From assembly GCF_004761865.1 (NCBI RefSeq), contig NZ_SJDM01000004.1:62001-126000 (forward strand): DNA of 64,000 nt, read 5' to 3'. The notes below the pieces were generated by a model. That model did not search any database. It was not told where the DNA came from and saw nothing but the letters and a program-made list of their open reading frames with translations. Each line of letters opens with the position of its first letter. Within the stretch, counting starts at the first letter, position 1. Shown piece by piece: positions 1 to 64,000 of this stretch. A program made the position numbers and the translations under genes. This DNA comes from Crenalkalicoccus roseus. Its GTDB lineage: Bacteria > Pseudomonadota > Alphaproteobacteria > Acetobacterales > Acetobacteraceae.

Positions 1-947
<947 letters not shown>

Positions 948-1028
948 CTACTCCGCCCCGTCCGGGGCGGCAAGGCGCACCCGGCGCGGCCCCCTTCCGC
1001 GCCCGGATCCGCCGCCCGACACCCCGCG

Positions 1029-1394
1029 TCAGAAGGGCATGCAGCGCACGACGTCGCTGTGGCCGGTGGCGAGGGTCGCCATGGTGCCGGCGGGGCAGCC
1101 GGCCATCTGCACGCCCATGGCCGGTGGCAGGCCCGCCGTCCAGTCGAAGGAGCGTCCGCCGCACGCGCCCCGCCCCCGCGCGCAGGTGGCGGCGCGCTGC
1201 GTCTGGGTGGCGGAGCGGGGCTCCTTCACGCCGCGCCGCGCCTGGTCCGGCTTGGGCACGGCGCCGGCGCGGGCCGGCGCCGAAGACGCGGCGACCTTGC
1301 CCCGGGTGATGCCGGCGCCGTCCTTGCCCGAGGTGGCGAGGGCCGGTCCGGCGGCGAGAAGAAGTCCGAGCAAGGCGAGCGGGAAGGCGCGCAT
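1029..1394 (-). CDS. Small secreted cysteine-containing protein, unknown function
   Basis: A 121-residue protein of unknown function. It opens with a clear Sec signal peptide (MRAF followed by a Leu/Ala-rich core ending in ALA around residue 20). The mature part is basic and Pro/Ala-rich for about 45 residues. A C-terminal half follows with four Cys (in ATCARGRGACGG, AGCPAGT and VRCMPF), which could form two disulfides in the periplasm. It lies 123 nt upstream of mdh and 89 nt downstream of zapE on the same strand, so it may be co-transcribed. I recognise no domain. Codon use matches the neighbours. Confidence 0.7.
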   Translation of the reverse strand: MRAFPLALLGLLLAAGPALATSGKDGAGITRGKVAASSAPARAGAVPKPDQARRGVKEPRSATQTQRAATCARGRGACGGRSFDWTAGLPPAMGVQMAGCPAGTMATLATGHSDVVRCMPF

Positions 1395-1483
1395 TCAGGA
1401 TCCCCCTTGATTCCGTGATGCGTGTTGCGCCGTGTTACAGCAGCCCAGCCCGCGCTGGCCAGCCCCCACGTGCCGCGCGGCCT

Positions 1484-2665
1484 TCAGGTCAGGTGTGGCA
1501 ACGCCAGGTAGTCCTGGCTCTGCATCTCCATGAGGCGGCTCGCCGTGCGCTCGAACATCGCCGCATTCTCGCCGCGCTCGTAGAGCAGGTCGGGCGCCGC
1601 CTCGGCGGAGGCGACCAGCTTGCAGCGGTGCTCGTAGAGCGCGTCCACCAGGGTGATGAAGCGGCGGGCCCTGTCGAAATTCTCGGGGCCCAGGCGGGGA
1701 ATCCCATCCAGCACCAGGGTGTGGAAATGCGTGGCGAGCGCCAGGTAGTCGGCGGGGCCGAGGGGGCGGCCGCACAGCGTCTCGAAATCCGCCCGCGCCA
1801 CGCCGCGCGCCGCCTGCGGAATCTCGAGCCAGCGGCCGAGCACGGCGAGGCGCGCCGGCCTGCCGTGCGGCTCGCCGCTCAGCTCCAGGAAGGCGCGGTC
1901 CAGCGCCTGCTCGGCCCGCGCGTCGGCCGGGCAGTGCCAGGTCGGCATGCCGCGGATGCGGTCGCGCCGGTAGTCGCGCTCCGCTTCCAGAACCAGCACC
2001 TCGAGGCGCTTCTTGATCAGCGCGATGAAGGGCAGGAAGGCGTCGCGCCCCGGCCTTCCCTTGAACAGGTCGTCGGGCAGGGTGTTGCTGGTCGCGACCA
2101 CCACCACGCCGCGGGCGAACAGCGCCTCGAACAGGCGGCCGAGGATCATGGCGTCGGTGATGTCGTGGACCTGGAACTCGTCGAAGCAGAGCAGCGCCGC
2201 CTCGGCGGCGATCGACTCGGCGAGGGGGGGAATCGGGTCGGCCTCGGCCGGGTGCGCCTTCTTCCAGGCATGGATGCGCCGGTGGCACTGCTGCATGAAC
2301 TGGTGGAAGTGGATCCGGCGCTTGCGCGCGACCTCGGCGCAGTCGAAGAACAGGTCCATCAGCATGGACTTGCCGCGCCCGACCTCGCCGACCAGGTAGA
2401 GGCCCTGCGGCGCCTCGGCCGGCGCCTCCTCCACCGGCTTGCGGCGGAAGAAGCGGGCGAGGAAGCCGGTCGGCGCCTCCGGCGCCTCCGGCCGCGGGTC
2501 GTAGCCACGCAGCCGCCGCCAGAGGTCCTGCAGCCGCTCCGCCGCCAGGGCCTGGGCCTGATCGTGGCGCAGCGCGCCGGCGGCGACGCGCGCGCGGTAG
2601 GCGTGGAGCGGCCCCTCGGCCGGCGTGGGCCCGGCGGCGGGTGGCGCGGAGAGCGGAGCGTGCAT
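1484..2665 (-). CDS. zapE: Cell division ATPase ZapE (AFG1 family)
   Basis: AFG1/ZapE-type P-loop ATPase, 393 aa with the chosen ATG (MHAPLSAPP). In E. coli ZapE acts on FtsZ rings; the mitochondrial homologue handles misassembled respiratory proteins. Walker A GEVGRGKS is at about residues 93-100, followed by the family stretch HFHQFM and a Walker B ending CFDEFQ. The frame stays open 24 codons further upstream to 2737, but that part is low-complexity and would run into the operator-like repeat at 2726-2745, so the internal ATG is preferred. The zapE-mdh order is common in alphaproteobacteria. It is divergent from ahcY. Confidence 0.93.
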   Translation of the reverse strand: MHAPLSAPPAAGPTPAEGPLHAYRARVAAGALRHDQAQALAAERLQDLWRRLRGYDPRPEAPEAPTGFLARFFRRKPVEEAPAEAPQGLYLVGEVGRGKSMLMDLFFDCAEVARKRRIHFHQFMQQCHRRIHAWKKAHPAEADPIPPLAESIAAEAALLCFDEFQVHDITDAMILGRLFEALFARGVVVVATSNTLPDDLFKGRPGRDAFLPFIALIKKRLEVLVLEAERDYRRDRIRGMPTWHCPADARAEQALDRAFLELSGEPHGRPARLAVLGRWLEIPQAARGVARADFETLCGRPLGPADYLALATHFHTLVLDGIPRLGPENFDRARRFITLVDALYEHRCKLVASAEAAPDLLYERGENAAMFERTASRLMEMQSQDYLALPHLT

Positions 2666-2725
2666 CGGTCGGGCGGGATAGCCCGTTGCGCCCCTGCGGT
2701 AAACTCGCCCTCCCGGCCGGGCAGG

Positions 2726-2745
2726 GCATAAAGACATGCTTATGC
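2726..2745. promoter_or_regulatory. Inverted repeat, SahR-like operator candidate upstream of ahcY
   Basis: Perfect 6-bp arms GCATAA and TTATGC separated by 8 nt (AGACATGC), in an AT-rich patch 77 nt upstream of the ahcY start and 60 nt upstream of zapE. The ATAAAGA-like half resembles, from memory, the sites of the ArsR-family S-adenosylhomocysteine regulator SahR that control ahcY in several proteobacteria. That identification is inference; the palindrome itself is seen directly. Confidence 0.45.
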
Positions 2746-2821
2746 TTCGTTCGACCGCTCTGGCCTCCCGGCCCGCCGCGTGCTAGGCGGGCGCGGAATG
2801 CCGCCAGGGACCAGGAGCGCG

Positions 2822-4225
2822 ATGCCCGTTGCGAGCGAATACAAGGTGAAGGACCTCTCCCTGGCCGAGTGGGGCCGGAAGGAGATCGCCATCGCCGAGG
2901 ACGAGATGCCCGGCCTGATGGCGGTGCGCCGCGAATACGGCCCCGCCCAGCCGCTCAGGGGCGCGCGCATCGCCGGCTGCCTGCACATGACCATCCAGAC
3001 CGCGGTGCTGATCGAGACGCTGAAGCATCTCGGCGCCGATGTCCGCTGGTCCTCCTGCAACATCTTCTCCACCCAGGACCACGCCGCCGCCGCCATCGCC
3101 GCCGCCGGCACGCCGGTCTTCGCGGTGAAGGGCGAGACCCTGCAGGAATACTGGGAGTACGTGCGCCGCACCCTGGAATGGGGCGACGGCGGCGAGCCGA
3201 ACATGATCCTCGACGACGGCGGGGACATGACGCTCCTCGTCCACCACGGCGTGCGCGCCGAGCAGGGCGACACCGCCTTCCTCGACCGCGCCTCCAACGA
3301 GGAGGAGGAGGTCTTCTTCGCCCTCATCAAGGACACGCTGAAGGCGAAGCCGGGCTGGTTCGGGCGGCTGGCCGGGGCGATCCGCGGCGTCTCCGAGGAG
3401 ACGACGACGGGCGTGCACCGCCTCTACGTCATGGCGAAGGAGGGCCGCCTGCTCTTTCCCGCCATCAACGTCAACGACAGCGTCACCAAGTCGAAATTCG
3501 ACAACCTCTACGGCTGCCGCGAATCGCTGGTGGACGGCATCCGCCGCGGCACCGACGTGATGATGGCCGGCAAGGTCGCCATGGTCTGCGGCTTCGGCGA
3601 TGTCGGCAAGGGCAGCGCCGCCAGCCTGCGCAACGCCGGCTGCCGCGTGATGGTGAGCGAGGTGGACCCGATCTGCGCCCTGCAGGCGGCGATGGAGGGC
3701 TACCAGGTGGTGACGATGGAGCAGGCGGCGCCCGTCGCCGACATCTTCGTCACCGCCACCGGCAATGTGGACGTCATCACCGTCGAGCACATGCGGCGGA
3801 TGAAGCACCGCGCCATCGTCTGCAACATCGGCCACTTCGACTCCGAGATCCAGGTGGCGGCGCTGCGCAACTACAAGTGGCACAACGTGAAGCCGCAGGT
3901 GGACGAGATCGAGTTCCCCGACGGCAAGCGCATCATCCTGCTCTCCGAGGGGCGGCTCGTGAACCTCGGCAACGCCACCGGCCACCCGAGCTTCGTCATG
4001 TCCGCGAGCTTCACCAACCAGACGCTGGCGCAGATCGAGCTCTGGACCAATCCGGGCAAGTACGAGCGCAGGGTCTACACCCTGCCCAAGCACCTCGACG
4101 AGAAGGTGGCGGCGCTGCACCTCGAGAAGGTGGGCGCCACCCTGACGCGGCTGCGCCCCGAGCAGGCGGCCTATATCGGCGTGCCGCCGGAGGGGCCGTT
4201 CAAGCCGGACCACTACCGCTACTGA
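2822..4225 (+). CDS. ahcY: Adenosylhomocysteinase
   Basis: S-adenosyl-L-homocysteine hydrolase, which splits SAH to adenosine and homocysteine and so keeps methylation going. It is 467 aa, a little longer than the animal enzyme because of the extra segment near residues 150-190 found in many bacterial forms. Seen: substrate/NAD region [15 protein letters not shown] (residues 77-91), NAD-binding GFGDVGKG (257-264), GHFD near 340, and the C-terminal KPDHYRY that reaches into the partner subunit's NAD site. The start was chosen at MPVASEYKV because AGGAG lies a few nucleotides before it; an in-frame ATG at 2780 has no such signal. It is apparently monocistronic, with a hairpin 11 nt after the stop. 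Confidence 0.98.
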
Positions 4226-4236
4226 GGCGGCGGGGA

Positions 4237-4254
4237 GGGGGCGCCGCCCCCCTT
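4237..4254 (+). terminator. Hairpin terminator candidate after ahcY
   Basis: GGGGGC, three-base loop GCC, then GCCCCC, followed at once by CTTT. It begins 11 nt after the ahcY stop. The T-run is short, so efficiency is uncertain. Confidence 0.5.
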
Positions 4255-4316
4255 TCCGGACTTCCTTCCGTCTCCGGACGGCATTACATGGCCGAACCCC
4301 TCGCGGAGGATTCGCC

Positions 4317-5408
4317 ATGAACCGTCGTGCCCTGCTCGGCACCGCAGCGGCGGCGCCCGTCGCCCTCGCCGCCCCCGCCATCGCCCAGACCATGCCGGAG
4401 GTGCGCTGGCGCCTCTCCTCCTCCTTCCCCCGCTCGCTCGACGTGCTCTACGGCACCGGGGAGCGCATCGCGGCACGGGTGGCGGCCCTGACCGAGGGGC
4501 GCTTCCGCATCCAGGTCTTTCCCGCGGGCGAGATCGTGCCCGGGCTGCAGGTGCTGGACGCGGTGCAGGCGGGCACGCTGGAGGCAGGCCACACCGCCGC
4601 CTACTACTACATCGGCAAGGATCCGAGCTTCGCCTTCTTCACCGCCGTGCCCTTCGGGCTGAACACGCGCATGCTGACCGCCTGGCTGACCCAGGGCGGG
4701 GGCAACCAGCTCGGGGCAGAGCTGTTCCGAGACTACAACATCCACGCCGTCCCGGCCGGCGATACCGGCGCGCAGATGGGCGGCTGGTTCCGCGGCGAGA
4801 TCCGCTCGCTGCAGGAGCTGAACGGGCTGAAATTCCGCATCGCCGGCCTGGCGGGGCAGGTGTTCCAGCGCCTCGGCGCGGTGCCGACGGTGATCGCCGC
4901 CGGGGACATCTACCCCGCCCTCGAGCGGGGCACGCTGGACGCGGTGGAGTTCGTCGGTCCCTACGACGACGAGAAGCTCGGCTTCGTGCGCGTCGCCCGC
5001 AACTACTACGCCCCCGGCTTCTGGGAGGCGGGGGCGCGACTGCACTTCATGGCCAACCAGCGGGCCTGGGACGCCCTGCCGCAGACCTACAGGGAGGCGG
5101 TGGAGGTCGCCTGCGGCGAGGCCAATGCCGAGATGGTGGCCCGCTACGACCACCTGAACCCGCAGGCGCTGCGCCGCCTGGTCGCCGCCGGCGCCCAGCT
5201 CCGCTTCTGGCCGCGGGACATCATGCAGGCCGCCTGGCGGGAGACCAACGGCCTCTACGAGGACCTCTCCGCCCGCAACGAGCGCTTCCGCCGCATCTGG
5301 ACCTCCTACCGCGCCTACCGGGACGAGCTGTACCAGTGGTTCCGCGTGGCGGAGAACAGCTTCGACAACTTCGCCTTCGTGGCGGCGGCGCAGCAGCAGC
5401 AGCGCTGA
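4317..5408 (+). CDS. TRAP transporter substrate-binding protein (DctP/TakP-like), orphan
   Basis: Periplasmic binding protein of a TRAP (tripartite, ion-gradient driven) carrier, 363 aa. The N-terminus MNRRALLG...AIA carries a twin-Arg-like start and signal peptide, cut after about residue 23. The mature chain has DctP-family features: the WRLSSSFPRSLDVLYG opening, the FRIAGLAGQVFQRLGAVP region with the carboxylate-binding Arg, and GTLDAVEFVGPYDDEKLG. The closest look is to the TakP (2-oxo acid) branch. No DctQ or DctM membrane subunits lie nearby, so it must pair with a carrier encoded elsewhere. A GGAGG ribosome site precedes the ATG. Substrate cannot be told from sequence. Confidence 0.88.
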   Translation: MNRRALLGTAAAAPVALAAPAIAQTMPEVRWRLSSSFPRSLDVLYGTGERIAARVAALTEGRFRIQVFPAGEIVPGLQVLDAVQAGTLEAGHTAAYYYIGKDPSFAFFTAVPFGLNTRMLTAWLTQGGGNQLGAELFRDYNIHAVPAGDTGAQMGGWFRGEIRSLQELNGLKFRIAGLAGQVFQRLGAVPTVIAAGDIYPALERGTLDAVEFVGPYDDEKLGFVRVARNYYAPGFWEAGARLHFMANQRAWDALPQTYREAVEVACGEANAEMVARYDHLNPQALRRLVAAGAQLRFWPRDIMQAAWRETNGLYEDLSARNERFRRIWTSYRAYRDELYQWFRVAENSFDNFAFVAAAQQQQR

Positions 5409-5416
5409 GCCGGAAC

Positions 5417-5448
5417 GGGGCGGGCAGGGATCCCTTCCCGCCCGCCCC
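5417..5448 (+). terminator. Hairpin terminator candidate
   Basis: Nine-base arms GGGGCGGGC and GCCCGCCCC around a 14-nt loop that can itself pair. It starts 8 nt after the stop of the TRAP binding protein. A TTTT lies about 20 nt beyond, not directly after the stem, so Rho-independent activity is only probable. Confidence 0.5.
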
Positions 5449-5540
5449 GGGCCCACGACACAGATTTTAACCTCGCCTTCATGTCGCCTTGCGCGGCTTT
5501 CGGCTATGCCCCCGCGATCCGCCAAGGGGTTCCTCGCCAC

Positions 5541-6344
5541 ATGGAGTCTGCCGCGCTGCTCTCCGCCTTCCTGATGGGGGTGGTGGAGGGGCTGACCGAG
5601 TTCCTTCCCGTCTCCTCCACCGGGCACCTGATCCTGCTCGGGGAACTCATCGGCTTCGAGGGACCGCCGGGGAAGGCCTTCGAGATCTCGATCCAGCTCG
5701 GCGCCATCCTGGCGGTGGTGCTGATCTACCACCGCATGCTGTGGCAGATCGCCCTCGGCATGTGGCGGCCGGGGCCGGCGCGCTACTACGCCGTGAATCT
5801 GACGCTGGCCTTCCTGCCAGCGCTGGTGATCGGCGCCACGCTGTACAAACCGATCACCACGGCGCTGTTCAACCCCTGGGTCGTGTCCATGGCCCTCATC
5901 GTCGGCGGCATCGCCATCATCGGCATCGAGCGGGCCCGCCGGCGGCCCAGCATCCGCTCGGTGCCCGAGATCGGCCCCCTGGCGGCGCTGCTGATCGGTT
6001 TCGGCCAGGTGCTGGCGATGATCCCCGGCACCTCCCGCTCCGCCGCCACCATCATCGCCGCGCTGCTGCTCGGCGTGGAGCGCCGCACGGCGGCCGAGTT
6101 CAGCTTCGTCCTCGCGATCCCGACCATGCTGGCGGCCACGGTCTACAGCCTGTGGATGGCGCGGGACGCGCTCGACTTCTCGGCCATGGGGCAGATCGCG
6201 GTCGGCTTCGTGACCGCCTTCGCGGTGGCGCTGGTGACGGTGCGCGTCGGCCTCGAGGTGATCGCGCGGCTCGGCTTCACCCCGTTCGGCTGGTACCGTA
6301 TCGGCATCGGGACGGTGATGCTGCTCTGGCTGAGCTTCGGCTGA
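5541..6344 (+). CDS. uppP: Undecaprenyl-diphosphatase
   Basis: Integral membrane phosphatase (BacA/UppP) that turns undecaprenyl diphosphate back into the monophosphate carrier for peptidoglycan and other surface polymers. It is 267 aa, close to the 273 of E. coli. Seen: the family signatures EGLTEFLPVSSTGHL at residues 16-30, with catalytic Glu, Ser and His, and PGTSRSAATI in the second half with its catalytic Arg, plus about eight hydrophobic segments. An in-frame ATG at 5481 would add 20 residues without hydrophobic or family character, so MESAALL at 5541 is taken as the start. It stands alone between a TRAP protein and the convergent dehydratase. Confidence 0.96.
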   Translation: MESAALLSAFLMGVVEGLTEFLPVSSTGHLILLGELIGFEGPPGKAFEISIQLGAILAVVLIYHRMLWQIALGMWRPGPARYYAVNLTLAFLPALVIGATLYKPITTALFNPWVVSMALIVGGIAIIGIERARRRPSIRSVPEIGPLAALLIGFGQVLAMIPGTSRSAATIIAALLLGVERRTAAEFSFVLAIPTMLAATVYSLWMARDALDFSAMGQIAVGFVTAFAVALVTVRVGLEVIARLGFTPFGWYRIGIGTVMLLWLSFG

Positions 6345-6399
6345 CGCGGCCGGCGGCCGCGCGAGCGGGCGAAGGCGGCCGCGGGCATGGGCGGGCGCT

Positions 6400-7335
6400 T
6401 CAGGCGAGGCTCGCCGGATCGCAATTGCCGCCGCAGACCAGCACCCCCACCCGCGCCCCGGCGGGCGCCTGCCAGCGGCCGCTCAGCAGCGCCGCCAGCG
6501 CCGTCGCCCCGCCGGGCTCGGCGAGGATGCGGCACGCCTCCCACAGCCGGCGCTGCGCCTCGCGGATCGCCGCGTCCGGCACCAGCACCGCTTCCGCGAC
6601 ATGGCGCTGCGCCAGCGGGAACATCAGCCCGCCCACCTGGCGGGCCCCCAGGCTGTCCGCGGCGAGGCCGCCGACCGGCACCGGCACCGGCCGGCCTGCC
6701 TGCAGCGCGGCGGCAAGGGTCGGGCAGGCTTCGGGCTCCACGCTGATCACCCGCACATCGCCGCCGGCATGCCAGGCGGCGATGCCGCCGATCAGCCCGC
6801 CGCCGCCGGTCGCCACCAGCAGATGCGTCAGCTCCGGCGCCTGCTCCTGCCACTCCCTCGCCACCGTGCCCTGGCCCGCCAGCACCTCCGCCTGGTCGTA
6901 GGCATGCACCAGCAGCGCGCCGGTCTCCGCCGCGCGGCGTTCGCTCTCCGCCCGCGCCTCGTCATAGGCGGCCCCGGCCACCCGCAGCCGCGCGCCATAG
7001 CCCTCGATGCGGGCGCGCTTGGCGGGGCCGGTGAGTTCGGGGACGAAGATCTCCGCCGGCACGCCGAGGGCGCACGCCGCATAGGCCACCGCCGCCCCGT
7101 GATTGCCGCCCGAGGCGGCGACCACGCCGGCGGGCGGGGGGGGCGAGGAGAGCATGCGGTTGAAGGCGCCGCGCGGCTTGAAGCTGCCGCTGGCCTGCAG
7201 CAGTTCGAGCTTCAGCGTCAGCGAGTGGCCGGGGCTGAGCGCCCCGGCCGGCAGGCGCAGCAGCGGCGTGCGGCGGATATGCGGGGCGATGCGGGCGGCG
7301 GCGGCGGCGATGGCCTCTCGGTCGGGCGGGCGCAT
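6400..7335 (-). CDS. PLP-dependent threonine/serine dehydratase family protein
   Basis: Fold-type II PLP enzyme of 311 aa, like threonine or serine dehydratases and serine racemase. Seen: the PLP-lysine motif SGSFKPRGAFN, the substrate loop ASGGNHGAAVAYA, the phosphate-binding glycine loop GGGGLIGG, and a late VCGGN loop. There is no C-terminal ACT regulatory domain, so this is not full-length biosynthetic IlvA; a catabolic dehydratase (Thr, Ser or hydroxy-aspartate) is the better guess. The ATG at 7335 begins MRPPDRE; the open frame upstream carries no family sequence. It is divergent from hprK, with 144 nt between them that must hold both promoters. Confidence 0.88.
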   Translation of the reverse strand: MRPPDREAIAAAAARIAPHIRRTPLLRLPAGALSPGHSLTLKLELLQASGSFKPRGAFNRMLSSPPPPAGVVAASGGNHGAAVAYAACALGVPAEIFVPELTGPAKRARIEGYGARLRVAGAAYDEARAESERRAAETGALLVHAYDQAEVLAGQGTVAREWQEQAPELTHLLVATGGGGLIGGIAAWHAGGDVRVISVEPEACPTLAAALQAGRPVPVPVGGLAADSLGARQVGGLMFPLAQRHVAEAVLVPDAAIREAQRRLWEACRILAEPGGATALAALLSGRWQAPAGARVGVLVCGGNCDPASLA

Positions 7336-7479
7336 GGGCGCGGACCTTGGCACCGGCCCTGGCGCCCCGCAACCGGCCTCTGCCGCCACGGTGGATCGGC
7401 CGGGGGGCGAGGCAACCTCCGGTCCCTTTCCGGCGTGCCGCCTTTCTGCAATGGTGCGCCACTCCGGGATGCGGCAGGG

Positions 7480-7944
7480 ATGCTGGTGCATGGAAGCTGC
7501 GTGGCCCTCGGGGGCGATGCCGTGCTGCTCCTCGGTCCGTCCGGGAGCGGCAAGTCCGATCTCGCGTTGCGCCTGATCCATGAGGGCTGGCGGCTGGTGG
7601 CGGACGATCAGGTGGCATTGAGGGTGGAGGAGGGAGGTCTGCTCGCCTCGGCGCCGCCGGCCCTGGCCGGGATGCTCGAGGTGCGTGGCCTCGGCATCTT
7701 CCGCAGCCTGCCGGTGGCCGAGCCCGCGCCGGCGCTGCGGCTCGCCGTGCACCTCGCGCCGCGGGAGGGGGTACCGCGCCTGCCCGAACCCGCCACTTGG
7801 CGGGCGGCAGGCATCGCCGTGCCGGCGGTGGCGCTGCATGGCCTCGACGCCTCCGCGCCTGCGCGCATCGCCTTCGCCCTCGGCGCGGCGACGGGACGGC
7901 TGCGGCAGCGCGCCGGCGCCTTCACCGCGGAGGAGGGGGCATGA
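7480..7944 (+). CDS. hprK: HPr kinase/phosphorylase, short alphaproteobacterial form
   Basis: 154-aa HPr(Ser) kinase consisting of the catalytic domain only, as is normal in alphaproteobacteria; Gram-positive HprK is about 310 aa. Seen: P-loop GPSGSGKSD (residues 19-27), Asp pair in LVADDQV, and the HprK signature LEVRGLGI near residue 66. It phosphorylates and dephosphorylates the regulatory Ser of HPr, here probably that of the HPr encoded three genes downstream. Start at MLVHGSCVALGG. Its stop overlaps the rapZ start (ATGA). First gene of a five-gene regulatory PTS operon. Confidence 0.94.
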   Translation: MLVHGSCVALGGDAVLLLGPSGSGKSDLALRLIHEGWRLVADDQVALRVEEGGLLASAPPALAGMLEVRGLGIFRSLPVAEPAPALRLAVHLAPREGVPRLPEPATWRAAGIAVPAVALHGLDASAPARIAFALGAATGRLRQRAGAFTAEEGA

Positions 7945-8867
7945 CCCGCCGCCCGCTCGTGCTCGTCACCGGCCTGTCGGGGGCCGGCAAGGCCTCGGTG
8001 CTGCGGGTGCTCGAGGATCTCGGCTACGAGACGGTGGACAACCCCCCCCTCAAGGTGCTGGAGGAACTGGTCGGGGACGGGGAGGGGCCGCTCGCCGCCG
8101 GCATCGACACCCGTACCCGCGGCTTCGGCGCCGCCGAGGCGCTGGCGATGCTGGTGCGGCTGCGCGCCCGCCGCGATGTCGCCGTCACCCTCGTCTATGT
8201 CACGGCCGAGGAGGGCGTGCTGCTCCGCCGCTACACCGAGACGCGGCGCCGCCACCCCCTCGCCCCCGGTGGCTCGCTCGGCAGCCGGGTGGCGGACGGC
8301 ATCGCGCGGGAGCGGGCCTTGCTCGAACCGCTGCGCGACGCGGCCGAGCTGGTGGTGGATACCTCCGACCTGCCGCTGCCGGAGCTGCGCCGGCTGATCG
8401 AGGCCCGCTTCGCCCTGGAGGGCGGCCCCGGCCTCTCGATCCTGCTGCAGTCCTTCGCCTTCCCCAAGGGCCTGCCGCGGGAAGCCGACCTGGTCTTCGA
8501 CCTCCGCTTCCTGCGCAACCCGCACTATGTGGAGGAGCTGCGGCCGCTCACCGGCCGGCACCCCGCGGTGGCGGCGCATATCGAGGCCGATCCGGACTTC
8601 CCCGGCTTCTGGCAGCGCCTCACCGGCTTCCTGGATCCGCTCTTGCCGCGCTATGCCGCCGAGGGCAAGAAGTACCTGACGGTCGCCATCGGCTGCACCG
8701 GGGGGCGGCACCGGTCGGTCCTTGTGGCGGAGCGCCTGGCGGACCATTTTCGTGGCCTAGGCTGGCGGGCCGAGGTGGCCCACAGGGATGCCGGCGTCGG
8801 GCGGGACGCCGCGCCGGAGCGAAGCGTCCAGCCCGAGGGTCGGGAGGCCCTGACACGCACCCCATGA
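7941..8867 (+). CDS. rapZ: RNase adapter protein RapZ
   Basis: 308-aa RapZ/YvcJ-family protein. In E. coli it binds GlmZ/GlmY RNAs and glucosamine-6-phosphate and steers RNase E; the alphaproteobacterial targets are less clear. Seen: P-loop GLSGAGKAS (residues 10-18), DTRTRGF in the middle of the N-terminal half, and the C-terminal GCTGGRHRSV loop that binds the sugar phosphate. The last 25 residues are Arg/Pro-rich and variable. It overlaps hprK at its start and the EIIA gene at its end by ATGA, so translation is coupled. The linkage to hprK and PTS genes is conserved across alphaproteobacteria. Confidence 0.95.
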   Translation: MTRRPLVLVTGLSGAGKASVLRVLEDLGYETVDNPPLKVLEELVGDGEGPLAAGIDTRTRGFGAAEALAMLVRLRARRDVAVTLVYVTAEEGVLLRRYTETRRRHPLAPGGSLGSRVADGIARERALLEPLRDAAELVVDTSDLPLPELRRLIEARFALEGGPGLSILLQSFAFPKGLPREADLVFDLRFLRNPHYVEELRPLTGRHPAVAAHIEADPDFPGFWQRLTGFLDPLLPRYAAEGKKYLTVAIGCTGGRHRSVLVAERLADHFRGLGWRAEVAHRDAGVGRDAAPERSVQPEGREALTRTP

Positions 8868-9304
8868 TCGGTCTTGTTCTGGTGACCCACGGCCGGCTGG
8901 CCGAGGAACTCCGGTCCGCCATGGAGCATGTGGTGGGGCCGCAGCGCGCCGTGGCCACCGTCTGCATCGGCCCCGACGACGACATGGAGCGTCGGCGGCA
9001 GGACATTAAGGAGTGCATCGCCGCCGTGGACCAGGGGGACGGGGTGGTGGTGCTGACCGACATCCTCGGCGGCACCCCCTGCAACCTCGCCGTCTCCCTC
9101 GCCGACCGGACGCATGTGGACGTGATCGCGGGTGTGAACCTGCCCCTGCTGGTCAAGCTGGCGAAGATCCGCGGCACGGAGCGGCTGGCGGAGGCGGTGG
9201 GCCACGCCGCCGCCGCCGGGCGCAAGTACATCGCCGCCACCGGCGACATGCCGAACATGCCCGCCCGGGTGAACGGCCGGGCCAATGGGGAGGACAAGCC
9301 GTGA
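8864..9304 (+). CDS. PTS EIIA component, mannose family (regulatory)
   Basis: 146-aa EIIA domain of the mannose family (EIIA-Man, sometimes called PtsM/ManX in alphaproteobacteria). The phospho-acceptor is His9 in LVTHGRLAEE; DILGGTPCNLA around residue 67 is the second family landmark. No EIIB, EIIC or EIID gene is linked, so it probably serves as a phosphorylation-state reporter rather than in sugar uptake. It starts inside the rapZ stop (ATGA), and its own stop overlaps the GTG of the HPr gene. Confidence 0.93.
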   Translation: MIGLVLVTHGRLAEELRSAMEHVVGPQRAVATVCIGPDDDMERRRQDIKECIAAVDQGDGVVVLTDILGGTPCNLAVSLADRTHVDVIAGVNLPLLVKLAKIRGTERLAEAVGHAAAAGRKYIAATGDMPNMPARVNGRANGEDKP

Positions 9305-9636
9305 GCGGAGCGGGAAGCCAGACGGTGCGGGGCGGCATGGGCGAGTGCGGTTGCGATCCCTCCGGCCTCGTGCTGCGGCGCACCCTCACCATCCGCAACA
9401 GCCGCGGCCTGCACGCCCGCGCCGCGGCCAAGCTGGTGACGCTGGCCGAGCGCTACTCCGCCTGCCTCTCCGTGCTGCGCGACGGGCAGCGGGTGCCCGC
9501 CTGCTCGATCATGGGGCTGATGATGCTGGGGGCGGGCCCGGGCAGCCAGATCACCATCGAGGCCGAGGGCTGGGACGCCAAGGAAGCGCTCGAGGCTGTC
9601 GCCGGCCTGGTCGAGGCCGGCTTCCATGAAGACTGA
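9301..9636 (+). CDS. ptsH: Phosphocarrier protein HPr
   Basis: HPr-family phosphocarrier, 111 aa from a GTG start that overlaps the EIIA stop (GTGA). The first 25 residues are an extension relative to the usual 85-90 aa. The EI-phosphorylated residue is His38 in SRGLHARAAAK; Ala replaces the Pro of enteric HPr, as commonly seen in alphaproteobacteria. The HprK target is Ser69 in ACSIMGLMMLGA. Both phosphorylation sites are intact, which fits the presence of hprK and EI in the same operon. The 3' end overlaps the EI gene by 11 nt. Confidence 0.93.
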   Translation: MSGAGSQTVRGGMGECGCDPSGLVLRRTLTIRNSRGLHARAAAKLVTLAERYSACLSVLRDGQRVPACSIMGLMMLGAGPGSQITIEAEGWDAKEALEAVAGLVEAGFHED

Positions 9637-11488
9637 GAAGGCCGAGCGGCAGGACGAGAAGGGCACCGAGGGAAGCCGCGGCGCCGGCCCGGGGCGCACC
9701 GGGCGCAGGGCGAGGGAGGCGGTGGTCCGGGGGATCCCGGTCTCCGCCGGCATCGCCATCGGCCCGATCTACGACACCACCGACGTCCCGGCGGAGGCGC
9801 CGCGCCGCAACATCGCCCCGGGCGAGGTGGAGGCGGAGCGCCAGCGCCTGGCCGAGGCGGTGGCGCTGTCGCGCAAGCAGCTCGGCAAGCTGAAGAACCG
9901 CCTCGGCGTGCTGCCCGAGGAGGCGCAGGAGGAGCTGGCGCCGCTGCTCGACGCCTATGTGCTCATGCTCGGCAACTCCCGCCTGCTGCGCGGCGCGCGC
10001 AAGCGGATCGAGCAGGAGCTGACCGCGGCCGAGACGGCGGTGCAGGACGAGGCGGAGGCGATCGCCGCCGCCATTCTCGCCGCGCGCGACGACGACCGAG
10101 CCGGCCTCCGCCGCCGCGCCGACGAGGTGCGGGAGATCGCCCGCCGGCTGACCCGCAACCTGACCGCCACCCCCTTCCGCAGCCTGAAGGAGGTGCCCGC
10201 CGGCTCGATCCTGGTAGCCGAGGAGCTGACGCCGGCCGACGCGGCGCTGCTCGACCCCTCGCGCATCGCCGGTGTGGCGACCGAGGAGGGGGGCGCGGAT
10301 GGGCATACCGCGATCATGCTCCGCGCCCTCGGCATCCCCGCCGTGCTCGGCGCGCAGGGCCTGACCGAGAGCGCGGCGCGCGGCGACATGGCGGTGCTGG
10401 ACGGCAGCGCTGGCACCATCGTGCTGCGCCCGGGCGAGAAGGCGCTGGCCGAGGGGCGCGAGGCGCTCGCCGCCTTCGCGCGGGAGCGGGCGCGGCTCGG
10501 CAAGCTGCGCCGCCTGCCGGCCGTGACCACGGACGGGGAGGAGGTGGAGCTGCAGGCCAACCTCGAGATCCCGGCCGAGCTGCCGCTGATCCAGCAATCC
10601 GGCGCCCAGGGCATCGGCCTGCTGCGTACCGAGTTCCTGTTCATGAACCGCGAGGACCTGCCGGACGAGGAGGCGCAGGTCGGGGCCTATGCCCAGGTGC
10701 TGGAGGCGATGGGTGGCGCCCCGGTCACCATCCGCGTACTCGACTGGGGCGGGGAGAAGGACATGCAGGCCCTGGCCGAGGGGATCGAGCCGGTGCATGC
10801 CGGGCCCAACCCCGCGCTCGGCCTGCGTGGCATCCGGCTGCTGCTGAAGCGGCCGGAGCTGCTGGAGGCGCAGTTCGCCGCCATCCTGCGCGTCGCCGAG
10901 AGGGGGCCGGTGCGCATCCTGCTGCCGCTGGTCACCACGCCCGAGGAGGTGAAGCAGACGCGCGAGATCTACGAACGCGTGGCGCGCCGCCTGCGCCGGC
11001 GCGGCGTGGCGCTGCCGGACAAGCTGCCCGAGATCGGCGCCATGATCGAGACGCCGGGAGCCGCGCTCGCCGCCGACGCCATCGCGCTCGAGGCCGACTT
11101 CTTCGCCATCGGCACCAACGACCTCGCCATGTACACCCTGGCGGTGGATCGCGGCGAGGCGGAGGTGGCGCATCTCTACGACCCGCTGCACCCGGCGGTG
11201 CTGCGGCTGGTGCAGTTCGCCACCGAGGCGGCGCTCAGGCTGCGCATGCCGGTTTCGGTCTGCGGCGAGATGGCGGGCAATCCCCGCCTGGTGCCGCTGC
11301 TGCTGGGCCTCGGCATCCGCTGCCTGTCCATGAACGCAAGCGCGATTCCGCGCGTGAAGCAGGCGGTGCGCGCCCTCGACATCGCCGACTGCGCGCGCTT
11401 CGCGCGCCGAGTGATGGAGCAGTCCGACCCGGCGCGGATCCACGAGCTGGTGCTCGGCTTCGCCGAGGGGGCACCGGAGAAGGCGTAG
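9626..11488 (+). CDS. ptsI: Phosphoenolpyruvate-protein phosphotransferase (PTS enzyme I)
   Basis: 620-aa EI that transfers phosphate from PEP to HPr. Order: a basic, unstructured N-terminal extension of about 30 residues; an HPr-binding helical domain; the swivelling His domain with His227 in GGADGHTAIML; then the PEP-binding barrel with GLLRTEFLFMNR and the GTNDLAMYTLAVDR signature carrying conserved Asn and Asp. There is no N-terminal GAF domain, so it is not the PtsP/EI-Ntr form. It overlaps the HPr gene by 11 nt and ends the operon; a hairpin follows 20 nt later. Confidence 0.95.
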   Translation: MKTEKAERQDEKGTEGSRGAGPGRTGRRAREAVVRGIPVSAGIAIGPIYDTTDVPAEAPRRNIAPGEVEAERQRLAEAVALSRKQLGKLKNRLGVLPEEAQEELAPLLDAYVLMLGNSRLLRGARKRIEQELTAAETAVQDEAEAIAAAILAARDDDRAGLRRRADEVREIARRLTRNLTATPFRSLKEVPAGSILVAEELTPADAALLDPSRIAGVATEEGGADGHTAIMLRALGIPAVLGAQGLTESAARGDMAVLDGSAGTIVLRPGEKALAEGREALAAFARERARLGKLRRLPAVTTDGEEVELQANLEIPAELPLIQQSGAQGIGLLRTEFLFMNREDLPDEEAQVGAYAQVLEAMGGAPVTIRVLDWGGEKDMQALAEGIEPVHAGPNPALGLRGIRLLLKRPELLEAQFAAILRVAERGPVRILLPLVTTPEEVKQTREIYERVARRLRRRGVALPDKLPEIGAMIETPGAALAADAIALEADFFAIGTNDLAMYTLAVDRGEAEVAHLYDPLHPAVLRLVQFATEAALRLRMPVSVCGEMAGNPRLVPLLLGLGIRCLSMNASAIPRVKQAVRALDIADCARFARRVMEQSDPARIHELVLGFAEGAPEKA

Positions 11489-11508
11489 GGCGGATCCCGT
11501 TCGGGTGG

Positions 11509-11528
11509 CCTCACCTGATCGGGTGAGG
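11509..11528 (+). terminator. Hairpin after the PTS operon
   Basis: CCTCACC, six-base loop, GGTGAGG: a perfect 7-bp stem 20 nt after the EI stop. It has no U-run, so it may be a Rho-dependent end, an mRNA 3' stabiliser or an operator. Confidence 0.35.
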
Positions 11529-11649
11529 ATGCCCGCACATCGAGAAGCCGGCACCTTTGCCGCGCGCCGGGGCGGACGGAAAACGCCCTGGCGCCTGCGC
11601 GCTTCCGGCTGTTTCCATCCGTCCGCGATCTGTTCTAGCTTCGCCGCGC

Positions 11650-13512
11650 ATGCCGCCCGCCAAGGTCGGCCGCGCGCGCAGCCGGAAGGCCGCCCCCCGG
11701 CCCAAGGCTCCGCCGCGCCGTGCCGGCACCTCCGCCTCCTCCCCTCCCGCCACCGCCCGGGCGCCGCGCCGGGGCGGCTGGCGGCGCCTGCTCTCCTGGC
11801 TGGTGCTGGCCACAGTCTGGGGCGGCCTCGCGCTCGGGGTCGCGCTGCTCTGGTTCACCTGGGACATGCCGCGGCCCGACTCGGCGCTCGCCGCCACGCG
11901 GCGCCCCTCGGTCACGCTGCTCGCGGCGGACGGCTCCCTTCTTGCCACGCAGGGCGACCTCTATGGGCGGACGGTGCGGCTGCGCGAATTGCCCGCGCAC
12001 CTGCCGGCGGCGCTGCTCGCGGTGGAGGACCGGCGCTTCCACCGCCATCCCGGCCTCGACCCGGCCGGCCTCGCCCGCGCCGCCTGGGCGAATTGGCGGG
12101 CGGGGGAGGTGGTGCAGGGCGGCTCCACGCTGACACAGCAGCTCGCCAAGAACCTGTTCCTGACGCCGGAGCGCAGCCTGCGCCGCAAGGTGCAGGAGGC
12201 GCTGCTGGCGCTGTGGCTGGAACGGCGCTTCACCAAGGACCAGCTTCTCGAGATCTATCTCAACCGCGTCTATCTCGGCGCCGGCGCCTATGGGGTGGAT
12301 GCCGCGGCGCGCCTCTATTTCGGCCTTCCCGCCGCGCGGGTTTCGGTGTGGCAGGCGGCGATGCTGGCCGGGCTGCCCAAGGCGCCCTCGCGCTACAACC
12401 CCCGCGCCTCGCCCGATCTCGCCATGGCCCGCGCCGCCGAGGTGCTGGAGGCGATGGTGGAGACCGGGGTCCTCACTGCCGCGCAGATGCAGGCGGAGCT
12501 TGCCCGGATGCGCATCCCGGACCGCCCGCCGCTCGGCGCCGGCTGGTTCGCCGACTGGGCGCTGGACGGGCTGGCGGAGCGCTTCCCCGGCAATGCCGAC
12601 CTGACGCTGCGCGCCACGCTCGATCCCCGCCTGCAGGCGGTGGCGGAGGCGCGCCTCGCGGCGCTGCTGGAGGGGCCGGGGGCGCGGGCGGGCGTCACCC
12701 AGGGCGCGGTGGTGGTGCTGGAGGCGGGAAGCGGGGCGGTGCGCGCCATGGTGGGCGGGCGGGACTACCGGACGAGCCAGTTCAACCGCGCCGCCAGCGC
12801 CCGCCGCCAGCCCGGCTCCGCCTTCAAGCCCTTCGTCTTCCTCGCCGCGCTGGAGCGGGGAATGCGCCCGGAGGACGCCGTCTCCGACGCGCCGCTGTCG
12901 CTGCGCGGCTGGTCGCCGGGCAACGGCGCCTGGCGCACGCGCGGCGAGATCACGCTGGAGGAGGCACTGGCGCAGAGCGTGAACACCGCCGCGGTGCGGG
13001 TGCTGCTGCGCGCCGGCGGGCCGCGCGCCGCGGCCGAGGTGGCGGAGCGGCTCGGCCTCTCCGGACGATTCCCGAACGACGCCTCGCTGGCGCTGGGCAC
13101 GGGAGAGGTGACGCTGCTCGACCTCGCCGCGGCCTATGCCGCCATCGCCAATGGCGGGCTGCGGGTGGAGCCCTTCGGCATCGCCGCCGCCAGCGCCGAG
13201 GGCCGCGCCCTGCCCGTGGCGCGCCCGGGGCCGCGGCGGGTGGTGGCGGCGGAGGATGCGGCGGCGCTCAGGCGGATGCTCGTTGCGGTGGTGGCGCGCG
13301 GCACCGGCCGCGCCGCCGCGGTGCCGGGGCGGGCGGTCGGGGGCAAGACCGGGACCACCCAGGATTTCCGCGACGCCTGGTTCGTCGGCTTCGCGGGGCC
13401 GGCGGTGATCGGCGTCTGGCTCGGCAATGACGACGGCAGACCGATGGAGGAGGTGCGGGGCGGCACCCTGCCGGCGCTGCTGTTCCGGGAAGTGGCGGCG
13501 GCGCTGCCCTGA
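11650..13512 (+). CDS. Class A penicillin-binding protein (PBP1A type)
   Basis: Bifunctional peptidoglycan synthase, 620 aa. Order: basic Pro-rich cytoplasmic tail (1-45), one membrane helix (about 47-68), GT51 glycosyltransferase with catalytic Glu126 in VEDRRFHRH and the GGSTLTQQLAKNLFL motif, then transpeptidase with Ser390 in SAFK, SVN at 443-445 and KTGT at 566-569. All catalytic motifs are intact. It lacks the C-terminal domain typical of PBP1C. The frame is open to 11557, but family-like character and the ATG at 11650 favour the later start. A TGTTCTAG motif sits only 12 nt upstream. Confidence 0.95.
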   Translation: MPPAKVGRARSRKAAPRPKAPPRRAGTSASSPPATARAPRRGGWRRLLSWLVLATVWGGLALGVALLWFTWDMPRPDSALAATRRPSVTLLAADGSLLATQGDLYGRTVRLRELPAHLPAALLAVEDRRFHRHPGLDPAGLARAAWANWRAGEVVQGGSTLTQQLAKNLFLTPERSLRRKVQEALLALWLERRFTKDQLLEIYLNRVYLGAGAYGVDAAARLYFGLPAARVSVWQAAMLAGLPKAPSRYNPRASPDLAMARAAEVLEAMVETGVLTAAQMQAELARMRIPDRPPLGAGWFADWALDGLAERFPGNADLTLRATLDPRLQAVAEARLAALLEGPGARAGVTQGAVVVLEAGSGAVRAMVGGRDYRTSQFNRAASARRQPGSAFKPFVFLAALERGMRPEDAVSDAPLSLRGWSPGNGAWRTRGEITLEEALAQSVNTAAVRVLLRAGGPRAAAEVAERLGLSGRFPNDASLALGTGEVTLLDLAAAYAAIANGGLRVEPFGIAAASAEGRALPVARPGPRRVVAAEDAAALRRMLVAVVARGTGRAAAVPGRAVGGKTGTTQDFRDAWFVGFAGPAVIGVWLGNDDGRPMEEVRGGTLPALLFREVAAALP

Positions 13513-13602
13513 GGCCGCACGCTTCCCGCCCGCGCGGCGGCCGGTTCATGCAGATCCCACCGGGCGCGACCGCCCGCACCGGCACCATGCCGCCGCCCGA
13601 GG

Positions 13603-13622
13603 GCGGATCGGTTGCGATCCGC
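13603..13622. terminator. Hairpin between convergent genes
   Basis: Perfect 8-bp stem GCGGATCG / CGATCCGC with loop GTTG, placed between the PBP gene (plus) and the FAD oxidoreductase gene (minus). It could act on both strands. It lacks a clear T-run on either side. Confidence 0.4.
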
Positions 13623-13633
13623 GGGGCCTGGCA

Positions 13634-15046
13634 TCAGTTGGGCGGCAGCACCTTGCCGGGGTTCATCAGGCCCCGCGGGTCGAGCGCGCGCTTGATGCCG
13701 CGCATCACCTCGATGGCCAGCGGGTCCTTCAGCGCCGACATGACGTGCAGCTTGGAAAGACCGATGCCGTGTTCCGCGCTGAAGCTGCCGCCGAGGGCGA
13801 CGGCGATCTCGTTCACTACCATGTCGGCCGCGCCGGCGCGCGCCACCCATTCCTCGCGCGTGACGCCGGCGGGCGCCTTCAGGCCGAGATGGATGTTGCC
13901 GTCCCCGGCATGGCCGAGCGCCACCATCTCGCCCTCCGGCCAGCGCTCCGCCAGGGCGCGTTCGGCACGGGCCAGGAACTCCGGCACGGCGGAGACGGGA
14001 ACGGCGGTGTCGGTGCTGATCGCGGGGCCGGCGGCGCGCGAGAATTCGGGGAAGTCCTCGCGGATGCGCCAGAAGGCGGCGCGCTGCGCCTCGCTCTCCG
14101 CCAGCACGGCATCGGTGCATTCCCCGGCCTCGCTGGCCTCGAACAGCGCGGCCTCCAGCATCTGCCGCACCGGCACCGCCGGGTGCGCGGCGGCGAGTTC
14201 CACCATCACGTACCAGGGCGAATCGAGCGGCAGCGGCAGGCGCAGATGCGGCCCGTGGCGCGCGACGATCTCGAGGCAGACGCGCTTGATCAGCTCGAAG
14301 CCGATCACCTCCGCCCCGCTCGCCATGACCCGCGAGAGCAGCGCCAGCGCCGCGTCGGGCGAGGACACGGCGACGAAGGCCGTCTCCACCGCGCGCAGCC
14401 GCGGCACCAGGCGCAGCGCCGCGGCGGTGATGACGCCGAGCGTGCCCTCGGCGCCGATGAACAGGTGCCGCAGCGCGTAGCCGCTGTTGTCCTTGCGCAC
14501 GCGCCGCAGGTCGTCCAGCACCCGCCCGTCGGGCAGCACCACCTCGAGCCCCAGCACCAGGTCCCGCGCATTGCCCCAGCGGATGGTGCGTATGCCGCCC
14601 GCATTGGTCGAGAGCATGCCGCCGATCTGAGCGCTGCCCTGCGCGCCCCAGGCGATGGGAAACAGCCGGTCGGCTTCCAGCGCCGCCTGCTGCACCTGCT
14701 GCACGACGCAGCCGGCCTCGGCGACGATGGAGAAGTCGCGCGCATCCACGTCGCGGATGCGGTTCAGCCGCTCCAGGCTGAGGATCACCGCGGGCGGAGC
14801 CGAGGGGGGCAGGATCGCCCCGCCGCAGAGCCCGGTGCGTCCGCCCGCGGGCACCACGGCGAGGCGGTGCGCGTCGCACCGGCGGAGGATCTCCGCGACC
14901 TCCGCCGTGCTGCCGGGGCGCAGCACGGCGATCGGCGTGCCGCCGCGGATGCCGCGCCAGTCGGCGACATAGGCGGCGATGTCCTCCGGCTCGTGCAGGC
15001 AGTGGCGGGGGCCGACGGCTTCGGCAAGCGATGCGAGCGGGGTCAT
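13634..15046 (-). CDS. FAD-binding oxidoreductase (D-2-hydroxyacid dehydrogenase, GlcD/D2HGDH type)
   Basis: 470-aa flavoprotein of the vanillyl-alcohol-oxidase fold that oxidises D-2-hydroxy acids (D-lactate, glycolate or D-2-hydroxyglutarate). The FAD-binding half shows PAGGRTGLCGG near residues 66-76, then SAQIGGMLSTNAGG and the GAEGTLGVIT loop. The C-terminal cap carries GHAGDGNIHL, with His likely ligating a metal, and SAEHGIG. It ends DPRGLMNPGKVLP, a family hallmark. It is 178 nt downstream of coaBC. No GlcE/GlcF partner is adjacent; a CCG-type Fe-S protein lies 14 kb away. Substrate is unresolved; single-subunit D-2-hydroxyglutarate dehydrogenase is plausible. Confidence 0.9.
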   Translation of the reverse strand: MTPLASLAEAVGPRHCLHEPEDIAAYVADWRGIRGGTPIAVLRPGSTAEVAEILRRCDAHRLAVVPAGGRTGLCGGAILPPSAPPAVILSLERLNRIRDVDARDFSIVAEAGCVVQQVQQAALEADRLFPIAWGAQGSAQIGGMLSTNAGGIRTIRWGNARDLVLGLEVVLPDGRVLDDLRRVRKDNSGYALRHLFIGAEGTLGVITAAALRLVPRLRAVETAFVAVSSPDAALALLSRVMASGAEVIGFELIKRVCLEIVARHGPHLRLPLPLDSPWYVMVELAAAHPAVPVRQMLEAALFEASEAGECTDAVLAESEAQRAAFWRIREDFPEFSRAAGPAISTDTAVPVSAVPEFLARAERALAERWPEGEMVALGHAGDGNIHLGLKAPAGVTREEWVARAGAADMVVNEIAVALGGSFSAEHGIGLSKLHVMSALKDPLAIEVMRGIKRALDPRGLMNPGKVLPPN

Positions 15047-15224
15047 GGGAAGCGCTGGTTCCAAGGCTGCTCTGGACAGGAGGAAGGGGGCTGCCGCCGG
15101 GCCGGAAGCGGCCGGCGCAGGCCATGCGATCGACCCCGCAGCATAGGCGCGGCGGAGAGCCTCCGCCACCGGCCCCGTTCCCTGGCCGCGCCCGCGTCGC
15201 CTCCGGTCCGCCGCGGCGGGCCGA

Positions 15225-16412
15225 TCAGCGCAGATGCTCGGCGATGCGCCGCGCGAGGCGTGCGGCGACCTCCTCCTTCGGCATCTCCGGCCAGTCCTCG
15301 ACCCCTGCCTCGGTGATGAGGTGGACGCGGTTGGCCGCACCCCCCATGACGCCGCCGGAGACGTCGTTGGCCACGATCCAGTCGCAGCCCTTGCGGGCGC
15401 GCTTCGCCACCGCGTGCTCGACCACACGCTCGGTCTCCGCGGCGAAGCCCACCACCAGCGCCGGTCGCCGCGCATGGGCCGAAAGCGTGGCCAGGATGTC
15501 GGGGTTGAGCGCCATGGCGAGGGTGGGGGCCGGGGCGCCGGCCTCCTTCTTCAGCTTCTGCGCCGCCTCCCGCGCCACCCGCCAGTCGGCGACGGCGGCG
15601 GCCATCACCGCGATGTCGGCGGGCAGCGCCGCCTCGCAGGCGGCGAGCATCTCCCGCGCCGATTCCACGCGCCGTACCGTGACGCCGGGCGGATCCGGAA
15701 TCGCCACCGGCCCGGAGACCAGCGTCACCCGCGCCCCGAGCGCGGCCAGCGCCGCCGCGATGGCGTGGCCCTGCCTGCCGCTCGAACGGTTGGCGATGTA
15801 GCGCACCGGATCGATCGGCTCGTGCGTCGGGCCGGAGGTGACGAGGGCGTGCCGGCCGGCGAGCGGCCGCGCCGCCGGGGCCAGCAGCGCGGCGATGGTG
15901 GCGTGGATCTCGGGCGGCTCGGCGAGGCGGCCCGGCCCGCTCTCGGGCTCGGCCATCGGCCCCTCTCCGGGACCGACAACATGAACGCCCCGCGCGGCGA
16001 GGCTGGCGAGGTTGGCCCGCGTCGCCGGGTGTTCCCACATCGCCGGGTTCATCGCCGGCGCCACCAGCACCGGGGCGCGAGTGGCCAGCAGCACGGTCGA
16101 GGCGAGGTCGTCCGCAAGGCCGAGCGCCATCTTCGCCAGCAGGTCGGCCGAGGCCGGCGCCACCACGACCAGGTCGGGCAGGCGGGCGAGGCGGATATGA
16201 CCGATCTCGGCCTCCGCCGCCCAGAGGTCGTCGTGCACCCGGGCGCCGGTGATCGCCGCCAGCGCCTCCCGCGTCACGAAGCGCGCGCCGGCGGCGGTGA
16301 GGATGGCGGTGACGGCGGCGCCGTCCCTGCGCAGCAGCCGCACCAGCTCCAGCGCCTTGTAGGCGGCGACGCTGCCCGAGACCACCAGCAGGATGTGCTT
16401 GCCCGTGAGCAT
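15225..16412 (-). CDS. coaBC: Bifunctional phosphopantothenoylcysteine decarboxylase/synthase
   Basis: 395-aa CoaBC (Dfp) carrying two consecutive steps of coenzyme A synthesis. The N-terminal CoaC flavoprotein domain shows GSVAAYKALELVRLL, PASADLLAKMALG and the PAMNPAMW active-site stretch. The C-terminal CoaB domain starts near residue 185 with VTSGPTHEPIDPVRYI and NRSSGRQG, followed by AAVADWR and VGFAAET. Both domains look complete. It is 39 nt downstream of trkH on the same strand and may share its transcript. Confidence 0.96.
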   Translation of the reverse strand: MLTGKHILLVVSGSVAAYKALELVRLLRRDGAAVTAILTAAGARFVTREALAAITGARVHDDLWAAEAEIGHIRLARLPDLVVVAPASADLLAKMALGLADDLASTVLLATRAPVLVAPAMNPAMWEHPATRANLASLAARGVHVVGPGEGPMAEPESGPGRLAEPPEIHATIAALLAPAARPLAGRHALVTSGPTHEPIDPVRYIANRSSGRQGHAIAAALAALGARVTLVSGPVAIPDPPGVTVRRVESAREMLAACEAALPADIAVMAAAVADWRVAREAAQKLKKEAGAPAPTLAMALNPDILATLSAHARRPALVVGFAAETERVVEHAVAKRARKGCDWIVANDVSGGVMGGAANRVHLITEAGVEDWPEMPKEEVAARLARRIAEHLR

Positions 16413-16451
16413 GGCGGAACAGTAGCGCGGGCCGCCGCCGCTGTCCCGCCC

Positions 16452-17951
16452 CTATCCCCGCCAGAAGCGCGGCATGAACAGCACCAGCACGGTGAACAGC
16501 TCCAGCCGGCCGAGCAGCATGGCGAAGGAAAGCAGCCACTTCGCCGCCGCCGGCAGGGGCGCGAAGCTGCCCGCCGGGCCGATCGTCTCGCCGAGGCCGG
16601 GGCCGACATTGGACAGCGCCGCGACCGCGGCCGAGGCGCTGGTCAGGAAGTCGAGGTCGAGGGCCATCAGGGCGATGGTCAGCGCCCCGTAGCAGATGAA
16701 GTAGAGCGAGAAGAACACCACCACCGAGCCCACCACCTCGTCGGGCAGGAGGCGGCCGGCATAGGCGCGGGGGAACACGCCGCGGGGGAAGACCAGGCGC
16801 AGGAACTGCGCCCGCAGCATGATCGCCATCACCTCGAAGCGGAAGATCTTCATGCCGCCCGCGGTCGAGCCGGTGCAGCCGCCGACGAACATCAGGCCGA
16901 AGAACAGGCCTACCGCCGCGTTGCCCCAGGCGGCGTAGTCGGCGCTGGCGTAGCCCGTGGTGGTCACCACCGAGACGGTGTTGAAGGCGGCGTGGCGCAG
17001 CGCGTCGGCCAGGCCGTACTGGCCGGTGGCGGCCAGGTAGAGGGTCAGCGCGCAGACCACCGCGGCGAGGAAGGCGAGCAGCGTCCTCACCTGGCTGTCG
17101 CGCAGCGCGTCCCACCCGCCCTGCAGCAGCCGCACGTACAGTACGAAGGGCACGGCCCCCGCGATCATGCCGAAGGTGGCGATCCAGTGGATCGCCGGAA
17201 CGTCCCAGTTGCCGAGCGAGGCGTCGGAGGTCGAATACCCCGCCGTCGAGATGGTGGTGAGCGCGTGCGCCGCCGCGTCGAAGGGCGTCATGCCGGCGGC
17301 CCAGTAGGCGAAGGCCCAGAGGACGGTGAGGCCGAGATAGACGAGGCCGATCGCCACCGCGATCTGGCGCACCCGCGGCATCACCTTCTCCGACCGATCG
17401 GAGGATTCGGTGCGGAACATCTGCATGCCGCCGACGCCGAGCGCGGGCAGGATCGCCACCGCGGTGGCGATGATGCCGACGCCGCCCATCCACTGCAGCA
17501 GCGCGCGCCAGAGCAGGATGCCGGGCGGCGCGTGGTCGAGCCCCGTCACCACGGTCGCGCCCGTCGTGGTCAGGCCGGAGACCGCCTCGAAGAAGGCGTG
17601 GGTGGCGCTGCCGCCAAGCCCCTCATGCGCCGAGAGGAAGAAGGGCAGCGCGGCGAAGGCGGAGACGGTGGCCCAGCTCAGCGGCGTCAGCACGAAGGCC
17701 TGGCGCAGCGTCAGCCCGCCGGAAAGCCGGCAGCGGGAGGCGCGGAACAGGACGCCCCCCACCAGGAAGGTCACGGCGCTGGAGACCGCGAAGACCTGCC
17801 AGTCCGGATTCCCGGCCGCCGCGTCCACCAGCACCGGCAGCAGCATCAGCCCCGCCAGCGCCAGCAGCATCCCCGAGACGAGATGCAGCACCGGGCGTAG
17901 CTGCGGCGGAGACCAGGCGGGCCGCCGCGGGGCGTCGGACGCGGGATCCAT
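16452..17951 (-). CDS. trkH: Trk-type K+ uptake channel TrkH
   Basis: 499-aa membrane subunit of a Trk/Ktr potassium system. Hydrophobic helices alternate with four P-loop filters, visible as TTTGAT, TISTAGYS, VTTTGYAS and SNVGPGLG, each with the filter glycine. It starts on the base next to the trkA stop (zero spacing), so the gating subunit and channel are made together. Placed after the Mrp antiporter genes, it suggests a combined cation-homeostasis operon. Confidence 0.95.
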   Translation of the reverse strand: MDPASDAPRRPAWSPPQLRPVLHLVSGMLLALAGLMLLPVLVDAAAGNPDWQVFAVSSAVTFLVGGVLFRASRCRLSGGLTLRQAFVLTPLSWATVSAFAALPFFLSAHEGLGGSATHAFFEAVSGLTTTGATVVTGLDHAPPGILLWRALLQWMGGVGIIATAVAILPALGVGGMQMFRTESSDRSEKVMPRVRQIAVAIGLVYLGLTVLWAFAYWAAGMTPFDAAAHALTTISTAGYSTSDASLGNWDVPAIHWIATFGMIAGAVPFVLYVRLLQGGWDALRDSQVRTLLAFLAAVVCALTLYLAATGQYGLADALRHAAFNTVSVVTTTGYASADYAAWGNAAVGLFFGLMFVGGCTGSTAGGMKIFRFEVMAIMLRAQFLRLVFPRGVFPRAYAGRLLPDEVVGSVVVFFSLYFICYGALTIALMALDLDFLTSASAAVAALSNVGPGLGETIGPAGSFAPLPAAAKWLLSFAMLLGRLELFTVLVLFMPRFWRG

Positions 17952-19355
17952 TCAGGACGGGCTCGCGGCCGGCTCGCCCGCGGGCGCCTCGCCGGCGATG
18001 ATGTTCTCCGCCTCGTGCAGGGCGTTGTAGGAGACGATGGCGATCACGCTGTCGCCTGGGCGGATCGCGGTCTCCGCCGTCGGGATGATCACCTCGCCCG
18101 CGCGCACGATGGCGCCGACCAGCATCCCCGCCGGCATGCCGACCGCGCGCAGCGGGCCGGAGACGAGGCGCGAGCCCGGCAGCGCCTCGGCCTCGATCAC
18201 CTCGCCGAAATCCTCCCGCAGCGTGTACACGGCGGCGATGGCGCCGCGGCGGACATGGCGCAGGATGGTGGAGATGGTGATGGCGCTCGGGCTCACCACC
18301 GCGTCGATGCCGAAGGTGGGGAGAAGCGGCTCGTAGGACGCCTTGTTGACCAGCGTGATGGCCCGCTGGCAGCCGGCGCGCTTGGCGAGGATGGAGGAGA
18401 AGATGTTGGTCTCGTCGTCGTTGGTGACGGCGACCACGGTCTCCGCCGCCTGCACGTTCGCCTCCTCCAGCACCTCCACGTCGAGCGCGTCGCCGTGCAG
18501 GATCACCGCCCGGCCGCCCAGCTCGCGGGCGATCTCGTCGGCGCGGGCGCGGGACATCTCCACGATCTTGAGGGAGACCAGCGGCGCCTCGCGCACCAGC
18601 ATGCGCGCGAGGTGCAGGCCGACATTGCCGCCCCCCACGAGAACCACCCTGCGCGCCACCCGCTCCCGGTGCCCAAAGGCGGCCATCACTCCCTCGACTG
18701 CGGCGGGCTCCGTCACGACGTAGACGTCGTCGCCGCACTGCACGCGATCGTCACCGCCGGGCACGAAGGCATGGCCCTCGCGCAGGATCGCCACCACCAC
18801 GAAGTTCCGGTTCGGCAGGCGACCGGGCAGGTCGCGCAGCGCGAGGCCGGCCATGGGGCAGGAGGCGTCGGTGCAGTGTATGCCGAGGAGCTGCACGCGC
18901 CCGCCGGCCAGCGGCACCATGTCGAAGGCCCCCGGCGTGCGCAGCCTTCGCGCGATGCCGCGGGCCACCTCCACCTCGGGAGAGATGATGACGTTGATCG
19001 GAAGCTGCTGGTCGGCGTACAGGCCGCGCCAGATCGGCTCCAGATAGCCCGCGTGGCGCACGCGCGCGATCCGCCGCTTCACCCGGAACAGCGAGTAGGC
19101 GACCTGGCAGGCCACCATGTTCACCTCGTCCGAGCGCGTGACGGCGATCAGCATGTCCGCGTCCTGCGCTCCCGCCCGCGCCAGGACCTCCGGATGCGAG
19201 GCGTAGCCCACCATGCCGCGGACGTCGTAGCTCTCGTCGGCGCGCCGCGCCTGTTCCGGCGAGACGTCTATGACCGTGATGTCGATGCCTTCCGAGGCCA
19301 AGTGCCGCGCGATCGTGGAGCCGACCTGCCCCGCGCCGCAGATGATCACGCGCAT
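17952..19355 (-). CDS. trkA: Trk system regulatory NAD-binding subunit TrkA
   Basis: 467-aa peripheral subunit that gates TrkH. It is a tandem RCK protein: the first Rossmann motif GAGQVGSTIARHL is at residues 6-18, the second VGGGNVGLHLARML near 235-250, each followed by a TrkA_C domain. Length matches E. coli TrkA (458). The gene is 39 nt after mrpG and abuts trkH directly. Confidence 0.96.
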   Translation of the reverse strand: MRVIICGAGQVGSTIARHLASEGIDITVIDVSPEQARRADESYDVRGMVGYASHPEVLARAGAQDADMLIAVTRSDEVNMVACQVAYSLFRVKRRIARVRHAGYLEPIWRGLYADQQLPINVIISPEVEVARGIARRLRTPGAFDMVPLAGGRVQLLGIHCTDASCPMAGLALRDLPGRLPNRNFVVVAILREGHAFVPGGDDRVQCGDDVYVVTEPAAVEGVMAAFGHRERVARRVVLVGGGNVGLHLARMLVREAPLVSLKIVEMSRARADEIARELGGRAVILHGDALDVEVLEEANVQAAETVVAVTNDDETNIFSSILAKRAGCQRAITLVNKASYEPLLPTFGIDAVVSPSAITISTILRHVRRGAIAAVYTLREDFGEVIEAEALPGSRLVSGPLRAVGMPAGMLVGAIVRAGEVIIPTAETAIRPGDSVIAIVSYNALHEAENIIAGEAPAGEPAASPS

Positions 19356-19394
19356 TGCCGCCTCCTGTCCGCTCGGGATCCGCGGGAGGCCTCC

Positions 19395-19787
19395 TCAGGG
19401 CCGGATGGATCCCTCCGGCACCGGGGGAACCTCGCCGCGGACCAGGGTGGCCCAGCCCGCGGGCCTGCCGGTGGGCGGCAGCGCCGCCCGTTCGGCGCGA
19501 TTCCGCAGGATGTACGCCTTGGCGATCATGTTCGCCGTCACCGGGGCGGTGAGGAACAGGAACACCGCGATCAGCAGCTCGTGCATGGACAGGTCGCCGG
19601 TCACTAGCAGCGCGTCCAGCATCGAGGCCACCAGGATCGCGCCCACGCCGAGCGTCGTCGCCTTGGTGGGGCCGTGCAGGCGGCGCATCATGTCGGGCAG
19701 CTTGGCCAGGCCGTAGGAGCCGACGAACATGAAGAAGGCGCCGGCCAGGATCAGCACCGTGACGGCAATTTCGAGGGCTGCGGGCAT
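19395..19787 (-). CDS. mrpG: Na+/H+ antiporter subunit MrpG
   Basis: 130-aa MnhG/PhaG-type subunit of the multi-subunit Mrp antiporter. Three hydrophobic helices span residues 5-85, with the family stretch RLHGPTKATTLGVGAI between helices one and two. The last 40 residues are a hydrophilic tail. It follows mrpF by 8 nt. Confidence 0.92.
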   Translation of the reverse strand: MPAALEIAVTVLILAGAFFMFVGSYGLAKLPDMMRRLHGPTKATTLGVGAILVASMLDALLVTGDLSMHELLIAVFLFLTAPVTANMIAKAYILRNRAERAALPPTGRPAGWATLVRGEVPPVPEGSIRP

Positions 19788-19795
19788 GGCCGGGC

Positions 19796-20065
19796 TCAGC
19801 CGATCACGTTGCCGCGCAGCAGGTACTTGCAGAAGGCCACGGTGGCCAGGAAGCCGACCGCCGCGATCAGCAGCGCCGCCTCGAAGTAGATGTGGGTCTC
19901 GAACCAGATGCCGAGCAGCATCACCAGCGCGATGGCGTTGATCGCCATGGTGTCGAGCGCCAGGACGCGGTCCAGCGCGTCCGGGCCGGCGGCGAGGCGG
20001 TAGAGGTTGAGCAGCATCCCCGCGGCGACGACCGCGAGCGCGATGGCGCAGGCAACCATGATCAT
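19796..20065 (-). CDS. mrpF: Na+/H+ antiporter subunit MrpF
   Basis: 89-aa three-helix subunit of the Mrp antiporter. The signature RLAAGPDALDRVLALDT lies between helices one and two. The start (ATG at 20065, MIMVACAIA) overlaps the mrpE stop as ATGA, which fixes the start. Confidence 0.92.
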   Translation of the reverse strand: MIMVACAIALAVVAAGMLLNLYRLAAGPDALDRVLALDTMAINAIALVMLLGIWFETHIYFEAALLIAAVGFLATVAFCKYLLRGNVIG

Positions 20066-20553
20066 GAGAAGATCTCCTTCAGACGGCGCTCGTAGCGCTG
20101 CTTGATCTGCGCCACCGTGCCCTCGGGGTCGTCGGTGTCGAGGCAGTGGACCAGCAGCGCGCGGCCGTCGGCGCTGAGGTCGGCGCTGACCGTGCCGGGC
20201 GTCATGGTGATGGTCCCGGCAAGCGTCGCGATCGCCTCGGGCACGGTGATGTCGAGCGGCACGGTGATGTAGCGGGAACGCAGCGAATCGCCGCGCCGGA
20301 ACAGCACCAGGTAGGCGACCTGGATGTTGGAGACGATGATGTCCCACAGCACCACCAGGCAGTATTCCAGCACCATGGCCGGCCGGCGCAGCGGCGGCCG
20401 GTCGGGCCAGTAGGCGGCGGTGAGCTTGGGTACCGCGACGCCGAAGGCGATCGCCAGCAGCACGTGCCCGGGGGAGAGGTCGTTGGCGAGCATCAGCCAC
20501 ACCACCGCCACGACGAGGCTCAGGACCGGGTGCGGAAACAGCCGCTGCAGCAT
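20062..20553 (-). CDS. mrpE: Na+/H+ antiporter subunit MrpE
   Basis: 163-aa MnhE-type subunit: two or three N-terminal helices, then a cytoplasmic domain containing TITMTPGTVSADLS and LLVHCLDTDD, both typical of the family. Start MLQRLFPHPV at 20553, two bases after the mrpD stop. It overlaps mrpF by four bases. Confidence 0.92.
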   Translation of the reverse strand: MLQRLFPHPVLSLVVAVVWLMLANDLSPGHVLLAIAFGVAVPKLTAAYWPDRPPLRRPAMVLEYCLVVLWDIIVSNIQVAYLVLFRRGDSLRSRYITVPLDITVPEAIATLAGTITMTPGTVSADLSADGRALLVHCLDTDDPEGTVAQIKQRYERRLKEIFS

Positions 20554-20555
20554 GG

Positions 20556-22091
20556 TCACCGCCTCATTCCGGGCGCGGCGGGCGCGCCGCCCAGCACCGC
20601 GGCGACATAGCCGGAAGGCGCGAGGACCTGCGCTGCCACCGCGTCGAAGCCGCGGGTGAGAGGGCCGGCGAAGACGCTCAGCAGCAGCGTCGCGCCGAGC
20701 AGCACCCCGACCACGCCGAGGCGCAGCCCCGCCCGCGCCTCCGCCGCCCCGGCGGCGCCGGCCTCCGCCGGCCGCGTCTTCCAGAACAGCGCGCTGCCAG
20801 CCCGGCTGAAGCCGAGGATGACGACGAGGCTGGTGCCGAGCAGCACCGCCCACACCCACACGCCCCAGGCGGAGGCGCGGGCCGCGTCCAGGATCAGCAC
20901 CTTGCCGAGGAAGCCCGAGAGCGGCGGCAGGCCGGCGACGGCGATGGCGGCGACGAAAAACATCGCCGAGAGCGGCAGCGCCTGGGCTATGGGCGGCGCC
21001 ATCGCCAGCCGGTCGCGCCACCGGCCGCGGCGCTCCGCCACCAGATCGGCGAGCAGGAACAGCGCGGCGCCGGCGAGGGTGCTGTGCACGGTATAGTAGA
21101 GCGCGGCGCTGATCCCCGGCCCGTCGAGCAGTCCGACCGCGACGAGCAGCGAGCCCATGGACCACAGGGCCGCGAAGCAGGCGATGTCCACGAGCCGCCG
21201 CCCGGCCAGCACCCCGGCGGCGCCGATGCCGAGCGTGAGGAGCGCCGCCGGCAGGATCCAGGGCGCCGCCAGCCCCGCCACCGCCCCTGCCTCGGGGCCG
21301 AAGATCAGGGTCGAGACGCGGAGGATGGCGTAGGCCCCGATCTTGGTCATGATCATGAACACCGCCGCCGAGGGGCCAGGCGCTGCGGCATAGGCGTTGG
21401 GCAGCCACCAGTGCAGCGGCGCCAGCGCCGCCTTGATGGCGAACACCACGATCAGCAGCAGGCCCCCGGTGCGCAGCAGCGCCGCGTCTTCCGGCCGCAC
21501 GGCCGGGATCTTGACGGCGAGGTCGGCCATGTTGAGCGTGCCGGTTACCGCGTAGATCAGCGAGACCGCGAAGAGGAACAGGGTGGAGCCGGTCAGGTTG
21601 ATGGCGACGTAGTGGAAGCCGGCGCGCAGCCGCGGCGCCCCGCCCCCGTGCAGCATCAGCCCGTAGGAGGCGATCAGCATCACCTCGAAGAAGACGAACA
21701 GGTTGAACACGTCCCCGGTGAGGAAGGCGCCGTTCACCCCCATCATCAGGAAGTGGAACATCGGGTGGAAGTGCCGCCCGCGCGCGTCCCACCCGCCGGC
21801 GGCGTAGATCACCACCGCGGCGGCGAGCGCGGCGTTCAGCAGCACCAGCGTCGCCGACAGCCCGTCCAGCACCAGGGTGATGCCGAAGGGCGCGGGCCAG
21901 GCGCCGACGAAGTAGGGCCGGGTCACCCCGTCGGAGGCGAGCGCCTGCAGGTGGACCGCGATCGCGAGCAGCAGCAGCGACGCGGTTGCGGAAACGATGC
22001 GCTGGCGCTGCAGATCGCGGCTCAGCGCCAGCAGCAGGAAGGCCGCGACCGCGGCCGGCAGCACGATCGGCAGGACGATCCAGCCGGTCAT
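20556..22091 (-). CDS. mrpD: Na+/H+ antiporter subunit MrpD
   Basis: 511-aa membrane subunit related to complex I antiporter subunits (NuoN/NuoM). About 14 helices are visible. The conserved FNLFVFFEVMLIASYGL stretch holds the key Glu, and FAIKAALAPLHWWLPNAY holds the conserved Lys. It overlaps mrpC by four bases. Confidence 0.95.
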   Translation of the reverse strand: MTGWIVLPIVLPAAVAAFLLLALSRDLQRQRIVSATASLLLLAIAVHLQALASDGVTRPYFVGAWPAPFGITLVLDGLSATLVLLNAALAAAVVIYAAGGWDARGRHFHPMFHFLMMGVNGAFLTGDVFNLFVFFEVMLIASYGLMLHGGGAPRLRAGFHYVAINLTGSTLFLFAVSLIYAVTGTLNMADLAVKIPAVRPEDAALLRTGGLLLIVVFAIKAALAPLHWWLPNAYAAAPGPSAAVFMIMTKIGAYAILRVSTLIFGPEAGAVAGLAAPWILPAALLTLGIGAAGVLAGRRLVDIACFAALWSMGSLLVAVGLLDGPGISAALYYTVHSTLAGAALFLLADLVAERRGRWRDRLAMAPPIAQALPLSAMFFVAAIAVAGLPPLSGFLGKVLILDAARASAWGVWVWAVLLGTSLVVILGFSRAGSALFWKTRPAEAGAAGAAEARAGLRLGVVGVLLGATLLLSVFAGPLTRGFDAVAAQVLAPSGYVAAVLGGAPAAPGMRR

Positions 22092-22444
22092 CGCGTCTCC
22101 TCCACGGCGGGGGGCGTGCGCCGGCCGCGCCCGTCCACGCGGTCCGAGCCGCTCTCGAGATAGCCGCGCATCGCCAGCACCACGAACAGCGCCGTCATGC
22201 CGAAGGAGATGACGATGGCGGTGAGCACCAGCGCCTGGGGCAGCGGGTCGGCGTAGCCGGTTGCCTCCGGCTGCAGCACCGGCGGCTGGTGCACCACCAG
22301 CCGGCCCATGGCGAAGATGAACAGGTTCACCGCGTAGGAGAGCAGCGCCATCCCGATCACGACGGGAAAGCTGTGCGGCCGCAGCACGAGGTAGACGCCC
22401 ACCGCCGTCGTCAGGCCGATGGCGCTGGCCACCAGGTATTCCAT
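22088..22444 (-). CDS. mrpC: Na+/H+ antiporter subunit MrpC
   Basis: 118-aa NuoK-like subunit with three helices; GVYLVLRPHSFPVVIGMALLS and the DPLPQALVLTAIVI stretch are typical. Start MEYLVASAIG at 22444, one base after the mrpAB stop. Six further codons upstream are open but run into mrpAB. It overlaps mrpD by ATGA. Confidence 0.94.
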   Translation of the reverse strand: MEYLVASAIGLTTAVGVYLVLRPHSFPVVIGMALLSYAVNLFIFAMGRLVVHQPPVLQPEATGYADPLPQALVLTAIVISFGMTALFVVLAMRGYLESGSDRVDGRGRRTPPAVEETR

Positions 22445-22445
22445 C

Positions 22446-25328
22446 TCAGTCCTCCCGCCCATAGGCCGGCGTGCGCAGGCCGATCCGGGGTGCTGCGGTG
22501 GGCGGGCCGGGCGGCAGCGCGGCGTCCTCCGGCGCGTGGCCGCTCCGCTCCGCCCGCTGCTCCACGCGCGCGATGTGCGACAGCGCCAGCACCACCGCCC
22601 CCACCACGGTGAGGAACACCCCGAGGTCGAAGGCCATGGCGGAGGCGAGCTCCACCTCGCCCGCGATCGGCAGGTGGAAATAGCCGAAGGTGCTGGTCAG
22701 GAAGGGACGCCCGAAGGCCCAGGAGCCCATGCCGGTCAGCCCCGCGATCAGCACTCCGGCGCCGATCATGGTCAGCGGCTGCAGCCGGGCGCGGGCGGCG
22801 GCCCAGGCGTGGCCGCTCGCCATGTACTGCATGATCAGCGCGATCGCCGCGATCAGCCCGGCGATGAAGCCGCCGCCCGGCTGGTTGTGCCCGCGCAGGA
22901 AGATGTACGCGGCCAGCGTCAGCGCCAGCGGCAGCAGCACGCGGGTGGCGACCACCAGCATCAGCGGGTGCGCGTCTCCCGAGACCTCGCCCATCCGCAT
23001 CGCGTCGAGGCGCCGCGCCGCGGCGCCGCGCAGCGCGGTGGCGAGCAGGGCGTGGATCGCCAGCGCCGCGATGCCGAGTACGATGATCTCGCCGAAGGTG
23101 TCGAAGCCGCGGAAATCCACCAGGATGACGTTCACCACGTTGGTCCCGCCGCCGCCCGGCTTCGACTGCTCGATGTGGTAGGTGGAGATCGTCTCGAAAT
23201 CCCGCGTCATGGCGGCGAAGGCCAGGGCGGCCGCGCCGAGGCCGGCGGCCGCCGCGATGGCGCCGTCGCGCAGCTTGCGCGCCGTGCCGGGTTCCGCCGG
23301 GGTGGTCTTGGGCAGAAGGTTGAGCGCGAGCAGCAGCAGGATGGTGGTGACCACCTCGACCGAGATCTGCGTCATCGCCAGGTCGGGAGCGGAGAATTGC
23401 AGGAAGGCGAGGGAGACGATCAGCCCCACCACGCTGGTGAGGATCAGCGTCAGCAGCCGGTTGCGGTGCGCCACCGCGAGCCCCGCGCAGGCGGCGACGA
23501 GGATGACCCAGGCGGCGAGCGCCGGGATTCCGGTCGGCTGCACTTCCCGCGCGCCGGGGGCGTGGGTGGCGCCGAGGAAGCCGGCGAGGCCGACGGCGAG
23601 GATGGCCAGCACAATCACGCCGAGGTCGCGCGGCAGCGAGCCGGTGTGCAGCCCCCCGCTCAGGCGCCGCGCTCCGGCCACCGCGGCGGCGACCGTGGCG
23701 TCGAACATCGCCTTGGCCTCGGGGCGCCAGAGGCGGAGGCGTGCGCGCTCCACGTGGTGGATCAGCAGCAGCAGCAGCGCCGCGCCGGCGAAGGCCGCGA
23801 CGCTCATCACCAGGGCGGGGGTGATGCCGTGCCAGAGGGTGAGCTTCACCGGCGGCAGCCCCGCCGGGCCCGCCACCGCCGCCGCGGTCATCTCCACGAT
23901 CGGGCCGGCGAGCGGGCCCGGCAGCAGGCCGATCGCCACCACCGGCACCACCAGCACCGCGACCGGCAGCCAGAGGCCGGGCGGCGGCTCGTGCGGCGGA
24001 TGCTCGAAGGCGGTGCGCGGCCGGCCGAAGAAGGTGCCGAAGACGAAGCGCGCCGAGTAGGCGACGGAGAGCAGGGCGGCGAGGGTGGCGAGCGTCGCCA
24101 CCACCCAGCCATTGCCGGCGAGCGTCGCCTCCGCCGCCGCGTCCAACATCATCTCCTTGGACAGGAAGCCGTTCAGCAGCGGCACCCCGGCCATGGAGGC
24201 GCCGGCGATCAGCGCCAGCGTGCCGGTGACGGGCATCAGCCAGTAGAGCCCGCCCAGCTTGCGGATGTCGCGGGTGTGCGTCTCGTGGTCCACGATCCCC
24301 GCGCTCATGAACAGCGCCGCCTTGAAGGTGGCGTGGTTCAGGATGTGGAACACCGCGGCGATGACGGCGATGCCGGTGTTGAAGCCGAGCAGCATGGTCA
24401 TCATGCCGAGGTGGCTGACCGTGGAATAGGCGAGGATCGCCTTCAGGTCGTCCTTGAACAGCGCGATCCAGGCGCCGACCAGCATGGTGGCGAGGCCGGT
24501 GAGCGAGACGAGGACGAACCAGGCGTCGGTGCCGGCCAGCGCCGGCCAGAGGCGCGCCAGCAGGAACACCCCCGCCTTCACCATGGTGGCCGAATGGAGG
24601 TAGGCCGAGACCGGCGTCGGCGCCGCCATGGCGTGCGGCAGCCAGAAGTGGAAGGGGAATTGCGCCGATTTGGTGAAGGCGCCGAGCAGCACCAGCAGCA
24701 GTGCCGGCATGTAGAGCGGCGAGGCGCGCACCTCCTCGCCGCGCGCCAGGATCTCCGACAGCTCGTGGCTGCCCGCGGCCTGGCCGAGCAGCAGCATCCC
24801 CGCGAGCAGCGCCAGCCCGCCCCCGCCGGTGACGACGAGGGCCATGCGCGCGCCCTGCCGCCCCTCCGGCAGGTGGTTCCAGTAGCCTATGAGCAGGAAG
24901 GAGCTGAGGCTGGTCAGCTCCCAGAACACCACCAGCAGCAGGATGTTGTCGCTGAGCACGATGCCGACCATCGCGCCCTGGAACAGCAGCAGGTAGGCGT
25001 AGAAGCGCCCGATCGGGTCGCGCCGGCCGAGGTAGTGGCGCGCATAGGCGATGATCAGCAGCCCGATGCCGAGGATCAGCCCGGCGAAGAACAGCCCGAG
25101 CCCGTCCAGCATGAAGGAGAAGGACAGGCCGATGCGCGGGACCCACTCGGCGCTGGTGCGCACCACCTCGCCGCCGAACACGGCGGGCGCCTGCGCCGCC
25201 AGGATCAGCAGGGCGAGCAGGGTGGGCGCCGCCGCGGCCCAGGCCGTGACGGTGCGGCTCGAACGGGTGGTCAGCGGCGGCAGGCAGGCGCCGAGCAGGG
25301 GAATCAGCGCGATCAGGGCGAGTGTCAT
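22446..25328 (-). CDS. mrpA: Na+/H+ antiporter subunit MrpA fused to MrpB
   Basis: 960-aa main subunit. The N-terminal two-thirds is a NuoL-like antiporter with about 20 helices, including the core stretch FWELTSLSSFLLIGYW and the lysine-bearing KSAQFPFHFWLPHAM. The C-terminal 150-200 residues form a MnhB domain, recognised by GHNQPGGGFIAGL near residue 830. The A-B fusion (PhaAB type) is usual in alphaproteobacteria and explains why no separate mrpB exists. First gene of mrpAB-C-D-E-F-G-trkA-trkH. The 255 nt upstream are rich in short inverted repeats but show no clear promoter. Confidence 0.95.
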   Translation of the reverse strand: MTLALIALIPLLGACLPPLTTRSSRTVTAWAAAAPTLLALLILAAQAPAVFGGEVVRTSAEWVPRIGLSFSFMLDGLGLFFAGLILGIGLLIIAYARHYLGRRDPIGRFYAYLLLFQGAMVGIVLSDNILLLVVFWELTSLSSFLLIGYWNHLPEGRQGARMALVVTGGGGLALLAGMLLLGQAAGSHELSEILARGEEVRASPLYMPALLLVLLGAFTKSAQFPFHFWLPHAMAAPTPVSAYLHSATMVKAGVFLLARLWPALAGTDAWFVLVSLTGLATMLVGAWIALFKDDLKAILAYSTVSHLGMMTMLLGFNTGIAVIAAVFHILNHATFKAALFMSAGIVDHETHTRDIRKLGGLYWLMPVTGTLALIAGASMAGVPLLNGFLSKEMMLDAAAEATLAGNGWVVATLATLAALLSVAYSARFVFGTFFGRPRTAFEHPPHEPPPGLWLPVAVLVVPVVAIGLLPGPLAGPIVEMTAAAVAGPAGLPPVKLTLWHGITPALVMSVAAFAGAALLLLLIHHVERARLRLWRPEAKAMFDATVAAAVAGARRLSGGLHTGSLPRDLGVIVLAILAVGLAGFLGATHAPGAREVQPTGIPALAAWVILVAACAGLAVAHRNRLLTLILTSVVGLIVSLAFLQFSAPDLAMTQISVEVVTTILLLLALNLLPKTTPAEPGTARKLRDGAIAAAAGLGAAALAFAAMTRDFETISTYHIEQSKPGGGGTNVVNVILVDFRGFDTFGEIIVLGIAALAIHALLATALRGAAARRLDAMRMGEVSGDAHPLMLVVATRVLLPLALTLAAYIFLRGHNQPGGGFIAGLIAAIALIMQYMASGHAWAAARARLQPLTMIGAGVLIAGLTGMGSWAFGRPFLTSTFGYFHLPIAGEVELASAMAFDLGVFLTVVGAVVLALSHIARVEQRAERSGHAPEDAALPPGPPTAAPRIGLRTPAYGRED

Positions 25329-25583
25329 GCGGGCTGCGACGCGCTCCCAAGGCCTGTGTCCGGGGGCGGCCGACCCCCGGCGGGGCTTCGCCGGAGGGCC
25401 CGCGGCGCCCGCCTCCGCGCGGCGGAAGGCCGCCCGGCCGCCGGGAAGGCCGGCGGGCCGGACGGGATCCGATCGGCGTCATGCAGCGCCGCGCGGCGGC
25501 GGAACCCCCTCGGGGGCGCTTAGCAGCAACCTTCCGGTCGCGCCACCGTCCCCGGCCCGAGACGGGGCGCGGGGCCCGGCGCC

Positions 25584-26339
25584 TCAGTTGCCGGGGGCGC
25601 CGGGCTTGGCCGAGAGGCCGGCGAAGGCGAGCCAGAAGGGCTGTGCGCCGGCCGGCGTCTCCGGCCGCGGGCCGCGCGCCTGCAGTGTCGCCTCCAGCCA
25701 TTCCAGCCGGTCGGGACGCGGCGTGCCGGGCTGGCGGCGGCCCTCCTCGAGGCCGACCTCGCACATGCGGTCGAGCAGGCCGATGGCTTGGTTCCAGAAC
25801 CAGTCCGCCTCGCGCGGGTCGGTGGCCTCCTGCGCGCAGAGGCCGAGCAGCCGGCCGCCCATGCCGGCCATCTGCAGGTCGAGCACCGGCCGCCCGCCGC
25901 CCATCTCGGCCTGGGCATGGAGCCGGGCGATCTGGCGGCGCAGGTAGTGCCGGCGCAGCCCGGCCCAGACCCGGCCCAGCCGCCCGCGCCGGGCGCCGGC
26001 CGGGCGGCGGCAGTGGTGGGACAGGCGCGGCAGGATCTCCTGCACCAGCGTGGTGCGCAGGATCTCGGCGCGCCGCGCGTCCAGGCCGTCATTGGTGCCG
26101 ATGATGCGCGGCGCGAAGGGCTTCAGGCGCTGCCGCGCCTCCCGCGGCAGGTGGTCGTTCAGCGGGATGGCGAAGCTGCGGATCAGGGGGGAGGCGGTGG
26201 CGGGCGAATCCGTGTGCTCCTCCCCCGCCAGGCAGGCGACGAGGGACATGATGCACATCTGGCCGAGCCGCGGATCGCCGATGCCGCTGACCAGCTCGAT
26301 GTTGTCGAAGGCACGCTGCAGCCGCAGGTCCAGGGTCAT
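25584..26339 (-). CDS. Conserved-looking hypothetical protein, 251 aa
   Basis: I do not recognise this 251-aa protein. The N-terminal 85 residues look well ordered (FDNIELVSGIGDPRLG, MCIMSLVACLAGEEHTD, LKPFAPRIIGTND). They are followed by a basic Arg-rich segment (about 105-140) and a C-terminal helix-rich part. There is no signal peptide or membrane helix, and codon use is native. A good Shine-Dalgarno (GGGAG) precedes the ATG. It lies 327 nt downstream of the Crp/Fnr gene on the same strand and upstream of the Mrp operon, also same strand. Its function and whether Crp controls it are unknown. Confidence 0.7.
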   Translation of the reverse strand: MTLDLRLQRAFDNIELVSGIGDPRLGQMCIMSLVACLAGEEHTDSPATASPLIRSFAIPLNDHLPREARQRLKPFAPRIIGTNDGLDARRAEILRTTLVQEILPRLSHHCRRPAGARRGRLGRVWAGLRRHYLRRQIARLHAQAEMGGGRPVLDLQMAGMGGRLLGLCAQEATDPREADWFWNQAIGLLDRMCEVGLEEGRRQPGTPRPDRLEWLEATLQARGPRPETPAGAQPFWLAFAGLSAKPGAPGN

Positions 26340-26666
26340 GGGGAACTCCCTTCATCCAGGCGAGGAGGAACGAGGCCGGCGGGAGGCGGGCGGGAGATCG
26401 GGCCGGCGGCCGATCCCCGGGCTGCTGGCGGAGGGGGAGGTCGGCGGAAGCGCGGCCGCGGCATGCCGCGGCGGGGGCGCGGCGACGCGCCTGGTGCCGC
26501 GGGGCCTGTCTCGGCGGCGCGTGTCGAGGATCGCATGGCCGGGACGCCGCTCCTCACCCCGGCGCCGGGCCCGTTCCTGGGCGCGCCGGGCAGAGGCTGA
26601 ACGCGCGGCACCGGCGGTCGCGTTCCCGAGGTGGGGGACGGGAATTCGCGCGCCGTCCGGCGCGTC
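26340..26666. other. Intergenic region between the Crp/Fnr regulator gene and the 251-aa gene
   Basis: 327 nt without a supportable gene. It is very GC-rich with several C/G-run hairpins, and the ribosome site of the downstream gene is at its left end. I see no convincing promoter, tRNA or terminator. Confidence 0.5.
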
Positions 26667-27359
26667 TCAGGCCGTGGGCGGCGCGTGGCGGCAGCGGCAG
26701 CAGAAGCGGTGGCAGCCACAGGCCGCCCGTTCCAGCCCCTCCCGGTCGAGGACCAGGATCCGTCCCCGGCGCTGGCGCAGGATACCGGCATCCTCCAGCT
26801 CTCCGACAGCGGTGGTGATGCTGGCGCGGCGGGCGCCCAGGACGTGCGACAACATTGCGTGCGTCAGCCCGAGCTCGTCGCGGCCGAGCTCCCGGCGGGC
26901 CTGGGCGAGCCAGCGGGCCAGGCGCTGGCGCAGGCTGTGCCGCACGGCGCAGACGGTGTTCTGCGCCGCCTGCAGCATGGCGGCGCGGGCATGGGCGAGC
27001 AGGGCGTGCCGCAGCGCCGGCCGCGCCTCGCAGGCGCGCCGCAGCGCCGCGGCGGGGATGCGCATTGCCCGGCCGCCGATCAGGACCAGATGGCGGTAGG
27101 GGCAGGTATGGCCGCCAAGGATCAGGGGTAGCCCGACTAGGCCCTGGGTGCCGACCTGCCACGCCTCCACCTCGTCACGCCCCCCGGCCGGCGCGAGGAC
27201 GGAGACGAGGCCCTCCTCGACGAAGTGCACGTGCAGCATCGGCGCGCCCCGCCAGTGCAGGGTCTGCCCGCTGCGCAGGGCGACCGGCTCGAGATGGGGG
27301 CGCAGCCGCTCTTGCTCCTCCGGGGGCAGGGCCACCAGGAGCCTGTTGCGGTACTCCAT
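26667..27359 (-). CDS. Crp/Fnr-family transcriptional regulator with Cys/His-rich C-terminus
   Basis: 230-aa regulator. The N-terminal cupin (about 15-120) has the cNMP-binding-like fold with LRSGQTLHWRGAP and VEEGLVSVLAPAGGRDE. Residues 125-150 form the dimer helix. The winged HTH shows LGLTHAMLSHVLGARRASITTAVGEL. There are no N-terminal FNR-type cysteines. The tail LERAACGCHRFCCRCRH has five Cys and two His. A CxC at this place is common in alphaproteobacterial relatives, as I recall, but the added CCxCxH is unusual and could bind a metal. Strong ribosome site AGGAGG five bases before the ATG. Confidence 0.9.
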   Translation of the reverse strand: MEYRNRLLVALPPEEQERLRPHLEPVALRSGQTLHWRGAPMLHVHFVEEGLVSVLAPAGGRDEVEAWQVGTQGLVGLPLILGGHTCPYRHLVLIGGRAMRIPAAALRRACEARPALRHALLAHARAAMLQAAQNTVCAVRHSLRQRLARWLAQARRELGRDELGLTHAMLSHVLGARRASITTAVGELEDAGILRQRRGRILVLDREGLERAACGCHRFCCRCRHAPPTA

Positions 27360-27571
27360 GATGCCTCCTCATGCGGTCCGGGGCGTGGCGGGGGTGCCGG
27401 GACCGGCCGGAGGCCAGGATGCGGTGCGGCGCCGCGCGGTGCCGAAAGAACGGCCAAGCTGCACCGCGGCTGCACGCGGCGCCTCGCACCGCGCCCGCGT
27501 CCCATGGGCGGCGTTTCCGGGACGCCGCCGCTGCCCGCTTCGGAGGCCGGATCGGGGCAGGCCCCGCCGCG

Positions 27572-27605
27572 GCATTCAATCATGCCTGCCGCCGGGAGTG
27601 AATGC
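27572..27605. repeat. Inverted repeat in the Crp/Fnr upstream region
   Basis: GCATTCA and TGAATGC, perfect 7-bp arms 20 nt apart, about 215 nt upstream of the Crp/Fnr start and just downstream of the minus-strand terminator at 27645. It could be a regulator site for the Crp/Fnr gene. The rest of 27360-27640 shows only the Shine-Dalgarno and GC-rich direct repeats (GCTGCAC twice near 27468). Confidence 0.35.
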
Positions 27606-27644
27606 CCGGGGGGCGAGGCTGCGCGCTCCTCCGCGAGGTGCGAG

Positions 27645-27679
27645 AAAAATCGGGCCGGCCGGAATGATCCGGCCGGCCC
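27645..27679 (-). terminator. Strong Rho-independent terminator, minus strand
   Basis: Perfect 11-bp stem GGGCCGGCCGG / CCGGCCGGCCC with a six-base loop, followed on the minus strand by G, A and five T. It is the best intrinsic terminator in the window. It lies 200 nt after the nearest upstream stop on that strand (27880), too far for a simple gene end. Confidence 0.85.
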
Positions 27680-27774
27680 GCCGGCAGCCTTCGCAGGCCA
27701 CCAGTCTGACGACGACTTGCCGGGAAATAGCCGCCGTCGGAACGCCGTCCGTCCGGACCCGGAAGGGTATCAGG
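27645..27774 (-). ncRNA. Candidate small RNA of about 130 nt
   Basis: No open frame of interest occupies this stretch. It has a promoter-like sequence just upstream on the minus strand (27781-27809) and ends in the strong terminator at 27645. In between, at least one more stem forms on the minus strand only if G-U pairs are allowed: GGUGGCC / GGCUGCC with loop UGCGAA, at about 27683-27703. That strand bias fits a transcribed RNA. I matched it to no known RNA family; it is not SRP RNA, tmRNA or RNase P by eye. It may instead be a processed 3' UTR of the upstream oxygenase gene. Confidence 0.45.
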
Positions 27775-27780
27775 AACGGC

Positions 27781-27809
27781 TAGAAGGATCCTGGAGCGGG
27801 CAGCCTCAA
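27781..27809 (-). promoter_or_regulatory. Promoter candidate for the small RNA
   Basis: On the minus strand: TTGAGG (27809-27804), 17-nt spacer, CTTCTA (27786-27781), then GCC. The -10 overlaps a CTAG, like several other putative promoters in this window. Predicted transcription start near 27774. Confidence 0.45.
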
Positions 27810-27879
27810 CGGCGGGTGGGAGAAGGCTTAAATCGGCGCAATGCGGGCCGCGCCCCGGGGCGGGGGCGCGGGGCCGGGC

Positions 27880-28617
27880 TCAGCCGGGCGGCGGACCGTG
27901 CTTCCAGGTCAGCACCAGCACGTCGCGGCAGGAGGGGAGGGACGGGTCGGCCGGCCGCACCGGGGTGACGCCGTGCTTGACGCGCGCATCGTCCAGCACC
28001 GCAGTGTCCAGCCGCTCGCGCAGGATGAAGCGGGCGAGCTCCCGCTCCTCCGGGTCGGTCACCAGCGTCTCCCCACCCTCGAGGTTGATGCGCGCGATCA
28101 GGGCGATCAGCACCAGATCCACACCGTCATGGTGCACGCCCTCCGGCGTGGGGTAGCCCGGGGCGCCCGCCTGGGCCTCGATGCGGAACTGATGCATCTC
28201 CACGAACCAGTCGCGGTCCGGCCGGAGCGCTTCCGCGACCCCGCGGCCGAGGCCGAGCAGCCCCTGCACCGGCGCGCTCTCCGCCACCGCCTCCTCGACC
28301 GGGGCGAACCAGCGGTCCACGCCGCCATGCAGGCGGTTGTGCACCACGGACTGGAAATGCGGCCGGTGCGGGTTGCGGATGGTGCGGGCCACTCCCGCGC
28401 GCTGGCTGAAATTGGCGTGGCGGCGGCGGCGGTAGCGCCCGCCATCGGCCATGTGGCGGTCCAGCTCCAGCCGCTCCCAGCTCGCGGCGAAGCCGTCGAG
28501 CTCGGCGGCGGTGCAGCCGAGCCCCGCCGCCATCTCCGCCCCCCGCAGCAGCGCGAAGCCCCGCGCGCGCACCGCCTCGGACAGCGCCGGCGCGAGGGGG
28601 GGCACGGCCGCGCTCAC
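27880..28617 (-). CDS. 2-oxoglutarate/Fe(II)-dependent dioxygenase (DUF2257 family)
   Basis: 245-aa protein of the 2OG-Fe dioxygenase family that includes free amino acid hydroxylases such as L-isoleucine 4-hydroxylase. Seen: the iron motif HxD in VHHDGVDLVLIALIAR, with GGETLV after it, and the distal LDDARVKHGVTPV, where His is the third ligand. The start is GTG at 28617, fixed by a GTGA overlap with the stop of the upstream Fe-S gene. The substrate is unknown; a small amino acid is likely from family precedent. It is the last gene of timA-mltA-CCG protein-oxygenase. Confidence 0.85.
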   Translation of the reverse strand: MSAAVPPLAPALSEAVRARGFALLRGAEMAAGLGCTAAELDGFAASWERLELDRHMADGGRYRRRRHANFSQRAGVARTIRNPHRPHFQSVVHNRLHGGVDRWFAPVEEAVAESAPVQGLLGLGRGVAEALRPDRDWFVEMHQFRIEAQAGAPGYPTPEGVHHDGVDLVLIALIARINLEGGETLVTDPEERELARFILRERLDTAVLDDARVKHGVTPVRPADPSLPSCRDVLVLTWKHGPPPG

Positions 28618-29381
28618 GACGCATCCCCGATCGGCGGCGCCTCGGCGGTGCCGCCGGCCAGCACCTCGGCGACATGGCGCACCCGCACCGGCGCGCCCTC
28701 CCGCTTCAGCCGCCCGGCGATGTTCAGCAGGCAGCCGAGATCGCCGGCGAGCAGCGTGTCGGCGCCGCTGGCGGCGACATCCCTCGCCTTGTCGGCGACC
28801 ATGCGGGTGGAGATGTCCGGATACTTCACGCAGAAGGTGCCGCCGAAGCCGCAGCACAGCTCGGGGTCCTTCAGCTCGCGCAGGGTCAGCCCCTGCACGG
28901 TGCCGAGCAGCCGGCGCGGCTGCGCGCGGATGCCCAGTTCGCGCAGGCCCGAGCAGGAATCGTGATAGGCCACCACCCCGTCGTAGCGCGCCGCGACCCG
29001 CTCCACCCCCATCACGTCGGTGAGGAAGGAGACGAGCTCGTGCGTCTTCGCTGCCAGCGCCTCGGCCCTGGCGCGGTAGTGCGGGTCGTCGGCGAACAGG
29101 CCCGGATAGTGGCGGATGATCATGCCGCCGCAGGAGCCCGAGGGCACCACCGTGTGGTCGTAGGGCAGGAAGTCGTCGATCACCCGCCGCGCCAGGTCGC
29201 GGGTGGTGGCGCGGTCGCCGCTATTGTAGGCGGGCTGGCCGCAGCAGGTCTGGCCGCGCGGCACCTCCACCGTGCAACCCGCTGCCTCCAGCAGCCGGAT
29301 GGCGCTGAAGCCGACGGCCGGCCGGTAGAGGTCCACGAGGCAGGTGACGAACAGGGCGATGCGCGGCCGGTGGAGGGGCAT
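28614..29381 (-). CDS. (Fe-S)-binding CCG-domain protein, LutA type
   Basis: 255-aa protein with two CCG domains, as in LutA/YkgE and the C-terminal half of heterodisulfide reductase B. Seen: TCCGQPAYNSG near residue 45, HDSCSGLRELG in the middle, and LCCGFGGTFCVKYPD near 175. Such proteins carry electrons from L-lactate or glycolate oxidation. LutB and LutC partners are not adjacent. It starts 4 nt after mltA and overlaps the oxygenase gene by GTGA, an unusual coupling. Confidence 0.9.
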   Translation of the reverse strand: MPLHRPRIALFVTCLVDLYRPAVGFSAIRLLEAAGCTVEVPRGQTCCGQPAYNSGDRATTRDLARRVIDDFLPYDHTVVPSGSCGGMIIRHYPGLFADDPHYRARAEALAAKTHELVSFLTDVMGVERVAARYDGVVAYHDSCSGLRELGIRAQPRRLLGTVQGLTLRELKDPELCCGFGGTFCVKYPDISTRMVADKARDVAASGADTLLAGDLGCLLNIAGRLKREGAPVRVRHVAEVLAGGTAEAPPIGDAS

Positions 29382-29385
29382 GGCT

Positions 29386-30525
29386 TCAATCTAGGCCCCC
29401 GCCCTCCGCCGCGGAAGGCACGGAGGGCCGGGGCACCAGCACGAACATCTCCGCCGGCTCGCGCATCAGCCCGGCGCGGGCTTCCGCCTCCTCCCCCCAG
29501 CCCCAGAACAGGTCGCCGCGCGCAGGGCCGCGGATCGCGCTGCCGGTGTCCTGCGCCACCACCAGCCGGCGCAGCGGCGCCCCGTCCAGCGGGTCGCGCG
29601 CGGCGATCCAGACCGGCGCGCCGAGCGGCACGAAGGCGGGATCCACGGCGAGGGAGCGCCGCGGCGTCAGCGGCACGCCGAGGGTGCCGACCGGCCCCTG
29701 CTCCGGCGCCAGCCCCTCGACGGGGCGGAAGAAGATGTAGGCCGGGTTGTGGTGCAGCACCGCCCGCGCCTGCTCCGGCGGGGCGGCGGCGAGCCAGGCG
29801 CGGATCGCCTGCATGGACATTGCCTCGCGCGCGATCTCCCCGCGCTCGATCAACAGCCGGCCGATGCTGCGGTAGGGGTGGCCGTTCCGCCCCGCATAGC
29901 CGAGGCGCAGCACCCCTCCCTCGGCCAGCCGCACCCGGCCGGAGCCCTGGATCTGCAGGAAGAAGGCGTCCACCGGGTCGTCCACCCAGGCGAGTTCCAG
30001 CCCCAGCCCGTCCAGCGCCCCCGCCTCGATGGCGGCCCGTTCCGGCAGCGGCGTGCCGGGCGGGGGCGGGGCGCGGAGCGGGACGCGATAGGGGCCGCCG
30101 GGGCGCAGCGCGCCGCGCAGCTCCGGCTCGTAGTAGCCGGTGAGCAGGCCGGTGCCGAGGGCGAAGGCCTCGAAGCGGCGTTCGAGGAAGGCGCGCACCG
30201 CCGCCTCGCGCGCCGGCGGGGCCTCGGGCAGGATGGCGGCGAGCGAGGCGGCCTCGGCGCAGGCCTCCCGCCACAGCGCGGGGGCGCCGCCGCGCTGGGC
30301 CAGGATGCCGGCGCCGCCCAGGGACCGCGCCGGGGTGTCGTCGAGGCGGGCGCAGGTGGCGAGGAGAGGGGGCAGCGCCCGGCTCGGGCTGTCCTCCGTC
30401 CAGCCGGGCAGGGCGACGTGGGGAACGGGACGAGGGGAGGAGGCCTGCGCCGCGCCGCCCCCCATGAGGAGGAGGAAGGCGGCGAGGAAGCGGCGCCTGT
30501 CGCCGCGGCGCTTGTGCTGCGGCAC
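29386..30525 (-). CDS. mltA: Membrane-bound lytic murein transglycosylase A
   Basis: 379-aa exo-lytic transglycosylase trimming peptidoglycan. Signal sequence at 1-28 (basic start, then FLAAFLLLMGGGAAQA; there is no lipobox Cys, unlike E. coli MltA). The MltA domain shows GLLTGYYEPEL and the insert FFLQIQGSGRV. The C-terminal 3D domain has QDTGSAIRGPARGDLFWG, with the catalytic Asp late in that stretch. The gene is 9 nt after the Tim44-like gene, a conserved alphaproteobacterial pairing near secB. Confidence 0.94.
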   Translation of the reverse strand: MPQHKRRGDRRRFLAAFLLLMGGGAAQASSPRPVPHVALPGWTEDSPSRALPPLLATCARLDDTPARSLGGAGILAQRGGAPALWREACAEAASLAAILPEAPPAREAAVRAFLERRFEAFALGTGLLTGYYEPELRGALRPGGPYRVPLRAPPPPGTPLPERAAIEAGALDGLGLELAWVDDPVDAFFLQIQGSGRVRLAEGGVLRLGYAGRNGHPYRSIGRLLIERGEIAREAMSMQAIRAWLAAAPPEQARAVLHHNPAYIFFRPVEGLAPEQGPVGTLGVPLTPRRSLAVDPAFVPLGAPVWIAARDPLDGAPLRRLVVAQDTGSAIRGPARGDLFWGWGEEAEARAGLMREPAEMFVLVPRPSVPSAAEGGGLD

Positions 30526-30534
30526 CCGCCGGGA

Positions 30535-31218
30535 TCAGGCGCTGCGGGTCGCGACCAGGCGCCAAGTGGGATCGGCGGCCTGCAGGTCGCGCTGGAAGGT
30601 CCAGATGTCGGTCAGCTCGGTGACCGCGTCGCTGCCCGCCACCACCTCGCCGTTGCGGCCGGTGGTCATGTTGATCTGGTCGGAGACGAAGCGCACGGTC
30701 ACGTCGGCGACGCTGCCGCGCAGGTCCGCCGACTCGATCGCCACCTCGGTGATGGCGCGGAGCTCGGTGCGCTGGCGCTCCCCGGCCTGCTCCCGCGCGG
30801 TGATGGCCTGCTCGAAGCCGGCATAGGTGTCGTCGGAGAGCAGGGCGCGGAGGGTCTGGCGGTCTCCGGCGGCGAAGGCCTGCACGATCATGCCGAAGGC
30901 GGCCTCGGCGCCGTCGAGGAAGCGCTGCGGCTCGAAGGAGGGGTCGGCGGCGGCGATGCGTGCCAGCGCTTGGCCGGGCGGGGTCCGCGGGTCGGGCAGG
31001 ATGCGCCGGGCGCGGCCGGTGGCGGGCGGGGGAAGCTGCGCCTCCGCCTCCGGCTCGGCCTGCCGGGCGGCGCGCGGATCGTAGCCGCCGGGGCGGCCCT
31101 CCGCCTGGGGCGGCCGCTCGAAGCCGGTGCGGCGGCCCAGCACGCTGCGCAGGCGCAGCACCAGGAATGCCGCCACCATCGCGAAGAGGATCAGGTCAAC
31201 GGGGAAGCCGCCCGACAT
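30535..31218 (-). CDS. Tim44/TimA-family membrane-associated protein
   Basis: 227-aa Tim44-domain protein. One N-terminal membrane helix (about 6-25, VDLILFAMVAAFLVL) is followed by a polar Pro/Glu-rich linker, then the Tim44-like domain from about residue 85 (FLDGAEAAFGMIVQAFAAGD, ending TWRLVATRSA). Bacterial relatives are inner-membrane proteins of poorly known role, and the gene neighbours mltA and secB in many alphaproteobacteria. Good ribosome site AAAAGGAG. Confidence 0.9.
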   Translation of the reverse strand: MSGGFPVDLILFAMVAAFLVLRLRSVLGRRTGFERPPQAEGRPGGYDPRAARQAEPEAEAQLPPPATGRARRILPDPRTPPGQALARIAAADPSFEPQRFLDGAEAAFGMIVQAFAAGDRQTLRALLSDDTYAGFEQAITAREQAGERQRTELRAITEVAIESADLRGSVADVTVRFVSDQINMTTGRNGEVVAGSDAVTELTDIWTFQRDLQAADPTWRLVATRSA

Positions 31219-31381
31219 CGTGGACTCCTTTTTACCTACTTAGGGGGCCGGGCGGATGGCCGCAACGCCGCCGTCTTGTCACCACCCCGCCCCCCGGCTA
31301 TCGCCCTCGGCGCCGTTCCGCGCCACCCTTCCCGTCCTCCGGCCCGGCCGGCCCGGGGGCGCCTTCCGGACCATTGCCGCG

Positions 31382-31960
31382 ATGATCCTGCTGCGCCATG
31401 GGCAGAGCGAGTTCAACCTGCATTTCACCGCCACCCGGCGCGACCCGGGCATTCCCGACCCGCGCCTGACCGAGGCGGGGATGCGCCAGGCCGAGGCGGC
31501 GGCGGAGGCCCTGGCGGGAGAACGGATCCGGCGCATCATCTGTTCCCCATATACCCGCGCGCTGCAGACGGCGGCGCCGATCGCGCGGCGGCTCGGCCTG
31601 CCGGTGATCATCAACCCGATCGTGCGGGAGCGCTACGCCTTCGTCTGCGACATCGGCACCCCGCGCACCGAACTCGCCCTCGCCTGGCCGGAGCTCGACT
31701 TCAGCCAGGTCGAGGAGGTGTGGTGGCCCGCGGTCGAGGAGCCGGACGAGCAGATCGAGGCCCGCGCCGCCCTGTTCCGGGCCGAGATGGCCGCGCTGCC
31801 CGACTGGCGGGACACGCTGGTGGTCTCGCACTGGGGCTTCATCCTGGCGATGACAGGAGAGCGGCTGCTGAACGGCGAGTGGCGGCGCTGCGACCCCACC
31901 CTGCCGGCGCCGCGCGGCATCGCCTGGCGGGCCCCGCACCCGAGCGTCGTCAAGCCCTGA
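31382..31960 (+). CDS. Histidine phosphatase family protein (phosphoglycerate mutase-like)
   Basis: 192-aa member of the histidine phosphatase superfamily. The phospho-His motif is LLRHGQSEFN at residues 3-12 (His5). The second catalytic His is in VVSHWGF near 155. It is likely a phosphatase rather than a glycolytic mutase given its length and missing mutase lid residues; substrate unknown. It is divergent from the Tim44-like gene (163 nt apart) and 110 nt before secB. The ATG was chosen because the catalytic strand starts immediately after it. Confidence 0.88.
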   Translation: MILLRHGQSEFNLHFTATRRDPGIPDPRLTEAGMRQAEAAAEALAGERIRRIICSPYTRALQTAAPIARRLGLPVIINPIVRERYAFVCDIGTPRTELALAWPELDFSQVEEVWWPAVEEPDEQIEARAALFRAEMAALPDWRDTLVVSHWGFILAMTGERLLNGEWRRCDPTLPAPRGIAWRAPHPSVVKP

Positions 31961-32070
31961 CTCGGGGCGGGGCGCGTGCTAGAGCGCGCCCGCTTCCGGA
32001 GGCTCTCCGGCCGCGGGGCCGGGCCGCCCCTTCCGCCGCCTGCCCCGCACCTCGCGCGAAAGGCTCCCGC

Positions 32071-32583
32071 ATGTCCGACCAGTCGCCCGTGAACGACCCC
32101 GCCGCCGGCGCGCCGCCGCCCGCCCAGGGGCCGCTCGTGCTGAACCTGCAGTACACCAAGGACCTCTCCTTCGAGGTGCCGGGGGCGCCGGAGATCTTCG
32201 CGATCCTGCGCGAGCAGCCGCGGATCGACCTCAAGCTCGACGTCCAGGCGCGCGGCCTGCAGGGCGAGGGGGTGCAGGGCAACGTCTACGAGGTGTCACT
32301 GCAGATCCGCGCCGACGCCCAGGCGCAGGTGAAGGGGCAGCAGCAGACCTGCTTCATCGCCGAGCTGGTCTATTGCGGCATCTTCACCGTCAACGTGGAC
32401 CCGCAGGCGCTGGAGCCGGTGCTGCTGGTGGAATGCCCGCGGCTGCTCTTCCCCTTCGCGCGCAACATCCTGGCCGATGTGACGCGCGACGGCGGCTTCC
32501 CGCCGGTGCTGCTGGCGCCGATCGACTTCGTCGCGCTGTGGCAGGCCCGCCGCGGCCCGGCAGGGCCGGTCGGCACCGCCTGA
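32071..32583 (+). CDS. secB: Protein-export chaperone SecB
   Basis: 170-aa homotetrameric chaperone that keeps precursors unfolded for SecA. Seen: LNLQYTKDLSFEVPGAPEIF at residues 25-44, YEVSLQIRADA, and CPRLLFPFARNILADVTRDGGFPPVLLAPIDF, which is near invariant. Pro/Ala-rich ends flank the domain. A GTGCTAGAG element lies about 88 nt upstream. The secB, timA, mltA grouping is typical of alphaproteobacteria. Confidence 0.96.
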   Translation: MSDQSPVNDPAAGAPPPAQGPLVLNLQYTKDLSFEVPGAPEIFAILREQPRIDLKLDVQARGLQGEGVQGNVYEVSLQIRADAQAQVKGQQQTCFIAELVYCGIFTVNVDPQALEPVLLVECPRLLFPFARNILADVTRDGGFPPVLLAPIDFVALWQARRGPAGPVGTA

Positions 32584-32776
32584 TGCCGGCGGCACCGGTC
32601 CTCGACCGGTGCCGAGGCCGCGGACGGATGCCCATCCAAGCTGCCGCGCCTCTTCGGGAGCACGGCCCATGGCCCATACCGCGCGCCTGCCCGGATGCGT
32701 GGGACAGCCGGACCGTTGCGTGGGACGGCAAGCACTCGAAATGGTTGCGTGACGGGATGGGAGATTCTCTTCACGC

Positions 32777-32805
32777 TTGAATTGCCCTCCCCGCCAATCT
32801 ATTAC
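32777..32805 (+). promoter_or_regulatory. Sigma-70-like promoter for the aminotransferase-glycosyltransferase pair
   Basis: TTGAAT (32777-32782), 17-nt spacer, TATTAC (32800-32805), ending 26 nt before the start codon. It lies in a locally AT-richer stretch (about 32700-32830) that stands out in this GC-rich window. The GGAGAGACGAGG ribosome site follows. Confidence 0.6.
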
Positions 32806-32831
32806 GAATTCGTTCTGGCGGAGAGACGAGG

Positions 32832-34037
32832 ATGGGCCAAGGCCAGGAAGCGGCGGCGGCGCCCCCCGTGCTGGCCTTCCCCCGCGGCGGGCGCCGGGCG
32901 CCGCCGCCGCCGCCCGACCTGCTGCTCTCGCCGCCCCACCTCGCGGGCGGGGAGATGGCCTCGCTGCAGGCCACCCTCGACTCCGGCTGGCTCGCCCCGG
33001 CGGGGCCGACCGTCGCGGCCTTCGAGGCGGCGCTGGCCGAGGCCACCGGCTTTCCGCACGTCCTCGCCCTGGCCTCCGGCACGGCGGCGCTGCATCTCGG
33101 CTACCGCTGCCTCGGCGTGGCGCCGGGGGACGAGGTCTGGACCAGCACCCTCACCTTCGTCGCCACCATCGGCCCGGCGGTGCAGATGGGCGCCCTGCCG
33201 CGCTTCCTCGACGTCTGCCCCGAGAGCTGGACCCTCGACCCGGCGCTGCTCGAGCGCGAGCTGGCGCGGGCGGCGCGGCGCGGCCGGCTGCCGCGGGCGG
33301 TGGTGCCGGTGGATCTGTTCGGACAGTGCAGCGACCTCGACGCCATCCGCGGCGCCTGCGACCGCTGGGGCGTGCCGGTGCTGAGCGACAGCGCCGCCGC
33401 CCTCGGCGCCACTCAGCGCGGGCGTCATGCCGGGCGCGGCGCCCGCCTCGCCAGCTTCAGCTTCAACGGCAACAAGATCGTCACCGCCGGCGGCGGGGGG
33501 GCGCTGGCGACGGAGGACGCCGCCCTGGCCACGCGCGCCCGCATGCTGGCGGCGCAGGCGAAGGAGCCGGCGGCGCACTACCAGCACGAGACGACGGGCT
33601 ACAATTACGGCATGTCCTCGGTGCTGGCGGCGATCGGCCTGGCCCAGCTTCCTGCCCTCGCCGCCCGGGTGGCGGCGCGGCGCGCCGTCTTCGAGCGGTA
33701 TGTGCAGGGCCTCGGCGACCTGCCCGGCCTCCGCTTCATGCCCGAGCCCGCCTGGGGGCGCAGCAGCCGCTGGCTCAGCGTGGCGCTGATCGATCCGCGC
33801 CGCGCCCGCACCGACCGGGAGGCGGTGCGCCGGGCCCTCGCCGCCGCCGGCATCGAGAGCCGCCCGGTGTGGAAGCCCCTGCACCTGCAGCCGGCCTTCC
33901 GCCGCGCCCCCCATGCCGGGGGGGCGGTGGCGGCGCGGCTGTTCGAGCAGGGGTTGTGCCTGCCCTCCGGCAGCGCCATGACGCCGGAGCAGCAGCGGCG
34001 GGTGATCGCCGCGATCCGCGACTGCTTCCGGGCATGA
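32832..34037 (+). CDS. DegT/DnrJ/EryC1/StrS-family sugar aminotransferase
   Basis: 401-aa PLP enzyme of the family that aminates keto-sugars on nucleotide carriers (PglE-like). Residues 1-27 are a Pro/Arg-rich extension. Seen: LASGTAALHLGYRCLGV near residue 80, VPVDLFGQCSDLD, SDSAAALGA with the PLP-binding Asp, and SFNGNKIVTAGGGG with the Schiff-base Lys near residue 217. The 3' end overlaps the glycosyltransferase start (ATGA), so the two probably make and transfer an amino sugar for a glycan or lipid. No other sugar genes are linked. Confidence 0.9.
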   Translation: MGQGQEAAAAPPVLAFPRGGRRAPPPPPDLLLSPPHLAGGEMASLQATLDSGWLAPAGPTVAAFEAALAEATGFPHVLALASGTAALHLGYRCLGVAPGDEVWTSTLTFVATIGPAVQMGALPRFLDVCPESWTLDPALLERELARAARRGRLPRAVVPVDLFGQCSDLDAIRGACDRWGVPVLSDSAAALGATQRGRHAGRGARLASFSFNGNKIVTAGGGGALATEDAALATRARMLAAQAKEPAAHYQHETTGYNYGMSSVLAAIGLAQLPALAARVAARRAVFERYVQGLGDLPGLRFMPEPAWGRSSRWLSVALIDPRRARTDREAVRRALAAAGIESRPVWKPLHLQPAFRRAPHAGGAVAARLFEQGLCLPSGSAMTPEQQRRVIAAIRDCFRA

Positions 34038-35419
34038 CGCCGCCCGGCGCATGGGCGGATGAGGGGGGACGCCCATGGATCGGCAGGGGACGGGCGGAAC
34101 GCCCCCTGCGCATCCTCTACCTGCACCAGCACTTCTCCACCCCGGCCGGCGCCACCGCCACCCGCAGCTTCGCCATGGCCCGCGCCCTCGCGGCGCGCGG
34201 CCATGCGGTGACCGTCGCCTGCGGCCGCTACGCCGGGGCCGAGACCGGGCTTGCCGGCCCCTTCCGCCGCGGCCGGCGCGAGGGGCAGGTCGCCTCCTTC
34301 CGCGTGACCGAATTCGCCATCTCCGCCGGCAATGCCCAGGGCACCGCCGCCCGCTGCCTCTCCTACCTGCGCTACGCCGCGCGGGCGACGCCGCTCGCCC
34401 TGCGGGAGGGGTGGGATGTCGCCATCGCCAGCTCGACGCCGCTCAGCGTGGCGCTGCCGGCGCTCGCCGCGGCGTGGCGGCGCGGCCTGCCCTTCGTCTT
34501 CGAGATCCGCGACCCCTGGCCGGAACTGCCGCGCGCCATGGGGATCGGCGCCCCGCCGCTGTGGTGGGCGATGGACCGGCTGGCCGACGCCGCCTGCCGC
34601 CGCGCCGCCGCCGTCATCGCGCTCTCGGAAGGCATGGCGGAGACGGCGGTGGCGCATGGCGCCGACCCGGCGCGGGTGCATGTGGTGCCGAATGGCTGCG
34701 ACCTCGACCTGTTCGGCCCGCAGGCTGCGGCCTGGCGGCCGGAGCAGGCGCGCTCCTCCGAGGCGCTCGCCGTCTATGCCGGGGCGCATGGGCGCGCCAA
34801 CGGGCTCGACCTGCTGCTCGACGCCGCCGCCTGGCTCCTCGCGCGCGAGGAGCGGCGGGTGCGGCTGGTGCTGGTGGGCGAGGGGGCGGAGAAGCCGCGC
34901 CTGATGGCGCGCGCCGCGGCGGAGAGGTTGGAGAACGTCACCTTCCTCGACCCGCTGCCGAAGCCGCTGCTCGCCGGTCTTCTGGCCGGCAGCCAGATCG
35001 GCGTGCAGTGCCTGGCCGACCAGCCGGCCTTCGCCGAGTGGACGGCGCCGAACAAGCTGATGGACTACCTCGCCACCGGCCTGCCGGTGGTGGCGAACCT
35101 GCCCGGCCGGGCGGCCAGGCTGCTGGCCGAGGGGCCCTGCGGCATCGTCGTGCCGCCGGCCGAAGCGGCCGCGCTCGGCGCCGCGCTGGCGGCGCTGGCC
35201 GCCGACCCTGCCCGCCGCGCCGCGCTCGGCGCCGCGGGCCGTGCCCAGGCGGTGCGCCGCTGGGACCGGCGGCTGCTGGCGGTGCGCTTCTGCGAGATCG
35301 TCGAGCGGGCGGCCGAAGCGGATCACGGAGGGCGGCAAACGGCCGGAAGCGCGACTCCGCTCCGCAAGCGAGACTCCGCACCCGTTCCCGCGATCGCGGC
35401 CGAGAGGAAACGGCTCTAG
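34034..35419 (+). CDS. Glycosyltransferase family 4 protein
   Basis: 461-aa GT-B glycosyltransferase. The N-terminal acceptor domain begins LRILYLHQHFSTPAGATATR. The linker PNGCDLDLFGP leads to the donor domain with LVGEGAEKPRL, and the EX7E-like region around FAEWTAPNKLMDYLATGLPVV. It resembles WbuB/FnlC-type amino-sugar transferases. It is translationally coupled to the aminotransferase (ATGA). The last 30 residues (after RAAEADHGG) are basic and unlike the family. Their DNA resembles part of the adjacent intergenic repeat, which also provides the TAG stop. Confidence 0.9.
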   Translation: MTPPGAWADEGGRPWIGRGRAERPLRILYLHQHFSTPAGATATRSFAMARALAARGHAVTVACGRYAGAETGLAGPFRRGRREGQVASFRVTEFAISAGNAQGTAARCLSYLRYAARATPLALREGWDVAIASSTPLSVALPALAAAWRRGLPFVFEIRDPWPELPRAMGIGAPPLWWAMDRLADAACRRAAAVIALSEGMAETAVAHGADPARVHVVPNGCDLDLFGPQAAAWRPEQARSSEALAVYAGAHGRANGLDLLLDAAAWLLAREERRVRLVLVGEGAEKPRLMARAAAERLENVTFLDPLPKPLLAGLLAGSQIGVQCLADQPAFAEWTAPNKLMDYLATGLPVVANLPGRAARLLAEGPCGIVVPPAEAAALGAALAALAADPARRAALGAAGRAQAVRRWDRRLLAVRFCEIVERAAEADHGGRQTAGSATPLRKRDSAPVPAIAAERKRL

Positions 35420-35508
35420 CGCCTGATCCGCGGAGGCGGGAGCGCCGGAGCGGTGAAGCAGCCGCCCGATGCAGGGTGGAAGCGTGATCTGCCAAGGCGG
35501 ATCATGCC
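35414..35508 (+). repeat. Full copy A of a 95-nt dispersed intergenic repeat
   Basis: Begins CTCTAGCGCCTGATCCGCGG and ends in an imperfect hairpin GATCTGCC-AA-GGCGGATC plus ATGCC. By eye it matches copy B (44562-44656, opposite strand) over all 95 nt without gaps, at about 84 identical positions. The head half also matches partial copies at 47064, 52803 and 56028. The first six bases contain the TAG stop of the glycosyltransferase gene. Confidence 0.85.
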
Positions 35509-35535
35509 ACAGGGGGATGACCCGCCCGGCGGCGC

Positions 35536-35724
35536 TCAGCGCCGCGCCGCCTCCGCCGCGTCGAAATGCCGCTTCACGCAGGAGAGGCCGAACAGCACGC
35601 CGAAGCCGACCAGCCCCAGACCGAAGAGCTGCAGCGCGTCCTCCGAGGCGGCGGCGGCCAGCAGCCCGACCAGCGCGATCAGGGCGGAGAAGGCGATGAA
35701 GAACCAGGTGCGGCCGCTCATCAT
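35536..35724 (-). CDS. Small two-helix membrane protein downstream of ccoS
   Basis: 62-aa protein with two hydrophobic helices (about 6-26 and 32-50) and a charged C-terminus (KRHFDAAEAARR). I know no family. The ATG overlaps the ccoS stop (ATGA), so it is the last cistron of the cbb3 maturation operon and is likely made with CcoS. A role in cbb3 oxidase assembly or copper handling is inferred only from position. A second ATG directly follows the first. Confidence 0.7.
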   Translation of the reverse strand: MMSGRTWFFIAFSALIALVGLLAAAASEDALQLFGLGLVGFGVLFGLSCVKRHFDAAEAARR

Positions 35725-35882
35725 GGCTTGGTCTCCTTGCGGGTCTCGTCGTCGAACAGGATGCGGGAGGCGGCGCCGTCCAGATCCTCGTACTGCCCGG
35801 CGCGCAGGTTCCACAGGAAGGCGAGCAGGCCGAGCAGCCCCATCAGCAGGGCCAGCGGCACCAGGAAGATCAGCACGTCCAT
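35721..35882 (-). CDS. ccoS: cbb3-type cytochrome oxidase assembly protein CcoS
   Basis: 53-aa single-helix protein (helix about 3-24). It is needed in Rhodobacter for cofactor insertion into the cbb3 oxidase. The family stretch LLAFLWNLRAGQYEDLDGAASRILFDD is recognisable. It overlaps ccoI (ATGA) before it and the 62-aa gene after it. Confidence 0.92.
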   Translation of the reverse strand: MDVLIFLVPLALLMGLLGLLAFLWNLRAGQYEDLDGAASRILFDDETRKETKP

Positions 35883-38239
35883 CAGCCGGCCTCTCTCGCC
35901 GCGCCCTCGGCGCGCAGCGCGTTCAGGATCACGACCAGGGAGGAGGAGGCCATCACCAGCGCCGCGATCAGCGGCGTCACCACGCCGAGGATCGCCATCG
36001 GCACCGCCACCACGTTGTAGACCAGCGAGAAGGCGATGTTCTGCCGCGCCAGGCGCTGCGCCCGCCGCGCCGTGGCGATGGCGGCGGGCAGCGCCGAGAG
36101 CCCCTCCTTCTGCAGCACCAGATCGGCGGCGGTCTGCGCCAGATCCGTGCCCTCGGCCGGGCAGGCCGAGACATGGGCGAGGGCGAGCGCCGCGGCGTCG
36201 TTGATGCCGTCGCCCACCATCAGCGGGCGGTGCCCCCCGGCGCGCAGCGCCTCGATGCGCGCGGCCTTGGCCGCCGGGTCGGCGCCGGCGCGCCATTCCG
36301 CGATGCCGACCTGCCGCGCCACCGCGGCGACGGCGGGCGCGGCGTCGCCCGAGAGCAGCTCCGCCTCCAGGCCGAGCGCGCCGAGGGCGCGCACCGTCGG
36401 CGCCGCATCCTCCCGCAGCCGGTCGGCGAAGCGGAAGGCGACCGGGCGTGCGCCCGGCGCGGCGCGGTACCACAGGGTCAGCCCGGCATCCTCGCCGGGA
36501 AGGCCGAGGAAGGCGGCGCTGCCGAGCCGCGCCTCGCCGTGCATCAGGCCGCGCCCGGGCACCTCCCGCACGCCGTCCGCCGCCGGCGCCTCCGGGCAGG
36601 CGGTGGCCAGCGCCCGGGCCAGCGGGTGGCGGCTGGCGCGGGCGAGCGAGGCCGCCGCGCGCAGCCCGGCCGCATCCCACTCGCCGGGCAGCAGGCTGGG
36701 GCGGCCCTCGGTCAGGGTGCCGGTCTTGTCGAGCACGGCGCGGTCGGCGCCGGCCAGGCGTTCGAGCGCGGTGCCGTTCGCCACCAGCACGCCGCGGCGG
36801 AACAGCGCGCCCACCGAGACCGCCTGCACCGCGGGCACCGCGATGGCGAAGCCGCAGGGGCAGGTGACGATCAGCGCCGCCACCGCCGGCACCAGCGCCT
36901 CCTGCCAGGAGACGCCGATCCAGAGCCACCAGCCGAGGAAGGTGGCGAGCGCGACCGCATGCACGATCGGCACGTAGAAGCGCACCGCGCGGTCGGCGAC
37001 GTCCACGAAGCGGCCCTTCGCCTGCTCCGCCCGCTCCAGCAGCCGCCCCATGGCGGCGAGGGAGCCGTCCCGCGCCGCCGCGGTGACGCGGGCGGTGAAG
37101 GGGGCGCCGAGGTTGACCGCGCCCGCGGGCAGCGCCGCTCCGGGGGCGAAGCGGCGCGGCAGGCTCTCGCCCGTGGTGGCGGCGGTGTCGAGCAGCGCCT
37201 CGCCCGCCTCCAGCACCGCGTCGAGGCGCAGCCGTTCGCCTGCGGCGACCAGGATGCGCTCGCCGGCGCGGACGCTCTCCATCGGCACCATGCGCGTGCC
37301 GCCGTCCGGCCGCAGCAGCGCCACCATCCCCTCCTGCAGCGCCAGCAGCTCCGCCACCGCCTGGCGGGCGCGGCGGCGCGCGGCGCGGTCCAGCACCCGC
37401 CCCGCGAGCAGCAGGGCGAGGAGGGCGGTGGCGCCGTCGAACCAGGTGTAGGGTCCGTTGCGCAGCGTCTCGCTCACCGACATCAGCGTGGTGGCGATCA
37501 CGCCGAGCGAGACGGCGAGGTCCATGTTCAGCCGCCCCGCCCGCACACCCGCGAGCGCGTTGCGGTAGAAGGGCATCCCGGCCACCAGCACCACGGGCAG
37601 CGCGATCGCCGCCGCCACCCAGTGGAGCGCGTGGCGCGTCGCCTCGCCCATGTCCCAGCCGACCCAGACGGCGACCGAGACCAGCATCACGTTCATCGAG
37701 CCGAAGGCGGCGATGCCGAGGGCGCGCAGCAGCGCCCGCCCCTCCGCATCCTCGGTCGCGCGCAGGCAGGCGGACGAGAAGGGCGCGACGCGGAAGCCGA
37801 GGCGCGCGAGCAGCGCCGCGAGATCGTTCGCCCGCCCCGCCTCGCCGCGCCAGGCGACGCGCAGGCGCCGGGCGGAGAGGCTGACGCGGGCCGAGAGCAC
37901 GTCCGGCTCCGCCGCCAGCGCCTGCTCCACCAGCCAGACGCAGGCGCCGCAGGTGAGGCCGGAGACCATCAGCTCGAGCGAGCGCGTGCCGCCCTTCTCC
38001 TCCCGCGCATGCGGGGCGAAGTCGAGGGTAGGCGACTCCGCCGGGCGCAGCCCGCCCTCGGCCGCCTCGCGCCGGCGGTAGAAGGCGTCGAGGCCGAGAC
38101 CCCGCACCAGCGCGTGCGCGCCCTCGCAGCCGGCGCAGCAGAAGGCGGCGCCGGCGGGTGCGGGCGCGCCGCAATGCGCGCAGGCGGCGGCGGGGCTGGC
38201 CGGCGCGGCCTCGGGCCGGATGCGCCCGATCAGGCTCAC
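35882..38239 (-). CDS. ccoI: Copper-translocating P-type ATPase CcoI
   Basis: 785-aa P1B ATPase (FixI/CcoI) supplying copper for the cbb3 oxidase. N-terminal Cys-rich zinc-finger-like part (CAHCG...CCAGC, residues 15-40); heavy-metal domain with GLTCGACV near 95; TCPCGFA metal site in the membrane; phosphorylation motif DKTGTLTEG; and hinge GDGINDAA. GTG start at 38239, fixed by the GTGA overlap with the ccoH stop; earlier codons lie inside ccoH and are low-complexity. All catalytic motifs are intact. Confidence 0.95.
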   Translation of the reverse strand: MSLIGRIRPEAAPASPAAACAHCGAPAPAGAAFCCAGCEGAHALVRGLGLDAFYRRREAAEGGLRPAESPTLDFAPHAREEKGGTRSLELMVSGLTCGACVWLVEQALAAEPDVLSARVSLSARRLRVAWRGEAGRANDLAALLARLGFRVAPFSSACLRATEDAEGRALLRALGIAAFGSMNVMLVSVAVWVGWDMGEATRHALHWVAAAIALPVVLVAGMPFYRNALAGVRAGRLNMDLAVSLGVIATTLMSVSETLRNGPYTWFDGATALLALLLAGRVLDRAARRRARQAVAELLALQEGMVALLRPDGGTRMVPMESVRAGERILVAAGERLRLDAVLEAGEALLDTAATTGESLPRRFAPGAALPAGAVNLGAPFTARVTAAARDGSLAAMGRLLERAEQAKGRFVDVADRAVRFYVPIVHAVALATFLGWWLWIGVSWQEALVPAVAALIVTCPCGFAIAVPAVQAVSVGALFRRGVLVANGTALERLAGADRAVLDKTGTLTEGRPSLLPGEWDAAGLRAAASLARASRHPLARALATACPEAPAADGVREVPGRGLMHGEARLGSAAFLGLPGEDAGLTLWYRAAPGARPVAFRFADRLREDAAPTVRALGALGLEAELLSGDAAPAVAAVARQVGIAEWRAGADPAAKAARIEALRAGGHRPLMVGDGINDAAALALAHVSACPAEGTDLAQTAADLVLQKEGLSALPAAIATARRAQRLARQNIAFSLVYNVVAVPMAILGVVTPLIAALVMASSSLVVILNALRAEGAAREAG

Positions 38240-38709
38240 GGCAGCAGGAACCGGTGGCGGATGTCGAGGTGCCGCCCCTCCGGCCCGGCGAGGGTCAGCC
38301 GCGCCTCCCACTGGCCGGGACGCCCGGCGGCGGTGGCGATCCAGTGTCCTGGCGCGACGGCGACGAAGTCGAGCGGCTCCGCCGTGCCCTCGACCGGGCG
38401 GACCATGCGGCCGGAGAGCCGCCCCGGAACCGGGTTCCCCTCGCGGTCGAGCACGCGGACCCGCAGCACCTTGCCGGCGAGGGCCACCTGGGCCCCCCAG
38501 CCGAGGGCATCCTGACGCGCCGCCTCCTCCAGCACCGCGTTGTAGGCGCGGCCGCGCTCATAGGCCCGGCCGACGGTGACGCCGGTGAAGGTGGTGAGGG
38601 CGGCGGTGACCATCACGCCGTTCACCGCCACCACGGTCAGCATCCCGCCGACGAACACCCAGGGGATCCAGCGGCCGCGGCGGGGGTCGTGGCTTTCGGT
38701 CGTGCTCAT
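38236..38709 (-). CDS. ccoH: FixH/CcoH family cbb3 assembly protein
   Basis: 157-aa protein: one N-terminal membrane helix (about 14-40, WIPWVFVGGMLTVVAVNGVM), then a periplasmic immunoglobulin-like FixH domain ending LDIRHRFLLP. It acts with CcoI, CcoG and CcoS in maturation of cbb3 oxidase. It overlaps ccoG by ATGA and ccoI by GTGA. Confidence 0.92.
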   Translation of the reverse strand: MSTTESHDPRRGRWIPWVFVGGMLTVVAVNGVMVTAALTTFTGVTVGRAYERGRAYNAVLEEAARQDALGWGAQVALAGKVLRVRVLDREGNPVPGRLSGRMVRPVEGTAEPLDFVAVAPGHWIATAAGRPGQWEARLTLAGPEGRHLDIRHRFLLP

Positions 38710-40208
38710 GGCTTCGGTCCCAGGAAGACGCTGCGCGCGGACTCGACGGCGCGGCCCCGCGCGTCGAGCAGGCGGAAGGCGATCGGCGTGGAGTCGGACA
38801 GGCCGAGCCCCGGCGGCGCGGTGACCAGCGCCCGCCACTGCGTGATGCCGTCCGGCCGCGTGGTCAGCACCGGGCGCCCCCCGGCATCGGTCTCGGCGTC
38901 CTGCACCACCAGGCGCAGCCCGGCCGGGCCGTCGAGCGCCACGGCGAAGGCGGGGGTCCCGCGGGTGCGGTTGGAGAGCTTCAGCGTGTAGGCGTTGCGG
39001 ATGCCGCCGTCGGAGAGCTCGACGAAGAGCGGCGCGCGGTCCCGTTGCACGGCGAGGCCCACCGTCTCGCGCAGCAGGAAGCTGCCCAGCATGACGGCCG
39101 AGACCAGCGCCAGCACGCCGGCATAGACGATGGTGCGCGGGCGGAGGAAGCGCGGGGCGCGGCGCGCCGCCATGCCGCGGGCCAGCCGCTCCGGCCCCGG
39201 CGCCCGGCCCGCCGTCGCGGCCTCGCTGGCGGCGATGTTGGCCAGCGTCTCGAAGGCGACCAGCCCCTTCTCCCGGCCGAGCCTGCGCATGATGTCGTCG
39301 CAGGCGTCGATGCAGAGGCCGCAGCCGATGCATTCGAGCTGCTGGCCGTCGCGGATGTCGATGCCGGTCGGGCAGACATGCACGCAGGCGCGGCAGTCCA
39401 CGCAGTCGCCGACGCCCGCCGCCTTGGCCTTGCCGCGCGGCTCCCCGCGCCAGGCGCGGTAGGAGACGACGAGGGAGTTCTCGTCCAGCATCGCCGCCTG
39501 GAAGCGCGGCCAGGGGCACATGTAGGTGCAGACCTGCTCCCGCGCCCAGCCGGCCAGCAGGTAGGTGGTGAAGGTGAACAGGCCGAAGAAGAACCAGACG
39601 GTGCCGCTGGCCTGGAGGGTGAGCAGCTCGCGCGCCACGGTCGGCGCGTCGTTGAAGTACATGATCCAGGCGCCGCCCGTGGCCGCCGCGATCAGCAGCC
39701 AGGCGGCGTGGGTGGCGGCCTTCCGGCGCAGCCACTCGCCGCTCCAGGGCTGCTGGTCGAGGCGCATCCGCGCGTTGCGGTCGCCCTGGATGCGCCGCTC
39801 CACCCACAGGAAGAGATCGGTCCAGACCGTCTGCGGGCAGGCGAAGCCGCACCAGACGCGGCCGAACAGCGAGGTGGCGGCGAACAGCCCGATGGCGCCG
39901 AGCACGAGCAGGCCGGTGAGGTAGTAGACCTCCTGCGGCCAGATCTCGATCCAGAAGAAGAACAGGCGGGCGTGCTGCATGTCCACCAGCACCGCCTGGT
40001 TCGGCGCGTCCGGCCCGCGGTCCCAGCGGATCCAGGGCAGGAGGTAGTAGAGGCCGAGGCAGAGCGCGAGGATCGCCCATTTGGCGCGCCGCACCCTGCC
40101 GCTCACCGCCTTCGGATAGACCTTCTGGCGGCTGGCATAGAGCGGCGCCGGGGCGCCCGCCGTCTCGGCGGCGGGCTTCACACGCGCGGGGGGCTCGATC
40201 CTGCTCAT
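38706..40208 (-). CDS. ccoG: cbb3 oxidase accessory Fe-S protein CcoG (FixG/RdxA)
   Basis: 500-aa polyferredoxin-like membrane protein. Five or so helices in the first 260 residues; the RVWCGFACPQTVW and VCTYMCPWPRFQ motifs; then two [4Fe-4S] sites CVDCRACVHVCP and CIGCGLCIDACD; and a C-terminal Ig-like periplasmic domain. In other bacteria CcoG reduces copper for the oxidase. The start MSRIEPPARV lies 22 nt after ccoP; the frame is open 17 codons further but into ccoP. Confidence 0.95.
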   Translation of the reverse strand: MSRIEPPARVKPAAETAGAPAPLYASRQKVYPKAVSGRVRRAKWAILALCLGLYYLLPWIRWDRGPDAPNQAVLVDMQHARLFFFWIEIWPQEVYYLTGLLVLGAIGLFAATSLFGRVWCGFACPQTVWTDLFLWVERRIQGDRNARMRLDQQPWSGEWLRRKAATHAAWLLIAAATGGAWIMYFNDAPTVARELLTLQASGTVWFFFGLFTFTTYLLAGWAREQVCTYMCPWPRFQAAMLDENSLVVSYRAWRGEPRGKAKAAGVGDCVDCRACVHVCPTGIDIRDGQQLECIGCGLCIDACDDIMRRLGREKGLVAFETLANIAASEAATAGRAPGPERLARGMAARRAPRFLRPRTIVYAGVLALVSAVMLGSFLLRETVGLAVQRDRAPLFVELSDGGIRNAYTLKLSNRTRGTPAFAVALDGPAGLRLVVQDAETDAGGRPVLTTRPDGITQWRALVTAPPGLGLSDSTPIAFRLLDARGRAVESARSVFLGPKP

Positions 40209-40230
40209 CCCGTGCTCCCGGTGCCCGCCG

Positions 40231-41100
40231 TCACTCCCCGCCGCCGAGGGCGTGGACATAGACGGCGAGCATGTTCACCACTGCCGGATCGAGGCGCCCC
40301 TCCCAGGCCGGCATCACGCCCATGCGGGGCGAGCCGATGCTGCGCACCACCGCGGCCTTGTCCCCGCCGTAAAGCCAGATGCGGTCGTTGAGCCGCGGTG
40401 CGCCGACCTCGCGGTTGCCTTCCCCGCGCGCGCCATGGCAGCTCGCGCAGTTCTCGGCGTAGAGCGCGGCCCCGCGCTCCGCCGCCGCCCGGTCGGTGGC
40501 CCGGCCGGAGAGGGAGAGCACGTGCTCCGCCACGTCGTTCACCTGCGCCGCGGTCAGCATGCCGTCGGCAAGGAAGCGCGGCATCATGCTGATGCGCTCC
40601 TCGGCCGATTCGCCGGCGCGGATGCCGTGCGCGATGGTGTGGCGGATGGCCTCGAGGTCGCCGCCCCAGATCCAGTCGTCGTCGGCGAGGTTCGGGAAGC
40701 CGCCCGGCGCGCCCTGGCCGCCGGCGCCGTGGCAGCCGGCGCAGTTGTTGGCGAAGGCGATGCGCCCGCCGGCCAGGGCGAAGGCGCGCAGCTCCGGGTC
40801 GGCGGCGATGCCGGCCGGGCCAGCGGCGCGCAGCCGCGCCAGCATCGGCTCCTGCCGCGCGCGCTCGGCCTCCATCACCGGCACCACCGCCTCCCGCGCC
40901 ACCCAGCCGGTCAGGCCCGTGGCGCCGCGAAAGGGCAGGGCGGGGTAGAGGATCACCCACAGCACGGAGAAGGCGATAGTGGCGTAGAACACCCACAGCC
41001 ACCACTTCGGCAGCGGCGTGTTCAGCTCCTTCAGCCCGTCCCATTCGTGGCCGGTGGTCTCGCGGCCCGTCAGGGCGTCCTTCTCGATCTTGGTCGGCAT
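40231..41100 (-). CDS. ccoP: cbb3 oxidase diheme subunit CcoP
   Basis: 289-aa membrane-anchored diheme cytochrome c. One helix near residues 30-52 (WWLWVFYATIAFSVLWVILY), then two c-heme sites, CAGCH near 125 and CASCH near 220, with Met ligands in the ISMMPRF and MGVMPAW stretches. It passes electrons from cytochrome c to CcoO/CcoN. Start MPTKIEKDALTG, 2 nt after the ccoQ stop. Confidence 0.96.
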   Translation of the reverse strand: MPTKIEKDALTGRETTGHEWDGLKELNTPLPKWWLWVFYATIAFSVLWVILYPALPFRGATGLTGWVAREAVVPVMEAERARQEPMLARLRAAGPAGIAADPELRAFALAGGRIAFANNCAGCHGAGGQGAPGGFPNLADDDWIWGGDLEAIRHTIAHGIRAGESAEERISMMPRFLADGMLTAAQVNDVAEHVLSLSGRATDRAAAERGAALYAENCASCHGARGEGNREVGAPRLNDRIWLYGGDKAAVVRSIGSPRMGVMPAWEGRLDPAVVNMLAVYVHALGGGE

Positions 41101-41102
41101 CG

Positions 41103-41285
41103 TCAGGCGTTCCCGTTGCGGCCAGTTGGCGGCGCGTCGTCCCGGAGCGGGATCTCGCCGGCGCGCCTGTATTCGCGGCGCTTCGAGGGGCGCATCACCC
41201 AGAGGACCACGCCGACGAAGAGCAGGAAGAACCACAGCACCCAGAGCGCGCGGAGCGTCGGGTAGACGGAGACCAGCCAGTCCAT
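41103..41285 (-). CDS. ccoQ: cbb3 oxidase subunit CcoQ (FixQ)
   Basis: 60-aa single-helix subunit (WVLWFFLLFVGVVLWVM at residues 14-30), typical FixQ ending KRREYRRAGEIPL followed by a polar tail. The ATG at 41285 is preferred; a GTG one codon upstream is also possible. It lies between ccoO and ccoP and stabilises the complex. Confidence 0.9.
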   Translation of the reverse strand: MDWLVSVYPTLRALWVLWFFLLFVGVVLWVMRPSKRREYRRAGEIPLRDDAPPTGRNGNA

Positions 41286-41298
41286 CACGGCCCGCCCC

Positions 41299-42033
41299 CT
41301 ATTGCTGGCGGAGCTGCTCGGGCGTGACGTCGCGGAAATCCACGAGCGTGCCGAGCATCTGCATGTAGGCGATGAGCGCGTCCATCTCCGTCACCACGCC
41401 CGGATTGCCGTCGAAGGCGGCCTGGCGGGCGCGGGCGTAGCGGGACTGGAGGCCGGAGGGGTCGCGGTCCGGCCGCGCCTGCGCGATCAGGTCGGCGCGG
41501 GCGTTGGCGATCATCTCGTCGGTGTAGGGCACGCCCAGCCGCTGCAGCGCCCGGAGGTGCGAGGCGATGTTGTCCGCCTTCAGCGGGCGGTCGAGGAAGG
41601 CGTAGGAGGGCATGATGCTCTCCGGTACCACCGAGCGCGGGTCGCGCAGGTGGGCGGCGTGCCAGTCGTCCGAGTAGCGGCCGCCGACGCGGGCGAGGTC
41701 CGGCCCGGTGCGCTTGGAGCCCCACTGGAAGGGGCGGTCGTACATGCTCTCGGCAGCGAGGCTGTAGTGGCCGTAGCGCTCCAGCTCGTCGCGGAAGGGG
41801 CGCACCATCTGGCTGTGGCAGGTGTAGCAGCCCTCCCGCACGTAGATGTTGCGCCCGGCGAGCTCGAGCGGGGTGTAGGGGCGCACGCCCTGCACCCGCT
41901 CGATGGTCGTCTCCAGGGCGAAGAGCGGCACGATCTGCACCAGCCCGCCGATGGAGACGGTGATGAGCGTCAGCACGCCCATCAGCACCAGGTTGCGCTC
42001 GATGACGCCGTGGTCGCGGAGCCAGCGGAACAT
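41299..42033 (-). CDS. ccoO: cbb3 oxidase monoheme subunit CcoO
   Basis: 244-aa membrane-bound cytochrome c. N-terminal helix (about 13-38), [16 protein letters not shown] with the single CxxCH heme site near residue 70, and the Met ligand in [11 protein letters not shown]. The family stretch [14 protein letters not shown] is present. It is 13 nt after ccoN. Confidence 0.97.
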
Positions 42034-42046
42034 GGAGGCGCCCTCC

Positions 42047-43558
42047 CTACTGCGCGGCCGGCGCCGCGACCGCGCCGGCGGGCACCGCGCGCGGCGCCTC
42101 CTCGGCCACGCCCGCGGAGCGCACGGTCATCCAGATGTTGTAGGCCATGATCAGCGCCCCGCTCAGGTAGAGCACGCCGCCGAGCGTGCGGATCACGTAG
42201 TAGGGGTACATGGCGGAGACGGTCTCGACGAAGCTGTACTGCAGGAAGCCAAGCTCGTCGTAGGCGCGCCACATCAGCCCCTGCATGATGCCCGAGACCC
42301 ACATCGCGGTGATGTAGAGCACGATGCCGAGCGTCGCGATCCAGAAGTGCCAGGAGATCAGCGCCTCGCTGTACATGCGCGGCTTCCGCCACAGCACCGG
42401 CACCAGGTAGTAGATGGCGCCGAAGGTGATGAAGCCGACCCAGCCCATGGCGCCGGAATGCACGTGGCCGATGGTCCAGTCGGTGTAGTGGGAGAGGGCG
42501 TTGACGGCCTTGATGGACATCACCGGCCCCTCGAAGGTGGACATGCCGTAGAAGCCCACCGCGGCCACCGAGAAGCGCAGCGCCGGATCGGTGCGCAGCT
42601 TGTCCCAGGCGCCCGAGAGCGTCATCAGCCCGTTGATCATGCCGCCCCAGGAGGGCATCCACAGCATGACCGAGAACACCATGCCGAGCGTCTGCGCCCA
42701 GTCCGGCAGCGCCGTGTAGTGTAGGTGGTGCGGGCCGGCCCAGATGTAGAGGAAGATCAGCGTCCAGAAGTGCACGATGGACAGGCGGTAGGAATAGACC
42801 GGCCGGTTCGCCTGCTTCGGGATGAAGTAGTACATGATCCCGAGGAAGCCCGCGGTCAGGAAGAAGCCCACCGCGTTGTGGCCGTACCACCACTGGATCA
42901 TCGCGTCCTGCACGCCCGCCCAGACCACGTAGGACTTGGCCGAGCCCCACTCCACCGGCAGCGCGACGTTGTTGCCGATGTGCAGCATGGCGACGGTGAT
43001 GATGAAGGCGAGGAAGAACCAGTTCGCCACGTAGATGTGCGGCTCCTCGCGCCGCAGGATGGTGCCGCCGAAGGCGATCAGGTAGGCGACCCACACCACG
43101 GTGAGCCAGAGGTCCACGAACCACTCCGGCTCGGCGTACTCCTTGCTCTGCGTGACGCCGAAGACATAGCCGAGGGCGGCGGCGACGATGAAGAACTGGT
43201 AGCCCCAGAACAGGAACCAGCCCATGTCCTCGCCGCCGAACAGCCGGGCGCGGCAGGTGCGCTGCACCACGTAGAGGCTGGTGCAGAGCAGCGCGTTGCC
43301 GCCGAAGGCGAAGATCACCGCCGAGGTGTGCACCGGCCGCAGCCGCCCGAAGGTGGTCCATTCCAGGCCGAGGTTCAGCGCCGGCCAGGCGAGCTGGGAG
43401 GCGATCAGCACCCCCATCAGGAAGCCGGCGATGCCCCAGAACACGGTGGCGATGGCGAAGGCCCGGATCGGGCCCTCCACATAGGGCGTCGCATGGGTCG
43501 TCGTGCCCGCCCCGATGCGGGGGGGCGCCAGGGCGGCGGCGGCGCCGTCTGCGGCCAT
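42047..43558 (-). CDS. ccoN: cbb3 oxidase catalytic subunit CcoN
   Basis: 503-aa heme-copper oxidase subunit I of the C type (high O2 affinity). About 12 helices; conserved His in THATPYVEG-linked helix regions, [14 protein letters not shown] with the Cu-B/Tyr-linked helix, [15 protein letters not shown], and [17 protein letters not shown] for the heme ligands. ATG at 43558 is preferred over the in-frame TTG at 43573 because GGGAG lies eight bases before it. First gene of ccoNOQP-GHIS. A perfect FNR/FixK box is centred about 92 nt upstream, so expression is likely raised at low oxygen. Confidence 0.97.
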
Positions 43559-43642
43559 GGATGGTTCTCCCAACAGAGGCGCGGTCCGGTGGAAGGCCCC
43601 GGGCGCGCCTCCTGCTCATGCGGCAGCCGCAGCATTGCGTCC

Positions 43643-43656
43643 TTGATCCGGATCAA
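43643..43656. promoter_or_regulatory. FNR/FixK-type binding site
   Basis: TTGATCCGGATCAA, a perfect palindrome matching the TTGAT-N4-ATCAA consensus of FNR, FnrL and FixK. It lies 84 nt upstream of ccoN (minus) and 67 nt upstream of the DUF2189 gene (plus), so it may serve both. Low-oxygen control of cco operons by this site is well established in alphaproteobacteria. Confidence 0.9.
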
Positions 43657-43723
43657 GGGCGGAAGGGGCGACGGCGGCTAGGCTGCTCCGCGCCGCCCCG
43701 GCCAGACAGGAGGAACCGCCCGC

Positions 43724-44518
43724 ATGAGCAGCGACCTGATGGGGGATGTGCCGGCCGCCCCTGCCGCGGCGGGGCGGATCCGGCATGTGACGACGGACCG
43801 GCCCTGGGTGTGGCTCACCGCCGGGTGGCGGGACCTGCAGGCCGCGCGCCCGGTGGCGCTGGCCTATGGCGGCGCGATCACCCTCGCGGGCTGGGCGCTG
43901 GCGCTGCTGTTCTTCGAGGCCGGGACCCCCTGGGCGATCCTGCCGGCGACGGCAGGCTTCTTCCTGGTGGCGCCGCTGCTCGCCGCGGGCCTCTACGAGA
44001 CCAGCCGGCTGCGGCAGGAGGGGCGGGCGCCCACCCTCGGCGACGCGCTGGGCGCGTTCCGGCGCAATGCCGGCCAGCTCGCCTTCATGGGCGTGGTGCT
44101 GCTGCTGATCCACCTGGTCTGGGTGCGGGTGGCGGGGCTGCTCTTTGCGCTGTTCTTCGGCGTCAATTTCGTGCCCGGCCTCGCCGAGCTGCCGATGGCG
44201 ATGCTCCGGTCGGAGCAATTCCTGCCCTTCCTGGTGGTCGGCACCGGCTTCGGCTTCCTGCTGGCGACAGCGGCGTTCATGGTCTCCGCCGTCTCGATCC
44301 CGATGATCCTCGACCGGCCCGAGGTCACCGCACCGGAGGCGGTGACGGTGAGCATCCAGGCGGTCCTGGAGAACTGGCGGGCCATGGCGCTCTGGGCCGG
44401 GCTGATCGTGCTGTTCACCGGCCTGGCGCTGATCCCCTTCTTCCTCGGGCTGGTGGTGGTGATGCCGTTGATCGGGCACGCCACCTGGCACGCCTACCGC
44501 GATCTCGTGGCGCGGTGA
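43724..44518 (+). CDS. DUF2189 family membrane protein
   Basis: 264-aa integral membrane protein with about six helices; the WLTAGWRDLQAARPVALAYGG opening and the WHAYRDLVA end are typical of DUF2189. Function unknown. It is divergent from ccoN and shares the FNR/FixK box with it; a CTAG element is 42 nt before the start. In other proteobacteria such genes also sit beside cbb3 oxidase loci, which supports a link to microaerobic respiration (inference). Confidence 0.87.
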   Translation: MSSDLMGDVPAAPAAAGRIRHVTTDRPWVWLTAGWRDLQAARPVALAYGGAITLAGWALALLFFEAGTPWAILPATAGFFLVAPLLAAGLYETSRLRQEGRAPTLGDALGAFRRNAGQLAFMGVVLLLIHLVWVRVAGLLFALFFGVNFVPGLAELPMAMLRSEQFLPFLVVGTGFGFLLATAAFMVSAVSIPMILDRPEVTAPEAVTVSIQAVLENWRAMALWAGLIVLFTGLALIPFFLGLVVVMPLIGHATWHAYRDLVAR

Positions 44519-44561
44519 CGCAGGGCGGGCGGCGAGGGAGCGGCCGGCTCTCGGACGCTAC

Positions 44562-44656
44562 GGCGTGATCCGCCTTGGCGGATCGCGCTTCCGCCCTTCT
44601 TCGGGCGGCCGGCGCACCGCTCCGGCGCTCCCGCCTCCGCAGATCAGGCGCTAGAG
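44562..44656 (-). repeat. Full copy B of the 95-nt dispersed repeat
   Basis: Reverse-strand counterpart of copy A, same length. The tail hairpin here is perfect: GATCCGCC-AA-GGCGGATC (8-bp stem). On the minus strand it begins CTCTAG, whose TAG is the stop codon of the adjacent cadherin/DUF4214-like gene. The one on copy A stands in the same relation to the glycosyltransferase gene. Confidence 0.85.
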
Positions 44657-45925
44657 AAGCAGGAGATCCGCCGCGAAGGGCGGCGGGGGAGGGGGCGGGT
44701 CGTCCAGGCCCGGCCCGGCCCGCCCCGTCGCCGCCTCGCGCCCCGGCGGCAGGGCCACCCACAGGGGCCTCTCGGCCGGCGCGGCGGAGAGGGCGACATC
44801 GATGGCGATCTGCGCCCGGCTGGTGCCCGAGCCCAGCCGCCCGAGCTGCAGGGCAAGTTCCGCCCCCTCCGGCGCGCGCCCCAGCGCCCCCTGGTAGAGG
44901 CCGGCGACGAAGGCCGCCTCCTCCGCCGGCAGCGCCGCCACCGCGCCCGCCGCGAGGTCGGCCAGCGTCTCGCCCCGCTGCAGCGCCAGCACCGCCTCGC
45001 CCAGCGCCGCGCCGCCGGCCTCGGTGCCGTGCAGGGCGCGATGCAGCGCCGCGGCCTGGGCCGCCGCACCCCGCGGGTCGAGATCGAGGAAGCCGTCGGC
45101 GAATTCCACCCGCCGGACCGTGCCGGGGATCAGCGCCTCGTTCCCGTCGCGCAGCGCCACCTGGCGGTCCCCACCCGCCGCCGGGCGCAGCGCGGCGAGC
45201 GCGTGGGCTTCCTGCACCACCACCGCCCGCGCCCCATCGGCGAGGGCGATGGGGCCAAGCATCTCGCCCGGCTCCATGGCCGGCGGCCGGAAGGGCGGGC
45301 CGCCCGGCTCGGTGACGCTGACCTCCAGCACGAAGCCGGCGCTGTTGCGCCCGTCCGACACCTCGACCAGCAGCGGCAGGGTGCCGATCTCGTCGAGGCC
45401 GAGGCTGATGCCCTCGCGCAGCTTCAGCGTGTTCCCCACCACCTCGAACCGCCATTCCTCCTCGGGGGTGAAGCGGATGTGGAACGGGCCGGCCGAATCC
45501 GGATCGGTGATCGAGAGGGTGCCGATCACGGCGCCGATCGCCCCGGCGGCGACGCTGCCGCCGCTGGCGAAGCCCCGCAGGGCGGGTGGGGTATCGTCCA
45601 CGTCCAGCAGCGCGACGCGGAAGACGGCCGGGTCCTGCCAGACCGTGCCGTCGTCCAGGCGAACATGCAGGGAGAAGGCGATTTCCGGCTCCAGCCCGGC
45701 GGCGATGAAGGCCTCGTAATCGGCGACCGCGCCGGGGCTGAGAAACAGCAGCGCCTGTTCCTTGTCCCAGTGCAGCGCGACGTAGGAGGCCCCCGGCCCG
45801 ACCGCCTCGATCGCGGCGACCCGGTCGGTCTGCCCGGTCACGCTCAGCGTGGCGGCCCAGTCGCCGGGGCGGCTGCCCTCCGTCATGGAGGCGGGGAGGA
45901 TGCCGGTGAACTGGACGAAGCTCAT
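44651..45925 (-). CDS. Cadherin-like/DUF4214-like surface protein
   Basis: 424 aa from the preferred ATG (MSFVQFTG); in-frame ATGs also at 45937 and 45961, none with a good ribosome site. Acidic, no signal peptide. A cadherin-like repeat spans about residues 90-200 (DVDDTPPALRG, then DPDSAGPF and LLVEVSDGRNSAGFVLEVSV). Near 340-385 lies a DUF4214-like helical unit (LYQGALGRAPEGAELALQ). The C-terminus is Pro-rich (PPPPPPP) and ends LLLL. Such modules occur in adhesins secreted by type I systems, but no such exporter is linked. The stop codon is part of repeat copy B, so the original C-terminus may be lost. Confidence 0.75.
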   Translation of the reverse strand: MSFVQFTGILPASMTEGSRPGDWAATLSVTGQTDRVAAIEAVGPGASYVALHWDKEQALLFLSPGAVADYEAFIAAGLEPEIAFSLHVRLDDGTVWQDPAVFRVALLDVDDTPPALRGFASGGSVAAGAIGAVIGTLSITDPDSAGPFHIRFTPEEEWRFEVVGNTLKLREGISLGLDEIGTLPLLVEVSDGRNSAGFVLEVSVTEPGGPPFRPPAMEPGEMLGPIALADGARAVVVQEAHALAALRPAAGGDRQVALRDGNEALIPGTVRRVEFADGFLDLDPRGAAAQAAALHRALHGTEAGGAALGEAVLALQRGETLADLAAGAVAALPAEEAAFVAGLYQGALGRAPEGAELALQLGRLGSGTSRAQIAIDVALSAAPAERPLWVALPPGREAATGRAGPGLDDPPPPPPPFAADLLLL

Positions 45926-45933
45926 CTTTCGAC

Positions 45934-45963
45934 CCATGGTCCATATATTGATACGGACCATGG
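45934..45963. promoter_or_regulatory. Inverted repeat at the 5' end of the cadherin-like gene
   Basis: CCATGGTCC and GGACCATGG, perfect 9-bp arms, with a 12-nt AT-rich centre (ATATATTGATAC). It lies 9 nt before the preferred start. Likely an operator or promoter element; no known regulator is assigned. Confidence 0.5.
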
Positions 45964-46209
45964 GGGGTGGCGATTTCGGATCGGTGAACGGGATGCGTCT
46001 CCGCCTTAGAGGATCCGCGCCCGGATTTCACGGAGGCGCGACAGGACTTGCCGAAGCCTGAACGGCGCCGGCCGCGCCACAGTCACCTCGGTCCGTGGAT
46101 GCCGCCGCCGGTATCCCCTTCAGTCTGCGCGCGGCCGCCACGCCGGGCCCCGTCGCGGCCGGCCGCCATGGGATCCCGGCAACCCTGGGCGCGGGGACCG
46201 CCGGCCGTG

Positions 46210-46947
46210 TCAGGCGACCAGCCGTGCGGCCAGAGCCAGCAGCGCCACGCCGTTCAGCCCGAACAGAACCGCCCCGGCCATCTCCATGCTCCGCCCGTGG
46301 CGGCGCCCGAACAGGCGCCCGAGCAGCGCCACCCCGGTCAGGGCCGGCACCGTGCCGGCGACGAAGGCCGCCATGGCCAGGGCCCCGCCGAGCGCGCTGC
46401 CGGTCGCCGCCGCGGCGGCCAGCGCCCCGTAGAGCAGGCCGCAGGGCAGGGCGGAGAGCAGCAGGCCGAGCAGCACCGCCCGCCCGCCCACCGGCGCGGC
46501 GAGCAGGCCGCCAAGCCGGCGCCGCAGCACCTCCGGCATCGGCGGGGAGGGCAGGGGCAGGCGGGGCAGCGAGGGAGCGAGGCGCTGCGCCGCCTGGGCG
46601 AGCATGGGGAGGGCCGCCAGCGCCAGCAGTCCCGCCAGCAGCGGCTTCAGCCCGCTGCCCAGCACCAGCAGCCCCGCCGCGCCGCCGGCCAGGGCGCCGA
46701 GCGCCGCGTAGCCGAGCGCCCGGCCGAGATGGTAGGGGAGCAGCGCCGCGCCGCCCAGCCGGCGCAGCATCCCCCCCTCCGCCATCCGGCCGGCCCGCGC
46801 CGCCGACTGCGCCAGCACGAAGGGTGCGCACATGCCCGCGCAATGCGTTGCCCCGCCCGCGAGGCCGGCCAGGAACAGCGCCCCCATCACCGAGGCGAGG
46901 CCCCCTGGGCCGAGGGCAGCCAGGCCGTGCAGGCAATCGGCCAGCAT
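46210..46947 (-). CDS. TauE/SafE-like (DsbD_2) membrane protein
   Basis: 245-aa membrane protein with six or seven helices. Paired Cys sites [11 protein letters not shown] (residues 34-44) and [10 protein letters not shown] mark the DsbD_2/COG2836 type. In many proteobacteria this gene follows ccoGHIS and is thought to take part in oxidase or metal maturation; here it lies 2.6 kb from ccoN, on the same strand as the cco genes. A CTAG motif begins only 9 nt before the ATG. Confidence 0.85.
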
Positions 46948-47063
46948 GGCGGACGCCTAGGGCCGCCCCGCCCCGTGCCGGCGCGGCGGAACCGCCCCGG
47001 CCTCCCTTCCCGGACGGGCAGGGAGAAGGCGCCTCCGCCATGGCCCCGGCACAGCCCCGCCCG

Positions 47064-47284
47064 GCGCCCGATCCGCGGAGGCGGACCCGCCGGAGCGGCG
47101 CCTCCTGCCGGCTGCCGCATGCGCCGGCCCACATGGCCATGGGGTGGCCGCCACTCCGGGCCCCCCCATGGCCGGCCGCGGCGGGATGGCGGCCACCCCG
47201 CGCGCGGAGGCGTCCGGCGATACCGCCGGCCGTATCGGTGGCTCAGGGAAGGGCGGACGCGCGAGTCTCAAGGCGGATCCTGCC
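47064..47284 (+). repeat. Copy D of the dispersed repeat, split by an insertion
   Basis: The head GCGCCCGATCCGCGGAGGCG... (37 nt) matches copies A, B and E. The tail GAAGGGCGGACGCGCGAG..., ending AAGGCGGATCCTGCC, matches the tail of A and B. In A and B head and tail are about 16 nt apart; here they are 147 nt apart. Confidence 0.65.
47141..47199. repeat. 13-bp inverted repeat inside copy D
   Basis: GGGGTGGCCGCCA (47141-47153) and TGGCGGCCACCCC (47187-47199), perfect, with a 33-nt centre. It makes a very stable RNA or DNA hairpin. Its role is unknown. Confidence 0.6.
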
Positions 47285-47370
47285 CTATCCCCCCCGCCGC
47301 GCCCGCGCCTTGCGCCGCGTCAAGCCGTGGCGGACTCCGCGAACCGTGCCGTCGCCCCTACTATCCAGTC

Positions 47371-48357
47371 ATGTCATCCCTCCCGCCCCCCCTGGCCCTG
47401 ACCATGGGCGAGCCCGCCGGGATCGGCGCCGAGATCGCCGCCGGCGCCTGGCGCGCCCTGCGCGCGGAGGGACCGGCCTTCTTCCTGATCGGCGATGCGG
47501 AGCGCGTCCCCGGCGTGCCGGCGCGGCGCATCGCGGCGCCGGAGGAAGCGGCCGCGGCCTTCGCGGAGGCGCTACCGGTGCTGCACCGCCCTCTGCCCCG
47601 CCCGTCCGTGCCGGGAAGGCCCGACCCCGCCAACGCCCCGGCGGTGATCGCCGCGATCGAGGAGGCGGTGGCGCTCGCCCGCGCCGGCCGGGCCGCCGGC
47701 GTCGTCACCAACCCGATCCAGAAGGGCGCGCTCTACGCCGCCGGCTTCGCCCATCCCGGCCATACCGAGTTCCTGGCCGACCTCGCCGGCACCGGCGTCC
47801 CGCCGGTGATGCTGCTCGCCTGCCCGGGGCTGCGGACGGTGCCGGTGACGGTGCACGAGCCACTGGCCCGCGCCATCGCCCGCCTGACCCCTGGGATGAT
47901 CGTGCAGGCGGCGCGCACCACCCATGCGGCGCTGATCCGCGATTTCGGCATCGCCGCGCCGCGCCTCGCGGTGGCGGGGCTGAACCCGCATGCGGGAGAG
48001 GAGGGGGCGCTCGGCACCGAGGAGCGCGACATCGTCGCCCCGGCCGTCGCGGCGCTGCGCGCCGAGGGCATCGCCGCGCGCGGCCCGCTGCCGCCGGACA
48101 CCATGTTCACCGCGCTGGCGCGGCCGGGCTACGACGCCGCCATCTGCCTCTACCACGACCAGGCGCTGATCCCGGTCAAGACGCTGGACATGGCGGGCGG
48201 GGTGAACGTGACGCTCGGGCTTTCCATCGTCCGCACCAGCCCGGATCATGGGACGGCGCTCGACATCGCCGGCACCGGGCGGGCCGATCCCTCCTCGCTG
48301 GTCGCCGCGCTGCGCCTGGCCGCCGAGATCGCGAGGAACCGCGCCCGATGCCCCTGA
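47371..48357 (+). CDS. pdxA: 4-hydroxythreonine-4-phosphate dehydrogenase
   Basis: 328-aa NAD-dependent enzyme of pyridoxal phosphate synthesis. Seen: [11 protein letters not shown] at residues 12-22, [16 protein letters not shown] with GHTEFLADL (first metal His), [15 protein letters not shown] and [22 protein letters not shown], carrying the other metal ligands. Length and motifs are complete. It overlaps pdxJ by 10 nt, coupling the two enzymes whose products meet in the same ring-closing step. Confidence 0.95.
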
Positions 48358-49085
48358 CGCCGCTCCGCCTCTCCGTGAACGTGGACCACGTGGCCACCCT
48401 GCGCAACGCGCGCGGCGGCGCCTTCCCCTGCCCGGTGGAGGCGGCGCGGGTGGCGATGGAGGCGGGCGCCGACGGCGTGACCGTGCATCTGCGCGAGGAC
48501 CGCCGCCACATCCGGGACCGCGACGTGGAGCGCATCGCCGCCGAGGTGGAGACGCGTCTCAACCTGGAGATGGCGGCGACGGAGGAGATGGTGGCGATCG
48601 CCTGCCGCCTGCGCCCGCCCGCCTGCTGCCTGGTGCCGGAGCGGCGCCAGGAACTGACCACCGAGGGCGGGCTCGACGTCCTCGGCGCCGGCCCGGCGCT
48701 CGGCGAGGCGGTGCGGCGCCTGGCCGGGGCGGGGATCGAGGTTTCCCTCTTCGTCGAGCCCGATCCGGCGCAGATCGAGGCCGCGGCGCGGCTCGGCGCC
48801 CAGGCCGTGGAACTGCACACCGGCCCCTATGCGGAGGCTCCCGAGGCGGCGCGCGGCCCGCACCTCGCGCGGCTGAGGCAGGGCGCGGCGGCGGCGCGGG
48901 CGGCGGGCCTCGCCTGCCATGCCGGCCATGGCCTCGCCTATGACAGCATCGGTCCCGTTGCCGCCATGCCGGAGGTGGAGGAGGTGAGCATCGGCCACTT
49001 CCTCGTCGGCCAGGCCCTGTTCGAGGGGCTGCCCGCCGCGGTGCGCCGCATGAAGGGCCTGATCGCCGCGGCGCGCGGCGGCTGA
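48348..49085 (+). CDS. pdxJ: Pyridoxine 5'-phosphate synthase
   Basis: 245-aa TIM barrel that condenses the PdxA product with deoxyxylulose phosphate to pyridoxine phosphate. Seen: [17 protein letters not shown] at residues 7-23, [36 protein letters not shown], and CHAGHGL. The start overlaps pdxA by 10 nt. The 3' end is 11 nt from the convergent PRC-barrel gene; a small stem CGGCTG/CAGCCG covers the junction. Confidence 0.96.
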
Positions 49086-49096
49086 ACGGCTGCGGC

Positions 49097-49972
49097 TCAG
49101 CCGCCGCGCGGCCGCTCCTCCTGCCAGTAGCGGTCTATCTCCTGGCGCCGCCGCTCGAAGGCCTGGGCGTCGGCGAGGGCGTCGGGGTCCAGGCGGGGCG
49201 CGCCCTCCAGCCGCTCCGGCGCGACATCGAGCACGAAGACGTCCATCGCCGGCGCCACGCGCAGCCTCTCCCATGGCACCGCCACGTGATCCTGCCCGAG
49301 GCCGAGGAAGCCGCCGCGGGCCAGGATGACATGGGTGATCTGCCCCGAGACCGGGTGCACCACCACGTCCTCGATGCTGCCGAGACGCTCGTCGCGCGGG
49401 CTGCGCACGTCGGCGCCGGTGATGGCATCGGCGCGGAAGCTGCGCGGCGCCTCGGTCACCGGCCGCGCCAGCGCCACCTGCTGCTGGCGATAGGAGAGCA
49501 CCTCGCCCGGCTGCACCCCGGCCTGGCGGAGCTGCTGCACATACTCGGCATAGATGTCGCGCAGCTCGGTCAGCACGGCGTGGCAGAGATGGCCCTCACC
49601 GCGCTGGGCGAGCACCGCGGCAGCGCGGAACAGCGCGCTCAGCTCCTGCCCCGGCGCCATGCGCCAGCGAAGGCCGCGCCAGGGATCGGCCGCCTCCGTG
49701 CCCGGTGCCGGGGCGACGCCCGGGGCGCGCAGGGCCGGCTCCACCGGGCGGGCGCCATAGACGCCCCAGCCGTAGTGGCGGCGATAGCCGGCGAGCCAGT
49801 AGCCATCCTGCTCCATCTGCCGCCCGAAGGCGGCCAGCTCCTGCAGGCATTGCTGCCCGCCCTGGGCCTGGATGCGCGCGGCGGCCGGGGGCGCGCCCTG
49901 CTGCGCCGCCGCGGCGCCGGGGCCGAGCAGCGCCGCCGCCAGGGCGGCGCCCGCAAGACCGCGTAGCCTCAT
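49097..49972 (-). CDS. Secreted PRC-barrel domain protein
   Basis: 291-aa exported protein: signal peptide 1-23 (ending AAAAQ); a Gln/Ala-rich part with two Cys (CLQEL, LCHAV); then a PRC-barrel domain near 180-255 (SFRADAITGADVRSPRDERLGSIEDVVVHPVSGQ, with HVAVPWERL). PRC-barrels at the cell envelope often respond to stress; the role here is unknown. It is convergent with pdxJ. Confidence 0.85.
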   Translation of the reverse strand: MRLRGLAGAALAAALLGPGAAAAQQGAPPAAARIQAQGGQQCLQELAAFGRQMEQDGYWLAGYRRHYGWGVYGARPVEPALRAPGVAPAPGTEAADPWRGLRWRMAPGQELSALFRAAAVLAQRGEGHLCHAVLTELRDIYAEYVQQLRQAGVQPGEVLSYRQQQVALARPVTEAPRSFRADAITGADVRSPRDERLGSIEDVVVHPVSGQITHVILARGGFLGLGQDHVAVPWERLRVAPAMDVFVLDVAPERLEGAPRLDPDALADAQAFERRRQEIDRYWQEERPRGG

Positions 49973-50113
49973 CGCCTTCCTCCCTACTGCCGGCGGCGCG
50001 TCTCCCGCCGGCCTCCGCGACGGGAACGGGCCGGGCCGCGGGTGGTTCGGCGGGCATGGCGGCGGGCGGCGAAACGTGGTTCACCCCTCCCATCCCGGCC
50101 GTGGAGGGAGGAG

Positions 50114-51682
50114 ATGGGTCAGCAAGGGCAGGGGCCGCGCGTCGCGCTGCTCGGCTTCTCGATCGAGTGCAACCGCTTCGCCCCGCCGGCGGGGCGCGAC
50201 GACTTCGCCTGCCGCTGCTGGTTGGAGGGCGAGGCGATCCTCGCCGATGCCCGCAGCCCGACGCCGCGCGCGCTCGGCGAGATGCCGGGCTTCGTCGCCG
50301 ATATGGACGCCGCCGGGCCGTGGCGGCCGCTGCCGGTCCTGCTTGCCATGGCCGAGCCGAACGGGCCGGTGGAGCAGCCGCTGTTCGCAACGATGATGGC
50401 CACCTGGCGCCGCGGGCTGGAGGCGCTGCGCGGAGAGGTGGACGGCGCCTACTGCGTGCTGCACGGCGCCGGCCTCACCACCGAACTCGACGACCCGGAG
50501 GGCGCGCTGCAGGCGCTGGTGCGGGAGGTGCTGGGGCCCGGGGTGCCGCTGGTGTGCAGCTACGACCTGCACGCCAACGTCTCCGACGCCATGGTGCGGC
50601 ATTGCGACGCCTTCGTGGGCTACCGCACCAACCCGCATCTCGACATGCGCGAGCGCGGGGCGGAGAGCGCGCGGCTCCTGCGCCGGCTGATGTCCGGCAC
50701 GCGCACGCATCTCGCCTTCCGCCGCCTGCCCATCGTGGCGCCGACCGTCTCCCTGCTGACGGCGCGGGGACCCTATGCGGAGGTGATCGACCTCGGCCAG
50801 GAGCTGAAGGCGCAGGACCCGCGCATCCTCAACGTCTCGGTGATGGGCGGCTTCGCCTATGGCGACACGCCCTTCAACGGCCTGGCGGTGATCGTCACCG
50901 CCACCGAGCGCGACGCCGCCGAGGCGCTGGCCGACACCCTCGCCGACGCGGCCTGGGAGCGGCGCCACCGCTTCGTCGCGCACCTCACCCCGCTGGAGGA
51001 GGCGGTGCGGCGCGCGAAGGAGAGCCCCGTGCCGCTGGTCTTCGCCGATGTCGCCGACAATCCGGGCGGGGGCGGGCGGGGCAACACCATGTTCCTCCTG
51101 GAAGCCTTCCACACCGCCGGGGTGCGGGACTGCCTGGTCGGCGTGATCCACGACCCCCTGCTGGCCGGGGAAGCGCACCGGCTCGGGCACGGCGCCCGCT
51201 TCATCGCGCGCTTCAACCGCCCGCAGGGCACGCTCACCGCCGAGGATCCGTTCAGCCGCCCCTTCGCGGCGGAGGCGGAGGTGGCGGCGCTCTCCGACGG
51301 GCAGGTGACGGGGCGGCGCGGCATCTATGCCGGCACGGCGATGCGCCTCGGCCCCACCGCCGCGCTCAGGATCGGCGGCATCACCGTGGTGGTGATCTCC
51401 AACCGCACGCAATGCGCGGACCCCGCCTTCTTCGAGCATCTCGGCCTCGACATCGGCGCGGCGCGGGCGGTGGTGGTGAAGTCGCGCGGGCATTTCCGCG
51501 GCGGCTTCGACGAGTTCTTCGGCCACGACCAGGTGGTGGAGGTGGACTGCCCCGGCCTCACCTCTCCCATCCTGTCGCGCTTCGCCTGGACCAGGCTGCC
51601 GCGCCCGGTCCTGCCGCTCGATCCCGAGACGCGCTGGGACGGTGGCCGCGGGGAGGCGGCGCCGGTAGGCTCCGCCGCATGA
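50114..51682 (+). CDS. M81 family metallopeptidase (MlrC-like)
   Basis: 522-aa protein of the MlrC family, named for the third enzyme of microcystin breakdown, which cleaves linear peptides with D- or beta-amino acids. N-terminal M81 domain: IECNRFAPPAGRDDF near residue 19, CVLHGAGLTT, CSYDLHANVSDAM and YRTNPHLDM, carrying Zn ligands. C-terminal MlrC domain contains FADVADNPGGGGRGNTMF. Strong GGAGGAG ribosome site. It overlaps the next gene by ATGA. Actual substrate unknown. Confidence 0.9.
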   Translation: MGQQGQGPRVALLGFSIECNRFAPPAGRDDFACRCWLEGEAILADARSPTPRALGEMPGFVADMDAAGPWRPLPVLLAMAEPNGPVEQPLFATMMATWRRGLEALRGEVDGAYCVLHGAGLTTELDDPEGALQALVREVLGPGVPLVCSYDLHANVSDAMVRHCDAFVGYRTNPHLDMRERGAESARLLRRLMSGTRTHLAFRRLPIVAPTVSLLTARGPYAEVIDLGQELKAQDPRILNVSVMGGFAYGDTPFNGLAVIVTATERDAAEALADTLADAAWERRHRFVAHLTPLEEAVRRAKESPVPLVFADVADNPGGGGRGNTMFLLEAFHTAGVRDCLVGVIHDPLLAGEAHRLGHGARFIARFNRPQGTLTAEDPFSRPFAAEAEVAALSDGQVTGRRGIYAGTAMRLGPTAALRIGGITVVVISNRTQCADPAFFEHLGLDIGAARAVVVKSRGHFRGGFDEFFGHDQVVEVDCPGLTSPILSRFAWTRLPRPVLPLDPETRWDGGRGEAAPVGSAA

Positions 51683-52785
51683 CGCTGGACGACCTGCCCA
51701 CCCCCTGCCTGGTGCTCGACCTCGGCATCCTGAAGCGCAACCTCGCCGCCATGCGCGCCGCCCTGGCGCGGCATCCGGGTCTGGTCCTGCGCCCGCACCT
51801 GAAGACGGCCAAATGCCGGGAGGTGGCCGCCCTCGCCGCGCCGGACTACGGGCCGATCACCGTCAGCACGCTGGCCGAGGCGCGCCACTTCGCCGAGGGC
51901 GGCTGGCGCGACCAGATCTACGCCGTCGGCATCACGCCGCAGAAGCTCGACGCCGTGGCGGCTCTGAACGCGCAGGGCGCGGAGGTGAAGGTCATCACCG
52001 ACGACCTTGACGCCGCCCGCGCCATCGCCGCCCATCCCGGCCCGCTGCGCGCGCTGGTAGAGGTGGACATCGGCGAGGGCCGCGGCGGCGTGCCGCCGGG
52101 GGACGAGGCGCTGCCCGCCATCGCCCGCGCGCTCGGCCCGCGCCTCGCCGGCGTGCTCAGCCATTCCGGCCACAGCTACAACGGCCGCAGCGTGCAGGAG
52201 ATGGAAGCGGTCGCGGAGCAGGAGCGCGCCGGCATCACCGCCGCCGCGGCGCGGCTGCGCGAGGCGGGACTGGAGCCGGGCATCGTCTCCCTCGGCTCCT
52301 CGCCGACCGCGCTGCACGCCCGCGACATGCGCGGGGTGACGGAGGTGCGCGCCGGCGTCTACATGTTCGGCGACCTGTTCCAGGCGCAGCTCGGCACGCA
52401 TGGCATGGCGGACATCGCGGTGACGGTGCTGGCATCGGTCATCGGCCGCAAGCCGGAGCGCAACGCGGTGCTGCTGGATGCCGGGGCGCTGGCGCTGTCC
52501 AAGGACCGCAGCACCCAGGCAGCGCCCAAGGACTACGGCTTCGGCCTGGTGCTGGACCGCGAGGGAAGGCCCGCCTTCGGCGAGGCGATCGTTCTGCGCA
52601 CCCACCAGGAGCATGGCGAGGCGCGTGGCGACGGCCCGCTTCCCTTCGCCCGCCTGCCCGTCGGCGCCCGAGTGCGGATCGCGCCCAACCACACCTGCCT
52701 GACCGCGGCGGCGCATGAGCGCTACTACGTGGTGGATGGCGGGACGGAGGTGATCGCGGTGTGGGAGCGGGTGAACTTCTGGTAG
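51679..52785 (+). CDS. DSD1-family PLP enzyme (D-threonine aldolase / D-serine dehydratase type)
   Basis: 368-aa fold-type III PLP enzyme with an alanine-racemase-like N-domain. Seen: LPTPCLVLDLGILKRN at residues 6-21, RPHLKTAK with the Schiff-base Lys near residue 43, GVLSHSGHSY, and the C-terminal metal site PNHTCLTAAAH (His and Cys). It acts on D-hydroxy-amino acids by family precedent. Translational coupling to the MlrC-like peptidase suggests that the two process peptides or residues with D-configuration (inference). Confidence 0.9.
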   Translation: MTLDDLPTPCLVLDLGILKRNLAAMRAALARHPGLVLRPHLKTAKCREVAALAAPDYGPITVSTLAEARHFAEGGWRDQIYAVGITPQKLDAVAALNAQGAEVKVITDDLDAARAIAAHPGPLRALVEVDIGEGRGGVPPGDEALPAIARALGPRLAGVLSHSGHSYNGRSVQEMEAVAEQERAGITAAAARLREAGLEPGIVSLGSSPTALHARDMRGVTEVRAGVYMFGDLFQAQLGTHGMADIAVTVLASVIGRKPERNAVLLDAGALALSKDRSTQAAPKDYGFGLVLDREGRPAFGEAIVLRTHQEHGEARGDGPLPFARLPVGARVRIAPNHTCLTAAAHERYYVVDGGTEVIAVWERVNFW

Positions 52786-52802
52786 CCGCCGGATAGCCGG
52801 CT

Positions 52803-52844
52803 CACCGCTCCGGCAATCCCGCCTCCGCGGATCAGGCGCCAGAG
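52803..52844 (-). repeat. Partial copy C of the dispersed repeat (head half)
   Basis: On the minus strand it begins CTCTGGCGCCTGATCCGCGG and runs to CCGGAGCGGTG, matching copy A except for few positions (TAG is TGG here, and GAGC is ATT-G near the middle). The tail half is absent; the DSD1-type gene ends 17 nt further on. Confidence 0.7.
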
Positions 52845-52881
52845 CGGATCCCGCAGGCGAGGCCGCCCGGCCGGGATCCGC
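52844..52881. terminator. Hairpin between convergent genes
   Basis: GCGGATCCCG and CGGGATCCGC, perfect 10-bp arms with an 18-nt loop, between the DSD1-type gene (plus) and the OmpA-like gene (minus). Probable bidirectional end signal; no T-run is seen. Confidence 0.45.
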
Positions 52882-52882
52882 C

Positions 52883-53305
52883 CTACGGCACCGGCAGCAG
52901 CACCACCGTCACGCTCCGTTCCTCGGGCTGGGCGCCGCGGGCGAAGGCGGCGCGGCGGGCCTCGGCGCGGATGCGGTCACGCTCCACCCCGCGCTTCGCC
53001 AGCGCCTCGGCCACCGCGCCGGCGCGGCGGGCGGCGAGCTGCAGGCCGGTCTGCGCCCCGCCCTCCTGCGGGCCGGCATGGCCGAGCACGCAGATCAGCC
53101 GCTCCGGCTCGCGCTTCGCGAGGTCCGCCGCGGCGTCGAGCCCGGCGCGCGCCGCCTCGCCCGGCGCGTCGGCGCCGCGCGGGAAGGGAATGGCGAAGAC
53201 GTCGTCCTCGAGCCGTTCGGCGCCCACGCAGCTGAAGGGGCGCGGCTGGGCGCCGGCGGCGGTGGGCAGCAGCAGGGCGCCGAGCAGGACCGCAGCGGGG
53301 ATCAT
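52883..53305 (-). CDS. Small OmpA-like periplasmic protein
   Basis: 140-aa exported protein: signal peptide 1-20 (MIPAAVLLGALLLPTAAGAQ), then an OmpA/MotB-like C-terminal domain (FPRGADAP, LAKREPERLICVLGHAGPQEGG, LAARRAGAVAEALAKRGVERDRI). The usual peptidoglycan-binding Asp and Arg positions are partly changed. It starts within the stop of the JmjC gene (ATGA). Confidence 0.8.
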   Translation of the reverse strand: MIPAAVLLGALLLPTAAGAQPRPFSCVGAERLEDDVFAIPFPRGADAPGEAARAGLDAAADLAKREPERLICVLGHAGPQEGGAQTGLQLAARRAGAVAEALAKRGVERDRIRAEARRAAFARGAQPEERSVTVVLLPVP

Positions 53306-54522
53306 GCGGCGGCCAGCAGCCCGGCCTCGCGCAGCCGGGTGAGCAGCGCGGCGGCGTCCACGCCGGGATGGGCGGCGCGCAGTTCAGGCTCGGCGACGTC
53401 CGGGCGGGCGAGCACCCAGCTCGCCGCCTCGGCCTCCTGCGGCGCGAGCGGCAGCGCGCCCTGCGCTGTCTTCAGCACCCACTCGGCGCCGCGGCGCACC
53501 GGTTTGGCGCCCCGCGCCAGCACGCGGAAGGCGGGCGCCTCCTCCGCGGCCGGCGCCGCCGCGGCGGGGGCGAGGCCGCGCGCGGCCAGGAGATCGTAGC
53601 CGCCGCGCCGGAAGCGGTACTCGGCGACGAAGCGCTCCAGCACCTCCATCACCTTCGGATCGCGGGCGAGCTCCGCCAGGCGCTGGCCGAGCTGCGCGGC
53701 GCGGGAGGTGAGGGCGAATTTCGCCGCCGCGCCCCCGTCCTGGCGCGGCAGCGGCTTGCGGAACTCCGGGTCGTACAGCACGCGCTCGACCAGGATGTTC
53801 AGGAAGTCCATCCCGAGCGGGGCGTGCACGCCATAGGCGATGTGCACGGAGGAGGGCGCCTCGGCCAGCGCGTCGTGATACCAGCCGCGCGGCAGGTAGA
53901 GCAGGTCTCCGGGCTTCAGCAGCACCTTCGCGTGCAGCCCGCGCTTGGCCTGCTCGTGATGCGCCTGGGGGAGGTTGCGGAACACCGGATGGGCGATCGG
54001 CCACTCCGCGCGGCCTTCCCAGATGTTCCAGGTCTTCTCGCCCTCGACCTGCACCGCCCAGACGTCGTGGGTGTCGAAATGCGCGGGGAAGGCCTTGTGG
54101 CTCTGCCAGGAGATGTAGACGTTGGCCTGCGCCTTGCCGAGCCCCGCCCCCTCCAGCGCCGCGGAGACGGCGGCGAGGCCGGGGGTGAGGCTGTCCACGT
54201 CGTTCATCACCACCGAGGCGCCGCGCCGGACCCAGTCCTGCACCTTCGCCGCCACCGGCTGCCAGACCTGGTCGTTGTCGCGGCTAGTGGCGCGGACGCA
54301 GTACTGCTCGGGCGGCACCGGCGTGCCATCCAGCACCAGCTGCAGCGAGTGGGCGGACCAGATGTGGCTCATGTCGAGCAGGCGGTTGATCTGGCGCCAG
54401 GACAGGACGGAGGCGAATTTCGCCGGATCGCCCCGCAGGTGCAGGGGCTGGCGGTCGTGGTACTCGGCGAAGAACTGCTCGGGCGGCATCGGCGCGAGCA
54501 GCTCGGCGAGGGTCATGCTCAT
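53302..54522 (-). CDS. JmjC/cupin-domain 2OG-Fe(II) oxygenase (ROXA-like)
   Basis: 406-aa protein with a JmjC domain in residues 90-240: Fe ligands HFDTHD (His and Asp) and a distal His in SVHIAYGVHAP, plus LYLPRGWYHDAL. The C-terminal half carries winged-helix-like parts as in ribosomal oxygenase YcfD/ROXA, which hydroxylates a ribosomal protein. The exact target is inferred. Several ATGs lie close together; MSMTLAELL at 54522 is used. A CTAG motif is 10 nt upstream. Overlaps the OmpA-like gene by ATGA. Confidence 0.87.
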   Translation of the reverse strand: MSMTLAELLAPMPPEQFFAEYHDRQPLHLRGDPAKFASVLSWRQINRLLDMSHIWSAHSLQLVLDGTPVPPEQYCVRATSRDNDQVWQPVAAKVQDWVRRGASVVMNDVDSLTPGLAAVSAALEGAGLGKAQANVYISWQSHKAFPAHFDTHDVWAVQVEGEKTWNIWEGRAEWPIAHPVFRNLPQAHHEQAKRGLHAKVLLKPGDLLYLPRGWYHDALAEAPSSVHIAYGVHAPLGMDFLNILVERVLYDPEFRKPLPRQDGGAAAKFALTSRAAQLGQRLAELARDPKVMEVLERFVAEYRFRRGGYDLLAARGLAPAAAAPAAEEAPAFRVLARGAKPVRRGAEWVLKTAQGALPLAPQEAEAASWVLARPDVAEPELRAAHPGVDAAALLTRLREAGLLAAA

Positions 54523-54603
54523 GCGGCGCATCCTAGCCTGTGGCCGCCGCGGGCGAAATCGGCGGCCGGTGCGGAACGGGAGGGGTCTGCGCGGGGGAGA
54601 CAA

Positions 54604-54618
54604 TCAACTTTAAGTTGA
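54604..54618. promoter_or_regulatory. Palindromic operator candidate
   Basis: TCAACTT-T-AAGTTGA, perfect 7-bp arms around one base, in a short AT-rich island (AATCAAC...TTGAATT) between the divergent JmjC gene and the 132-aa gene. It looks like a MarR- or MerR-type operator; no regulator is linked. The surrounding GC-rich sequence makes chance occurrence less likely. Confidence 0.55.
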
Positions 54619-54702
54619 ATTTCCCGGCCTGTTCATGGAAGGTGGCGGCATGGCCGCGCTCCGCCACCGCCCTCCCTCCTGCCACCCACCGGACGCCCGG
54701 GG

Positions 54703-55101
54703 ATGAGTGGCAAGGGCCTGCCACCCCCCGCGCCGGATCTGGACCTCGGCGCGGCGATCTTCGCGGAGGTGACGCTCGCCTTCGACGTCTTCTACCGGCC
54801 CGGGGCGGCGGGCCGGGTCGGGCTGACGGGGCGGCGCTTCCTGCGCTGCAACCTGGCGGGGCCGGCGCTGGTCGCGCTCGGGACGGGCAGCCGCTTCGCC
54901 GACTGCATCTTCTCCGCCTGCAGCTTCACCCTGGCCGCGGACCCCGCCACGGTGCCGGGGGCGATCCTGCTCGAGGACTGCCTGTTCGACGACTGCATCC
55001 TGACGCGCTGGTCGGTGTTCCTGCCGCCCGCGCTCGCCGCGGCGCTGCTGCGCGACATGCCCGAGGCGCGCGTCTTCGGCCTCCCCTTCGGCGGGGGCTG
55101 A
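54703..55101 (+). CDS. Hypothetical protein, 132 aa, pentapeptide-like
   Basis: 132-aa protein of unknown function. The middle has repeated short strand units (FLRCNLAG, SRFADCIFSACSFTLA, LLEDCLFDDCILT) that resemble pentapeptide-repeat or right-handed helix proteins, with five Cys. No signal peptide. It is divergent from the JmjC gene, with the palindrome at 54604 about 85 nt upstream, and 74 nt before the SDR gene on the same strand. Confidence 0.6.
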   Translation: MSGKGLPPPAPDLDLGAAIFAEVTLAFDVFYRPGAAGRVGLTGRRFLRCNLAGPALVALGTGSRFADCIFSACSFTLAADPATVPGAILLEDCLFDDCILTRWSVFLPPALAAALLRDMPEARVFGLPFGGG

Positions 55102-55175
55102 CCCGCATTCCCGGCGGTTGACGGCGGCATGGCCGCCGCGATGATGGTGGCCGGCAGTTCGAGGGAAGCCAGGGG

Positions 55176-55925
55176 ATGGCCGGCAGGCTCGAGGGCAGGC
55201 GCTGCTTCGTGACGGCGGCCGGGCAGGGCATCGGCCGCGCCGCCGCGCTCGCCATGGCGGCCGAGGGCGCGCGCGTGCTCGCCACCGACCGCGACGCGGC
55301 GAAGCTCGAGGGCCTCGCCGCGCGGGGCATCGAGACGCGGCCGCTCGACGTGCTGGACGACGCAGCGGTGGAGACGGCGTTCGCGGCGGCCGGGCCGCTG
55401 GACGCGCTGTTCAATTGCGCCGGCGTCGTGCACCAGAACACGGCGCTGACCTGCACGGAGGCGGAGTGGGACCTCGCCTTCGCGCTCAATGTGCGCGCCA
55501 TGTGGCGGTGCATCCGCGCCGCGCTGCCGGGGATGCTGGCGCGCGGCGGGGGCAGCATCGTCAACATGGCCTCCGCCTGCTCCAGCGTGAAGGGCGTGCC
55601 GAACCGCTTCGTCTACGGCACCACCAAGGCGGCGGTGATCGGGCTGACGAAGTCCGTCGCCGCCGAGCATGTGACGCAGGGCATCCGCTGCAACGCCATT
55701 TGCCCCGGCACGGTGGACACGCCTTCGCTGCGGGAGCGCATCGCCGCCAACGCCGCCGCCGCAGGTGGGGAAGAGGCGGCGCGCGCCGCCTTCGTCGCCC
55801 GCCAGGCGATGGGCCGGCTGGGGACGCCGGAGGAGATCGCGGCGCTGGTCGTCTATCTTGCCTCGGCGGAGAGCGCCTTCCTCACCGGCCAGGCGATCGT
55901 CATAGACGGAGGCTGGACGCTCTAG
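55176..55925 (+). CDS. SDR family oxidoreductase
   Basis: 249-aa short-chain dehydrogenase. Cofactor motif TAAGQGIGRAAA (residues 13-24), NCAGVVHQN, catalytic Ser in MASACSSVKG and YGTTK (Tyr, Lys), and CPGTVDTPS. Sequence and the following FAH-type gene resemble the LRA5-LRA6 pair of the L-rhamnose/L-fucose diketo pathway, where the SDR oxidises a 2-keto-3-deoxy sugar acid at C4. That assignment is inference. The stop is part of CTCTAG, followed by an inverted repeat. Confidence 0.88.
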   Translation: MAGRLEGRRCFVTAAGQGIGRAAALAMAAEGARVLATDRDAAKLEGLAARGIETRPLDVLDDAAVETAFAAAGPLDALFNCAGVVHQNTALTCTEAEWDLAFALNVRAMWRCIRAALPGMLARGGGSIVNMASACSSVKGVPNRFVYGTTKAAVIGLTKSVAAEHVTQGIRCNAICPGTVDTPSLRERIAANAAAAGGEEAARAAFVARQAMGRLGTPEEIAALVVYLASAESAFLTGQAIVIDGGWTL

Positions 55926-55962
55926 GGCATTCTCCGCCCGCCCCGACTCCCGGCGAATGCCC
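55925..55962 (+). terminator. Inverted repeat after the SDR gene
   Basis: GGGCATTC and GAATGCCC, perfect 8-bp arms 22 nt apart, starting at the SDR stop codon. Possible attenuator or mRNA 3' stem between the SDR and FAH genes. Confidence 0.4.
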
Positions 55963-55994
55963 CGGCCCTTGATGCGCGAGCATTCCCGCCCGTT

Positions 55995-56057
55995 CCGGCG
56001 GGTCCACCCGAACGGGGGCTGCCCCCGGCGCCCGATGCGCAAGGGCGGACCCGCCGG
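55995..56057. repeat. Branched inverted repeat overlapping repeat copy E
   Basis: Outer arms CCGGCGGGTCC (55995-56005) and GGACCCGCCGG (56047-56057), perfect 11 bp. Inside is a second stem GGGGG-CTG-CCCCC. It lies between the SDR and FAH genes and may shape the mRNA. Confidence 0.5.
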
Positions 56058-56064
56058 GGCGGTG
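56028..56064 (+). repeat. Partial copy E of the dispersed repeat (head half)
   Basis: GCGCCCGATGCGCAAGGGCG..., ending CCGGGGCGGTG, 37 nt, aligned without gaps to copy D (47064-47100). The tail is diverged: a GATCCAC-GAGA-GTGGACC-like stem follows at about 56094. Confidence 0.6.
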
Positions 56065-56162
56065 ACACCGGTCGCTCGACAGGGGCGGGCGCATGATCCA
56101 CGAGAGTGGACCATTCTGCAGCGTCCGCGCCGACGCGGACCCCCTTTTCAGGAGGACACCAC

Positions 56163-57014
56163 ATGAAGCTGCTGCGCTACGGCCCGCCGGGCCAGGAACG
56201 CCCCGGGATGCTCGATGCCTCGGGCACCATCCGCGACCTTTCCGGGGTGATCCCCGACCTGGCGGGAGAGGCGCTGTCGCCCGCGGGCCTCGCGCGGATC
56301 GCCGCGCTCGATCCGGCGAGCCTGCCGGCGGTGAGCGGCACGCCGCGCCTCGGGCCGCCGGTGACGGGGATGAAGAACCTGGTCTGCATCGGCCTCAACT
56401 ACGCCGACCACGCGGCGGAGACCGGCGCGCCGGTGCCGAAGGAGCCGATCGTGTTCCTGAAGTCGCTCGGCGCGCTGAGCGGGCCGAACGACGACATCGT
56501 GATCCCCCGCAACTCGGTGAAGACCGATTGGGAGGTGGAGCTCGCGGTCATCATCGGCACCAGGGCGAAGTACGTCACCGAGGAGCAGGCGCTGGACCAC
56601 GTGGCCGGCTACGCCGTGGGCAACGACGTCTCGGAGCGCGAGTGGCAGTCCGAGCGCGGCATGACCTGGGACAAGGGCAAGGGCTTCGACACCTTCGGGC
56701 CGCTCGGCCCCTGGCTGGTGACGAAGGACGAGGTGCCGGACCCGCAGAACCTCGCCATGTTCTGCGAGGTGGACGGGGTGCGGATGCAGGACGGCTCGAC
56801 CCGCACCATGATCTTCGGCGTGAAGACGCTGATCAGCTATGTCAGCCAGTGCATCACGCTCCATCCCGGCGACGTGATCTTCACCGGCACCCCGCCCGGC
56901 GTGGGCCTCGGCAAGAAGCCGACGCCGGTGTTCCTGAAGCCGGGCCAGACCCTGCGCCTCGGCATCGAGGGCCTGGGCGAGCAGGTGCAACGCACGGTGG
57001 CCTACGAGGGGTAG
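56163..57014 (+). CDS. Fumarylacetoacetate hydrolase family protein
   Basis: 283-aa FAH-fold hydrolase splitting C-C bonds of diketo acids with Mg2+. Seen: NLVCIGLNYADHAAE (residues 77-91), metal Glu pair in DWEVELAVIIG, GNDVSEREWQ, and TGTPPGVGLG. Closest in look to 2,4-diketo-3-deoxy-L-rhamnonate/fuconate hydrolases. AGGAGG ribosome site eight bases before the ATG. With the SDR upstream it may complete a sugar-acid route; transporter and first enzymes are not here. Confidence 0.9.
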   Translation: MKLLRYGPPGQERPGMLDASGTIRDLSGVIPDLAGEALSPAGLARIAALDPASLPAVSGTPRLGPPVTGMKNLVCIGLNYADHAAETGAPVPKEPIVFLKSLGALSGPNDDIVIPRNSVKTDWEVELAVIIGTRAKYVTEEQALDHVAGYAVGNDVSEREWQSERGMTWDKGKGFDTFGPLGPWLVTKDEVPDPQNLAMFCEVDGVRMQDGSTRTMIFGVKTLISYVSQCITLHPGDVIFTGTPPGVGLGKKPTPVFLKPGQTLRLGIEGLGEQVQRTVAYEG

Positions 57015-57080
57015 CGGCCCGGCTCCGGACGGGGCCGCCGCCTCTGGAAGGGGCCCCGCATCGCGTCCAGGATGCGCGGC

Positions 57081-58490
57081 ATGCGCTGCGTCCTGGTCGT
57101 GCTGGACGGGCTCCGGCCCGACCTCGTCACCCCGCGGCTGATGCCGCACCTGGCGCGCCTCGCCGGCCGGGGGACGCGCTTCGCTGCGGCCCGCAGCGTC
57201 TTCCCGAGCGAGACGCGGGTCGCCACGGCCTCACTGGTCACCGGCTGCCGTCCGGACGGCCATGGCCTCGTCGCAAACACGCTGTTCGACGCCGCCCTGA
57301 CGCCGGAGCGGCTGCTCCGCACCGACCGCCCCGCCGACCTCCGCCTGCTGGCCGGCGGCGCGCCCTCGCCGCTGCGGCGGCCCGGCCTCGGGGAGGTGCT
57401 GGCCGCGGCCGGGCGGAGCCTGGCCGTCGTCTCCACCGGCACGCCCGGCCAGACGCTGCTCGCCCATCCGCAGGCGGAGGCGCTCGGGGCCTTCCGGTGG
57501 AACGCCGAGGACACAGAGACCGAGGCGGCGCGCCTGATCGCCGCGCGGCTCGGCCCCACCCCGCCCGCCGCGGTGCCCAACCTCGCCCGCATCGCCCATG
57601 CGGCGCGGGCGCTCACCGAGGTGGTGCTGCCCGGCCTCGCTCCCGACATCACCCTGCTCTGGTGCTCGGAGCCCGACCTCAGCTTCCACTACCGGGGATT
57701 GCTGGCGCCCGAGGCGCGGGCGGCGCTCGCCGCCGCCGATGCCGCGCTCGGCCGTGTGCTCGCCTGGCGGGAGGCGCAGCCGGACGCGGCGGAGATCGTC
57801 GTGATGGCGCTTTCCGATCACGGTCACGTCACCGGCCATCGCAGGCTGGACGTGGCGGCGGAGCTGCGGCGCGGCGGCTTCGCGGCCGGGCAGGGGATGG
57901 CGGGGGAGGTGGAGGTGGTGGTCGCGCCCGCCGCCGCGCCGGGCCTGTGGCTGCGCGACGCCGCGCTGGCGCCGCGCCTCGCCGCCTTCCTGGCGGCGCA
58001 GCCCTGGGCCGGCCCGCTGCTGGCGCGCGACGCGGCGCTGCTGCCGGAGGCGCTGCCGCTCGCGCTGCTGGAGGCGGCGCATCCGCGCAGCCCGGACCTG
58101 GTCCTGCTGCTGGCCGGGGAGGAGGGGCCGGACGCCTGGGGCCTGCCGGGGCGGGCGCCCTTCGACGCCCCCAGTGTTCCCGAGGGCGGCGGGATGCATG
58201 GCGGCCTGCACCGGCGGGAGCTGGCGACGGTGCTGGTCGCCGAGGGCGGCCCCTTCCGCCCCGCCGCCACCGTGCGGGCCGCCTGCGACCTCGCCGACAT
58301 CGCCCCGACCCTGCTGCACCTGCTCGGCCTGGCGGCAGGGGAGATGCGGGGACGGGTCCTGCGCGAGGGGTGGGAGGCGGCGGCCGATGCCCCGCCCGAG
58401 GCGGAGAGGATCGTCCTGCCCCGCGGCTTCGTGCTGGAGGCCGCGCGGCAGGCAGGCCGGCTCTACCCCACCGGGCTGCGGCGGGGCTGA
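57081..58490 (+). CDS. Type I phosphodiesterase/nucleotide pyrophosphatase family protein
   Basis: 469-aa alkaline-phosphatase-fold protein. Metal Asp in VVLDGLRPDL (residues 5-14), nucleophile region FPSETRVATASLVTG with RPDGHGL after it, SEPDLSFHYRG in the middle, and SDHGHVTGHR with the second metal pair. No signal peptide, so cytoplasmic. The ATG at 57081 has AGGA at good spacing; an in-frame ATG at 57072 is also possible. 66 nt after the FAH gene. Its 3' end overlaps the convergent MFS gene by 28 nt. Confidence 0.85.
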   Translation: MRCVLVVLDGLRPDLVTPRLMPHLARLAGRGTRFAAARSVFPSETRVATASLVTGCRPDGHGLVANTLFDAALTPERLLRTDRPADLRLLAGGAPSPLRRPGLGEVLAAAGRSLAVVSTGTPGQTLLAHPQAEALGAFRWNAEDTETEAARLIAARLGPTPPAAVPNLARIAHAARALTEVVLPGLAPDITLLWCSEPDLSFHYRGLLAPEARAALAAADAALGRVLAWREAQPDAAEIVVMALSDHGHVTGHRRLDVAAELRRGGFAAGQGMAGEVEVVVAPAAAPGLWLRDAALAPRLAAFLAAQPWAGPLLARDAALLPEALPLALLEAAHPRSPDLVLLLAGEEGPDAWGLPGRAPFDAPSVPEGGGMHGGLHRRELATVLVAEGGPFRPAATVRAACDLADIAPTLLHLLGLAAGEMRGRVLREGWEAAADAPPEAERIVLPRGFVLEAARQAGRLYPTGLRRG

Positions 58491-59689
58491 CGCCGCCCGC
58501 CCATCAGCACCGCGGCGGCGGCGATCTGCAGGAGGCCCGCCAGCGCCGGCGGTGCGGCCGGCCCGAAGGCATCGAGCGCCGCGCCGAACAGTGCCGGTCC
58601 GAAGGCGTAGAAGCCCTGGTTCACCGCCGTGACCATCGCCACCACGCGCGCGACCTCTCCAGGCGGCCATTCGCTCTGCGCGATCAGCGGCGGCAGCGAC
58701 AGCAGGTTGCCGATGCCGAGGCCGAACAGCACCGCGCCGAGCAGCAGCAGCGCCACGCCCTCTCCCGCCGCCAGCGCCAGCAGGGCCGAGCCCGCCGCCT
58801 GCAGCAGGAAGTTCAGCATGCCGGCCACCCGCCGGTCCGCGCCCGGCGGCAGCAGCGCCCCGGTCGCGGTGCGGCCGATGATGGCGCAGACGGTGGCGAG
58901 GGAGAGGGCGAAGCCGGCGCCCCGCGTCCCGAGCGCCGGCGCCAGGATGGAGAACAGCGTCGTCAGCAGCCCCATCTGCGCCGTGAGCCCGATAGCGAAG
59001 GCGAGGGAAAGGCTGCGGAACCGCCCCTGCCGCCACAGCGGCCCCGCCGCCGGCGGGGCCGGGCGCGGCGGCGGCGGGCCCTCGGCCCCGTCGGGAAACA
59101 GGCCCTTCTCCTGCGGCGTCGGCCGCAGCCAGATCCCGGCCAGCGGCCACAGCGCCAGGAGCGCCGCCGCCGCCACCACCGCCCCGGCGCCGCCGAAGCC
59201 GAGGGCCGCGATCAGCGCCGCCCAGAGCGGGACGAACAGCACGCCGCCGACGCTCGCGCCGTTGTAGGCGAGGGAGAGCGCCGCCGGCCGGCGCCGGTCG
59301 AACCAGGGCGAGACCATGGCATTGATCGCCGCGCCGCCATGCACCGACCAGCCGATGGCGGTGAGCAGCGCCGCCGGCGCCAGGTGCCAGGGCTGCGAGG
59401 CCAGGGCCCAGCCCAGCACCCCCGCCGCCGAGGCCAGCGCGCCGCCCCGGGTCACCGCGACGAGGCCGAAGCGCCGGTGCAGCGCCGGCAGCGCGGTGAC
59501 CAGCAGGGCGCTGGCCAGGAAGTGCAGCGTGATCGCGGCGGAGATGAGGGAGACCGGCCATCCCTCGCGCGCATGCAGCGCGTGCAGGTAGATGCCGGGC
59601 CCGTAGAAGCCGATGCCCCAGGCGAAGACGGCCAGCACGAAGGCGGCGGCGACCACCTGCCAGCCGAAGAACATGCCATCGCGCCGCAT
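58463..59689 (-). CDS. MFS transporter
   Basis: 408-aa major facilitator with 12 hydrophobic helices. Begins MFFGWQVVAAAFVLAVFAWG, which is typical of the oxalate/monocarboxylate-like MFS branch. A charged loop near residue 200-220 (PTPQEKGLFPDG) separates the halves. Substrate unknown. 3' end overlaps the phosphodiesterase gene by 28 nt on the other strand, so the two transcripts are partly antisense. CTAG lies 33 nt upstream of the start. Confidence 0.87.
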   Translation of the reverse strand: MRRDGMFFGWQVVAAAFVLAVFAWGIGFYGPGIYLHALHAREGWPVSLISAAITLHFLASALLVTALPALHRRFGLVAVTRGGALASAAGVLGWALASQPWHLAPAALLTAIGWSVHGGAAINAMVSPWFDRRRPAALSLAYNGASVGGVLFVPLWAALIAALGFGGAGAVVAAAALLALWPLAGIWLRPTPQEKGLFPDGAEGPPPPRPAPPAAGPLWRQGRFRSLSLAFAIGLTAQMGLLTTLFSILAPALGTRGAGFALSLATVCAIIGRTATGALLPPGADRRVAGMLNFLLQAAGSALLALAAGEGVALLLLGAVLFGLGIGNLLSLPPLIAQSEWPPGEVARVVAMVTAVNQGFYAFGPALFGAALDAFGPAAPPALAGLLQIAAAAVLMGGRRQPRRSPVG

Positions 59690-59773
59690 CGCCCTTCGCT
59701 CCCGGCTGTCGCGTCCGGCAGCCTAGCGCGGCGCGGCGGGGCGCGCTCCGTCCGGAGGCGAAAGGTGGCTCGG

Positions 59774-59804
59774 TTGCGGGGGCGGGATGCCTATGCTAGA
59801 GCCC
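59774..59804 (+). promoter_or_regulatory. Promoter candidate for the ATP synthase operon
   Basis: TTGCGG followed 17 nt later by TAGAGC, with TATGCTAGA across the -10 region, about 85 nt before the atpH GTG. It is the only promoter-like sequence I see in the 196 nt between the MFS gene and atpH. Confidence 0.35.
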
Positions 59805-59885
59805 GCGCGCCGTCGGCGGGGCGCCCGCGCGTCCCCGACCGTGCCTGCGTTCATCGCGCCACCAGGAACAGGACCGGGACTGCCC

Positions 59886-60488
59886 GTGGCCTCCGCCGAG
59901 ACCATCACCTCTGCCTCGCCCCATCCGCCGAACCCGACCGGCCTCGCCGAGCGCTACGCGCTGGCGCTGCTCGCCCTCGCCGACGAGAAGCGGCAGGCCG
60001 ATCCGGGCGCCACGGACCGCATCGCCGCCGATCTCGACCGCCTCTTCGCGCTCTGGCGCGACGACGCCGATTTCCGCGCCTTCGTCGCCGATCCGCGGCT
60101 CGACGCGGCGGCGCAGCGCAAGGGCGCCTTCGCCGTGCTCGAGAAGGTCGGCGTGGGCACGGAGGTGCGCAACCTGGTCGGGGTGCTGATCAACAACCGC
60201 CGCCTCTCCCAGCTTCCGCGCGTGGCGCAGGCCTTCGGCGCGCTGCTCGCGGAGCGCCGCGGCCAGCAGACCGCGACGGTGATCACTGCGCATCCGCTGA
60301 GCGACACGCAGCGCGCGCAGATCGTCGCGCGCCTGACCGAGGCGGGCCATTCCAACGTCCGGCTCGTCGAGCAGGTGGACCCGTCCATCCTGGGCGGGCT
60401 GATCGTCAGGATCGGCTCGCGCCTCTACGACAATTCGATCAAGTCCAAGCTGCAGCGCCTGCAGTACGCCATGAAGGGGGCCGCCTGA
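59886..60488 (+). CDS. atpH: ATP synthase subunit delta
   Basis: 200-aa stalk subunit (OSCP) joining F1 to the peripheral stalk. Seen: [16 protein letters not shown] near residue 20, [15 protein letters not shown], and C-terminal [32 protein letters not shown] at 59886 is taken as start because GGGA lies just upstream and the protein then has family length; the frame is open to 59787. One base before atpA. Confidence 0.94.
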
Positions 60489-60489
60489 A

Positions 60490-62025
<1,536 letters not shown>

Positions 62026-62050
62026 GCGGGCGGCACGGGGGCAGAGGGCG

Positions 62051-62938
62051 ATGCCGAGCCTGAAGGACCTGCGTGGGCGCATCAACAGCGTGAAGTCCAC
62101 GCGGAAGATCACCCAGGCCATGAAGATGGTCGCGGCGGCCAAGCTCCGCCGCGCCCAGGCCCAGGCCGAGGCCGCCCGGCCCTATGCCGAGCGGATGGAG
62201 CGCATGCTCGCTTCGCTGGGCGCGGCCGTCGCCTCCTCTCCCGACGCGCCGCGCATGCTGGTCGGCACCGGCGAGGACCGCGCGCATCTGCTGGTGGTGG
62301 TGACGGCCGATCGCGGCCTCGCCGGACCGTTCAACACCAATGTCAGCCGCATGGCCCGGCTGGTGATCCGCCGCCTGGAATCCGAGGGCAAGACCGTCCG
62401 CATCCTCTCGGTCGGGCGCAAGGGCGCGGCCTATCTGAGGCGGGAGTTCGCCAGCCGTTTCGTCGGCGAGATCTCCTTCATGGGCAAGAAGCGGATCGAG
62501 TTCGCCGACGCGGAGGAGATCGCGCAGCGCGTGGTGGCGCTGCTCGAGGACGGCGCCTTCGACGTCTGCACGCTGATCTACAACCGCTTCCGCAGCGTCA
62601 TCAGCCAGATCCCGACCGAGCAGCGGCTGATCCCGGCGCCGATCCCGGAAACCGCCGGCCAGCCCGCCGCCGCTGGCCCGCAGGCCCTCTACGAGTACGA
62701 GCCGGCCGAGGAGGAGATCCTCTCCACCCTGCTGCCGCGCAACCTGGCGATCCAGATCTATCGCGCCCTGCTCGAGAACAACGCGGGCTTCTACGGCAGC
62801 CAGATGACGGCGATGGACAACGCCACGCGCAACGCCGGCGAGATGATCAACAAGCTGACCCTCAACTACAACCGCACGCGCCAGGCCAACATCACCAAGG
62901 AGCTGATCGAGATCATCTCCGGGGCCGAGGCGGTCTGA
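62051..62938 (+). CDS. atpG: ATP synthase subunit gamma
   Basis: 295-aa central shaft. N-terminal helix [26 protein letters not shown] begins at residue 4; [14 protein letters not shown] in the middle; the C-terminal helix has [24 protein letters not shown]. 25 nt after atpA and 12 nt before atpD. Confidence 0.97.

Positions 62939-64000
<1,062 letters not shown>

Follow-up and report, generated by a model that had tools for sequence, protein, structure and literature searches.

A predicted small regulatory RNA family with an invariant UCCCGGC loop in Acetobacteraceae

Comparative analysis of a 64-kb window (the whole 64,000-nucleotide stretch of the Crenalkalicoccus roseus genome studied here) points to a conserved RNA element on the minus strand, which appears to be a member of a small regulatory RNA family not in Rfam 15. 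The interpretation we favor, with moderate confidence, is that of an sRNA gene running from about 27808 to 27645 on the minus strand, driven by a conserved upstream block and acting in trans through a UCCCGGC hairpin loop. An independent sRNA gene is supported by the combination of covariation, conservation in changing neighborhoods, and the conserved upstream block. The original prediction was an sRNA that has its own promoter, ends in a strong terminator, and belongs to no recognized family. On sequence evidence, the conserved element is real and stands on firmer ground than that prediction could provide; the sRNA gene, the terminator, and the lack of a known family are supported, whereas the proposed promoter and 5' end are replaced. 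The features of the locus, all on the minus strand, are as follows.

27880 to 28620, minus strand: 2OG-Fe dioxygenase gene (PF10014, by Pfam match), upstream of and outside the RNA gene
27798 to 27845, minus strand: conserved upstream block, presumed promoter or regulator site
27842 to 27838 (ATTGC), 27832 to 27826 (TTTAAGC), 27820 to 27816 (CCCAC), and 27810 to 27804 (GTTGAGG), minus strand: elements within the block
27804 to 27810, minus strand: GTTGAGG, the conserved downstream part of the block and likely transcription start region, with a putative +1
27743 to 27785, minus strand: variable hairpin of the 5' domain, helix 1 of the consensus (covariance models R1 and R2 match 27785 to 27642)
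27708 to 27738, minus strand: hairpin 1, with the invariant loop UCCCGGC at 27725 to 27719, identified by loop conservation and a covarying stem
27681 to 27704, minus strand: hairpin 2, 10 bp with G-U pairs and loop GCGA, seen in the folds, helices 5 and 6 of the consensus
27645 to 27680, minus strand: intrinsic terminator, 13-bp stem with loop UCAU and a U tract, found by terminator scan, helix 7 of the consensus (96.9% of cells paired)

The predicted fold of the minus strand is better than those of 200 of 200 shuffles (z -4.49). The plus-strand fold is weaker (z -3.07), and one of 200 shuffles is equally good. In particular, the internal stem with G-U pairs, which had been expected on the minus strand only, is located at 27704 to 27681 in the minus-strand fold and is absent from the plus-strand fold. 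Hairpin 1 is present both in the initial minus-strand fold and in the fold of the window RNA from the proposed start, which also retains hairpin 2 and the terminator. The 5' domain is the least certain part, because in the fold from the proposed start it is paired unlike in the consensus; several genera have a shorter version of this variable domain or none. The terminator hairpin (27680 to 27651, minus strand) is strong and followed by a T run (ATTTTT), as predicted, but comprises 13 pairs rather than 11. It is the single terminator-like site between 26400 and 29200, a region in which 0.3 sites are expected in shuffles. The distance of 200 nt to the nearest gene end also stands, the oxygenase ORF ending at 27880.

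A DNA search of 60 relatives identifies clear Acetobacteraceae homologs from five further genera, all retaining the hairpins and the terminator. One of these genomes (G034) has the same upstream genes as the window; the other first homologs adjoin different genes. The covariance model R1, built from the window and five relatives (six sequences), matches 117 of 397 Acetobacteraceae genomes at E<=0.01. A second model, R2, matches 103 of the 397 when the threshold is set to E<=1e-4, and these matches are spread over 28 of 102 genera, although some matches below about 45 bits in this list may be terminators only. There is one R2 match per genome except in G125, G292, and G379. The element adds to Acetobacteraceae a predicted structured RNA family that has an invariant loop and is nearly always single-copy; the literature searched, judged by titles and the starts of abstracts, yielded no sRNA studies of Acetobacteraceae. 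The loci inspected, 92 in total (58 in a first set and 34 in a second), were picked from the stronger model matches, and the remaining matches lie outside the counts of 58 and 92, as do L125 and L127, two matches without the loop that were removed before all counts. The exact core is found in Siccirubricoccus, Roseococcus, Belnapia, Roseicella, Paracraurococcus, Paeniroseomonas, Rubritepida, and Acetobacteraceae MAGs. Three of 23 exact-core stretches (L132, L133, and L146, from an Oscillospiraceae MAG, a Pseudomonas, and a Bacteroidales bin) are attributed to chance, as inspection by eye reveals neither a terminator of this kind nor an RNA comparable to the one here. Among genomes of the class, R2 matches 28 of 385 at E<=0.001, own genome included, with scores of at most 42.1 bits outside Acetobacteraceae, and TCCCGGC is absent from all 19 matches examined there. 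A model of hairpin 1 alone, R3, matches 24 of 308 class genomes at E<=0.1, own genome included, which is about chance level, and its best score outside Acetobacteraceae is 28.5 bits. Neither these searches nor those with RF02353 (below) demonstrate spread beyond Acetobacteraceae.

The alignment of 58 loci, fitted to the covariance model, has 93.1% of cells paired. Stem-preserving changes in related genomes, the check attached to the original prediction, are found in 40 of 43 pairs, which are changed on both sides. The covariation score is 0.400, compared with 0.183 for shuffled and at most 0.095 for slid alignments; for hairpin 1 in a MAFFT alignment of 35 sequences that was not fitted to the model, eight of ten pairs carry double changes and the score is 0.448, compared with 0.288 after shuffling and no more than 0.199 after sliding, and such scores can be inflated by kinship between rows. 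All seven loop positions are invariant in 58 of 58 loci, and identity in the adjoining stem columns falls to 0.52. As in the seed of a trans-acting sRNA, UCCCGGC is conserved (91 of 92 loci), predicted to be unpaired, and carried on a variable stem. The sole altered loop, TCCCGGAGG, belongs to L177 (G254), which also lacks the upstream block and is possibly a decaying copy.

In the mechanism we propose, the block would presumably drive minus-strand transcription of an RNA of about 160 nt, predicted to fold into a variable 5' domain, the hairpin with the UCCCGGC loop, a second hairpin, and the terminator. The exposed loop would pair with GCCGGGA-like mRNA stretches, probably located in or close to G-rich ribosome-binding sites; this pairing would change translation or stability of the target mRNAs. 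A similar mode of action is known from the C-rich-loop sRNAs LhrC and Rsa of Gram-positives, in which an unpaired loop UCCC pairs with G-rich ribosome-binding sites; the loop UCCC is likewise unpaired here, but the phylum is different and the targets here are only proposed. We searched four genomes for the exact loop complement TGCCGGGAAA and obtained 62 sites, 30 of them with loci. Three of the 30 loci are the RNA itself, and no conserved ribosome-binding site was recognized by eye among the 30. The complement occurs 26 times in G111, 14 times in G023, and 19 times in G035, compared with 3, 2, and 4 times for the reversed control, and 3 times in the window's own genome (G000), compared with 3 for the control. 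It is thus about 5-9 times commoner than the reversed control in the first three genomes and not in G000. Some of the sites are coding, for example in P-loop NAGKS codons.

The absence of a conserved target among the loci examined in these four genomes would also be expected if the RNA is real and its loop binds a protein, as a sponge or a sensor, instead of mRNAs. An invariant, predicted-unpaired loop is equally expected from protein recognition. However, the loop contains no GGA or other protein-binding signature known to us, and it is present once per RNA, unlike in known protein sponges, which often have several copies of their site. We consider protein binding unlikely, though a serious alternative to mRNA pairing.

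An EM motif search identifies the upstream block in 55 of 58 loci, with the ungapped consensus aTT[G/A]C-N6-TT[A/C]AGC-N5-CCCA[T/C]-N6-G[A/T]GAGG. With a threshold of 18 bits, the block is detected in 82 of 92 loci and missing in 10; of the 34 loci outside motif training, 27 have it. In 344 kb of DNA from the 58 loci, 55 sites exceed 18 bits, and each of them is where the block is expected (training sites included). The window block scores 49.6 and is the sole site above 15 bits in the 64-kb window. A TTAAG-form pattern has a single match in the window's genome, at the RNA; its reversed control also has one match. The conserved block, as presumed promoter, and the intrinsic terminator would fit an independent transcription unit.

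The block is presumably the promoter of the RNA. The original prediction had placed a promoter at TTGAGG-17-CTTCTA. Both hexamers are there (27809 to 27804 and 27786 to 27781, separated by 17 bases), but a promoter role is not borne out: a consensus scan of 26400 to 29200 gives no sigma-70-like site, the hexamers falling under the scan threshold, and the first five relatives to be aligned do not conserve the supposed -10 box CTTCTA. TTGAGG is conserved, not as a -35 element but as the downstream part of the longer block. Therefore, the putative start is placed at 27810 to 27804, and the conserved element further upstream suggests that the RNA likely begins near 27808 rather than near 27774. 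The distance between the TTRC and CCCAY parts of the block is roughly that between -35 and -10 elements, and the block may resemble the promoter of a heat-shock-like sigma factor. It matches no promoter class that we recognized, and the upstream regions of hsp20 yielded too few matches for a meaningful comparison. The ChvI motif TTGC-N3-GCAA (PMC9731502) does not match the block by eye. With the model, the block, and the loop defined, direct tests of targets, regulator, and start site become feasible.

The genes beside the RNA differ among loci. Of the 92 loci, 53 have an Oxidored_q6 gene downstream of the RNA, on the opposite strand, and 25 have DUF1489 upstream. A relative of the 2OG-Fe dioxygenase seen in the window was found in 7 (upstream and on the same strand in 6 of those); these counts are lower bounds, as 34 of the 92 loci have only about 1.2 kb of flank. 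Therefore, the RNA and the block stay intact while their neighbors change. Because an oxygenase relative was found in only 7 loci, read-through from the oxygenase gene is unlikely to be the main source of the RNA. A large membrane protein encoded in the window (22446 to 25328, minus strand) resembles, by eye, an MnhA/NuoL-type subunit; it clusters with genes that adjoin the RNA at other loci.

In 11 of 92 loci (L073, L074, L098, L068, L113, L122, L123, L173, L175, L117, and L179), the block and the RNA flank an ORF for a basic peptide of about 68-91 aa. The genomes are G335; G011; G262, G371, G016, G409, G384, G228, and G355; G379 and G285. L177 and L183, which have an ORF and no block, are left out of this count. 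In the 11 loci, the distance from block to loop is 326-441 nt, and the ORF stops 21-53 nt ahead of the loop. The peptide has a hydrophobic N-terminus resembling a signal peptide, a basic tail, and a final glycine, and is probably secreted. The four peptides tested against Pfam gave no family over the cut-off. The peptides of g17/g4/g12 and g119 may be homologous, which is suggested more by layout than by sequence. Since the ORF sits between the block and the hairpin, the RNA would form the 3' end of the peptide mRNA in these sister lineages. Where the block is present and the peptide ORF is not (71 loci), block and loop are 49-218 nt apart (49-110 nt in 66 loci and 130-218 nt in 5), and the longest ORF starting after the block and stopping before the loop is 0-33 aa.

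These 71 loci bear on the possibility that the element is only the 3' end or terminator of an upstream mRNA, that of the oxygenase here and of the peptide gene elsewhere, with a role in termination or stability in cis. The terminator is strong, and the hairpin is directly 3' of an ORF in 11 of 92 loci. Yet a terminator does not need the invariant loop upstream of it, the upstream genes differ from locus to locus, and the 71 loci without the ORF have the conserved block ahead of the loop, which makes a purely cis-acting 3' end rather improbable. Chance stem-loops in GC-rich intergenic DNA are a very improbable source of the element: terminator stems alone give R2 matches of up to 42.1 bits outside Acetobacteraceae, but TCCCGGC is in 0 of 19 of those, covariation, invariant loop, and conserved block are all present here, and in 1.07 Mb of other DNA (both strands) only 16 of 263 CCCGGCA sites lie in hairpin loops, of which the 3 with a T run are all members of the RNA family.

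The peptide ORF may indicate how the RNA gene arose. An RpoB tree covers 28 genomes, of which 10 have the ORF and 18 lack it; G011, with no RpoB match, and G164, with a partial match, are not included. The ORF label requires six changes on this tree, all forced by starred branches. The ORF has thus been gained or lost at least six times on this tree. The label is only somewhat clustered (shuffled mean 8.4 changes; 32 of 500 shuffles as low). Neighbors on the tree, G262 with the ORF and G337 without it, have nearly identical RNAs. Repeated loss of the ORF with retention of the RNA is the simplest reading, because many independent gains of a similar ORF at one place are hardly to be expected; exchange between species may also have produced the pattern. 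Tentatively, we consider it quite plausible that the loci form a series of conversions from mRNA to sRNA, in which an ancestral transcript carried the peptide and a regulatory 3' hairpin, the ORF was deleted several times independently, and the promoter and hairpin were kept. Each deletion would leave a pure regulatory RNA, with remnants of intermediate length still visible; G218, from the group with 130-218 nt spacing, has a remnant-like ORF of 33 aa. Close relatives with and without the ORF provide a test set for the origin of free sRNAs from mRNA 3' ends.

The RNA was compared with known sRNAs. As originally noted, no known RNA family is recognized: Rfam 15 gives no match at the gathering score in the 64-kb window or in 18 homologous loci (105 kb). 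Other than BjrC68 (below), low-threshold matches such as PtaRNA1 (26.4 bits) and CrfA (25 bits, plus strand) are read as chance or terminator-driven. The CcsR loops of Rhodobacter sphaeroides, CCUCCUCCC, differ from UCCCGGC. CcaF1-CcsR1-4 is described as sRNAs and a small ORF on one precursor transcript (PMC8307010) and CcaF1 as a small RNA-binding protein (PMC10253847). The cotranscription of a small protein gene with sRNAs is like that proposed at the peptide-bearing loci, but CcaF1 is described as RNA-binding whereas the peptide here has a signal-peptide-like start, and the peptide ORF is absent from most loci. Caulobacter ChvR is described as an sRNA that is transcribed from its own promoter and pairs through stem-loops (PMC6237742). 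It is likewise an alphaproteobacterial own-promoter sRNA, with no sequence relation noticed in a comparison made only via Rfam.

The Bradyrhizobiaceae sRNA BjrC68 (RF02353) has a likeness in layout, being short, with ACCCGGCAA in a hairpin loop followed by a terminator, and may be homologous to the RNA here. Sub-threshold BjrC68 matches are found in three of three homologous loci tested (L109, 14.5 bits; L106, 17.7 bits; L100, 14.1 bits), all far below the gathering score of 39 bits. The 13 matches listed at E<=10 for 27500 to 27900 of the window do not include BjrC68, and a search of the window's own genome with RF02353 is negative at E<=0.01. Of 385 class genomes, 65 are matched by RF02353 at E<=0.01, one of them over the cut-off (G753, 101.6 bits). 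CCCGGC occurs in 5 of 30 RF02353 loci examined and, by eye, is in such a hairpin loop only at the over-threshold locus. On that locus, R2 scores 33.0 bits (501-base stretch, filters off), which is weak because terminators alone reach 42.1 bits with R2, and R3 scores 13.1 bits. BjrC68 and the RNA here share CCCGGCA, but they have different stems and their loops are offset by one position, and the BjrC68 locus is without the upstream block (best score -27.4). At the over-threshold locus (L295, 1501 to 1612, minus strand, in an 8-Mb genome), the hairpin has the loop ACCCGGCAA, and a further 5' hairpin upstream is aligned by R2 to its own, so that the layout is as in the RNA here. L077 and L079 (g28) have a variant hairpin with the loop ACTCCCGGCAAC, which is closer to the BjrC68 form than those of the other loci.
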